Virus record (IMG/VR): IMGVR_UViG_3300040944_000011
Location: 1 to 36,708 of that record
Strand: one strand, 5' to 3'
Source: a virus
DNA: 36,708 bases
Below the pieces are notes generated by a model. The model searched no databases. It saw only the letters and a list, made by a program, of their open reading frames with translations, and had not been told where the DNA came from. The translations under genes were made by a program, and so were the position numbers. Below are positions 1 through 36,708 of the stretch, in pieces. Each line of letters starts with the position of its first letter. Position 1 is the first letter of the stretch.

Positions 1-297
1 GTCGTTTCCGCTGGCGTCCAAACATAGCGGGGTGCCTGCCGACCCCGACACTGTTCCCGCCATTTGAACTTTATTCGTATACGTTCCCTGCGAGTTACCA
101 TTGAGCAAATTGGCAAGTCCGCTCGCCGCAGTGGTACCACCCGTGCCGCCCTGGCCTACGAGTAACGGAAAACTAAGGACGAAGCACCCCGAGGTGGTGT
201 CGTTTCCGCTGGCGTCCAAACATAGCGGGGTGCCTGCCGACCCCGACACTGTTCCCGCCATTTGAACTTTATTCGTATACGTTCCCTGCGAGTTACC
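1..297 (-). repeat. 198-bp (66-residue) tandem repeat in fibre gene
   Basis: Bases 1-99 and 199-297 are identical and in the same reading frame. The intervening parts of each 198-bp unit are similar but diverged. The left copy is cut by the window edge, so more copies may follow. Confidence 0.9.
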
Positions 298-801
298 GCT
301 CAAGAGATTTGCGAGTCCTGTGGCGGCGGTAGTCCCCCCGGTTCCTCCCTGAGCAAGGGTTAACGGAAAACTAAATGCCCCTACTCCGGTTGAAAAGAAG
401 GGGGTTCGCAGGGCCGTGTAAGTCACCACGGCATTGCCAGTGATTGCAATCTGGATGTACTTGTGGTTCCCGTTTCCGTAGGCGATAGGCGGGCTGCTCG
501 ATTGAGTTATCTGTGAGGCCGTCCCATAACTCGTCCATGGACCCGAACAGGATACATCGGAGTAATTGAGGGCAACGGTCCAAGTGCCAGACCCGGAGAC
601 AACGCCAACAGAGTGGTAATAGTTGGAGCGTGAAATTGCCGACACATTGGACACCACACCAGGGCATCCAGGGATTTCTCCCGCCCAGCTAGAACTGATT
701 CCGTAGATGACCGTTTGCAGGACAGCCTGTTGCACGGACTGTGCGAACAGAAGTCCCACGTGGGACGCCGCGAGGAGGGATATCAGGGCAAGTTTGCGCA
801 T
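1..801 (-). CDS. Tail-fibre-like protein with Sec signal peptide (3' end missing)
   Basis: Begins at an ATG (799-801) preceded by an AGGAG ribosome site and stays open to the left edge (267 codons seen). The N-terminus, MRKLALISLLAASHVGLLFA, is a typical signal peptide: two positive residues, a hydrophobic core and a small-residue cleavage region before QSVQQ. The middle is Ser/Tyr/Val-rich and probably beta-structured. The visible C-terminal part has two copies of a unit starting near QGGTGGTTAASGLANLL, a glycine/threonine linker common in phage tail fibres and receptor-binding proteins. It is last in a run of structural genes, which fits a fibre or spike. An exported fibre is unusual for a phage with cytoplasmic assembly. 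It could instead be a cell-surface protein made during infection. A virion-related role is likely, the exact role unknown. Confidence 0.75.
   Translation of the reverse strand, partial: MRKLALISLLAASHVGLLFAQSVQQAVLQTVIYGISSSWAGEIPGCPGVVSNVSAISRSNYYHSVGVVSGSGTWTVALNYSDVSCSGPWTSYGTASQITQSSSPPIAYGNGNHKYIQIAITGNAVVTYTALRTPFFSTGVGAFSFPLTLAQGGTGGTTAATGLANLLSGNSQGTYTNKVQMAGTVSGSAGTPLCLDASGNDTTSGCFVLSFPLLVGQGGTGGTTAASGLANLLNGNSQGTYTNKVQMAGTVSGSAGTPLCLDASGND
753..766. promoter_or_regulatory. Dispersed 14-bp palindrome, copy 1 (GTCCCACGTGGGAC)
   Basis: Perfect palindrome inside the signal-peptide region of the leftmost gene, about 35 bp after its start codon. It matches the consensus GTCCMACGTKGGAC found throughout the window. 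Its function is unknown; an operator or stoperator is the simplest idea. Confidence 0.7.
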
Positions 802-851
802 CGGCACTCCTGTCTCACGGCGAGAGGGAAGCGCCTGAAATCAGTATACTT

Positions 852-1595
852 CTATCCTTTATCCTCTGGTAGGGGGATTTCGCCCGTGATGGCTTGGAGT
901 GCCGAGATCGTTTCCCGATACTGCGCATGGGAGAATGCCGCTGCCTGCGCATTCTTCAGTTCATTATCCCCGCTATAGACCCGCTCGTGGATGCCCCAAA
1001 GAAGCCCTACGAGGGCTATGTCGTCCGGCAGCAGGGGAATTGTATCGTTCACCGTCGCCATCTGCGTGTTGGTCTTTCTGGTGCCCACAATGGTCAATCC
1101 CCGGTGCTGATCGGGAGTCCACACCACGCTATTTCCATCCGTGATGCTGAACGAGTCGTATTGCCCATGTGGAGGGTCTGGCTCATTCGGGCCTGGGATG
1201 TAAACAGAGTCGTAGTTTGGAGCCGGAGCCAAGCCGATAGTCTTCGGAGGCAGGTTGTCGGTGTAGTACCCAATGGGTATATCCAACTCGCGCCGCCATC
1301 CTCTTCTCGTGTTGTTCATGTCGGAAACGGTAACTTTCGGCAGCCACCGACCCGCAAGAAAGACCTGCTCGATCGCCATAATGTCGTCAGGGACGGTGTA
1401 GGTCGGGACGCCCGCGAACACCGACATGGTCCACACGCGCTTGATACAGCCGGTTTGTTTGAGGAAATCGAGGAGGGTCAGATTGGCAAGATCCAAGAAT
1501 TGAGCTGGCGTAATGCAACCAAGAACAAGACCGTTTGGTGGATCTTCTAAATAGTCGTAGCAAAGTCGATTATAGATGTCGGTCAGCGTTGCCAT
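852..1595 (-). CDS. Head-tail adaptor-like structural protein
   Basis: A 247-residue protein starting MATLTDIYNRLCYDYLEDPP. The layout is a short helical N-terminus followed by a beta-rich region with YTVPDDIMAIEQVFLAGRWL, and a helical tail. It resembles the connector/adaptor proteins of many podovirus-like phages, which join the portal to the tail. Its ATG overlaps the stop of the upstream gene (TGATG), implying translational coupling. It is the third adaptor-like protein in the window, with those at 1869-2534 and 3611-4789. The assignment rests on overall pattern and position, not on a catalytic motif. Confidence 0.6.
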   Translation of the reverse strand: MATLTDIYNRLCYDYLEDPPNGLVLGCITPAQFLDLANLTLLDFLKQTGCIKRVWTMSVFAGVPTYTVPDDIMAIEQVFLAGRWLPKVTVSDMNNTRRGWRRELDIPIGYYTDNLPPKTIGLAPAPNYDSVYIPGPNEPDPPHGQYDSFSITDGNSVVWTPDQHRGLTIVGTRKTNTQMATVNDTIPLLPDDIALVGLLWGIHERVYSGDNELKNAQAAAFSHAQYRETISALQAITGEIPLPEDKG

Positions 1596-1837
1596 CAGGA
1601 CTCACCTGGTTCGATCTCTCGGCTTTCCTCGATCCGTTCGATCAAGTCGTCGGCCTCTTCCTCAGAACAGTCCGTCGTCTTCCCCCAGCCGTCATAGAAC
1701 CCTTCGTCAGTGAACCAGTGCTCCAATCCTGTTGCATCCGTGAGATGATTCAGAACCTTCCCCAAGGACGCGCTGACGGGAGGCACTAAGGTTAGGATTT
1801 CAATCATTCCGCTTTCCCACTGAACACGCAGCTTCAT
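1595..1837 (-). CDS. Small acidic hypothetical phage protein
   Basis: An 80-residue product, MKLRVQWESGMIEILTLVPP..., with an acidic C-terminus (CSEEEADDLIERIEESREIE). The ATG at 1837 was chosen because GGAG lies about 9 nt upstream and it begins after the upstream gene's stop at 1869. An in-frame ATG at 1852 has no visible ribosome site. The stop overlaps the next start by one base. Function is unknown; the position between two adaptor-like proteins suggests a small virion or assembly factor. Confidence 0.6.
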   Translation of the reverse strand: MKLRVQWESGMIEILTLVPPVSASLGKVLNHLTDATGLEHWFTDEGFYDGWGKTTDCSEEEADDLIERIEESREIEPGES

Positions 1838-1868
1838 GCTGCTTCGCTCCATACTGGAAGTGCTTGCT

Positions 1869-2534
1869 TCACAACGAACCTTTCCCCTCAGCGGGCTCAA
1901 GTTCCTTGGCCAGGAAATAGCGAGGGAATACCACAGACTCATACAGGAGCATCGCTTTTATACCCCGCACGAATTCTTGGTACACAAGGCTGGCCGCATT
2001 GAACGGCGCTCCCACCTCCTTCAACATGATTCTTCCGCGCACATATTTGACTAGTACTTCCGCCAGTTCGTCATTCAGATCCACCACGTCTCCAGCGTTC
2101 ACCAGCGGCGTTATGGGGGCCACTCCCTGGACTTCCAGCAGCCCGCCTCCATTCGCGTCCAAGGGGTGAATCCCGAAGACAGTCAATCCCAAAGGGAACC
2201 AGCGGGCTACCTGACCTTCCCATTGGTTTGAATCCACGGCCCAGTTCCGAAATCTCTGCGCGAGTTTGGCGAGGCTGTATTTTTCCAATTCCTGCTCTTC
2301 GTAGTAAACCTTCGTCGGGATCAAGATACCAGAAGGGATCGAGTAGAGCAGTTGGTTGGCAACGGTGAATCCGGGGACTGGTATGGTGTTCTGGTTCCAG
2401 CCGACCAAAAGGTTAGTGCGTCTAAGGACCTCGTTTAAGATTGACGTGACCTGCGCAGGCACATAGAGGCCAGTGTTATTGTCCAACCCGTCCCATACGA
2501 GTTGCTGAAGCGTACTGAGGGTGAACGTGGGCAC
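1869..2534 (-). CDS. Head-tail adaptor-like structural protein
   Basis: A 221-residue protein beginning with GTG directly after the upstream TAG (TAGGTG), with GAGGA as ribosome site. Sequence: MPTFTLSTLQQLVWDGLDNN, then a central segment in which a long hydrophobic beta stretch (LLYSIPSGILIPTKVYYEEQELEKYSLAKLAQRF) is followed by a helical C-terminus. Architecture matches the 247-residue protein downstream, so the two may be distant paralogues acting at the neck. Specific function is inferred. Confidence 0.55.
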   Translation of the reverse strand: MPTFTLSTLQQLVWDGLDNNTGLYVPAQVTSILNEVLRRTNLLVGWNQNTIPVPGFTVANQLLYSIPSGILIPTKVYYEEQELEKYSLAKLAQRFRNWAVDSNQWEGQVARWFPLGLTVFGIHPLDANGGGLLEVQGVAPITPLVNAGDVVDLNDELAEVLVKYVRGRIMLKEVGAPFNAASLVYQEFVRGIKAMLLYESVVFPRYFLAKELEPAEGKGSL

Positions 2535-2759
2535 CTAATTCCTCACCCCTTCGTAAAGTCCGGGAACATGGTCCGGTTCTGAGTACTCTCGGAGGTCCGC
2601 AGAGTGGTGGATCACTGCTGGCGGATTCAGTTCCTCATCTACGAACGGCAGGCATTGGCAATGTCTTGAGCGAGCATGAACCATCCAGTCATCGACGGGA
2701 ACAATGTGGTTTTCGTTTTCCACAACCCACACTTCCCAACCTGAATTTGACTGGCTCAC
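2535..2759 (-). CDS. Small CxC/HHS phage protein
   Basis: A 74-residue protein (GTG start) with a pattern I associate with a widespread small phage family: a VPVDDWMVHARSRHCQCLP segment followed by VIHHSADLREY. The clustered Cys and His residues (C34, C36, H51-H52) could bind a metal. It abuts the genes on both sides, so it belongs to the operon. No biochemical function is known to me. Confidence 0.6.
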   Translation of the reverse strand: MSQSNSGWEVWVVENENHIVPVDDWMVHARSRHCQCLPFVDEELNPPAVIHHSADLREYSEPDHVPGLYEGVRN

Positions 2760-2765
2760 GTAGGC

Positions 2766-2984
2766 TCACCGCCTTGTTGCGCCGCGCTTCCTTTTCCGGT
2801 GCTGCGCCGCCCGCTTGAAGTTCTCGGCCATAACAGCCTTACGCTTTGCTAGCCCACCCTTGCGTTTCGCTGCCGCGATCTTGGAACGAGTCGCCTTACC
2901 AAAGCTCCCAACGGTTCCGCGTTTCTCCATGGATTCGCGGGCTGCCTGCATCCACTTGCCGCGCTTCTTGCTCTTGCGTGCCAT
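2766..2984 (-). CDS. Very basic small protein, possible nucleic-acid binder
   Basis: A 72-residue protein extremely rich in Lys and Arg: MARKSKKRGKWMQAARESME..., with GSFGKATRSKIAAAKRKGGLAKRKA in the middle and an RKRKRGATRR tail. A GGGAGG site lies 4 nt before the ATG. Similar short basic proteins occur in many phages and may condense or neutralise DNA in the virion. It is the largest of several KR-rich proteins here (others at 23767, 23922 and 26409). DNA binding is inferred from charge only. Confidence 0.65.
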   Translation of the reverse strand: MARKSKKRGKWMQAARESMEKRGTVGSFGKATRSKIAAAKRKGGLAKRKAVMAENFKRAAQHRKRKRGATRR

Positions 2985-3017
2985 GCTTCCTCCCTGATCT
3001 CACGGCAGTTCAGAGAG

Positions 3018-3296
3018 TCAATCACAGACCGAATCGCCGCTCCTAAAGGTCCCTCCGCCGCGAGTCTTTCGTTTTGCCATGACGCCGATAGCCTTCCAGT
3101 CATGTTTGCGTTGCTTGATTTCGGCGTCGGTAGGCGGAGTCCAATGGCCAAGTTGAGCAGGGCCGTTGAATATCACCTTGTCTCGGTCCTCGATCCGTTG
3201 CTTGGCTTGCATCGCCGCCTGGTCTGGTCCTTTCAGATTCTTGCCGTAAAGCGGCGTCAGATGGCTGATGTGCCGTTCGAAATTTGCTTGTCCCAT
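3018..3296 (-). CDS. Hypothetical phage protein
   Basis: A 92-residue charged protein, MGQANFERHISHLTPLYGKN..., with an AGAGG site upstream of the ATG. The central segment is lysine-rich and helical, followed by WTPPTDAEIKQRKHDW. It fills the gap between two confident genes in the operon. I do not recognise a family. Confidence 0.5.
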   Translation of the reverse strand: MGQANFERHISHLTPLYGKNLKGPDQAAMQAKQRIEDRDKVIFNGPAQLGHWTPPTDAEIKQRKHDWKAIGVMAKRKTRGGGTFRSGDSVCD

Positions 3297-3301
3297 AATG
3301 G

Positions 3302-3565
3302 TTATCCTCTTTCCGATGTCCCCAGCGCACGCAAGACGTAAACGGCTTCGTCGGCCATGTAGTGCTTAGCCATAAATGCTGCCAGTCGATTGGCTATCGT
3401 CCCGATGCTTTCCGAAGCGACTCCATTTACATAGGGGATTCTCTTTATCCCTCGGCGATTAGGCATAGCCACCAATTGGGACATGGCCCGACTGTCGGTA
3501 CGGATGTAGCGGTACTTTTCGTTCTCGGCAACCGTTTCCGATTTACACTCCGCGCTTCGTCCCAC
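3302..3565 (-). CDS. Hypothetical phage protein
   Basis: An 87-residue product with GTG start and an ideal AGGAGG six bases upstream. The C-terminal half (SIGTIANRLAAFMAKHYMADEAVYVLRAL) is predicted helical. The GTG lies inside a copy of the dispersed palindrome (3559-3572), so a factor bound there could also affect initiation. No family is recognised. Confidence 0.55.
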   Translation of the reverse strand: MGRSAECKSETVAENEKYRYIRTDSRAMSQLVAMPNRRGIKRIPYVNGVASESIGTIANRLAAFMAKHYMADEAVYVLRALGTSERG

Positions 3566-3572
3566 GTTGAAC
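3559..3572. promoter_or_regulatory. Dispersed palindrome, one mismatch, over a start codon
   Basis: GTCCCACGTTGAAC differs from the consensus at one position. It spans the GTG start of the gene ending at 3302. Confidence 0.5.
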
Positions 3573-3610
3573 CTCCTAACTTGATTGTACCGAAACGCAC
3601 GACACGGCTC

Positions 3611-4789
3611 CTAGTACGCACCCGGTTGATAGGCTGCATGATTGACATACCAGTTCCACGTCGGAGCGAATTGATTCATCTGTAATCTGTAATCCTGAAG
3701 GTCAGTAAGATAACGACCCTGATCGCTCTGGATCGCATTTTCCATCAGGCGCTCGAATTCTTTTTCCCAATACATCGCTCCCTGCGGATCATTAAAAGGG
3801 TCCTTTGATCTGTCGTTGGGGATGACACGAGTCCGAAGACAATCAGCCACGGCTCCGGCGATAAAGATTTGCGGGTTAAGAAACGGAGGGAGCATGTCAT
3901 TTGGCTGTTTTAGAGTAGGCCACCCGTCTTCGTACACAACCCCGATACCGTATGCGCCGGTTTGTATCGGCCAGATGGCCCACTGCATACAACCACCTGG
4001 GTCTGGAGGCATACTTATCAGTTCCTCCGGGTTTCCGCCCTGCTGTAGTTGAGGATCTTGGAATGCTAGCCAGTCGCTAGTCTTCCCTATCCCGACCACG
4101 TTCCCCGCGATCGCATCGTAAGCGTACAACATTCGTCTGGCCGTTGAACTCGGGATCGTTGATCCGGCAGGTATAGGCTTAGCGTAAAGCATGAAAATGT
4201 AGTACGTGATCCCCGTCTGTGGAACCCCACCATACGGCATGTCCGTTTGAAGCGTTGTACTTGAAGTCACTGCTTGAACGGTCGGCACGTATGTTCCAGT
4301 GTTCAACTGAAGCCCCGCCAAACTCGATGCCTGCAACGTCACGCCAGTTGCGTGAGGATATTGGCAATACGCCGTGAATTTATTTCCCCTGATGCTCTGG
4401 ACACTAATTACTTCGGTGCTCGCGGGAGTTCCCTGATCCAGCAGGAGATACATGCCCTGGTTAATCCCGGTAAGCGAACCTGGTTGAATTTCCACGTACC
4501 CCGGTGAGTCGGTGATCGGAGTCGCCAAGACCGTATTCACAGCGTCGTTTACTGGCCAGTTCGTCCCAACCCCCACAACTTGATTAGAGCCTGAGGTGAG
4601 AGTCAGAGTCCCTCCGTCGTTATACTGGGCGGGGACCACCATGATCCCCATACGCATCAGGTCCGACCAGTTATGCGCATCAACTACATTGGAGATTCTG
4701 CGATTGATGAGATTCTTGACTAGCGTTTCTGGACGGGGACAGATTTCCCTGACTTGGCCCTGCGCATCCCATAGCGAGATTCCCGACAT
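3611..4789 (-). CDS. Large adaptor / virion structural protein
   Basis: A 392-residue protein (ATG with AAGGAAG upstream). The N-terminal ~55 residues are helical (ETLVKNLINRRISNVVDAHNW). Then comes a beta insertion containing DGGTLTLTSGSNQVVGVGTNW, and a C-terminal helical part with the KEFERLMENAIQSDQGRYLTDL region. Helical ends with a beta domain between fit phage neck or adaptor proteins, and it sits in the same gene block as two smaller adaptor-like proteins. A stopper or tail-hub role is equally possible. Confidence 0.55.
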   Translation of the reverse strand: MSGISLWDAQGQVREICPRPETLVKNLINRRISNVVDAHNWSDLMRMGIMVVPAQYNDGGTLTLTSGSNQVVGVGTNWPVNDAVNTVLATPITDSPGYVEIQPGSLTGINQGMYLLLDQGTPASTEVISVQSIRGNKFTAYCQYPHATGVTLQASSLAGLQLNTGTYVPTVQAVTSSTTLQTDMPYGGVPQTGITYYIFMLYAKPIPAGSTIPSSTARRMLYAYDAIAGNVVGIGKTSDWLAFQDPQLQQGGNPEELISMPPDPGGCMQWAIWPIQTGAYGIGVVYEDGWPTLKQPNDMLPPFLNPQIFIAGAVADCLRTRVIPNDRSKDPFNDPQGAMYWEKEFERLMENAIQSDQGRYLTDLQDYRLQMNQFAPTWNWYVNHAAYQPGAY

Positions 4790-4792
4790 CGG

Positions 4793-5077
4793 TTACTTCC
4801 TTGGGGGCCAAAACCACTTCCCCGGTTCGGGGGATTCGGAATACTGAACTGAAGTTTTCCAAACCAGCCCAAGAGGTTGCGGGGTGGCGCTCGCGTAGCT
4901 GTAGAACCCGTTGTTGGACCAGTCGGGGAAGACGCTCAGGTTGACCGTTCCTGTGTCTTGGACCACGGATACCACCATGGCCGCGACTACTTCTCCGGCA
5001 TGATGTTTCTGGTCCGGCCTGAGGTCCTGTTCTTGAATGCAATAGTAAACGATCCGTCCGATGACCAGCCCGTCCAT
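4793..5077 (-). CDS. Conserved small phage protein (WxWP C-terminus)
   Basis: A 94-residue protein, MDGLVIGRIVYYCIQEQDLR..., with VVAAMVVSVVQDTGTVNLSVF in the middle and a PGKWFWPPRK ending. I associate this pattern (GRIVHY start, a central VNLxVFPD strand, GxWHWP end) with a very common phage protein of unknown function. GGAG lies about 6 nt before the ATG. Small beta-barrel fold is likely; the role is not established. Confidence 0.65.
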   Translation of the reverse strand: MDGLVIGRIVYYCIQEQDLRPDQKHHAGEVVAAMVVSVVQDTGTVNLSVFPDWSNNGFYSYASATPQPLGLVWKTSVQYSESPEPGKWFWPPRK

Positions 5078-5126
5078 TGAATACTCCTAAGCGAAGCGTA
5101 TCACTAATTTACAGGGAAATGAAGGG

Positions 5127-5140
5127 GCCCAACGTGGGAC
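5127..5140. promoter_or_regulatory. Dispersed palindrome, one mismatch, in gene gap
   Basis: GCCCAACGTGGGAC lies in the short gap between the genes at 5140-5328 and 4793-5077. It has one departure from the consensus. Confidence 0.5.
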
Positions 5141-5328
5141 TATAAGCCTTTGTCGAACATCGCTGGGTTTACTTTCCTGTCTCCAGAAGGCTTATGCCAT
5201 GGTCCATCAGGTGAGCGGTCCTTTAATCTCCGCCATGCTCCACACACGTAACACCACATCGCTAAACCTCCAAGGATAATCCAGCAGTTCCTTTCGTGAC
5301 GACAATACTGCCTTCTCCTGCAAGCCAT
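5140..5328 (-). CDS. Small Cys-rich, putative zinc-binding protein
   Basis: A 62-residue product. The ATG at 5328 is preferred over an in-frame TTG further up because AGGGG is five bases before it. Cysteines at C3, C9, C15, C27 and C30 include a WCYVCGAWRR knuckle, which suggests a zinc-stabilised mini-domain; the ILGGLAMWCYV stretch is hydrophobic but short. Function unknown. Confidence 0.55.
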   Translation of the reverse strand: MACRRRQYCRHERNCWIILGGLAMWCYVCGAWRRLKDRSPDGPWHKPSGDRKVNPAMFDKGL

Positions 5329-5363
5329 ATTATCCCCTGCCAAACGCGCGTACCCCTTGAAGA

Positions 5364-5645
5364 CTACTCCACGAAGCCGTAGAGTGGTTCAATTTTGACG
5401 TTCAAGGCGTTCTGAAACGTCCCAGTCGCTTTGCCACCTGCTCCGTAGATAGCGCTCTGGTAACCTCCCGCCGTCACAGCGACGGCGGAACTTGGATCTT
5501 GCGCTGCAAGACACGCCGCGATCAGCGCCGCCGCCGCCTGTCTGACTGTTTCTTCTGGCTCGACACACGGGTTCTTGGCGAACTGCGTGGCGAGTTTGGC
5601 AGCTACCGGAATTGGTCTGCCAACACTGCTTACTCCCCAAGACAT
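5364..5645 (-). CDS. Hypothetical phage protein
   Basis: A 93-residue protein, MSWGVSSVGRPIPVAAKLAT..., with AGGAG seven bases before the ATG at 5645. A longer in-frame version exists but lacks a ribosome site. It has an alanine-rich helix (EETVRQAAAALIAACLAAQD) and a glycine-rich C-terminus. This pattern is common in small phage structural-region proteins. No function assigned. Confidence 0.6.
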   Translation of the reverse strand: MSWGVSSVGRPIPVAAKLATQFAKNPCVEPEETVRQAAAALIAACLAAQDPSSAVAVTAGGYQSAIYGAGGKATGTFQNALNVKIEPLYGFVE

Positions 5646-5664
5646 ATTGTTTCTCCTTTGTTTT

Positions 5665-6030
5665 TTAGATGCTCCTGCCGATGCCCGGGATAACCCCACT
5701 GAACTCCGGCAAGACCTTTCCGTCTCCTTCCATCATTGCCCACAAATGCAAACAGTGCGCATGGATGTTGACGTAATTCTCCTCTGGCGGGAAGACCGCG
5801 TAAGCATAGAGGTCACTGCCTATAAAAGCGTTCTTGATCTTCACGGTGTCATCGTGGTTTGGTGTCCAAGACTTGCGAGAATAAGACACATGTAGCCATT
5901 GGCGACCATCCTCTTTCTCTTCGCAGTCCACCAGGACCCGTAACCCGCCATCTTTCTCGCGAACGGCATAGCCGTCTCCCCACTTCTGGATGACCTCCCA
6001 TCCTTTTGGGCACTCGAATTTCCAGTCCAA
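5665..6030 (-). CDS. DUF7694-like conserved phage protein
   Basis: About 121 residues. Recognisable segments are WLHVSYSRKSWTPNHDD, VKIKNAFIGSDLYAYAVFPP, and YVNIHAHCLHLWAMMEGDG-KVLPEF. They match a widespread phage family (DUF7694, from memory) with an HVS motif, a VNIHPxCLHLW motif and a DF ending. No ATG is available. The TTG at 6030 follows a GGGGG tract by seven bases and falls inside a palindrome copy. Starts further upstream would overlap the glycosyltransferase gene. Function is unknown. Confidence 0.65.
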   Translation of the reverse strand: MDWKFECPKGWEVIQKWGDGYAVREKDGGLRVLVDCEEKEDGRQWLHVSYSRKSWTPNHDDTVKIKNAFIGSDLYAYAVFPPEENYVNIHAHCLHLWAMMEGDGKVLPEFSGVIPGIGRSI

Positions 6031-6038
6031 CGTGGGAC
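6025..6038. promoter_or_regulatory. Dispersed 14-bp palindrome, copy 2 (GTCCAACGTGGGAC)
   Basis: Exact match to GTCCMACGTKGGAC at the junction between the glycosyltransferase stop (6042) and the next gene's probable TTG start (6030). Confidence 0.7.
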
Positions 6039-6041
6039 CCC

Positions 6042-6743
6042 CTATCTCTTTCCGATCACCATCTCCCCACCTGTGGGGATCGGCATCGTCTGCACGGCGC
6101 TTCGATCGTAGTCTGCATTCGTGACCTTGTGGGTTCGCAAATGGTAACTCTCGATTAGGGGAGAGATGTAGGTCTTGATCCCCAACCTCCGCAGGCGTAT
6201 AAAGAGCGAGAAGTCCTCGGACCATTGGCCGATGATGTCGAACGGCTGTTCCCCTAATTCGTTCTGAATCCGGTCGAATACCCGGCGTTTTACCAACAGG
6301 CATCCGGCCCCCACACACGATACTTGCTGGAGCATGGCGTTCCAGTCCAGTTCCGCGATGGTCACGAAGCCTTGGGTTTCTTCGTTCCAATGAAAGGCCA
6401 CTGGGAGGTGAGGGTAGACCTTGTACCTATAGAGGGCCGAAAGCACTTCCACATCGCACTTCTTCATCAACTGAATCATACGAACCGCGATGTCGGGGTC
6501 AAAAGCATGATCGGTATCCAACATCAGCAGCCAGTCTCCCATCATCCCCTTCACAAGCTGATTTCTCGCGGAGGAATGGTAAGAAGTGCTCGGGGCCATC
6601 AAGTGAACATACTCACCGGGCTTACAAAGGAACTCGGAGTCGAACTGTATCATTTGGGCAAGGGACCAGCAGAACTCCCACGGCACCGAGGGAACGGATC
6701 CCATGATCCCAAGGGTCCCAATCGGCTTATTCATCAGCAGCAT
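6042..6743 (-). CDS. Glycosyltransferase, GT-A fold
   Basis: A 233-residue protein. The motif LMLDTDHAFDPDIAVRMI (from about residue 72) carries a DxD (D-T-D) for metal and nucleotide-sugar binding. Later segments WSEDFSLFIRLRRLG and the GAGCLLVKRRVFD region match the acceptor side of small phage and bacterial GT-A enzymes. It likely transfers a sugar from a nucleotide-sugar donor in the cytoplasm. It is one of four glycosyltransferase modules between 6 and 10 kb. Acceptors could be host surface glycan, virion protein or modified DNA; the sequence does not decide. Confidence 0.75.
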   Translation of the reverse strand: MLLMNKPIGTLGIMGSVPSVPWEFCWSLAQMIQFDSEFLCKPGEYVHLMAPSTSYHSSARNQLVKGMMGDWLLMLDTDHAFDPDIAVRMIQLMKKCDVEVLSALYRYKVYPHLPVAFHWNEETQGFVTIAELDWNAMLQQVSCVGAGCLLVKRRVFDRIQNELGEQPFDIIGQWSEDFSLFIRLRRLGIKTYISPLIESYHLRTHKVTNADYDRSAVQTMPIPTGGEMVIGKR

Positions 6744-6746
6744 GGT

Positions 6747-7415
6747 TCACTCCAGTGGCGGCAGGTCTTCGTGCTCAAATCGTTCAATCTGTTGTTTGGA
6801 CCACTCCGGGTCATACAGATGACGGAAGGGGTGCTCCCAAAACGCATCATGGTTTAAAGCCACGGCGGGGTTGTCGATCAGATTCCAGAATTTCCACCCC
6901 CGCTTGCTCGCCCGAAACGCGACGCTTTGATTGTCGCAAGCCCATTTCTGGTCCATGCGCTCATCGAACCCGCCGATGTCCTTCAATGCCTTCAGTGGTG
7001 CCGCTGCCCAATCGGCCTCCCAGTTCATCCAATGCGGTTCACCGCGATTTTCAGATCTCCACTCTTTGACTAAGGGTGTCTTGTAGAACATCTTCCCGTT
7101 CATCTCCCAATACCCAGGAGCCTTCGGGACAGGGGCGGTGAAGAAGTACCCCGACATGGATCTGAATGCCTCAACAAACTTCTGAAGTCCGTCGCGCTCA
7201 AACCAGAGCCAGTCCTCAGCTACCACCACCAGTTTCCCGCGCGCCCTACGGAGCATCGAGTTGAATGCGGCGTTGAGCCGATGCTCTTTTCCGCTGTCGA
7301 TCTCCACCAGCCATTCAAAATCTTGGCACGTCTGATCCTTCAGGGATTGCTCGATGGGCCGAAGGGCCTGAAGCCCCCTAATTGTGGGGCTGAGAACACT
7401 GACCAGAGGCGTCAT
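6747..7415 (-). CDS. Glycosyltransferase family 2
   Basis: A 222-residue protein. VSVLSPTIRGLQALRPIEQSL and the following FEWLVEIDSG form the first Rossmann half typical of GT2. VVVAEDWLWF probably supplies the acidic metal-binding site, and DIGGFDERMDQKWACDNQSV matches the GGFDE...D acceptor segment. Its ATG overlaps the stop of the HAD gene upstream by one base (TAATG), so it is co-translated with the cassette. No membrane segment is seen. Donor and acceptor unknown. Confidence 0.75.
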   Translation of the reverse strand: MTPLVSVLSPTIRGLQALRPIEQSLKDQTCQDFEWLVEIDSGKEHRLNAAFNSMLRRARGKLVVVAEDWLWFERDGLQKFVEAFRSMSGYFFTAPVPKAPGYWEMNGKMFYKTPLVKEWRSENRGEPHWMNWEADWAAAPLKALKDIGGFDERMDQKWACDNQSVAFRASKRGWKFWNLIDNPAVALNHDAFWEHPFRHLYDPEWSKQQIERFEHEDLPPLE

Positions 7416-7876
7416 TAGAAATTACCGTCCGCAACTTGAAAGACCCGTAGGCCACGAGCGCGGTACATGTCCACTACTTGCTTACGATCCTCAAAGACTC
7501 CACCGATTTCAACTCCTCCTGGCCTGTCTTTAATGAGTTGGTCGAGCAACTCCGATTTCACAACGGAATCTTCTCGGTGGTCCCCTTGCTTGCGCATGTA
7601 CAGGCCGCTAAACTGGACATCGTGCTTCACAAGCCATGAAGTAGTCGCGGCCTCCACTTCGTCGCTTCGCCCCGATATGAGGACTATTCCGTATCCGGCA
7701 TCCCATAGAATCCTGGCGACTCGGATCACTTCATCTATTGGCTTATCGTTGGGACAAGCCGCGAAGAAAGCGCGCCAATCTGCCGCGTTTGGTGTGTGGT
7801 CTGGCTTGCGAGTGATTAGGTGAAGGCGATGCGATAAATCCGCGAGGGTACCGTCAATGTCAAATATATAAATCAT
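7415..7876 (-). CDS. HAD-family polynucleotide 3'-phosphatase domain protein
   Basis: About 153 residues starting MIYIFDIDGTLADLSHRLHL. DxDGT is the HAD nucleophile motif, SGR gives motif II, and the LYMRKQGDHREDSVVK and GVFEDRKQVVDMYRARGLRVF segments closely follow the phosphatase half of T4 polynucleotide kinase/phosphatase. No P-loop kinase domain is present, so it would be a stand-alone 3'-phosphatase. The start at 7876 has GGAGG nine bases upstream and overlaps the upstream stop (ATGA). A role in RNA or DNA end repair is known for the family; why it sits among glycosyltransferases is unclear. Confidence 0.8.
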   Translation of the reverse strand: MIYIFDIDGTLADLSHRLHLITRKPDHTPNAADWRAFFAACPNDKPIDEVIRVARILWDAGYGIVLISGRSDEVEAATTSWLVKHDVQFSGLYMRKQGDHREDSVVKSELLDQLIKDRPGGVEIGGVFEDRKQVVDMYRARGLRVFQVADGNF

Positions 7877-10080
7877 CTCAGCCATCCTCCGGGAGGCTTG
7901 GCGTGATCCCACTTCTTCTTGAAGATCTCCATGTTCCGGTCGTACCTTCGACGAAACTCTTCTTGGTCATAATACGAGCGGAAGGTTTGGCCTTGAAGGT
8001 GTTGGGCTCTAACGGGTTTAACGGCGATTGTAAACCCGGCGATTCTGGCTCGCGCCAGAAAATCGTCATCGAGAAATCCGTATCCTCCGTTGAACTCCTC
8101 GTCATAAACGTATCCGCCGACAGCCTCGTAGACGTTTCTCGGGATGCACCACAGCGAGGTTTCCAGCTTCATCTGGCCAGTCAATACGAAGGTCTCAGGT
8201 GCCCACGAAGTAACCGTTTCTGGGACTGCCATTGTCTCCAGCCAATCGGGATCTTCGATCATAACGTCATTGCACACGATGAAAATAAACTGCCCTTGCG
8301 CTTTTTCGAAGGCTAAATTGATGGCGGTGGCCTCTCCTTTCTGATCGGCAACGATGATCTCGATCCCTTCGGGGGAGTTCTGTTTGATTAACCCAAGGCT
8401 TCGGGCCGACATCTCCCTGACTTTACCTTCTGGATCGTAATCCACAAACACTACAGAGTACTTCGGTCTGTCGTCCACTGCTACCACCCCTTCCCCACAT
8501 ACTGGGTCAAATCCATACTCGATTGGGTATCGGACAATTGCCTTCAAATGCGCTTCCCTCAGCCACGAGTCGATCACTTCAGGAGGACAGTGATGGTGCT
8601 CACCATATCCCGATGGTGCTATGGAGTCGTCTGGATTCGGATGCCGCGTGTCATTCGGAACAGTGAAGACAATCCTGCCACCGGGTTTCAGCAGTTCCTT
8701 GAACTTCAAGAGTTGCTTGGGAACCGCGTCCGTGGGAAAGTGCTCCAGAATCTCTGTCGCGGCCACAACATCGAACGAATGCCGCTGAAACGGTCGGGGG
8801 AGGTCGCGGGCGTCTGAAATGATGTCCGCTGCGTTGGGTTTACAAAGGTGCTTGTCGAACTCGTACTTGTCAAGATTAACGGCACCGATCTTCCGCATTT
8901 CTCCGCCATCGTCGCAACACCCTACATTCAGAATCTTCCCCTGACCCTTAGAGTGCTTGAGCGCAAAGATGAACTGTGCGCCGGTGTTTTTGTGATCCTC
9001 GACACCATACATCCATGTCTCGATGAAGTCGATGTACCGCTCCCAGTTGAAGGTAGATCTTGCCCACGGCATCATGTCGGCGCGGATCTGCTCTTGCAGT
9101 CCCACGTTGGACGCCAGCTTGTAAATCTCCCCAACATACCGGGCCTGCGTTAACGGATCTTCTGGATCACCAAAGATCCAGATTCCATGAAGGCAATAGT
9201 CTCCCGCTGCCCATGTTGGGGAAATGATCGGGATGGCACCCAGCGCCATTTCTTCGATACCAGAAATAAACCCCGTTTCCGTAAACAGCGTCGGGTGAGC
9301 CGACATCCCACAGGACAATTTCTCCTGGTATAGCCGCTTCTGCCCGATCCTGCCCAGATGAGTGACCCCCGGTTGTTTCATCTCCCGCATGGCCTCATCG
9401 TAAATCAGCTTCCACTGATTGGTCGGCGGGTTCGAGGCGATGATCTTCTCCATGTTGTCGAACCCGTAGGCAATGACCAATTCAAGGTCATGCACCCACT
9501 GACGCGCTTTACGGAAGATCTTCAACAGGGGGAGGAGTCCGCGATCAGGAGAACTGGCAAAGATGATCTTCCTTGGATTTCTCGTGGGCACGCCTTCGGC
9601 CTCGATCTCCCGTATCAAGTCGTTTCGGATGCCATTGAACCCCTGGCACACCTTCTTGGCGTATTTGGGGTACTCTTTCATCGTGAAACTGGCATGAGTC
9701 GGGCAGAGAGCGATAAAGCGGTCTAATTTCTCCCACCGTTCCTCGGTAAGGTGGGGGTAGAACACATCTTGGCTAACCAATGACAAGACCTGTCCGGGAT
9801 GCTCAAGGGGGAAATTATCGAGGACCTCTGGGCACCGAGACACGAACCACCATCCAGGCCGGGTGTAATCGGCCTCAGAAAGGGGTAGCCAGCGCGTCCC
9901 TAGCCACTCAGGGGGCGTATCCTGCCGCAGGGGGGCGTAGACCACCACCTCGTGCCCGCGCCTCGCCAAGCGCCTAGAAACCTCCACAACGGCGGTCTCC
10001 GAACCGCCTATTCCGGGGTCCTCAGGGTTGCGCATATCCCAAGGCTCGAAAGTGACGGGGCTGATGATCGTTACCTGCAT
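7873..10080 (-). CDS. Three-domain fusion: GT4 glycosyltransferase, methyltransferase, GT2 glycosyltransferase
   Basis: A 735-residue protein. Residues 1-365 resemble GT4 (GT-B) enzymes: GIGGSETAVVEVSRRLARRG (23-42), then TETGFISGIEEMALGAIPI around 267-285, the E-x7-E donor site. Residues ~380-535 are a class I SAM methyltransferase: GKILNVGC (381-388), an acidic strand-2 residue in VNLDKY, and AATEILEHF (440-448) with LLKPGGRIVFTVP. Residues ~540-735 are GT2-like: YSVVFVDYDP, CNDVMIEDPDW as metal motif, GGYGFLDDDFLARARIAG. It probably builds and methylates a glycan; chain-capping by methylation is known for bacterial O-antigen systems. The target is inferred only. Confidence 0.8.
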   Translation of the reverse strand: MQVTIISPVTFEPWDMRNPEDPGIGGSETAVVEVSRRLARRGHEVVVYAPLRQDTPPEWLGTRWLPLSEADYTRPGWWFVSRCPEVLDNFPLEHPGQVLSLVSQDVFYPHLTEERWEKLDRFIALCPTHASFTMKEYPKYAKKVCQGFNGIRNDLIREIEAEGVPTRNPRKIIFASSPDRGLLPLLKIFRKARQWVHDLELVIAYGFDNMEKIIASNPPTNQWKLIYDEAMREMKQPGVTHLGRIGQKRLYQEKLSCGMSAHPTLFTETGFISGIEEMALGAIPIISPTWAAGDYCLHGIWIFGDPEDPLTQARYVGEIYKLASNVGLQEQIRADMMPWARSTFNWERYIDFIETWMYGVEDHKNTGAQFIFALKHSKGQGKILNVGCCDDGGEMRKIGAVNLDKYEFDKHLCKPNAADIISDARDLPRPFQRHSFDVVAATEILEHFPTDAVPKQLLKFKELLKPGGRIVFTVPNDTRHPNPDDSIAPSGYGEHHHCPPEVIDSWLREAHLKAIVRYPIEYGFDPVCGEGVVAVDDRPKYSVVFVDYDPEGKVREMSARSLGLIKQNSPEGIEIIVADQKGEATAINLAFEKAQGQFIFIVCNDVMIEDPDWLETMAVPETVTSWAPETFVLTGQMKLETSLWCIPRNVYEAVGGYVYDEEFNGGYGFLDDDFLARARIAGFTIAVKPVRAQHLQGQTFRSYYDQEEFRRRYDRNMEIFKKKWDHAKPPGGWLR
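9099..9112. promoter_or_regulatory. Dispersed 14-bp palindrome, copy 3 (GTCCCACGTTGGAC)
   Basis: Exact match to the consensus, mid-gene within the three-domain glycosyltransferase. A mid-gene position is more like a stoperator, or a host-wide iterated motif, than a promoter operator. Confidence 0.65.
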
Positions 10081-10368
10081 CTAAAGGTACTCCGCAGCGG
10101 TCGGCTGCACGGTTATCATTTTGACGGGCTGGAGTTTCTGGTGGAAAGTCATCTGCTGAAGCCAGAGGTTGCCGGAAAATAGAACATCGAAACGTTCTTT
10201 CCATGTGAACCTCCACCGGGTGGTCACTACCCCATCTGGCCTAGAACTGATGATCGACGGAAGGGGCAAGTACTCAGGTTGGTCCTTGGCGATGACTGTC
10301 TCGTTGTACATCTTGGCGTCTGCCATCGACGGGTGACGCAACAAAACTGGTGAACACGGGTATGGCAT
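10081..10368 (-). CDS. Conserved small phage structural-region protein
   Basis: A 95-residue protein with a very strong AGGAGG seven bases before its ATG. Segments IAKDQPEYLPLP, VVTTRWRFTWKERFDVLFSGNLWLQQMTF and LQPVKM match a recurrent phage family of unknown function (AKDQPEY-LPLP ... W-LT-EER ... G-LWLQ-LTF). It separates the signal-peptide protein from the glycosyltransferase cassette and stops one base before it. Confidence 0.65.
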   Translation of the reverse strand: MPYPCSPVLLRHPSMADAKMYNETVIAKDQPEYLPLPSIISSRPDGVVTTRWRFTWKERFDVLFSGNLWLQQMTFHQKLQPVKMITVQPTAAEYL

Positions 10369-10410
10369 CTAATTTCCTCCTGTGTGCCCCGAGAATAAGC
10401 ACTCGTGGGA

Positions 10411-10749
10411 CTACTTCTCCATTTGATTCGGCGTAGTGAGAGGTTTCACAACCCCCTTGGGAGCTTCGGGTGGCCTGACCAACTCCAACTTGTCGGTCAG
10501 CGTGCAGTTCTCGCATTTAGCCGCTTTCCGTGCAGCGGTCGCCGCTTGATCGAAGGCCGATTGCGCCACTTCGTGTTGCTTGTACAGGCCGTTGAACTGA
10601 ATCTGGATTTGCGCCATCTGGTTCTCGATGGTCAATAAAGTGATCTTGGCGTCCTGAAGCTTCACTTTTTCCGCATCGGGAATCTTGGGCTGTTCTTGGG
10701 ATTGAGCAAAAGCGAGGGAAGCCAGCAGAGAGAGAAGGACCGTTTTCAT
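10411..10749 (-). CDS. Secreted coiled-coil protein (signal peptide)
   Basis: A 112-residue protein. MKTVLLSLLASLAFAQSQ is a clean signal peptide with an AFA-Q cleavage site. The mature part is one long helix or coiled coil (VKLQDAKITLLTIENQMAQI through AATAARKAAKCENC), with a CxxC and a Pro-rich tail. It has its own strong promoter with the -10 box seven bases before the ATG and no Shine-Dalgarno sequence, so its mRNA is probably leaderless. It resembles the 104-residue protein at 17336-17650 in plan. A periplasmic role such as lysis or fibre chaperoning is possible, unproven. Confidence 0.7.
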   Translation of the reverse strand: MKTVLLSLLASLAFAQSQEQPKIPDAEKVKLQDAKITLLTIENQMAQIQIQFNGLYKQHEVAQSAFDQAATAARKAAKCENCTLTDKLELVRPPEAPKGVVKPLTTPNQMEK

Positions 10750-10756
10750 GACTCTG

Positions 10757-10785
10757 AGTATAGGGATTTACGTTGGTAGAGTCAA
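10757..10785 (-). promoter_or_regulatory. Strong sigma70-type promoter, predicted leaderless
   Basis: On the minus strand: TTGACT (10785-10780), 17-nt spacer, TATACT (10762-10757). Both boxes match five of six consensus bases. Only seven bases separate the -10 box from the ATG at 10749, so transcription should begin at or next to the start codon. Confidence 0.75.
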
Positions 10786-11029
10786 GAGACTTTCTCCGGC
10801 ATATCCCAGATCAAGCGTGTACTGCGGCAACCAGTAGCAGGCGCTTCCCGGCTCAATCACTCGATAACCTTATGGCGGATCGCGGTGGCCACCGCCGGAT
10901 GCGCCGGGTGAGCAGTACGTGCTGCTGCGAATCGGTGACCAATTATTCCGCGTGTGCGTCAGCGTAACTGCCGAGGAAATTGAGGGGGACGCCCGCCTTC
11001 TTGCAATCCGCCAACCCGCCCCCGGACCC

Positions 11030-11051
11030 GACAGAAAAGCCTAGTTCTGTC
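11030..11051. terminator. Hairpin immediately after fibre-operon stop
   Basis: GACAGAA (11030-11036) pairs with TTCTGTC (11045-11051), eight-base loop, directly beside the stop codon at 11052-11054. No U-tract follows on the minus strand, so intrinsic termination is uncertain. Confidence 0.35.
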
Positions 11052-12653
11052 TTAGTGAAACGCCGTAATCAGCATACCTAGCGATTGACTCGGATTGACA
11101 ACAAAATTGAAGCTTAGTTGTGTCTGCGCTGTGTCAAAGAAGTGGAGGCCGACATCGCCATTTGTGAGTCCACTCGAATCACCGCCGCAAACCCCGGCAG
11201 TCGTGACGGAACAAGCGTTGATGGCGGTTGGGCACGGGAAATCGTCCACTACACCGGTCGGACCTGAGACAGACAGAACAGGCCCCGTTCCCATTGTGCC
11301 AGTACCAATCAATAAATCATTGGTTTCGCCTGGAGTTATCAGTGGCACCCCGGATATCGAGGCACCCGTGGATGGAGTGCTGCCCGCTGTCGTGTCCTTA
11401 AAGACAGATGAGGATGTGATTTGAGTACTGCCAGAGCCAGCCGTTGCTGCCGTGTCGAGAGAGGTAGCTGTGGTGCAGTAATAAGTCAGAAGGTCGTTGC
11501 CTCCGCCAGCGCTGACGGCACTAATCGTATAGGTATTGGGGTTTGAGATCGTGACGCTGTGGTACCAGACCGTCCCACTTCCACCACCATTTGACACGCT
11601 GGAAAAATTATTACTGAGACTATCCGAGACACTTGTCACGTAAGAAGCATCGTCGGTGACAACCACCATGGTTGTATTTGTGGGACACGGAATGTTTTGC
11701 ACATATGTAGCCGCCACATTAGACATATTCTGCGAGGATGCGAGCACCTGTGCCCCAGATCCAGTCGGGGCCGACCCTCCCGAACCGGGCTTGAACGCAG
11801 CAGCCATGATAGTGAATGAATCATGGGTTGTTTGAGAGATTGTGACCGCGGGAGTAAAGCTCGTCGCCGTGGCTATGCAATACATCTCCAGATGACCGGC
11901 AAATGTATTCTCATCCAATAGAGTGCAGCCGGAGGGTATCGTGATCGCGCCCCAGGCGTTGCCCTGCTGTATCGTGTTGTTTTCGCTCTCATCATCCACT
12001 TCGATATAGACAAGATCGCCCACCACCACGGTGATCCCTGTGCCGGAAATGTTCGGAGCCGTGTTATTGGTTGGAACTACAGCAGTCTTGCAGGAACTAG
12101 TTCGCAGGGCACCCGTCGTAGCAATATTATAGAAACTTCCAAGGCCGAAATAAAAATCTCCTGTTTTATGCCCCCACGTCACGGTTACTTGTGTTGGGGT
12201 GGTGGTTGCAGGGGGGACAAAATTCATCGCGTAGTAGATGTTATGATCTGCTCCATTTGGAATCGCAATCCCAGCGTCCTTGCAACCTGAACCGACCGTG
12301 AAAGTTGAGTTCCACGTATTCCCGCTTCCGCTGTTGCCATTGTCCGTCAGAGTTGGCGTGCAGGGTGACGCGCACGTTTGGACATATCCATTGCCGGTAG
12401 TGGGATTGTTGGGCCATTCCCCCGAGACGATTACGAGGGAGCCGGTGGTCACGCCGTTGGGCCAAGCGGTCGGGTCTAGCGTAAAAATAGGAGCGTTCAT
12501 ACCAGTGGTTGTTGAACGCGTGATTACATTCTTGCCGAAAAATTGGGTCAACGACGGAGTACCACCTGAAGCATGGGAGCCCATCGTCCCTGGACCCGGC
12601 ATTGGAATCTGATGCCAGGACAGCGAGAGGAGAACAAGAGAAAGTAAAATCAT
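11052..12653 (-). CDS. Large beta-rich secreted/virion surface protein
   Basis: A 533-residue protein whose ATG overlaps the previous stop (ATGA) with GGAGGGTGGAG upstream. The first ~14 residues (MILLSLVLLSLSWH) form a short hydrophobic segment that may act as a signal peptide or anchor. The rest is rich in Thr, Ser, Gly, Asn and Val, with several strand-like repeats and paired cysteines (CASPCTP, CKDAG), as expected of beta-sandwich fibre or adhesin domains. It follows the 1357-residue fibre protein, so a fibre tip, spike or host-surface protein is likely. Confidence 0.6.
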   Translation of the reverse strand: MILLSLVLLSLSWHQIPMPGPGTMGSHASGGTPSLTQFFGKNVITRSTTTGMNAPIFTLDPTAWPNGVTTGSLVIVSGEWPNNPTTGNGYVQTCASPCTPTLTDNGNSGSGNTWNSTFTVGSGCKDAGIAIPNGADHNIYYAMNFVPPATTTPTQVTVTWGHKTGDFYFGLGSFYNIATTGALRTSSCKTAVVPTNNTAPNISGTGITVVVGDLVYIEVDDESENNTIQQGNAWGAITIPSGCTLLDENTFAGHLEMYCIATATSFTPAVTISQTTHDSFTIMAAAFKPGSGGSAPTGSGAQVLASSQNMSNVAATYVQNIPCPTNTTMVVVTDDASYVTSVSDSLSNNFSSVSNGGGSGTVWYHSVTISNPNTYTISAVSAGGGNDLLTYYCTTATSLDTAATAGSGSTQITSSSVFKDTTAGSTPSTGASISGVPLITPGETNDLLIGTGTMGTGPVLSVSGPTGVVDDFPCPTAINACSVTTAGVCGGDSSGLTNGDVGLHFFDTAQTQLSFNFVVNPSQSLGMLITAFH

Positions 12654-15600
12654 CGCTCCACCCTCCAGTTTACCTCAGCCCCGCTTGCCACGGTTAAAGA
12701 TCCAGTGGACCAGTTGCAGACTTGGAAGTTCACGTTGTTTGTCGTTGGATAAGCAGTGATTGCTAAGCCACCCGTAGTAGCTGGAGTGAATCCGGTGACC
12801 GCTCCCCACGCCGCATTCGGGGTGAACGAGATAACATCAGTTGAGGCCACTCCAGATGCCGAGATGGTCAAAGTAGCACAACTTGTGCTAGTAATCGCCC
12901 CTAGACTATTCAATGATCCAGTCGAGGATGATGCAGTCGTACCCGTGGCAATAGTTTGGGGAATGTTGTACGCAGTACCACCTGCAAGGGCGAGGGTAGC
13001 GGCTCCAGATACTCCTGCCGTTCCCGAGCCACTCTTGGCACCGCCCGCTCCAGTGACCAACGCGATATTCCCTCCCGCGCCACCAGAATCATTACCCGCC
13101 CCGCCTGCCCCGCCAGTGCCCGAGGTGATAGTGATTGTCCCACCAGCACCTCCCACTGTGGAGGTGGTGCCCGAGCCGGTCGCTGCACCTCCTGTACCGC
13201 CTGCGATGGCCGGAGAACTACCAACGCCTCCAGTGTTGGTCCCAGTTGACGAGGTAGCACCGCCCGCCACGCCACTGATATTGAAGAGGGTTGTGGCTGT
13301 CGTACCGTTGCCGCCTGCGCTGGCTGGAGCTGTTCCTGCTAGTGTCAACCCAGAACTGGAAGTAATAGGATACGTGAAGGTAGCGTCGGCGGTGGGGTTG
13401 GCCAAGCCAGATGTTGACTTATCGAGCGTGATTGCAGGTAGATCACCGGAGGCAATGGTTCCCCATACTGGCGCTGCACTGACCGTCCCGTTGCCCGTCT
13501 GGACTAGGAAGTTTTTAGTACTGGTGGTGTTGCCCGCCAGACGGGTGGGCGCTGGAGTAGAGTTCTCATAAATCAAATCTCCGAGGGTGTTCATCGGGTT
13601 AGTGAGAATGTTCGACCATGAGGTTGTGCCTGATCCATTGGTGGTGAGGGAGTACCCATTTGTGCCCCCGGTGGGCGGCAGGGTGAAAGTGTAGTTGGCT
13701 GTTGCCGCGCTAGCTAGGATTGTGTGGAAGGCGGCACTGGGGTTAGCCAGTTGGAGAGTGCCGCCCACGCTGTTGTCCACGCCCAGAGTTACAGCCGCCG
13801 TCCAGGAGGATGCGGAGGTGCTGGAAGCGTTGGGAACAGTTCCCGCCGCAGCGGAGGTGGCGTTCGTGCCACCCTGAGCGATGGTCACATTCGCTTCACT
13901 ACCAACCGCGTAAGTCGAACCGGCAAAGGTCGCTATTCCAGCACTAGGTTGGCTAGTAGCATACACCAATCCACTAGCAACGATTGGACCTATTACAGTA
14001 ATACTGCTAGCAGGAGCGGCAAAGTTTAGCGTAGTAGTGTTAGTCGTGCCCAACACTAACTGGTTTGTAGCAGCCGTAATAGTCTGAGCAGCAGTAAACG
14101 TATTAGCTCCCAGCGTGGCAAGAGTACTTGTAACGTTAGGAGCAGTAACAGTCACTGCTCCAGAACTAGTGGGGAACGACAAAGTGGTCAGATTAGAACC
14201 AGCACCAAATATCAACTGGTTAGACGTAGGGGAGAAAGTCTGTGCGGTACTCCAGGTATTTGCTTGCCCGATACCAGGAATAGTTTGAGAAGTCGTTGGC
14301 ATGGTAAAGGTTGCTGTACCACCCAACGCAAACGTAGCGGTATAGGCTCCTGTCTCTGTTATACCGCCGCCACTTGCGATAGACAATCCAGTAACCGTAG
14401 TAGCCGCAATCGCTCCAGTACCAATCACTGCCAACGCACCAGCGGAACTCATTTGTACCCCGTTACCGTTGCTGTCGAACCGGACGGGGTGTGCCGCTGA
14501 TCCAGACGCCGTACTAACTCGAAAGATATTACCAGTACCTGTGTTACTGGCCGTATCCGTCAACTCAAATAAATCTATAGCAGATCCAGTCGTAGAATTG
14601 TAGGTAAGAGTGGTAGTGTCGGCCGCCATTGTAAGCGATAGATTGCCAGTTGGATTTCCAATAGAACTCCAGCCTGGACTACCTCCCGATGGACAGGTCT
14701 GGAAAGATGGGGTAGTAGTCCCATAGCTAGTTGCACCAGACATCAAACATTGTCCATTACCTGTGGGAGTTACCCATGTTGGATTTGTTGCACCAGACAT
14801 CAACGCACTATACGCGGTCGTTGCTAACCCGGCAAGTGCTGTTGGGGATGATCCATATACAAGATATCCTGCGGTCATTGACGTTGGGTAGGCAATGGTT
14901 GAGAAGATTGGATTCGCCGCTCCCTGTCCAATGAGAGGCATATTAGATGCCCCCTGTGCCGTGGACACCGGGGATGACCCAGAAGCTCCGGCAAGCACCA
15001 CCCCGTATTGCGTGAGGAGACTTCCGCAAGATATAGCTGTCGAGGTCGATCCGTAAAGAATGCCGCCCTGCGTACAGGAGCTTGGGTGAGAAACCGTAGA
15101 GTACGCCGGAGTTGCAGATGCCCCTTGGCCGACCAACGGCATATTTAGCGCTCCTGCTGCAAGCCTTGCCGCCGCTCCCGACGAACCACCAACAAATAAG
15201 TCCCCGGTCGTCGTTAAGGGGTAATTCGTGAGTGATGCGATGGCTGGAACGTAGGAAGCCGTAAGCGCTGTCCCATTCCATACTCCAGAGCTAATCGTAC
15301 CAACCGATGTCAAGCTTGATCCAGTGCCACAAATCCCAGTCTGCGGGTTTAATAGTTCCCAGTAAGTTCCATCATAAGTGGCAATGGCGACAGCGGTTGT
15401 CAATATATCGTTGGCAACCAAAGCGCTCTGCCCGCACTTGGTAATCGTCGGAGAGCTAAGGCCGTTGACCGTTAAGGTGGGAGCGGCGGCGGTATTAGCT
15501 GCCGTAGCCTTCCACATCACCGTTAATCCAGCGACCATTAATGTAGCTGGCGGAGCCAACGTCACGGTTTGCGCCTGAGCGGTCCCGCCACCCGCAGCGT

Positions 15601-16723
15601 ACTCTGTTGAATCCAAGTCAGCCCAGCTTTTATATGAACCAACCGCTGAAGATCCGCCACTCGCCAACATCTGGTTAGCCGTGCCCGCCGTGCCTGATTG
15701 CACTGCCCCAGTCGAAGTCGTGCCTCCGAACAGAGGCGCATAGGCCGTCAGGGATGTCGCTCCCGTACCTCCACCAGCGACAAGAGCCGTACCAAAAGAA
15801 GGGGTCGTTGAAGACCCGCCAGAGACTAAAGGAACTCCGCTGGTTCCGCTGGTAGCAATCCAAGTAGGGTTCGTCGCTCCAGCCCCAAGAACCCCATAGG
15901 CCGTAGTGGCTAAGTTGGCGAGTGCTGTAGCGCTCGACCCATAAACGAGTCCCCCTGCGGTCATTGCAGTTGGATACGCGATCGAAGAAAAGACCGGATT
16001 CGCCGCGCCTTGGCCTATTAGCGGCATGTTAGATGCCCCCTGTGCACTAGCTGTGGGAGATGACCCAGCACCACCACCAAATAACACCCCGTATTGAGTT
16101 AATGCCGCTGAACTAGCCCAGGAAGATGCACTGCTGAAATAAGGGATACCTCCGTTGTTGCCTGCTACAGTCAACGCAGGAGTGGTCGTTGCTGAACCAA
16201 CCGAGATCAATCCGCCCGTAAAGCTTACACTAGTGACGGTCCCGTTTATTGCCGAGGTCGTTAATAGATCCCCGTTCACATCATGAAATTGCCAGCCCGC
16301 TGCCGTGCTCATAATCGCCGAGGTGTTCGCAGCCATCGTCATTGGCGCTAGAATCTCGTATGCGGCGGTTGTGCCATTTACGTAGAGCGTGACAGATGAC
16401 ACTGAAGAACCACTCGCATTTACCAACTCGATTGAAGTTATATAGGTGTTCACGGTGGATGTGCCCGTATAAAGAGCGCTCCCGGTAGATGTCGGCAGTT
16501 GGCCTTGGGCTAACACGCCGGGAGTTGTTATGTATGGGGCCGACGTGCTCACAGTGGTGCCAAAGATGGTGTAGGTGACCGCACTTGCGGTCCCCGCAGA
16601 TCCATAGATTGTGCCGCTAGGTGCCAGCGTGAATAGTTCATTGTATGGCACGCCGACCGTCGAGATTGGCTGTTGCGCCAACGCTGGCAAGCACAATACG
16701 AGGATAGGCAGGAACTTCCTCAT
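12650..16723 (-). CDS. Giant tail-fibre-like protein with signal peptide and internal repeats
   Basis: A 1357-residue protein, the largest in the window. MRKFLPILVLCLPALAQQPI is a signal peptide. Most of the rest is low-complexity Ser/Thr/Gly/Ala. Two clear ~75-residue repeats contain QGASNMPLIGQGAANP (encoded around 16.0 and 14.9 kb), and a third diverged copy has MPLVGQGASATP near 15.1 kb. Near the C-terminus (12.9-13.3 kb) is a Gly/Ala/Thr-rich block followed by a short beta domain ending GAEVNWRVER. Motifs such as VGTISSGVWNGTALT occur in phage fibre and collar proteins. Likely a long receptor-binding fibre; export by Sec would be unusual. Confidence 0.7.
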   Translation of the reverse strand: MRKFLPILVLCLPALAQQPISTVGVPYNELFTLAPSGTIYGSAGTASAVTYTIFGTTVSTSAPYITTPGVLAQGQLPTSTGSALYTGTSTVNTYITSIELVNASGSSVSSVTLYVNGTTAAYEILAPMTMAANTSAIMSTAAGWQFHDVNGDLLTTSAINGTVTSVSFTGGLISVGSATTTPALTVAGNNGGIPYFSSASSWASSAALTQYGVLFGGGAGSSPTASAQGASNMPLIGQGAANPVFSSIAYPTAMTAGGLVYGSSATALANLATTAYGVLGAGATNPTWIATSGTSGVPLVSGGSSTTPSFGTALVAGGGTGATSLTAYAPLFGGTTSTGAVQSGTAGTANQMLASGGSSAVGSYKSWADLDSTEYAAGGGTAQAQTVTLAPPATLMVAGLTVMWKATAANTAAAPTLTVNGLSSPTITKCGQSALVANDILTTAVAIATYDGTYWELLNPQTGICGTGSSLTSVGTISSGVWNGTALTASYVPAIASLTNYPLTTTGDLFVGGSSGAAARLAAGALNMPLVGQGASATPAYSTVSHPSSCTQGGILYGSTSTAISCGSLLTQYGVVLAGASGSSPVSTAQGASNMPLIGQGAANPIFSTIAYPTSMTAGYLVYGSSPTALAGLATTAYSALMSGATNPTWVTPTGNGQCLMSGATSYGTTTPSFQTCPSGGSPGWSSIGNPTGNLSLTMAADTTTLTYNSTTGSAIDLFELTDTASNTGTGNIFRVSTASGSAAHPVRFDSNGNGVQMSSAGALAVIGTGAIAATTVTGLSIASGGGITETGAYTATFALGGTATFTMPTTSQTIPGIGQANTWSTAQTFSPTSNQLIFGAGSNLTTLSFPTSSGAVTVTAPNVTSTLATLGANTFTAAQTITAATNQLVLGTTNTTTLNFAAPASSITVIGPIVASGLVYATSQPSAGIATFAGSTYAVGSEANVTIAQGGTNATSAAAGTVPNASSTSASSWTAAVTLGVDNSVGGTLQLANPSAAFHTILASAATANYTFTLPPTGGTNGYSLTTNGSGTTSWSNILTNPMNTLGDLIYENSTPAPTRLAGNTTSTKNFLVQTGNGTVSAAPVWGTIASGDLPAITLDKSTSGLANPTADATFTYPITSSSGLTLAGTAPASAGGNGTTATTLFNISGVAGGATSSTGTNTGGVGSSPAIAGGTGGAATGSGTTSTVGGAGGTITITSGTGGAGGAGNDSGGAGGNIALVTGAGGAKSGSGTAGVSGAATLALAGGTAYNIPQTIATGTTASSSTGSLNSLGAITSTSCATLTISASGVASTDVISFTPNAAWGAVTGFTPATTGGLAITAYPTTNNVNFQVCNWSTGSLTVASGAEVNWRVER

Positions 16724-16724
16724 A

Positions 16725-17339
16725 TTACTGGTAGTACGCCGTCAAAGACATTGTAGTGCAACCAGTTGTGGTTGACCCAGCATCCGCAGTAGCCGCCGCA
16801 AAGCCAATGCCGCTAGTAAAATTCTCCAGCGCAAGCTGTCCAGGCGCAATGGTAAGCCCAAGTCCAGCCTGTACCATATAGGAATCCACTACTCCCGTTC
16901 CAATGCTCGGCACGCCAGAGTTGTTATAAAACTGAAGGAAACACGTCACGGTGCCATAGTTGCTTGCGGAAAATCCGTAGAGGTTCCCGGCACTGCCCTT
17001 AATGTTTAAGGCCGTTCCCGTGTAGGTATGGTGATACATAGTGAAAGCATACGTGGCCGAGGTGCTGGGAGTAGTCGGTGAAACCGACAGGGCATTCGTC
17101 ACGTAGGCATTCACCCCGATGACATTACCTGACGGGGCCGACCCATAAGCGGTAGGAGTGGCTGTAATTGAAGAGCCTCCTTCTTGTGATAAATTGACGC
17201 TCACGGGAATCATACTGGAGATGCCTTGCACGGTGATTACTCCAGGCGCAGCAGTGCCCGCCGTCCCAGATCCAGTTACGGGTTGCTGCGCCAAGGAGAC
17301 ACCGGCACAGAGAGTGAGTGCCGCGAATAATTTTCTCAT
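16725..17339 (-). CDS. Signal-peptide beta-rich protein of fibre operon
   Basis: A 204-residue protein, MRKLFAALTLCAGVSLAQQP, again with a signal peptide ending LAQ. The body is Ser/Thr/Gly-rich and strand-like, with MYHHTYTGTALNIKG and two late cysteines. Its ATG overlaps the upstream stop (ATGA), with AAGGAAA as ribosome site. Its N-terminus strongly resembles that of the giant fibre gene downstream, so the two may share a duplicated leader. Possibly a small fibre, collar or fibre-associated protein. Confidence 0.6.
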   Translation of the reverse strand: MRKLFAALTLCAGVSLAQQPVTGSGTAGTAAPGVITVQGISSMIPVSVNLSQEGGSSITATPTAYGSAPSGNVIGVNAYVTNALSVSPTTPSTSATYAFTMYHHTYTGTALNIKGSAGNLYGFSASNYGTVTCFLQFYNNSGVPSIGTGVVDSYMVQAGLGLTIAPGQLALENFTSGIGFAAATADAGSTTTGCTTMSLTAYYQ

Positions 17340-17650
17340 TTCTGTTTCCTTTCAATCCATTCGAAGTCGTCGTTAATGTCCCAGTGCTTTTCATCGGCGC
17401 GGCAGAGTTCACGTACTTGTTTTCGCCAAACCTCAATCTTTTCGTTAAGCTCCTTCAGTTCTTTTTCGGCTTCCTTTTGGTCTATCTGGGCTTGGAGGAT
17501 TTGATTCCTGTCCGTCATGACACGCTGGAGGGCTACGTAAGCCTTCCTAGTAAGTTGTAGCACTTCCACTTTTTGCGCGTCCGTCACGGGGGCTGGCTTC
17601 TCATCGGAGAATGCCACCAGCGAGGCGAGCAGGAGGATAAGCGTTCTCAT
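17336..17650 (-). CDS. Secreted coiled-coil protein (signal peptide)
   Basis: A 104-residue protein. MRTLILLLASLVAFSDEKPA is a signal peptide. The mature part (VEVLQLTRKAYVALQRVM through QIDQKEAEKELKELNEKIEV) is a long charged coiled coil, and the end is acidic with one cysteine. Its ATG overlaps the stop of a one-TM mini-protein. A TM mini-protein followed by a periplasmic coiled coil resembles lysis-type gene pairs such as holin/spanin, but no lipobox or endolysin is seen here. Confidence 0.6.
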   Translation of the reverse strand: MRTLILLLASLVAFSDEKPAPVTDAQKVEVLQLTRKAYVALQRVMTDRNQILQAQIDQKEAEKELKELNEKIEVWRKQVRELCRADEKHWDINDDFEWIERKQK

Positions 17651-17778
17651 AGGCTATCTAGATGCCTCTTGTGGATACGGCGGCGGTCGGCGTAATTACG
17701 TATCGCCCGAGTCCACCGGCCAATCGGCTCTAACGCAATCAAGATCGCGCAAGCCATAATGACATCTACCTGCCACAT
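17647..17778 (-). CDS. 43-residue membrane mini-protein
   Basis: Starts at the ATG directly after the upstream TAA (TAAATG) and ends in an ATGA overlap with the next gene, which makes it a credible coupled gene despite its size. The sequence starts MWQVDVIMACAILIALEPIG: one probable membrane helix (VDVIMACAILIALEPI), then an Arg/His-rich tail (RWTRAIRNYADRRRIHKRH). Positive-inside suggests N-out/C-in. It could be a holin-like or membrane-anchoring protein. No homology is recognised. Confidence 0.5.
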   Translation of the reverse strand: MWQVDVIMACAILIALEPIGRWTRAIRNYADRRRIHKRHLDSL

Positions 17779-18135
17779 TTACGTAAACTCCGTTACCGAG
17801 AGAAGGCCACCGATGGCACTACTGACCGCAGCAATCGATCCCTTCCAGCACGCATCCTGGTAGATTCGGCTACTACCGTCTCCAACGGTTCCGCCAGCAG
17901 GGAGTGATATATGAAATGCGCTCGATGTAGGATTTGCCCCTAGCCCGATGTAGATCACGGTTGTCCCTAAGTTCTGGAGCATGAAACTCAGTCGGGCTGG
18001 GTTGGCTGGTAGGACTGTCGCGGCCCCAAGTCCAACCGTGGTTTGACTCGGGGCGCTGGCTGTCGTAGAAATAGGCCCTTGCGTTATCGAAATCCCGTTG
18101 AGGGGGTTGACGCGAGGTGCCGGACAATAACCCAT
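17779..18135 (-). CDS. Putative decoration or small tail protein
   Basis: A 118-residue beta-rich protein, first of the fibre operon. The segment PARLSFMLQNLGTTVIYIGLGANP, followed by HISLPAGGTV, matches a common small phage virion pattern (NpxRxxlxiqNxgxxxvyiglG). It may form a small trimeric or decoration subunit. It follows a promoter and a palindrome copy, so its transcription is probably the regulated step for all downstream fibre genes. Confidence 0.6.
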   Translation of the reverse strand: MGYCPAPRVNPLNGISITQGPISTTASAPSQTTVGLGAATVLPANPARLSFMLQNLGTTVIYIGLGANPTSSAFHISLPAGGTVGDGSSRIYQDACWKGSIAAVSSAIGGLLSVTEFT

Positions 18136-18152
18136 ACTGCCCTTCCTAAGCC

Positions 18153-18166
18153 GTCCAACGTTGGAC
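18153..18166. promoter_or_regulatory. Dispersed palindrome, copy 4 (GTCCAACGTTGGAC), at a promoter start point
   Basis: A perfect palindrome beginning seven bases after the predicted -10 box (18179-18174) of the fibre-operon promoter, so it covers the transcription start. This is the most operator-like placement in the window. Confidence 0.7.
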
Positions 18167-18173
18167 TAATTTA

Positions 18174-18202
18174 ATGGTATTGCCTTGCACAATCACGGTC
18201 AA
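18174..18202 (-). promoter_or_regulatory. Probable fibre-operon promoter
   Basis: Minus strand TTGACC (18202-18197), 17-nt spacer, TACCAT (18179-18174). It lies in the gap between the head-operon terminator and the first fibre-operon gene. The -10 box is weak (four of six), consistent with a regulated promoter. Confidence 0.5.
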
Positions 18203-18211
18203 GCAATACCA
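18175..18211. repeat. Inverted repeat overlapping the fibre-operon promoter
   Basis: TGGTATTGCcTTG (18175-18187) pairs with CAAGCAATACCA (18200-18211), one bulged base, 12-base loop. It covers both promoter boxes and could bind a dimeric regulator or fold as RNA. Confidence 0.6.
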
Positions 18212-18257
18212 AAAATAACGCCGCGCCCATCGGATCATTGACCCGACAGACGCGGCG
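18211..18257 (-). terminator. Rho-independent terminator of the head operon
   Basis: Minus-strand stem CGCCGCG (18257-18251)/CGCGGCG (18225-18219) with extra TCGG/CCGA pairing inside, followed by TTATTTTT. It lies 25 bp downstream of the stop at 18282. Confidence 0.75.
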
Positions 18258-18281
18258 CTTTCCCTCTGCCGTGAGAGCCTG

Positions 18282-18740
18282 TTAGATGTATTCAAGCGTG
18301 ACCGTGACGCCGCCTACCGGAGGCAACGCACCGGGAATTGACCAGCGCCAGCCGAGGCCGTCACCGACCGCCAATACAGTCAATACGGTCGAGTTGAACA
18401 GCGTGCCCTGCTGATAAACGTCCACCGCCGAGAAGTGAGATATGGTGGAAGCCAACACGTTCGCCGAAGACCCGAGTGGCGTTGAGCCAACCGCGTGAAC
18501 CAGCATACCGGCGGTCGAACCCAGAACGCTGTGGCGCTCCGTCACCGCCACCACTTGACACGGCGCATCGGCGGTAAAGATGTGATTGGTGATTGAGGTC
18601 TGGTAGGACGATCCAGCCGGGGAGCTTCCCGTCAATTGCCCCTGCCATGCGATTGTGTACGAGACCTGCGACGGAGTGACTGGGTTGTATGCTCCAGCCG
18701 GGTTGAACTGCGATCCGCTTTGATAAACGTTGGTAATCAT
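18282..18740 (-). CDS. Virion structural/decoration protein
   Basis: A 152-residue protein from the ATG at 18740 (MITNVYQSGSQFNPAGAYNP); the longer in-frame extension overlaps the upstream gene and has no ribosome site. The sequence is beta-rich with few charged residues and ends GGVTVTLEYI. It is the last gene before the head-operon terminator. It is probably a head decoration or fibre-base protein, by location and composition only. Confidence 0.6.
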   Translation of the reverse strand: MITNVYQSGSQFNPAGAYNPVTPSQVSYTIAWQGQLTGSSPAGSSYQTSITNHIFTADAPCQVVAVTERHSVLGSTAGMLVHAVGSTPLGSSANVLASTISHFSAVDVYQQGTLFNSTVLTVLAVGDGLGWRWSIPGALPPVGGVTVTLEYI

Positions 18741-18759
18741 AATCCTCTCTTGACCTCCA

Positions 18760-19308
18760 TTAACTGCTCGTCGGGGCCGGGCTTGAGCTAGTACTGGTGC
18801 TGGCATCTTCCACTTGCCACTGCGTTCCGTCCGACAGCAGCGTGACTGCCGATTCGTCCGAGTGGAAGGTGATCGTGGTGTGGGCGTTCCCGAGATTCTG
18901 CCCCGACTGGCAGACCACAGTTCCGTTGCCAGCACCCACTCTAGCGATCGTGATGGACTTGCCGACGAAAACCGTGGCATCGCACAGCGTTACTGCAAAC
19001 GCGCTGGTTCCAGTCATGACGACATAATCGTCGGTGGCTCCGTTGACGGTGTACGCCGCCGAAACCGAGGTAGGCTTGGACACCCACGCAGCTATCTTCT
19101 GCCAAGCCCCGCCAGGGTAGGTCGTGCTGGGAGCGCTCACCAACTTGTAAATAAGCGGCTGGCCAGCGGAGGCGGACGTGATCCAGATCAGGTCCCCGAG
19201 TTTGAGGTTCATCCCGGTCACGTCCGACGAAGCCGTAGGCAGCGTATTGGCGTAGAACATCTGCTGTTCGCTGGGAAGATAAGCCGGAGTCGCAATGAAA
19301 GACGGCAT
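18760..19308 (-). CDS. Virion structural protein, beta-rich
   Basis: A 182-residue protein with AGGAGG four bases before the ATG. After an N-terminal segment (MPSFIATPAYLPSEQQMFYA) it is strand-rich: DLIWITSASAGQPLIYKLV, DDYVVMTGTSAFAVTLCDA, KSITIARVGAGNGTVVCQSG, HTTITFHSDESAVTLLSDG, QWQVEDAS. The last part resembles a beta-helical surface domain often found in fibres. The tail is Ser/Thr-rich. Likely head or neck decoration. Confidence 0.6.
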   Translation of the reverse strand: MPSFIATPAYLPSEQQMFYANTLPTASSDVTGMNLKLGDLIWITSASAGQPLIYKLVSAPSTTYPGGAWQKIAAWVSKPTSVSAAYTVNGATDDYVVMTGTSAFAVTLCDATVFVGKSITIARVGAGNGTVVCQSGQNLGNAHTTITFHSDESAVTLLSDGTQWQVEDASTSTSSSPAPTSS

Positions 19309-19317
19309 GAATCCTCC

Positions 19318-19842
19318 TTAGAGCACGCTCGAATTGAGCACGATGTTGTTGGCAACGTACTGTGACGGAGTCGTCACACGGAACATGGCGACGTCGATAT
19401 TCAACACGCCAGCCGTGCAGTGAGCCAAGGTGTCACCTGTTGGCGTAAAGGTCACCTGGGGGGTGACCGCCGACAACTGACCCATCGGCTGTGCGAACGT
19501 CTCCTGGATGGTCGTGTCGGCCACCGCCTGGAACACATTGAACGGCTGAGTGAAGAAGTTGGTTGTCCCGCCCGACTTCCCTACACTGACCGTCATCCCA
19601 GTGAGCGAACCGCCGGTGAACGATGTCGAGTGCTTGACCCGCATGTAGAGCAGAAAACTGCCCTGCGGGAACGTCATCGCAGTGCTCGTGTTATACGGCG
19701 GCCCGCTCAGCGTGTTGTAGAGATTGAACGTGTACGCCACGCCGGAGCTGGTGCTCGTAGTCTGGAGGTCCAGATAGGTGAACTGGAAACTCCAAAACTG
19801 GATTGTGCCGCCGAGATTGCCTGCTAATCCTTGTTGTGTCAT
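19318..19842 (-). CDS. Virion decoration-like protein
   Basis: A 174-residue Thr/Ser/Gly-rich protein with GAGGA eight bases before the ATG. Strand-like stretches include TIQFWSFQFTYLDLQTT and GSFLLYMRVKHSTSFTGGSL. It is immediately downstream of the major capsid gene, the usual place for head decoration proteins. No motif confirms this. Confidence 0.6.
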   Translation of the reverse strand: MTQQGLAGNLGGTIQFWSFQFTYLDLQTTSTSSGVAYTFNLYNTLSGPPYNTSTAMTFPQGSFLLYMRVKHSTSFTGGSLTGMTVSVGKSGGTTNFFTQPFNVFQAVADTTIQETFAQPMGQLSAVTPQVTFTPTGDTLAHCTAGVLNIDVAMFRVTTPSQYVANNIVLNSSVL

Positions 19843-19893
19843 TTACATGATCCTCACTTCTTTTTCCTCTGCCACGCAACTCATTGAAAACAC

Positions 19894-21363
19894 TCAGAAA
19901 AGCGTCGAGGCGAGTTTGAAACAGGTCCGGGGGCTTGGCACCATTAGATTTGAGCCGCTAAGGAACTGGCCGCTCACATCGATCGAGTTGTTCACGCCCT
20001 TGAATCCGGTAAACCCGAATTGAAACAGGTCTACCTGGGAGAAGTACCACTCCACGTAGGCCGTGTTCAATCCGAACATCTTGCCGATCGGCGAGCTACC
20101 CGAAGGAAGATACCGCGAAATGACCACATCGGCGGCATTGAACCTGAAGTTCTGGAATCCCACGTTGGCCAGATCGTTGTCTTTATTCTCATACCGCATT
20201 GCAGGCTGCGTGCCCTGCCAGATCAAGTTCCAGCCGTTCTGTGTGACCACTATCAGGTCCGGGTGATCCGAGCCCCAACAGGCGTTTCCATAGGCCGTGT
20301 TGAGTTGTGCCAAGGTGAACGTGGTCACCGTGGCCTGATAGGCATTCAGCCCGCCAACGGTGCCAGTCGTCAAACCATTGATATCGGTTCGGTTCTGGCC
20401 GCCGACTTGGGAGTAATTTGTTCCGTCGTCGATCCACTCATCAAATCCGTTCAGGTATTTAGCCCGCGCACCCTGCCCGTTCTGGTACATATTGACGGCC
20501 AGGATCTTCGCCATCTTCAATGAGGCGTTGAGGAACTTCATCTCTACCTGATTGAAAATCGCCTCTTGGCCATCGTCGTTCATCGCGTCCCATCCGTATA
20601 GCGTGATGTTTACCCACGCTACCTTCAGGTCCACCGTGATCGCCGCGTCGGTCGTAACGAAGTTGATGTCCATCGTTTCGCCCTTGCCCATAAAATCGCC
20701 GAGGAGTTCCCCAACAATCACGGGCCTCCTTACGCGGCTGTTGCCCGCGAATCGTTCTGCTCTCTGCTGACTGAGCCTAGTAAATGCAGGATCTGCACCG
20801 TAGATGATCGTTCGTGTTGCGACCGGGTTCGCTATTCCCGGCCTTCTCACACTTTCATGTGAGACCAGACCATATCATCACCCCGAAGGGTGCCGCGCGC
20901 TTCCGAGCACTTGCCCGTACTCCCCGAAGGGATGGCCGTTGAACGTTCCCATTTCTGGGCTTCGCTGCTGATTACCCCGAAGGGCTTCCCAGCAATTCAC
21001 GCGGTTTTCGAGGCGGCTTTCACCGCCAAGGGACTATCAGTTAATCCGTTGTCTTCTCTACGATGTAATCGTACACATCCTTGATGTTGCGACCGGGTTC
21101 GCTATTCCCGGCCTTCTGCAAGTTTCCCAGCAGAGCAGATCATCTCATCGGCCCGCTTCGGGTCGCCTCGCGCTTCGGGCCGCTTGGCCCTACTCCCTCT
21201 CGGGATGATCGTTGAACCTTCCGACTCTCGTCGGCTTGGCTGCTGATTGCCTTGCCCGCCAATTCGGGTTTAGGTGTCCCAGCAATTCACGAGGTTTGCA
21301 TAACCGATCTCTCGGCTAAGGCCCTATGTCTAAGGCGTCCAGCTCCGTTAGCTGCAAGGCCAT
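19894..21363 (-). CDS. Major capsid protein, interrupted by two group I introns
   Basis: Exon 3 (20808-19894) gives most of the shell protein: GADPAFTRLSQQRAERFAGN, a central VDLKVAWVNITLYGWDAMND region, KILAVNMYQNGQG, and PDLIVVTQNGWNLIWQG. The open frame there lacks a credible start. I propose exon 1 at 21363-21333 (ATG with AGGAGG at 21377-21372), exon 2 at 21078-21044 and then exon 3. The join keeps one frame and gives MALQLTELDAYVYDYIVEKT followed by TDIIYGADP, 326 residues in total. An HK97-like fold is assumed from position after the scaffold. Splicing is inferred, not shown. Confidence 0.8.
20809..21043 (-). ncRNA. Group I intron 2 in the capsid gene (235 nt)
   Basis: Self-splicing type intron without an ORF. 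P1: exon GGAT pairs with GTCC, with the splice-site U opposite G. P2 hairpin GGCGG/CCGCC. P3-P8 core: TTGCTGGGAAGCCC, a TAATCAGCAGC joining/P6-like segment, and P7 strands ACGGCCAT (20929-20944 region) with ATGGTC (20865-20876 region). P9 hairpin near the 3' end; last base G at 20809. P10: exon AUCA pairs with UGAU. Conserved core elements are those of phage group IA introns (T4 td type). Boundaries are my proposal. Confidence 0.8.
20815..20847 (-). repeat. 33-bp identical P9 hairpin, copy in intron 2
   Basis: Identical to 21085-21117. It folds as GGCCGGG/CCCGGTC with one G-U pair. It is near-terminal in each intron. Confidence 0.85.
21079..21332 (-). ncRNA. Group I intron 1 in the capsid gene (254 nt)
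   Basis: ORF-less intron related to intron 2. P1: exon GCCT pairs with GGGC (U opposite G). P2 hairpin CCGA/TCGG. Core includes GAATTGCTGGGACACC (21290-21277 region), AATCAGCAGCCAAGCC, and P7 strands ACGATCAT (21217-21202 region) with ATGATC (21146-21135 region). The last base is G at 21079. P10: exon AUGU pairs with ACAU, with the same one-base offset as intron 2. The parallel structure supports recent common origin. Confidence 0.8.
21085..21117 (-). repeat. 33-bp identical P9 hairpin, copy in intron 1
   Basis: Same 33 bases as 20815-20847, while the rest of the introns has diverged. Either the P9 segment is under strong constraint or it was homogenised by recombination. Confidence 0.85.
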
Positions 21364-21383
21364 TCTACGTACCTCCTATTTCA

Positions 21384-21412
21384 TTGACATTGAGTAGGGG
21401 TTGGCGTACACT
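21384..21412 (+). promoter_or_regulatory. Promoter of the HNH gene, predicted leaderless
   Basis: TTGACA (21384-21389), 17-nt spacer, TACACT (21407-21412), then six bases to the ATG at 21419. The -35 box is consensus. No ribosome site is possible if transcription starts at the ATG. Confidence 0.75.
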
Positions 21413-21418
21413 AAACGT

Positions 21419-22126
21419 ATGGAACAACCCCAGCAAACAAAGATCAGACTGAGTACTCGCGTGTACAAGGCCTGTCCTCACTGCGGAGAACAACATTCCG
21501 CCAGAGAAATATGGCCGCACCGAAAACGGTGCGAGCTTAACCCTAAGAACCTGCCGAAGACGATAAAAGAGGCCCCAAAGAAAGGTCCGGGAATGCCTGT
21601 GTCTTGCAACTACTGCGGACACAAGACCGTGCAGTTGCTTCTTCAGAGACATTTCGCAACCTGCCCGAATATCACGATCCTCGAAGGACAGAAGGTCTGT
21701 ACTATCTGCCAATCCATCCTGTCGATAGATGACTTTTCGGCTCATTGCAGATCTCCGGGCGGAAGAAGCAACATCTGCAAGAAGTGCGCCTGCGCGAGAT
21801 CTACGACTTGGTATCACACGCCGAAGAATCACATGTCCCGTAGAGAACGTATGGAATACAAACTCTACGGCCTCAGTCCAGAAGGACGAAAGTCCCTTGA
21901 GACTGCGCAGAACGGTCTGTGCGCCATTTGCGGTAAGCCGCCCAGCGGAGGACCGAAGAACGAGAGGCTGGCCGTCGATCACAATCACAATTTCCCCGGC
22001 ACTCACCGAGCACTCCTTTGCGAGAAGTGCAATACAGGCCTCGGTGGGTTTTTGGACGACCCGGCCTTGCTCGTCAAGGCAATCGCTTACCTTGCGAGTC
22101 ACCGAAAGATCGCCGCTGTTTCCTAG
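21419..22126 (+). CDS. Endonuclease VII-like HNH (homing) endonuclease
   Basis: About 235 residues. The C-terminal domain (LCAICGKPPSG, LAVDHNHNFPGTHRALLCEKC, NTGLGGFLDDPALLVKAIAYL) matches the recombination endonuclease VII family: CxxC zinc site, DHNH catalytic motif, second CxxC. N-terminal segments CPHC, CNYC and CTIC suggest three more zinc fingers for DNA recognition. It lies on the opposite strand between scaffold and capsid genes, just upstream of the intron-split capsid gene. A free-standing homing enzyme that cleaves intron-less capsid alleles is the likely role. A TTG further upstream (21401) overlaps the promoter, so the ATG is preferred. Confidence 0.85.
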   Translation: MEQPQQTKIRLSTRVYKACPHCGEQHSAREIWPHRKRCELNPKNLPKTIKEAPKKGPGMPVSCNYCGHKTVQLLLQRHFATCPNITILEGQKVCTICQSILSIDDFSAHCRSPGGRSNICKKCACARSTTWYHTPKNHMSRRERMEYKLYGLSPEGRKSLETAQNGLCAICGKPPSGGPKNERLAVDHNHNFPGTHRALLCEKCNTGLGGFLDDPALLVKAIAYLASHRKIAAVS

Positions 22127-22142
22127 CCTCATCTTGCCTTTC

Positions 22143-22164
22143 GGGAGCGCTATACTGCGCTCCC
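22143..22164. terminator. Hairpin between HNH and scaffold 3' ends
   Basis: GGGAGCGC (22143-22150) pairs perfectly with GCGCTCCC (22157-22164), six-base loop. It lies just past the HNH stop and overlaps the end of the scaffold gene. No clean U-tract on either strand, so it may act as a weak bidirectional terminator or RNA end protector. Confidence 0.4.
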
Positions 22165-23073
22165 GCTCATTTCCTTCTCTAACTTCTTCTGGACGTACTG
22201 CTGCGAGATGATCCCTTTACCTAAAGGCGCTTCAATGGCGTCGCCTTCCTTGGGCTTCAACCGTTCCAGTTGGCGCCGCTGCAAAGGTCCCAGCTTCCTT
22301 CCGCCACCGCCGCCGTCCACAATCGTCGGACTGTGCCCGCTCAACGCCGCTGCTTGCTTGCGGCCCTCCGCAATGCCTTCTTCGCGAGCCGCCTTCTTCT
22401 CCGCTTCACGGGTCGCCGTATCGCGTGCTGCGAACTTATCCTTGTAGAAGTCGTTGTAGGCTTCGTCTGGGTCGATGTTCGCCATCGATGTTTTCTTAGC
22501 TTCGGCCAACTTCTTCATGTGCTCGAAGACGGCGGGCGCATCCAAGGCCTCTCCGAAGGTCTTCTCGTGCGCCCCGAATTTCGGCGTCAATTTCTGGTAG
22601 ACCTCCTGGAAGCGATTGCCCCAACCGTTGATAGTCGAGTTCAGTTCGGGGCGGATTTCCTTGTCCCGAAATTCCGTCAGCTTCGAGGTCAGCGTGTTCA
22701 CATCCACCACGCCCTTCGCGGTCAGCGATTCATCGATCAACTTCTTTACGTCTTCGGCGGTCATATCAAGTTCTCCACGCGCCCGCAACTTCTCCACCTC
22801 TGCGGTGGCTTCGGCTAGTGATGTCCGAACGCGGCTGTGTTCTTGTTCCCACATAGGCCAATCTGTTTCCTTGAAGTGCCGCCATTTCTCCAACTCCTCG
22901 ACTACCGGAGGCAGAGTTTCGTATTGAAGTGCTTTGACCCTGGGAAGTAATGGTTCCACTTGCTCCCCAAGTTCGGCATATCGTTTCACGGCAGGATACT
23001 TCTCGGAGATGGCCTTGAGACTGTTGCGTTCGCCGTCATCGGCGATCGCGGCTAATAGGTTCTCAAAGGGCAT
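22150..23073 (-). CDS. Scaffolding protein
   Basis: A 307-residue, highly charged, mostly helical protein located between portal-side genes and the capsid gene. Long helices include VVEELEKWRHFKETDWPMWE, and TSLAEATAEVEKLRARGELD; the C-terminal part is Lys/Glu-rich (EAEKKAAREEGIAEGRKQAA) and ends KKLEKEMSGSAV. Composition, size and position match capsid scaffolds, which direct shell assembly and then leave or are degraded. No protease domain is present, so the maturation protease must be separate. Confidence 0.7.
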   Translation of the reverse strand: MPFENLLAAIADDGERNSLKAISEKYPAVKRYAELGEQVEPLLPRVKALQYETLPPVVEELEKWRHFKETDWPMWEQEHSRVRTSLAEATAEVEKLRARGELDMTAEDVKKLIDESLTAKGVVDVNTLTSKLTEFRDKEIRPELNSTINGWGNRFQEVYQKLTPKFGAHEKTFGEALDAPAVFEHMKKLAEAKKTSMANIDPDEAYNDFYKDKFAARDTATREAEKKAAREEGIAEGRKQAAALSGHSPTIVDGGGGGRKLGPLQRRQLERLKPKEGDAIEAPLGKGIISQQYVQKKLEKEMSGSAV

Positions 23074-23085
23074 CTTTATTCTCTC

Positions 23086-23454
23086 TTACATCACCGGACT
23101 GGGAGGTCCGGCTGATGGGTTAGACGGCGGTTGCGGCGGCACTACCGGGCTACCCTTGGCCATTCCGCTCCGCTGTGCTTTCTTCTGGATCTCTTCGGCG
23201 AGTTTCATGCCCGCTTCGGCGATCGGTTTGAACAGTGGAACCAATGAGGGGTCGAAGGATTCCAATAGGGTTTTCGTCTCACCCACCCACTGGTCGAGCT
23301 TTTGAATCTGCCCCATCACCTGTTGCACGACCTGCATCCCATCCTGGGGCTGATTGACGCCTTGCGCTGAGAATACCGATTGCTGCTGCTCTGGAGGGGC
23401 CTGCTGTTGCTGGATAATGTCAGGAGGCAGCGGAGGTGTGGTGCCCGTGGCCAT
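23086..23454 (-). CDS. Hypothetical head-region protein, Pro/Gln-rich ends
   Basis: A 122-residue protein whose ATG directly follows the upstream TAA, with AAGAAGG upstream. The N-terminus is PPLPPDIIQQQQAPPEQQQS, the middle is helical (MQVVQQVMGQIQKLDQWVGE) and the C-terminus is again Pro-rich. Flexible ends around a helix suit a small scaffold or portal-associated protein. No homology is claimed. Confidence 0.55.
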   Translation of the reverse strand: MATGTTPPLPPDIIQQQQAPPEQQQSVFSAQGVNQPQDGMQVVQQVMGQIQKLDQWVGETKTLLESFDPSLVPLFKPIAEAGMKLAEEIQKKAQRSGMAKGSPVVPPQPPSNPSAGPPSPVM

Positions 23455-23763
23455 TTACGCCTTCTTGGTCCGATTCTTCCCTTCGAACGAGTGCTGCATA
23501 GTTGTCTCGCTCATCCCGTCCTTGTCGTATGGGCTGCTTGCCTTCCTCGACAAATTGACAAGCGTGGCCCCGTCGTGCGAGTGCTCGCCATGACTCTGCC
23601 TATCGCCGAAGGCGGCGACTGGATTCGGTTTACGGCTGAGGGAAACCTGGGTTGCCGTGATATGGGCGTTCGGTTTGGGACCGCCTCGATCCGGCATATC
23701 TTTCGGGCCTTGGGCTAACTTCTCCTTGCTCGAAGTTGCGTGAAAGTTTTGAGGGTATTTCAT
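23455..23763 (-). CDS. Hypothetical basic head-region protein
   Basis: A 102-residue hydrophilic protein, MKYPQNFHATSSKEKLAQGP..., rich in Lys, Ser, Gly and His and probably disordered. GGAG lies seven bases before the ATG. It has two similar segments (ATQVSLSRKPNP and ATLVNLSRKASS), which suggests an internal duplication. Function unknown. Confidence 0.55.
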   Translation of the reverse strand: MKYPQNFHATSSKEKLAQGPKDMPDRGGPKPNAHITATQVSLSRKPNPVAAFGDRQSHGEHSHDGATLVNLSRKASSPYDKDGMSETTMQHSFEGKNRTKKA

Positions 23764-23766
23764 AGA

Positions 23767-23829
23767 CTATCTCCGGTACACGCGCTTGTTACGGCGCGAT
23801 GCCTTCTTCCTGCCCTTCTTTCTGGCCAT
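23767..23829 (-). CDS. 20-residue basic microprotein
   Basis: MARKKGRKKASRRNKRVYRR, then a stop, with GGA upstream and the next gene's ATG four bases after the stop. It shares the KGRK core with the 14- and 33-residue proteins nearby. Possible DNA- or RNA-binding peptide packaged with the head; real expression is uncertain. Confidence 0.5.
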   Translation of the reverse strand: MARKKGRKKASRRNKRVYRR

Positions 23830-23859
23830 AAATTTTTTCCGTGGTCATGCTGGAATAAA

Positions 23860-23902
23860 GGGTGGCCTATTTTCTTGACTTAGGCACGCCACCGGGCCAC
23901 CC
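23860..23902 (-). repeat. 8-bp inverted repeat between microgenes
   Basis: GGGTGGCC (23860-23867) and GGCCACCC (23895-23902), separated by 27 bases; on the minus strand TTTATT follows. May be a weak terminator. Confidence 0.3.
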
Positions 23903-23921
23903 CAGCGGGAGGCGTGTTGGG

Positions 23922-23966
23922 TTACTTGCGACCGTGCTTGCGGCCTTTCTTTCCCCGACGTGCCAT
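23922..23966 (-). CDS. 14-residue basic microprotein
   Basis: MARRGKKGRKHGRK, with a very good GGGAGG six bases before the ATG. The strong ribosome site and the repeated KGRK theme argue for a real gene, though 14 residues is close to the lower limit of what can be trusted. Confidence 0.45.
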   Translation of the reverse strand: MARRGKKGRKHGRK

Positions 23967-24059
23967 GGTGGGCCTCCCTTCGTAAAAGTCCTCAAACGGA
24001 ACCTGAGGCTGTAATAAACGTACTACAAGTCAATGAAAGGGGATGCTTCCCAACGTGTC

Positions 24060-24088
24060 TAGACAGTTGCTCACTTTCTGGCTATTCT
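24060..24088 (+). promoter_or_regulatory. Promoter of the plus-strand Phd-like gene, predicted leaderless
   Basis: TAGACA (24060-24065), 17-nt spacer, TATTCT (24083-24088), then seven bases to the GTG at 24096. Same spacing as the other leaderless candidates. Confidence 0.6.
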
Positions 24089-24095
24089 TGGATCA

Positions 24096-24335
24096 GTGGC
24101 TACCCCTAAAGACTTGAAACTATGGACTTCCGAGATTCCTCACTTCCCATTCGTAGACCCTAATCTTGAGTACATCGGAACTAGCAAACTGAGGCTTCTA
24201 AATGCTAAGGCGCTGCGCCAACTAAGACGACCAATAGTTGTTCAGGACCAGATCACCAACAAGCCATTGGTAGTGATCGTCAAGTACGAGCACTACCTCC
24301 AGGTTCAAAGGATTCTCTTGGAGGGATACGAGTGA
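24096..24335 (+). CDS. Small Phd/antitoxin-like protein (moron)
   Basis: A 79-residue protein starting GTG, on the strand opposite to the head genes. The C-terminal half, SKLRLLNAKALRQLRRPIVV-QDQITNKPLVVIVKYEHYLQ, looks like the Phd/YefM antitoxin fold: a helix-rich DNA-binding N-terminus would precede a KPLVVIVKYEHY strand-helix. No partner toxin is visible. It has its own promoter and is followed at once by a palindrome copy, so it could be a repressor or antitoxin-derived regulator. The family match is by pattern only. Confidence 0.6.
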   Translation: MATPKDLKLWTSEIPHFPFVDPNLEYIGTSKLRLLNAKALRQLRRPIVVQDQITNKPLVVIVKYEHYLQVQRILLEGYE

Positions 24336-24342
24336 TGGCGGT

Positions 24343-24358
24343 AGTCCCACGTGGGACT
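24343..24358. promoter_or_regulatory. Dispersed palindrome, copy 5 (AGTCCCACGTGGGACT)
   Basis: A 16-bp perfect palindrome, the longest form of the motif. It lies between the 3' ends of the plus-strand Phd-like gene and the small minus-strand gene. Confidence 0.75.
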
Positions 24359-24486
24359 CAACTCAGCGATAGTTCGAGCATCGTGCCACCGCGCTCTCCG
24401 TTCGGATGCTTCCACTGACCAAGATCGCGTACCACAACCATGTACCCCCAACCCCCTCTTTGTACGTGAAGGTAGAGAGACATCAA
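24358..24486 (-). CDS. Possible 42-residue protein
   Basis: Open frame after the portal stop: MSLYLHVQRGGWGYMVVVRD and further to MLELSLS. No clear ribosome site is visible, and the same frame runs on upstream into the portal gene, so it could start earlier. The mix of residues looks protein-like. Weak call. Confidence 0.3.
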   Translation of the reverse strand: MMSLYLHVQRGGWGYMVVVRDLGQWKHPNGERGGTMLELSLS

Positions 24487-24505
24487 GGTGAACGGGGTCC
24501 AGGCG

Positions 24506-26374
24506 CTATACGGGTGAGCCCTGTCGCTGACTTCTCGTTTGACGCGGCGTTCTTCCTGCACCCTTCGGCCCTCCACCAATACCCGCCTCGTGTTCTTTCT
24601 GCATTTCCTGTATGACAAGGTCTGCGTTCTCCGGGAATTCCGCTTGCCGATAAAGACCGTGAAGTGACAGAGCGCCCATCTTGAAATACGTGGCCGCCCT
24701 CACCTCCTTCTGCATTCTACTCGTTCCGTGAGTCGATCCAGGAGCGATCTTCATACTGAATGCCCGCCAGAAATCCTCCTTCGGTGCCGAGGAAGGAACC
24801 ATGGTCCCAGCGTCGTAATCGAAGTCTTCCGGCGTCATCCCGTCTGCCCCCAGCACTCTCATACGTCCGCTTAAAGTGGCGTACTGGAAGACGTTCGATA
24901 CCATCTGTGACCCAGCTTCTTCTAATGCGATCTCAAGGTAGCGGCTTTCCAATTGGAATGGACCGCTCAACGTCTCCCTCATCTGTTCGATGGCTTCACC
25001 TCCCGGCACTTGCTTTTTCTTGGCGATGCCGGAGATGTCCAATGATCCAGAACGTTTCTTGATCGTCTCGACGAGATACCGGAGAAACTCTCCGATGTAC
25101 GGAGGCAGATTCGGCGGGTCCATGTAGCGGAAGTCACCGGGTTGGGCGATTGGGTTCATCAGAATTTTTTGCGCCGGTTTAGCGGGTTGGAAGGCATCCC
25201 ACACCACTTCGGCCATCGCACCACGCTTGCCCACTACGTTCAGGTTCAACGCTCTCTTTACGGCTTCCTCTACTCCGGCACCGATGCTATTCGTGGCTTG
25301 GCACTGTGGGATCAATCTTCGGTACTTCGAGATTCCACCGGGGCTCCACACGCAGGGATTCAACTGAAGCATCGTGAAAGGATACAGTCCGTGCCAGAAG
25401 GGGCTTGGACCGTCGTACATGATCCGATCCCCGGCGAAAATCACCAGCCTCTTACGCGGGAATAATCTTGCTCCTGGGGGCACAAGATAGTGGTAATTGT
25501 ACTGACTGGGATGAAGGTCCTGATTCTGAACGAACACTTCATTGCCAGATTCATTGATCGACCAATCGTCGAAATAGACCTCCTTCAACTCGATCACTGG
25601 GAACGGTACGTAGGTCCCTTCGGATTCTCGAACTGGACCGCCGCGCTGCGACATCTTGTGCTTCATGGCGGGACTCATCGCATTCCACGTGTACTCAGGC
25701 ACGCTAGAAGGTCGAACGTACTTGTCCTGAGAAAGTGACCGGCTCAGGTTGACCGTGTACTTTTCCAGCCCTTGGCATTTCTCTTTGCCGAACTTGGCGT
25801 AGAAGTACGGGAGTGGTTTGTAGTTCTGATAGATGACCGCTGCCGATTCCTGTATCTTTCCGTTACAGAGAACCGGAATCACCTGATCGGCCCCGTGCGC
25901 TGAAAACTGGAATTGGTTTTCTCCGGCTACGTGCTTCAGGAATCCTGTCCCAAATAGCGCATGGTCCAGCCACTCCACCACAATCGCATCCAGGTTCATG
26001 TTGAACCACAGCGACCGGATGTACTTGTGAACCGTCTCGGCTTGCTTTTTGTACGCCTCGACCGATGACGTGATGTCGATAGTAGGGCGGATCTGACTCA
26101 ATGACGACAGGGCTTCTAAACGCATATCACCCATGTAATCGTCATAGTACTTTGACCTGTAGTCTGGACGTGTCGAGGGATACCAGTTGCCGTCCAAGTA
26201 GTCCAGGATTCTTTCGATCTCTTGCAGGTCCCGCCAAGAGCGCATTTCCTCCATCCCCTGGCGGAGAAGGGCGTCGCGCCAACCTAGAAGTTTTCTAGAG
26301 TATTGGTCAGGGAAATCGCGCGAGCCAGAATTGCGTTCGACGGATGCGCGAGGAACGATCGCTAACGAAGCCAT
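24506..26374 (-). CDS. Portal protein
   Basis: A 622-residue protein between terminase genes and the scaffold/capsid genes. Features: an N-terminal helical region (MEEMRSWRDLQEIERILDYL), the stem/wing region with LDHALFGTGFLKHVAGENQF, and a conserved late region with KRSGSLDISGIAKKKQVPGG and ETLSGPFQLESRYLEIALEE. It forms the dodecameric DNA channel at one vertex of the head. GAGG lies five bases before the ATG. A 123-bp part encoding residues ~397-437 is duplicated exactly near 35.1 kb. Assignment is by position, size and pattern. Confidence 0.8.
   Translation of the reverse strand: MASLAIVPRASVERNSGSRDFPDQYSRKLLGWRDALLRQGMEEMRSWRDLQEIERILDYLDGNWYPSTRPDYRSKYYDDYMGDMRLEALSSLSQIRPTIDITSSVEAYKKQAETVHKYIRSLWFNMNLDAIVVEWLDHALFGTGFLKHVAGENQFQFSAHGADQVIPVLCNGKIQESAAVIYQNYKPLPYFYAKFGKEKCQGLEKYTVNLSRSLSQDKYVRPSSVPEYTWNAMSPAMKHKMSQRGGPVRESEGTYVPFPVIELKEVYFDDWSINESGNEVFVQNQDLHPSQYNYHYLVPPGARLFPRKRLVIFAGDRIMYDGPSPFWHGLYPFTMLQLNPCVWSPGGISKYRRLIPQCQATNSIGAGVEEAVKRALNLNVVGKRGAMAEVVWDAFQPAKPAQKILMNPIAQPGDFRYMDPPNLPPYIGEFLRYLVETIKKRSGSLDISGIAKKKQVPGGEAIEQMRETLSGPFQLESRYLEIALEEAGSQMVSNVFQYATLSGRMRVLGADGMTPEDFDYDAGTMVPSSAPKEDFWRAFSMKIAPGSTHGTSRMQKEVRAATYFKMGALSLHGLYRQAEFPENADLVIQEMQKEHEAGIGGGPKGAGRTPRQTRSQRQGSPV
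25064..25186 (-). repeat. 123-bp duplicated portal segment (portal copy)
   Basis: Identical to 35053-35175. Similarity continues, with mismatches, for about 40 bp beyond its right end. Confidence 0.95.
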
Positions 26375-26408
26375 AGGTGCCTCAAATCGTCCTCACGGCA
26401 GGGGAGAT

Positions 26409-26510
26409 TCAGCGCCGCGCCTTTAGTTTGCGTTCGGCGCGATGAGGGGCATTTGGCTGGCGAGGGCTGTTGCCTCCCTTCACCTTCCGGCCTTTGTGGC
26501 CTCGTTTCAT
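26409..26510 (-). CDS. 33-residue basic microprotein
   Basis: MKRGHKGRKVKGGNSPRQPN and 13 more residues ending KARR. AGGAGG lies seven bases before the ATG, an ideal site. It sits just ahead of the portal gene. Like the 14- and 20-residue proteins it begins with a short HKGRK/KKGRK core. Confidence 0.55.
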   Translation of the reverse strand: MKRGHKGRKVKGGNSPRQPNAPHRAERKLKARR

Positions 26511-26587
26511 AGAGGAGCCTCCTGCGCTTATCCTAAGCTATTTCTTTGGATTCGGCAACGTTACCTACACTGTTCAGCCTACATCAA

Positions 26588-26601
26588 GTCCCACGTTGGG
26601 C
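26588..26601. promoter_or_regulatory. Dispersed palindrome, one mismatch
   Basis: GTCCCACGTTGGGC in the 138-bp gap between the Clp-N gene and the basic microprotein gene. Confidence 0.55.
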
Positions 26602-26648
26602 CCATGTTCGCTTAAGGAGCATTCCATAATCTACCACCAAATGGCTAA

Positions 26649-27200
26649 TCACGGTTTGCGCCACGTCAAACCGGCGTGCGAGCGGCGGATGGCGCGGGCC
26701 AGCGCGGAGATCACTTTCTCGCTGAATTCCGACAGTAGGGAGCTTTCCTTGGGCCGGGTGGGAGCTTTCTCGCTCTGCGAACGTTGCAATTCTTCGCGGA
26801 TGGTGGCAAGGCGCAGGCCGCGCTCATGCAGGATTCCGGCGGCGAAACACTTCTCCTCGCGCAGCAGGCCGAGCAGCAGGTGCTCGGTGCCGATGTGCTT
26901 GTGGTTGAGGCGCTCGACTTCCTCGGCCCCGTAAGCGAGCACGCGCTTGCATTCGTGGCTGAGTGGCAGCTCGACGGAAGTGGAGACCTTTTCCCGGGGC
27001 GCGGTATGCCCCTCGATCTGTTTGCGGATCGATTCCACCGCGCTGTCCGAGCGCAGAAAGCGGTTCGCCAGCGCCTTGTCCTCGCGCAGCAGGCCCAGCA
27101 GCAGATGCTCCGTCTCGATATAGGGACTGCCGAACTTCCTGGACTCATAGCGGGCGACGAAGATCACCCGCCTCGCTTTTTCCGTGTATCGCTCAAACAT
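26649..27200 (-). CDS. Stand-alone ClpC-type N-domain protein (host-derived)
   Basis: A 183-residue protein, MFERYTEKARRVIFVARYES, with two Clp-N repeats: TEHLLLGLLREDKALANRFL and TEHLLLGLLREEKCFAAGIL, then a helical tail. No AAA+ module is present. Clp N-domains bind adaptors and substrates for the ClpC unfoldase. This short form is, from memory, typical of Acidobacteriota. A visibly GC-rich composition compared with neighbours suggests recent gain from the host. The ATG at 27200 fits the family; a GTG 33 bp earlier is also in frame. It lies six bases past the end of the Ntn hydrolase gene, counting from that GTG. Confidence 0.85.
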   Translation of the reverse strand: MFERYTEKARRVIFVARYESRKFGSPYIETEHLLLGLLREDKALANRFLRSDSAVESIRKQIEGHTAPREKVSTSVELPLSHECKRVLAYGAEEVERLNHKHIGTEHLLLGLLREEKCFAAGILHERGLRLATIREELQRSQSEKAPTRPKESSLLSEFSEKVISALARAIRRSHAGLTWRKP

Positions 27201-27238
27201 AGGATTTGCGAAGCCCCCGGTAGATCGTTTCACTGTCG

Positions 27239-28102
27239 TCAGGATACATCATTATCGACGTTTGGTTCTGGCTTTGCGGGGATGTCCTCTTCGAGAAAAT
27301 CTTCAGCAAAGGTGATCTTTGGAATTTTGTATGGTCGCAATTTATTTTCGAAATACTTAAAGCCTTTATCGCTGATGCTGTACTTTTGGGCACCGCCAAC
27401 AATAATGTCAACGCTAGTTCCGGTTCCAACATCACGACTCCGCTCCGCCGCAAACTTGGCGCGTAGTAGTTCATAAATGCAGGCCCCAAGCGTTATAGTG
27501 TCGGGATCGTACATCTCATTCTGACAAAGAAACGCCTGAGCAATGTCTGACCCAGTGCCGATTGTTGAATAGTCGTTTTCCCAATGTACTTCGCCGGAAA
27601 GATCAACACGAACGATCTGTCCGTATTGTTCCGCATCGAATAACGCAATCAACAACTCTGCGCCAAGGTTCAAATGGCGTATCTCGTGCCACACATCGTC
27701 GTAGTGAGATTCTCGGAGCCATTCCCGCCCGTGTTTAGAGAATTCCTCAAAGTCCATGTTAAGGGTCATACTAACGAAGTGATTTACTAATTTACGCTTC
27801 ACATTGCGGCACGCCGCTCTCAATCCCTCAAGTAAGGCGTCGATATGCAAATCGGTATCTGCCGGATTAGACTCTCGCATGTATCCACGTATCGCTGGAT
27901 CACAAGCGTTAAGTAATTGATCGGCGCGTGTCGGTTGTCCAGAAATCAAGATCGAGCAGTGCGATTCTCCTTCTTCGATTTCTCGTAGCTTGTCTGCATC
28001 GTCCGAAGTTATTAGCGTGCCTTTGTTAACCTGCCAGTCACGGCACAAAACTAGCGTTGACTTTGCTTGGTAGGTGCAGGTTGCGGCAATACACAGCGTC
28101 AT
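27239..28102 (-). CDS. Proteasome-like Ntn hydrolase, candidate prohead protease
   Basis: Start at ATG 28102 (GAGGAG nine bases upstream), which gives MTLCIAATCTYQAKSTLVLC; removal of Met would expose Thr1, the Ntn nucleophile. Asp in CRDWQ (about D21) and Lys in DADKLREI (about K37) correspond to proteasome D17 and K33; ILISGQPTRADQLL resembles the GLVGDAQ loop. Later segments SMTLNMDFEEFSKHGREWL, LGAELLIALFDAE and IGTGSDIAQAFL match bacterial proteasome-like proteins. Length is 287 residues; a longer in-frame start (28174) would bury the Thr. It lies in the head cluster, so a capsid maturation protease role is plausible. Not proven. Confidence 0.75.
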   Translation of the reverse strand: MTLCIAATCTYQAKSTLVLCRDWQVNKGTLITSDDADKLREIEEGESHCSILISGQPTRADQLLNACDPAIRGYMRESNPADTDLHIDALLEGLRAACRNVKRKLVNHFVSMTLNMDFEEFSKHGREWLRESHYDDVWHEIRHLNLGAELLIALFDAEQYGQIVRVDLSGEVHWENDYSTIGTGSDIAQAFLCQNEMYDPDTITLGACIYELLRAKFAAERSRDVGTGTSVDIIVGGAQKYSISDKGFKYFENKLRPYKIPKITFAEDFLEEDIPAKPEPNVDNDVS

Positions 28103-28170
28103 GGCCTCAGGCTCCTCTGTGTATTGATCCTCACAGATTTCCTGTGGGTGTGTCGAGTATATTTGTGCCG

Positions 28171-28629
28171 TCACGACGCCTCTTTGGCTTCGGCAACCTG
28201 TTGTTTCTTTTCGGCTTCCTTGAGGTCACGTAATGTGGCGGTAGCTTTCTGCAATTTCCTCCCATCTTCGGAGGCTTCACAATTGCTTGGGAGTTCGGAT
28301 GGGAGGGCCACACCATTGCTGCGGCACCACTCTTTTTGCTGTTGGAAGGTTTCTATGTAGCGGGGCTTAGGTTTGCCGTCCGGGGTATTCCTGTCCCAGA
28401 CCCAGTGGTGAAGGTCCTGGCGGTCGCCATCGTCTAGGGATCTGTCCACGTATTTCCGTCCCATATCTCCCATGAAGGGACTGGCGAACGAACTGGGTAT
28501 CTTCTCCGTTCTTTCCCCGCACTCTTCGCAGGGCTCAGTCGGATCGTCCCAGTGTTTATAGAAGTGCTCCACAATCAGACCACGGTTGCCGCAGGTCTTG
28601 GAGACGCACACTGACTCAAAAACTGGCAC
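28171..28629 (-). CDS. FmdB-like zinc-ribbon phage protein
   Basis: A 152-residue protein, GTG start with AGGAG six bases before. Cysteines C8, C13 and the pair CEECG (34-37) form an FmdB/regulatory-protein-type zinc ribbon near the N-terminus. The rest is charged, ending in a Lys/Glu helix (TLRDLKEAEKKQQVAEAKEA). Such proteins are common next to phage terminases and may act in packaging or regulation. Function unknown. Confidence 0.6.
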   Translation of the reverse strand: MPVFESVCVSKTCGNRGLIVEHFYKHWDDPTEPCEECGERTEKIPSSFASPFMGDMGRKYVDRSLDDGDRQDLHHWVWDRNTPDGKPKPRYIETFQQQKEWCRSNGVALPSELPSNCEASEDGRKLQKATATLRDLKEAEKKQQVAEAKEAS

Positions 28630-28632
28630 AAT

Positions 28633-29124
28633 CTACTCCTGTCCCACGTGGGACTCCTGAACTGGCCGTAAGGCCATCTCCAAGCTTTCTATTGCCGCCT
28701 TAGTTGCTGCGGCTACCTCGCACAGATCAGCAAGGCTTTCTCGTGGTATATTAATTGATCGGAACTCAGCCAAACGGATGGCTGGATATATCTGACCAGT
28801 AAACGGTCCTTCGTGACCTCTCTTGAAGCCAGTGAACCCGTATTTAACAGTCCTGCCAAGGGTTCTATTGGCGATCATGCGCCTTACCAATTCATTAGCC
28901 GCTGGGATCAGGATAGAGTCTTCTTGTTTCCGACGAGCAGCCTCATTTTTATCAATGAGGTAGAACTCAACGTCTATGGTCTTGCAGGAGGCTACCGCCT
29001 CAATATCCGCTCCTTCAAGGTTTTCAGTCGCACAGTCTGATCCGTACAACGTTATGTGGCCTTCGTTCCTGCGAAGAAATTCAAGTGCGAGTAACCTGTA
29101 TTTGTCCTTGTCGAGTTCGAACAT
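28633..29124 (-). CDS. Hypothetical phage protein
   Basis: A 163-residue protein starting at ATG 29124, one-base overlap with the upstream stop (TGATG), GGAGG seven bases before. Alternating helices and strands: DKYRLLALEFLRRNEGHITL, then SCKTIDVEFYLIDKNEAARR. The stop region contains a palindrome copy that overlaps the next gene's ribosome site. No family recognised. Confidence 0.55.
   Translation of the reverse strand: MFELDKDKYRLLALEFLRRNEGHITLYGSDCATENLEGADIEAVASCKTIDVEFYLIDKNEAARRKQEDSILIPAANELVRRMIANRTLGRTVKYGFTGFKRGHEGPFTGQIYPAIRLAEFRSINIPRESLADLCEVAAATKAAIESLEMALRPVQESHVGQE
28641..28654. promoter_or_regulatory. Dispersed palindrome, copy 6 (GTCCCACGTGGGAC)
   Basis: Perfect palindrome in the last codons of the gene ending at 28633, just before the ribosome site of the next gene (start 28629). 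Confidence 0.7.
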
Positions 29125-29699
29125 CACACCGCCTCCGTATGGCTCTCTGCGATGTCCTGGAACAGCCCGCCGCCCAGAGACTCCTGAATCAGTTTGACCA
29201 GATCGGTGCCTGTCTCGAACTTACCGCCCAGAAGTGTTTCTAGGGCCTGCTTGTCTTTGGGCATCATGCGGACCAAGTGAGGATAGCCGGAGTTTCCCAT
29301 ATTGTATTGCATCGGGTCTCCGTCTATGAAGATGTCCCAGATGTCCTGGATCAGCTCTTTCACGGTTCGCCCTTGAGATGTTGCGGCCTCCTGGTAATAG
29401 TCTTCGTATACCGGGTCCACGGAGCACCGGAACGTCAACTTGCCCTCTTCGCGGCCCGCCGCCTCCGCCAATAGCGGCAAGAGTTCTTCGCCGGAAGTCG
29501 GTTCTAAGCCGGTGGACTCCGTGATGCGCGCCATCTCGTTCGGGGTGAGCATCAGCCCGCCGCCTGAAACGTCCTTTAAGAGTGTCTGGATGATCTGGGT
29601 GAGCTTCTGAACTTCGTTCTCATCCCCCTCGACCATGGTCATTAGGGGTCCGATGTCGTTCTCGGATAGCTCAAGTTGAATGTTGTACTTAACGCTCAC
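29124..29699 (-). CDS. Hypothetical phage protein, acidic
   Basis: A 191-residue acidic protein beginning GTG with AAGGAG six bases upstream. It is mainly helical: NDIGPLMTMVEGDENEVQKL, then KLTFRCSVDPVYEDYYQEAA-TSQGRTVKELIQDIWDIFID. The last segment resembles a ribbon-helix-helix type strand plus two helices, but this is a weak match. It follows the large terminase and could be a packaging-associated protein. Confidence 0.55.
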   Translation of the reverse strand: MSVKYNIQLELSENDIGPLMTMVEGDENEVQKLTQIIQTLLKDVSGGGLMLTPNEMARITESTGLEPTSGEELLPLLAEAAGREEGKLTFRCSVDPVYEDYYQEAATSQGRTVKELIQDIWDIFIDGDPMQYNMGNSGYPHLVRMMPKDKQALETLLGGKFETGTDLVKLIQESLGGGLFQDIAESHTEAV

Positions 29700-29741
29700 G
29701 GCTTTCTCCTTGGGTTTTATAGTACTCCCGTTTCCCCTTGA

Positions 29742-31988
29742 CTACAAGTCCTCAATCCTCGGTTCATAAGGCTGGCCTTCCGGCTTCTTCCCCATCAACG
29801 TCATCAGTCCTTCAAAACCCAACGAGTTGGGCAGTTGGATTTCCAGCGAAATAGCCTTCAGTTGGATCGAGCCGCATTGCGGACAACGGTATTCTCGTTC
29901 CGGGTTATCGCAGACCCACGGCCATTTGCCTTCCGAGTCCACCGTCTCCCCGTACCGGCAAGTCTGACAGTAACACCGATACCGCGCGGGCTTCTGGACT
30001 TCCACTACGCCTGGAACGCGAACGCGGCCTCCTTCGTCACAGTCCATTTCATGGGCGCAGTAAAGAGAGATGAGACCGGCAAGGAGTTCGTCGTCGTGAA
30101 ACGTTTCCTCAGCCCCGAAGGTCCGCGAGTCAGCCTCTTCTTTCCGGTAAGTGGTCATTTCCTCTGCAAAGTTTGCTGACCTAATTACCCAAGTGTGAGA
30201 CAAGAGCCAGTCCACTCCCGTCTGATGAAGGTACGCCTTCGTATTCACTTTGGTGTACCAATGCCATTTCCCGGACAAAGGGTGCAGGGAGTCCAGATGT
30301 TTCCACCGGAAGACATTTGGGTACTGATAAAAAATCAGCACATCGTCACCAACAGTCTGATAGACGTTGTACTCGATGCACATCAAGGCGTCGTTGTACC
30401 ACCTTCCAATGACGTTACAGTAGAAGGCCAATTCCTTGGGCTTGGTGTGGTTATCCCTCCAGACCGCCACTTGCTCATCGGGCTGGCCAAACTTACCGAT
30501 CTTGTTGACGAAGATCACACTGTAGTCTTGGCCGATTCCTTCGCTCGGGTCCACTCCAACTGAGTACTCAACGCCCAGTAGCGGCTCCTCCCAGACCCAA
30601 AAAGGGGTCTCGTCTTGGCGATGATCGACATTGCACCCCTTGATGTAACACCGGCCATCTTCTCCGCCCGCCCCGTGGATTTCGCCGGTTTCCCGATAAA
30701 TCTTTCCCTTCCTGACTGGATTCCGATCTACGGTCGAATTCACCCACTCGCGGCAGGCATCGTTGAACATCACGAAACCACTTACCTGCCAAGCGTCCTC
30801 GGCGGTGACGGCCATTTCCTGAAGCCACTGTTTCTTGGCCTTCTCCCCCTGTTCTTCAGCTTGCTCGCGGTTGTCCTGATGCCAATAGCATTGCTCGTCC
30901 GTCAGCACCATCGGTTGCAAGGTTCCCGTGTCACAGTCGGGGCACTTTGCTCCACTGACCGATTCTCCGAATAACGCGGCTTTGCGCCACTTCCGACAAT
31001 TCGCGCACGTCAGCCATTCCTTCTTGGCCCGCTCCCGCATCAGTCTCTCTGGTTCTTGAATGCACCAACCGTTCGGAGGAGCCAGAACTCTGGTTGTCTC
31101 GAAGAAGCTCGGAAGAAACAGTGGATACCAACGTGGCCATTTGCCTTGATCCATACGCCGCTCACACGCTCTCCAGATTCGATGCGCAGCGGTTCCGGCT
31201 CCTTCACCCGTCCCTTCGATGAATCCGAAGACTTGCGGTTTATCAGCCATCGAGTTGCCTAAATCGGCGTTGACAATGCGCTCTAAGTCGTCCTCAAGGT
31301 AGCCACAAAACTCTGAGACGTGGGCCGCGTCTACAGCGATCCCTTGTCCTACTCCAGAGTATTGGTTCGACCATTGCACCATTACACGAGAGTTCATGCC
31401 AGGATGTCTTAAACGGAGTAGCGGGTCCTCATTCTCGAAGAATAAGCCCGTCTCTTCTTTACGGCTGGACTGCATCGGCTTCAACCACCACGGCATGTTG
31501 TCGTAGATGTACAGCATATAGCCGAATAAGTAAGAAGAGTGCGCCCGATCAACCGAGACTACGATGGCTCTCGTATTTGGAAAGAACATCGCCCGCCAAG
31601 CGATCATCGCTTCAATCAAAGTCGAGCAGCCCAATTGGCGAGCTTTCAAAATCAAAATCTTCTGTGCTCTGCCCTTGGCCTTCAGTTCGTAGTACTTATC
31701 GAGAATGATGAACTGGCTTTCCCAGAGTGATAGGAGTTGTCGCTTCAGTTCCTTCGTAGTGATCCAGAAGTAATTTCTCGCGGCGTAGCTGAAATCGTTT
31801 CGGCAGGCACGGGCTTGTTCGACGATGGCCGCTTTGAGCTTCTTCCCGTCAGCCAACCCCTCAATCAGTTCAAATCTTTCGATAGAGGGGATCAGGTCCC
31901 AGTCTTCTTCCCTAATCTTCAGTTTTAAGGGGAGGTCCCGATCCAAGTACTCGATCATGGCGGATACGCCAGGGTCGCGTCGCCACAT
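29742..31988 (-). CDS. terL: Terminase large subunit
   Basis: A 748-residue packaging motor. Walker A-like KARQLGCST (115-123), Walker B-like VDAAHVSEF (219-227), and the RNase H-like nuclease segment GVDPSEGIGQDYS (478-490) with FHDDELLAGL (630-639) are all visible. Two zinc-knuckle pairs, CANC (328-331)/CPDC (349-352) and CYCQTC (672-677)/CPQC (702-705), are unusual extras, so the protein is longer than most. It drives ATP-dependent DNA entry through the portal and cuts the concatemer. It starts two bases after the upstream stop with GAGGAA upstream. Confidence 0.92.
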   Translation of the reverse strand: MWRRDPGVSAMIEYLDRDLPLKLKIREEDWDLIPSIERFELIEGLADGKKLKAAIVEQARACRNDFSYAARNYFWITTKELKRQLLSLWESQFIILDKYYELKAKGRAQKILILKARQLGCSTLIEAMIAWRAMFFPNTRAIVVSVDRAHSSYLFGYMLYIYDNMPWWLKPMQSSRKEETGLFFENEDPLLRLRHPGMNSRVMVQWSNQYSGVGQGIAVDAAHVSEFCGYLEDDLERIVNADLGNSMADKPQVFGFIEGTGEGAGTAAHRIWRACERRMDQGKWPRWYPLFLPSFFETTRVLAPPNGWCIQEPERLMRERAKKEWLTCANCRKWRKAALFGESVSGAKCPDCDTGTLQPMVLTDEQCYWHQDNREQAEEQGEKAKKQWLQEMAVTAEDAWQVSGFVMFNDACREWVNSTVDRNPVRKGKIYRETGEIHGAGGEDGRCYIKGCNVDHRQDETPFWVWEEPLLGVEYSVGVDPSEGIGQDYSVIFVNKIGKFGQPDEQVAVWRDNHTKPKELAFYCNVIGRWYNDALMCIEYNVYQTVGDDVLIFYQYPNVFRWKHLDSLHPLSGKWHWYTKVNTKAYLHQTGVDWLLSHTWVIRSANFAEEMTTYRKEEADSRTFGAEETFHDDELLAGLISLYCAHEMDCDEGGRVRVPGVVEVQKPARYRCYCQTCRYGETVDSEGKWPWVCDNPEREYRCPQCGSIQLKAISLEIQLPNSLGFEGLMTLMGKKPEGQPYEPRIEDL

Positions 31989-31990
31989 GA

Positions 31991-32494
31991 CTATTCCTCG
32001 ACCGGCTTGGTCTTCTCGTACTCCACGGGGGTGGCAACCAGATCCACCACTCTGCGAGCTGGTCCTAACTGGCGGGTTTCCTGTTCGTCAGCCAACATGC
32101 GGAAGATAGCGTCCGGTGTAGCCAGCCCCTTGGAACCTGAGGCGCTGATATTGGCTGTCTGATTATTGTTGTTCTGTTGGACGTTGACAACCGTGCCCGC
32201 CTTGCCACCTTCTACTAAGCCGTACATCTGGGCCACAAGTCTCATCGCCGCCACATCTCCCGCTTCTACGCTAATCTCCAAGTTATGGAATAACTTAAAT
32301 AGGTGCTTGATGGCGTGAAAGGCCTGGATTTTCCCTTGAATGGAACGGCTGGAGAGGTTCTTGGCGGTGACCTTGATGCCAGCGAATTTCTCGGGAATAA
32401 CCAGTGGGGGAGCGGGGTTCAACGTGGGACTGCTGGCAACCTGCTTGATCTGGGTTGCGATGGGGGTCACTTTCGGCTTCTTTTTGTCCGCCAC
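31991..32494 (-). CDS. Candidate terminase small subunit
   Basis: A 167-residue protein just upstream of the large terminase, the usual place for the DNA-recognising subunit. The N-terminus is basic (MADKKKPKV), the middle is helical (SIQGKIQAFHAIKHLFKLFH, then EISVEAGDVAAMRLVAQMYG), and a polar NVQQNNNNQTANI linker leads to the C-terminus. It starts with GTG six bases after a good -10 box and without a ribosome site, so the mRNA is probably leaderless. Role is by position, with no clear helix-turn-helix motif. Confidence 0.55.
   Translation of the reverse strand: MADKKKPKVTPIATQIKQVASSPTLNPAPPLVIPEKFAGIKVTAKNLSSRSIQGKIQAFHAIKHLFKLFHNLEISVEAGDVAAMRLVAQMYGLVEGGKAGTVVNVQQNNNNQTANISASGSKGLATPDAIFRMLADEQETRQLGPARRVVDLVATPVEYEKTKPVEE
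32417..32430. promoter_or_regulatory. Dispersed palindrome, one mismatch
   Basis: GTTCAACGTGGGAC inside the candidate small terminase gene, about 65 bp after its start. Confidence 0.5.
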
Positions 32495-32500
32495 GACCCC

Positions 32501-32528
32501 AATATAGCAGACTTACTTTAAGAGTCAA
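32501..32528 (-). promoter_or_regulatory. Promoter of the terminase/head operon, predicted leaderless
   Basis: Minus strand TTGACT (32528-32523), 16-nt spacer, TATATT (32506-32501), six bases to the GTG at 32494. It starts just after a terminator, so it marks an operon boundary. Confidence 0.75.
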
Positions 32529-32535
32529 TCTGAAC

Positions 32536-32578
32536 AAAAAAATCGGCTGTGGCCGCAACGGAGGATGCAGCCACAGCC
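32536..32578 (-). terminator. Strong rho-independent terminator
   Basis: Minus-strand stem GGCTGTGGC (32578-32570)/GCCACAGCC (32553-32545), then one or two bases and seven Ts (32542-32536). Perfect nine-base stem; it ends the unit that begins to the right. Confidence 0.9.
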
Positions 32579-32601
32579 AGATCCAGACGCGGATTGAAAG
32601 T

Positions 32602-32856
32602 TTAGGTGGCCGATGTTGGTAATTCCGCTACGGCTGCGTCGGCGGCGGTCTTTGCGGTTGCCGCCTGCGTGACCAGATTCGTCAGGATCGTCTGCGTCGC
32701 GGGACTCAATACGTCCCCTTGGTTGGCGATCGACTGCTGAAGCTGTGTAATGGTGGCCTCCAGGCCGGTGATGCCGGTTGCAAGCGTGGCTACATCCCCT
32801 TGCAAGGCTGTGATGGAACCTTGAATTGCCGTCAGTTGCGTTGCGATTGCGCTCAT
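32602..32856 (-). CDS. Small coiled-coil phage protein
   Basis: An 84-residue protein from ATG 32856 (GGAG six bases upstream): MSAIATQLTAIQGSITALQG, then VATLATGITGLEATITQLQQ. Heptad-like I/L spacing indicates a trimeric or dimeric coiled coil. An in-frame ATG at 32943 adds 29 residues with a hydrophobic stretch (IGIQLAAILAG) but has a poor ribosome site. Similar small coiled-coil proteins are frequent in phages; no function is known. Last gene before the terminator. Confidence 0.55.
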   Translation of the reverse strand: MSAIATQLTAIQGSITALQGDVATLATGITGLEATITQLQQSIANQGDVLSPATQTILTNLVTQAATAKTAADAAVAELPTSAT

Positions 32857-33038
32857 TTGTCTCTCCAGAAACGATTGGCCTGCTAGTATAGCAGCGAGTT
32901 GAATCCCGATGCCTGCCAGCGGATTTTGAATAGGCCAGTTCATAGAACGATGGTACTACACCTTGGGACTTATACTATATAATTCCCTTCGTTTTCGTCG
33001 GTTTCTACTCTCATTTCCTAACCTCTCTGCCTGACCCT

Positions 33039-33323
33039 CTACTGCGTAATCTCTTTGACTCTAAGGAAGCGGTAATCGTCATACGCTCCTTCCTTAAAAT
33101 ACTTGTCATGGTTATGACCGGCGTTATCTACCGCCGATAGATATTGCTCTTTCGTGGCAGTCCCAGTGACCTTAAAGGTATGACTGGCGATCGTCACCAA
33201 ATCATCAATTTCGGGGGCCAGCCCTGCCTTGAATGCTATGATCCCTATTCGGGAAAGCTCTTCAGCAATACGATCCGTTGGCTCACGTAACCGGGGATCA
33301 TAGCATTCAGGGCGCTGTCCCAT
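33039..33323 (-). CDS. Hypothetical phage protein
   Basis: A 94-residue protein with AAGGG seven bases before the ATG. MGQRPECYDPRLREPTDRIA opens it, followed by a helix-strand mix with DDLVTIASHTFKVTGTATKE. No family recognised. Confidence 0.5.
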   Translation of the reverse strand: MGQRPECYDPRLREPTDRIAEELSRIGIIAFKAGLAPEIDDLVTIASHTFKVTGTATKEQYLSAVDNAGHNHDKYFKEGAYDDYRFLRVKEITQ

Positions 33324-33334
33324 CTATTTGCCCT

Positions 33335-33706
33335 TCACTCTGGCAACGCCTGGACCATTTCGCGCACGTCGCGCATACTAACGCCAGCAGCCAAGAGGTC
33401 GCGCGCACTGACGCCAGCAGCCAAGAGGGCGCGCGTACTGACGCCAGCGGCCAAGAGGTAGCGCGCACTAAAGCCAGCGACCCAGAGGGCGCGCGCACTG
33501 ACGCCAGCGACCCAGAGGTCGCGCGTACTGACGCCAGCGGCCAAGAGGTCGCGCGCACTGACGCCAGCAGCCAAGAGGTCGCGCGCGATAACGCCAGCAG
33601 CCACGAGGTCGCGCGTACTAACGCCAGCAGCCCACTTTTCTTTGATGGCTGATATATCAGCTTCCAGTCGATCCAGTTCCTTCAATAACTCAGATTTCGT
33701 TTGCAT
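33335..33706 (-). CDS. Protein of nine 10-residue repeats
   Basis: A 123-residue protein with AGGAG nine bases before the ATG. A short helical head (MQTKSELLKELDRLEADISA) leads into repeats of the type LLAAGVSARD, then a short tail (VREMVQALPE). A Leu or Val recurs every five residues, as in pentapeptide-type solenoids, though the match to the standard pentapeptide consensus is loose. The opposite strand is also open because the repeat has no stops. Likely a binding or spacer protein. Confidence 0.6.
   Translation of the reverse strand: MQTKSELLKELDRLEADISAIKEKWAAGVSTRDLVAAGVIARDLLAAGVSARDLLAAGVSTRDLWVAGVSARALWVAGFSARYLLAAGVSTRALLAAGVSARDLLAAGVSMRDVREMVQALPE
33361..33630 (-). repeat. Nine tandem 30-bp repeats
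   Basis: Units in exact 30-bp register, mostly sharing ACGCCAGC and GAGG on the plus strand. Each unit encodes ten residues. Variation is confined to a few positions, mainly codons for S/T/I and R/L. Confidence 0.95.
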
Positions 33707-33772
33707 CGTCTCTCTCTCCTAAACATGTGGCGTCCGTCCATTCGATCTTGCTGTGGCTGTCCCATCTACTTC

Positions 33773-34741
33773 CTAACCTCCTGGCCTGGGGGGAACCAGC
33801 CGTGAATTGGCCACACTCTGATCCCTCAAGGATGACTGCAAAATCGAATCCTCATGCTTAGAAGCTCTAGGGTCGGATATGGACCGAAAACCTTTTTGCA
33901 TCTGCCCTTCTTGCTTTGTAAGCCGGTCGCCCATCGGAAGGTTGTCAGTGTCGAAATTTCCAATCTCCCTTAATGGAGGGGAATCACCGATCTCCGCCGG
34001 AGACATGTACTTCGGGCGGGGCTTGTACATTGCCTTCAATTGCTCCAGGATTTCATCGAGCGCCGCGCTAATGTCCTGCTTTTCGTCGTAGACGCTGAAG
34101 GTCTTGCGAGCTACCAATAGGCCAAGAGATGTAGGCTGTCCTTCAACAGCTCCCCCGCCAGCACTATCCGACACGGCATCGTGCTTGTAGGTCAAATGAA
34201 CCAGTCCCATCCCGGCCTGGTTGAGGACATTCTTGCGCGCCCGTAAAGTCAACTTTCCTTCCAGCCCCCTCGGCTCGAATTCGATGTAGTCCGGTGAATT
34301 ATCGTTAATAAGAGCAATCAGATCCGACACGTCCCACTTAGGGTTTTCCGTTAGGTTTGATGGCCTTTTTCCTGTGACTGCCCGCCTGCGGACGGTTCCC
34401 GCCGTGAATACCTTACGCTTTATATCGGCGGGCTTATGCTCGTCGAATCCCGGATCTCCCGGCATTAAAATTACGCTCTTGGCCTCTCCGGGGTCCGTAG
34501 CAACGTCTTTATGGAGCACCACGGCTCCCAGTGGCGGGGGAGGGTGAACGTCCAACGTGGGACTCGGCACGCCCGGTGGAACCGTGGCAATACCGGATTC
34601 CTCCGTGTTCATGTCATAGAGCATTTCCACCGTGTCCACCACGTCCTCGGTGAGTAGAATAGAGTCCTGGGTCTTCTTCAGCCCACGGTCGAGGGTCTTC
34701 TGAATGTAGCGGGCGAACTTATCCTTGAGTGCTTGGTCCAT
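33773..34741 (-). CDS. Hypothetical phage protein, 322 residues
   Basis: Starts MDQALKDKFARYIQKTLDRG, with a helical N-terminus. The middle region (NPKWDVSDLIALINDNSPDY and DYIEFEPRGLEGKLTLRARK) looks like a folded domain; a helical segment (ISAALDEILEQLKAMYKPRP) and an apparently disordered tail follow. The start at 34741 was preferred over GTG 34831, which would read through an inverted repeat. No family is recognised. The abundance of low-order linkers suggests a scaffold-like or regulatory role. Confidence 0.55.
   Translation of the reverse strand: MDQALKDKFARYIQKTLDRGLKKTQDSILLTEDVVDTVEMLYDMNTEESGIATVPPGVPSPTLDVHPPPPLGAVVLHKDVATDPGEAKSVILMPGDPGFDEHKPADIKRKVFTAGTVRRRAVTGKRPSNLTENPKWDVSDLIALINDNSPDYIEFEPRGLEGKLTLRARKNVLNQAGMGLVHLTYKHDAVSDSAGGGAVEGQPTSLGLLVARKTFSVYDEKQDISAALDEILEQLKAMYKPRPKYMSPAEIGDSPPLREIGNFDTDNLPMGDRLTKQEGQMQKGFRSISDPRASKHEDSILQSSLRDQSVANSRLVPPRPGG
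34550..34563. promoter_or_regulatory. Dispersed palindrome, copy 7 (GTCCAACGTGGGAC)
   Basis: Exact consensus match inside the 322-residue gene. Confidence 0.65.
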
Positions 34742-34763
34742 GCTTCCTGGCGTCTCTTTCCTT

Positions 34764-34829
34764 GCAGAGCCTTGAAATTCAGCGCACCCACCTCCCCAGA
34801 AATTAGTCCGCCTCACTCCAAGGCTCTGC
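34764..34829. repeat. 11-bp inverted repeat in gene gap
   Basis: GCAGAGCCTTG (34764-34774) and CAAGGCTCTGC (34819-34829), 44 bases apart, upstream of the 322-residue gene. Confidence 0.6.
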
Positions 34830-34833
34830 ACGG

Positions 34834-34852
34834 CCCTCTATCCGCTAGAGGG
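34834..34852. repeat. 7-bp hairpin in gene gap
   Basis: CCCTCTA (34834-34840) and TAGAGGG (34846-34852), five-base loop. No U-tract. Together with the neighbouring inverted repeat it fills the 176-bp non-coding gap 34742-34917, where I see no other gene. Confidence 0.5.
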
Positions 34853-34917
34853 TTGCGTTTGTACTCCAACCGGCTGCGGTGTATTGTGTTTTAGACTGTC
34901 GGGTGTTTTCTCCTTTC

Positions 34918-35241
34918 TTACTGGTTCAGATTACTCGTCGTCGTTTGCGACATATTGGACAGGGTTGCAACGTTGTACGACATGGCCCCGACCGGAGCTT
35001 TCCCGTAGAAAACGGTGGCTCCACTAGTGGTCGTGGGGAATAGACCGCCTTGCGTCTCGACGAGATACCGGAGAAACTCTCCGATGTACGGAGGCAGATT
35101 CGGCGGGTCCATGTAGCGGAAGTCACCGGGTTGGGCGATTGGGTTCATCAGAATTTTTTGCGCCGGTTTAGCGGGGTGTAAAGCATCCCACACCGCTTCG
35201 GCCACCACAGCACTCTTGCCCCAGGGGCTATCTTGCTCCAC
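34918..35241 (-). CDS. Chimeric ORF containing a portal-derived segment
   Basis: A 107-residue ORF (GTG start, weak ribosome site). Residues ~13-63 equal or closely match the portal region AEVVWDAFQPAKPAQKILMN to FLRYLVET; 123 bp are identical. Before it GKSAVVAEAVWDAL still resembles the portal (GKRGAMAEVVWDAF) with changes. After it the sequence switches abruptly to an unrelated Thr/Ser-rich tail (TTTSGATVFYGKAPVGAMSY). It is probably a remnant of a second portal gene or a recombination product. Whether it is expressed is unclear. Confidence 0.5.
   Translation of the reverse strand: MEQDSPWGKSAVVAEAVWDALHPAKPAQKILMNPIAQPGDFRYMDPPNLPPYIGEFLRYLVETQGGLFPTTTSGATVFYGKAPVGAMSYNVATLSNMSQTTTSNLNQ
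35053..35175 (-). repeat. 123-bp duplicated portal segment (second copy)
   Basis: Identical to 25064-25186 in the portal gene, same orientation, 9,989 bp apart. Confidence 0.95.
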
Positions 35242-35258
35242 CGCCTTCTGGACGGTGG

Positions 35259-35459
35259 CTAGGCGAAAGGGCGGACCAGTACCTCCGCCTTCTGCATATC
35301 CACTTTGGGTGCTTCACCACCCATCACGGCAGCAAGGGCGGCGGACTGTCCATCTCGGGCAATCACAGCCTTGGGGCCAAAGACCAACTTCTCGACGGCC
35401 CCTTCTTCGGCTTCTTTCTTGCTCGGCTTCTCGATGATCGCTACTTCAAACAACGGCAT
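35259..35459 (-). CDS. Conserved small phage protein
   Basis: A 66-residue protein, MPLFEVAIIEKPSKKEAEEG..., with an AAGGAG seven bases before the ATG. EKLVFGPKAVIARDGQSAAL and the VLVRPFA ending match a frequent phage protein family of unknown function. It probably forms a small alpha/beta fold. Compact spacing with its neighbours places it in the same unit. Confidence 0.65.
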   Translation of the reverse strand: MPLFEVAIIEKPSKKEAEEGAVEKLVFGPKAVIARDGQSAALAAVMGGEAPKVDMQKAEVLVRPFA

Positions 35460-35473
35460 TGCACTTCTCCTTT

Positions 35474-36016
35474 TCAGACTTGATCCTTCATTCTTGCGTT
35501 TGGCTCGTATACTAAAGTCTTCTTGGCCCGGTCCATGGCTTCTGCCCAATCTACCCCGTAACGTCGCCGGATTCCTTCCGCCCGTTCGCGGAGTTCCGCC
35601 TCCTGATCGGTCATGTCCGTGTAGCCGCTTCCATCTCCACCCAGAATCTTAGTCAACCAGTTGGTCTGGCTCCTGGTGAACTTCTCGAAGGAGAGGGACA
35701 GGGAATCCAGGGCGGCGAGTTGCTTGGATGCTTGATCTGTCCGCTCGACACGCCCGCCAACAAGACCATCACGAACTAAAGCGAGATTGTCGTTGATCGT
35801 TGAAAGATGCGTTCGGGTTATGCCCGCCTGCTCCTGGATGGCTGCGTTCACTTTGCAAATCTGGTCGCGGATCTCGGTGAACTCCAGCGATGGCTGGTAC
35901 ACCGTGGGACTGCGCATGACCCTCACGGTGGAGAGTACCATCTTGTAGACGGCCACTACCACCGCGATCGCCACGATCCCGTAGCCAATCCACGACATCA
36001 AGACTTGCAGCGTCAT
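35474..36016 (-). CDS. Membrane-anchored coiled-coil protein
   Basis: A 180-residue protein whose ATG overlaps the previous stop (ATGA), AAGAAGG upstream. One N-terminal membrane helix (VLMSWIGYGIVAIAVVVAVY) is followed by a long helical region (FTEIRDQICKVNAAIQEQAG to LSTINDNLALVRDGLV) and a charged tail. This shape resembles inner-membrane spanins or membrane sensors. No catalytic motif is present. The distance from any endolysin is unknown because none is in the window. Confidence 0.6.
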   Translation of the reverse strand: MTLQVLMSWIGYGIVAIAVVVAVYKMVLSTVRVMRSPTVYQPSLEFTEIRDQICKVNAAIQEQAGITRTHLSTINDNLALVRDGLVGGRVERTDQASKQLAALDSLSLSFEKFTRSQTNWLTKILGGDGSGYTDMTDQEAELRERAEGIRRRYGVDWAEAMDRAKKTLVYEPNARMKDQV

Positions 36017-36345
36017 TTCGCAACCTTCTTTTTGTGGCTTTTCCTGACCTCGACGAAGTAACCTTGGCTCAATAGAAAGTCCGTGCCCGACTTCACATAC
36101 TGTTGTACGCGGGCCTTGGAGATATCCAGCGCTTGAGTGTACTTCATCCCGATTAAATAAGCCTTGGTTTCCGGCCACTCCGAACCCTGCAAGAACATAA
36201 TGGCGGCATTGATCGCAACCTTCAATCGAGTCCGTTTACGATGTGACCAGTCTTCGGGAGGTTCCGGCGCGCGTTTATAGATACGCGGGTCCGATGCCGT
36301 CATACGGCCTTCGCGGATCGCCTTCCTCAGGTCGCGAGGGGTCAT
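36013..36345 (-). CDS. Hypothetical DNA-binding-like phage protein
   Basis: A 110-residue basic protein from ATG 36345 (ATGA overlap with the upstream gene): MTPRDLRKAIREGRMTASDP, then AYLIGMKYTQALDISKARVQ-QYVKSGTDFLLSQGYFVEV. The helix-turn-helix-like arrangement around QALDISKARVQQYVKSG suggests DNA binding, for instance in small terminase-like or regulatory proteins. The C-terminus is very basic (RKSHKKKVAK). Tentative. Confidence 0.5.
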   Translation of the reverse strand: MTPRDLRKAIREGRMTASDPRIYKRAPEPPEDWSHRKRTRLKVAINAAIMFLQGSEWPETKAYLIGMKYTQALDISKARVQQYVKSGTDFLLSQGYFVEVRKSHKKKVAK

Positions 36346-36590
36346 TCCAGGATGTCCTCGGCTCTTTCCAGCCATTCGGGAATCGGTTTGCCGTGGTAGA
36401 TGAACTCCAAGAAACGAACCGCCATTTCATTGCACGACAGTTCGCTTTGGATGTGGACAACGTCGAACACGCTCTCGATGGAGGCGAACCGCTCGATGGC
36501 GATGCCGATCTTGTTTGGTCCTTGGCATCCTACTTCATAGCAGAGCCCCAAGGTTTTGATGATCTCAAGGGTGAGTTGGAATTTGGTCAT
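36342..36590 (-). CDS. Hypothetical phage protein
   Basis: An 82-residue protein from ATG 36590 (AAGGAG about 11 bases upstream), beginning MTKFQLTLEIIKTLGLCYEV, helical at both ends. It overlaps the stops and starts of both neighbours by ATGA, so these genes are coupled. No family recognised. Confidence 0.55.
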   Translation of the reverse strand: MTKFQLTLEIIKTLGLCYEVGCQGPNKIGIAIERFASIESVFDVVHIQSELSCNEMAVRFLEFIYHGKPIPEWLERAEDILE

Positions 36591-36708
36591 TGCTTTGGAT
36601 GCTCCTTCCAATACTTCGCCGTTGCTATAATGGTGTACCCATCTTGGTCTTCGACATTTTCCCAGCGCCCTGTCGAGATCAAGAACTTCTTCGCCTCATC
36701 GTAGGTCA
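36587..36708 (-). CDS. C-terminal end of a gene cut by the window edge
   Basis: Frame open to the right edge: YDEAKKFLISTGRWENVEDQ, then DGYTIIATAKYWKEHPKQ and a TGA that overlaps the next ATG (ATGA). About 39 residues are seen. Looks like real coding sequence; nothing more can be said. Confidence 0.55.
   Translation of the reverse strand, partial: TYDEAKKFLISTGRWENVEDQDGYTIIATAKYWKEHPKQ

Follow-up and report, generated by a model that had tools for sequence, protein, structure and literature searches.

The window, by which we mean the whole 36.7-kb virus record analyzed here, carries a gene for a major capsid (head) protein, with terminase-like and portal-like genes upstream of it in the expected order. 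Two candidate introns interrupt the 5′ end of this gene, after coding nucleotides 31 and 66, and a nuclease gene separates the scaffold-like gene from the capsid gene (Table 1). The predicted spliced product matched PHROG 9953 (major head protein; E 1.7e-17) and was 23 to 27% identical to annotated head proteins of Mx8, Mx9, BUCT555, ppBjS10J-1, and others; no Pfam family was matched by this protein.

Table 1. Features at the capsid locus, in positions of the window, listed in the direction of capsid transcription.
Feature	Positions	Strand	Basis or remark
Scaffold-like gene	22150..23073	−	precedes capsid gene; name inferred from position
Endonuclease VII-type gene, free-standing, 235 aa	21419..22126	+	antisense, directly upstream of capsid gene
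Shine-Dalgarno-like AGGAGG	21372..21377	−	8 nt 5′ of the ATG at 21363; sequence
Exon 1, 31 nt	21333..21363	−	MALQLTELDA plus first base of the next codon; splice model
Group I intron 1, 254 nt, ORF-less	21079..21332	−	RF00028, 51.8 bits; covariation with 7 relatives
Intron 1 P10 segment ACAU	21326-21329	−	sequence
Intron 1 internal guide GGGC	21321..21324	−	forms P1 with GCCU, including the splice-site U-G
33-nt tract of intron 1	21085..21117	−	identical to 20815-20847; P9.1 region
Exon 2 (micro-exon), 35 nt	21044..21078	−	with last base of exon 1 gives YVYDYIVEKTTD
Group I intron 2, 235 nt, ORF-less	20809..21043	−	RF00028, 82.2 bits; first codon is an in-frame TAA
Intron 2 P10 segment UGAU	21036-21039	−	sequence
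Intron 2 internal guide GUCC	21031..21034	−	forms P1 with GGAU, including the splice-site U-G
33-nt tract of intron 2	20815..20847	−	identical to 21085-21117
Exon 3 of major capsid (head) protein gene, stop included	19894..20808	−	

Computed removal of both introns left a single open frame of 326 amino acids, and under this splice model the capsid protein in the virion would begin ALQLTELDAYVYD. Keeping intron 1 led to a stop after 15 amino acids, keeping intron 2 to one after 22, and skipping exon 2 to one after 20. We compared the locus with its relatives, for which twenty-three IMG/VR loci were fetched at first. In intron-less relatives the N terminus MALQLTELDAYVYDYIVDKTTDIIYG is read through without a break, and one of them (L009) has VALQLTELDAYVYDYIVDKTTDIIYGADPAF at the place where the splice model predicts MALQLTELDAYVYDYIVEKTTDIIYGADPAF. 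The exon 1 peptide is unbroken in L008-L011, L014, L017, and L021, and exons 1 and 2 form one continuous reading frame in L005, L041, and the intron-less relatives. L005 (also L006 and L007) contains intron 2 alone, its first two exons running together in frame, and the intron 2 site is filled in L041 as well. Over the 66 nt of exons 1 and 2, the window differed from L008-L010 by 11 synonymous and 2 to 3 non-synonymous nucleotides, with one non-synonymous difference accounted for by the start codon (ATG/GTG). The original prediction, which had observed that the open frame of the capsid gene has no credible start, had joined 31 and 35 nt to exon 3 to obtain 326 residues and had named intron-less homologues as the test; its splice model proved exact, the relatives hold the exon 1-2 peptide uninterrupted, and they place the conserved start at exon 1. 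Assembly error was considered as a source of the interruptions and judged unlikely, since the capsid region is identical across five separate IMG/VR contigs (L001-L004 and L016).

Both segments matched the covariance model RF00028 on the minus strand along model positions 1-253, intron 2 at 20846-21053 (82.2 bits, E 1.3e-19) and intron 1 at 21116-21342 (51.8 bits, E 1.6e-10), the latter score being close to the curated threshold of 50 bits yet full length. In each intron P1 consists of four contiguous pairs with a U-G at the splice site. Inspection of the sequence also revealed that the last base of either intron is a G and that P10 spans 4 bp in each, offset by a one-base spacer (ACAU/AUGU and UGAU/AUCA); P10 is not conserved in every relative. 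We aligned eight related introns and derived an RNAalifold consensus, in which 62 pairs including the P7 pseudoknot were paired in 96.1% of pair cells, relative to 31 to 44% in slid controls. Two-sided changes occurred at 35 of these pairs, 0 of 500 shuffles scored as high as the real alignment, and the P3-P8, P4-P6, and P7 helices are maintained by compensatory changes. The P7.1 and P7.2 hairpins (helices 9 and 10) are present in the consensus and likewise show two-sided changes. Two extra hairpins of this kind, between the 5′ strand of P7 and the 3′ strand of P3, are the mark of subgroup IA, and by this feature the introns appear IA-like. The structural claims of the original prediction (that a covariance model should match, that P1 carries a splice-site U-G, that P7 strands are present, that each intron ends in G, and that a P10 of 4 bp recurs with equal offset) are all borne out by these results. 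We conclude that tandem ORF-less group I introns, separated by a 35-nt middle exon, interrupt the capsid gene, a point that the comparative sequence evidence confirms. Both introns are very likely spliced, and the full reading, in which each is removed by means of its own guide to yield the 326-aa capsid protein, is very probable.

Two other readings of the 5′ end were weighed against this one. The capsid could instead start at the GTG at 20850, with the upstream stretch being non-coding or a degraded insertion rather than introns; the mechanical ORF at 19894-20850 is indeed open for 318 aa. We regard this as barely credible and rejected the internal start, because the RNA model is matched at full length and, in relatives lacking the introns, translation from a conserved start yields the exon 1-2 peptide. 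Moreover, the N-terminal residues that a start at 20850 would add are read from intron P9 sequence and vary among relatives, and exons 1 and 2 are dominated by synonymous changes. The second reading accepts the introns and supposes that having two of them permits regulated skipping of the micro-exon, a form of alternative splicing with precedents in Twort (PMC3073962) and in the SIOphi terminase (PMC11878797). Skipping of the Twort type requires guides usable on each other's 5′ splice site. Here the guides GGGC and GUCC each make four contiguous pairs with their own site versus one contiguous pair across, the guide of intron 2 matching exon 1 at only one contiguous base and the reverse combination faring likewise. 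Since the guides do not cross-pair, and since skipping would also shift the frame into a stop after 20 codons, we rejected exon skipping as very improbable. Removal of both introns thus remains our preferred reading, and a gene finder run on this phage would call the wrong capsid start and lose 22 conserved residues.

Several observations on the relatives are recorded here in their own right. In L023 (4701-4745) and L057 (1930-1965) there is no ATG, GTG, or TTG at the position of the relatives' capsid start, and the codon aligned after GGAGGGTATC is ACG in L023 and ATT in L057; it is possible that these two capsid genes use a non-canonical start. L057 is contig JASIKQ010000143.1, a 3.7-kb piece of an Acidobacteriota MAG (Candidatus Sulfotelmatobacter), and it was the single relative found among the bacterial genome contigs searched, which gives a weak hint that Acidobacteriota may be the host group. 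L013 carries at least nine tRNA genes clustered downstream of its capsid gene (5800-7406). An AlphaFold2 model of the L008 capsid protein with 10 relatives reached a mean pLDDT of 35 and was set aside.

Taking the window and its relatives together, six places in the capsid gene are occupied by related ORF-less introns, five of these places within 40 nt. Besides the pair in the window, introns of this family lie after coding nt 27 (L013), 42 (L057), 57 (L023), 66 (L005 and L041, the site of window intron 2), and about 150 (L042), and in most of them an in-frame TAA follows straight after the splice site. The two window introns belong to the same family and are alike in length, and they share the 33-nt hairpin to which the original prediction had drawn attention: positions 21117-21085 equal 20847-20815, in the P9.1 region, and the chance of an identical run this long in the window pair is ~1.5e-4 given the column identities of the family. 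These likenesses would fit a tandem duplication of one intron inside the gene. We consider that origin unlikely, given that the window introns are 71% identical to each other overall, below the 77% between intron 2 and the intron of L005 at the same site, and that other intron pairs have tracts of 30 and 37 nt in common too. The latter finding also suggests that introns of this family recombine in patches. An intron tree likewise speaks against duplication, placing intron 2 with L005 (75/88) and intron 1 with L057 (80/81), albeit with weak support; only 1 of its 23 inner branches was well supported, and claims drawn from so poorly resolved a tree are weak. By these sequence comparisons, the window introns are probably separate acquisitions that were afterwards subject to patchwise recombination.

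The original prediction was right about the introns at this locus but overlooked both their clustering in the relatives and the antisense Endonuclease VII-type gene beside them. Scanned as the TTG-started frame at 21401-22126, the product of this gene matched PF02945 (E 4.4e-18) and phrog_2633 (E 2.8e-30). Its zinc cysteines and the residues of its DHNH/R/N motif are intact; the DHNH, R, and N residues and the zinc cysteines are essential in T4 Endonuclease VII and F-CphI (PMC6083498). The best match by sequence among solved structures was Hpy99I, followed by T4 Endonuclease VII. In L008-L010 there is no nuclease gene at this place, and the scaffold-like homologue ends ~43 nt before the capsid start. 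We counted co-occurrence over 34 capsid lineages defined at 95% identity, which are not independent of one another, and found the nuclease beside the capsid gene in 7/7 intron-bearing versus 2/27 other lineages (Fisher p 6.7e-6, uncorrected for kinship); the two lineages with nuclease and no intron are L011 and L017. The independent events behind this association are few: a tree-based paired test of the same co-occurrence had ~4 pairs and was underpowered (p 0.25-0.5). In a tree of the nucleases, which left out L005, the branches were long, and we drew no conclusions from it.

The introns encode no mobility protein of their own, and the likeliest agent of their spread would be the Endonuclease VII-type enzyme encoded upstream. 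Such an enzyme would cut intron-less capsid alleles, and repair would then copy the introns and the nuclease gene together, as in collaborative homing. By analogy with known systems, we lean slightly toward collaborative homing by the neighboring nuclease as the best explanation of this neighborhood. The rival account, to which we attach a substantial chance somewhat short of even, is that the nuclease gene has nothing to do with the introns, being an ordinary resolvase or a self-homing gene (intronless homing) that landed in the same hot spot. It is consistent with the occurrence of the gene without introns in L011 and L017, with the fact that Endonuclease VII is also a family of Holliday-junction resolvases, and with the ability of free-standing nuclease genes to home alone (PMC6083498). 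It accords less well with a gene that is optional, antisense, and missing in 25 lineages yet present in every intron-bearing one, and the structure matches, with Hpy99I ahead of T4 Endonuclease VII, do not single out a resolvase. Our more ambitious and rather doubtful proposal, which extends collaborative homing, is that the family of Endonuclease VII-type genes beside the capsid gene drove repeated seeding of related ORF-less introns at nt 27, 31, 42, 57, 66, and ~150 of this essential gene. If so, the introns stacked round the micro-exon would be the product of a homing hot spot that is local and flexible as to site, and not of classical homing at a single site. Because this family of loci offers intron-less, one-intron, and two-intron alleles of one gene together with a candidate mobility enzyme, it provides a way to test how introns lacking an endonuclease of their own spread, and whether introns at several nearby sites are served by a single enzyme.

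We scanned for the intron pattern more widely, and at least 120 stretches matched. Among the matches listed, several had two or more introns, and some of these were tandem introns in other capsid-like genes. The single viral stretches L058, L115, and L159 each gave three or four matches to group I introns. Like the window, L148 and L080 have tandem introns in capsid-like genes, and in phage C72C1 (L179) a group I intron interrupts another coat gene, one whose annotation reads major head protein; the capsid genes of all three are unrelated to, or very distant from, that of the window. In L080, where two group I introns interrupt an unrelated capsid-like gene at 7344-8518 (boundaries approximate), the middle exon is also very short, ~18 nt encoding NRDYEG, but the second intron, unlike those of the window, holds an HNH-type ORF. 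A different kind of capsid-gene insert is present in L052 (~2267-2997), between GITL and GFDSM, with a LAGLIDADG-like frame LEYIAGFADADGSIGIS; searching L052 with RF00028 gave nothing at E 0.01, and upstream we found no Endonuclease VII gene. We found no paper in the open-licence literature on tandem capsid-gene introns with an adjacent Endonuclease VII gene.

One gut phage clade averages 18.5 group I introns per genome (PMC12363816). In the rNDPL gene of phiNIT1, two group I introns flank a small exon, and self-splicing was shown in vitro (PMC11878797). The capsid gene shares that layout, but it is another gene in another phage lineage, and its splicing is predicted. The SIOphi terminase undergoes exon skipping (PMC11878797), and in Twort, as cited in PMC3073962, one gene holds three group I introns and shows exon skipping. 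Twort resembles the window in that a single gene contains multiple similar group I introns at short distances from one another, and differs in that the guides here lack cross-pairing and skipping would shift the frame. In the system of F-CphI, the nuclease cuts intron-less psbA and the intron blocks cutting, which constitutes collaborative homing (PMC6083498). As with F-CphI and the psbA intron of cyanophage S-PM2, a free-standing gene with an Endonuclease VII motif lies beside a gene bearing a group I intron, and the nuclease active-site residues are conserved here. The window departs from that precedent in that the gene is a capsid gene with two introns, the nuclease is antisense and upstream, the relatives have introns at several sites, and cutting by the nuclease is a prediction. 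L127, a cyanophage stretch with two group I introns in a psbA-like gene and an Endonuclease VII-type gene downstream (12104-13346), parallels S-PM2 except for its two introns. The original prediction had called the arrangement unusual; the two introns and the micro-exon are real, but their rarity was overstated in view of phiNIT1, Twort, and the other capsid genes. Tandem introns with a micro-exon are thus of a known kind, and what is more interesting about this locus is the multi-site cluster of introns together with a conserved neighboring nuclease.
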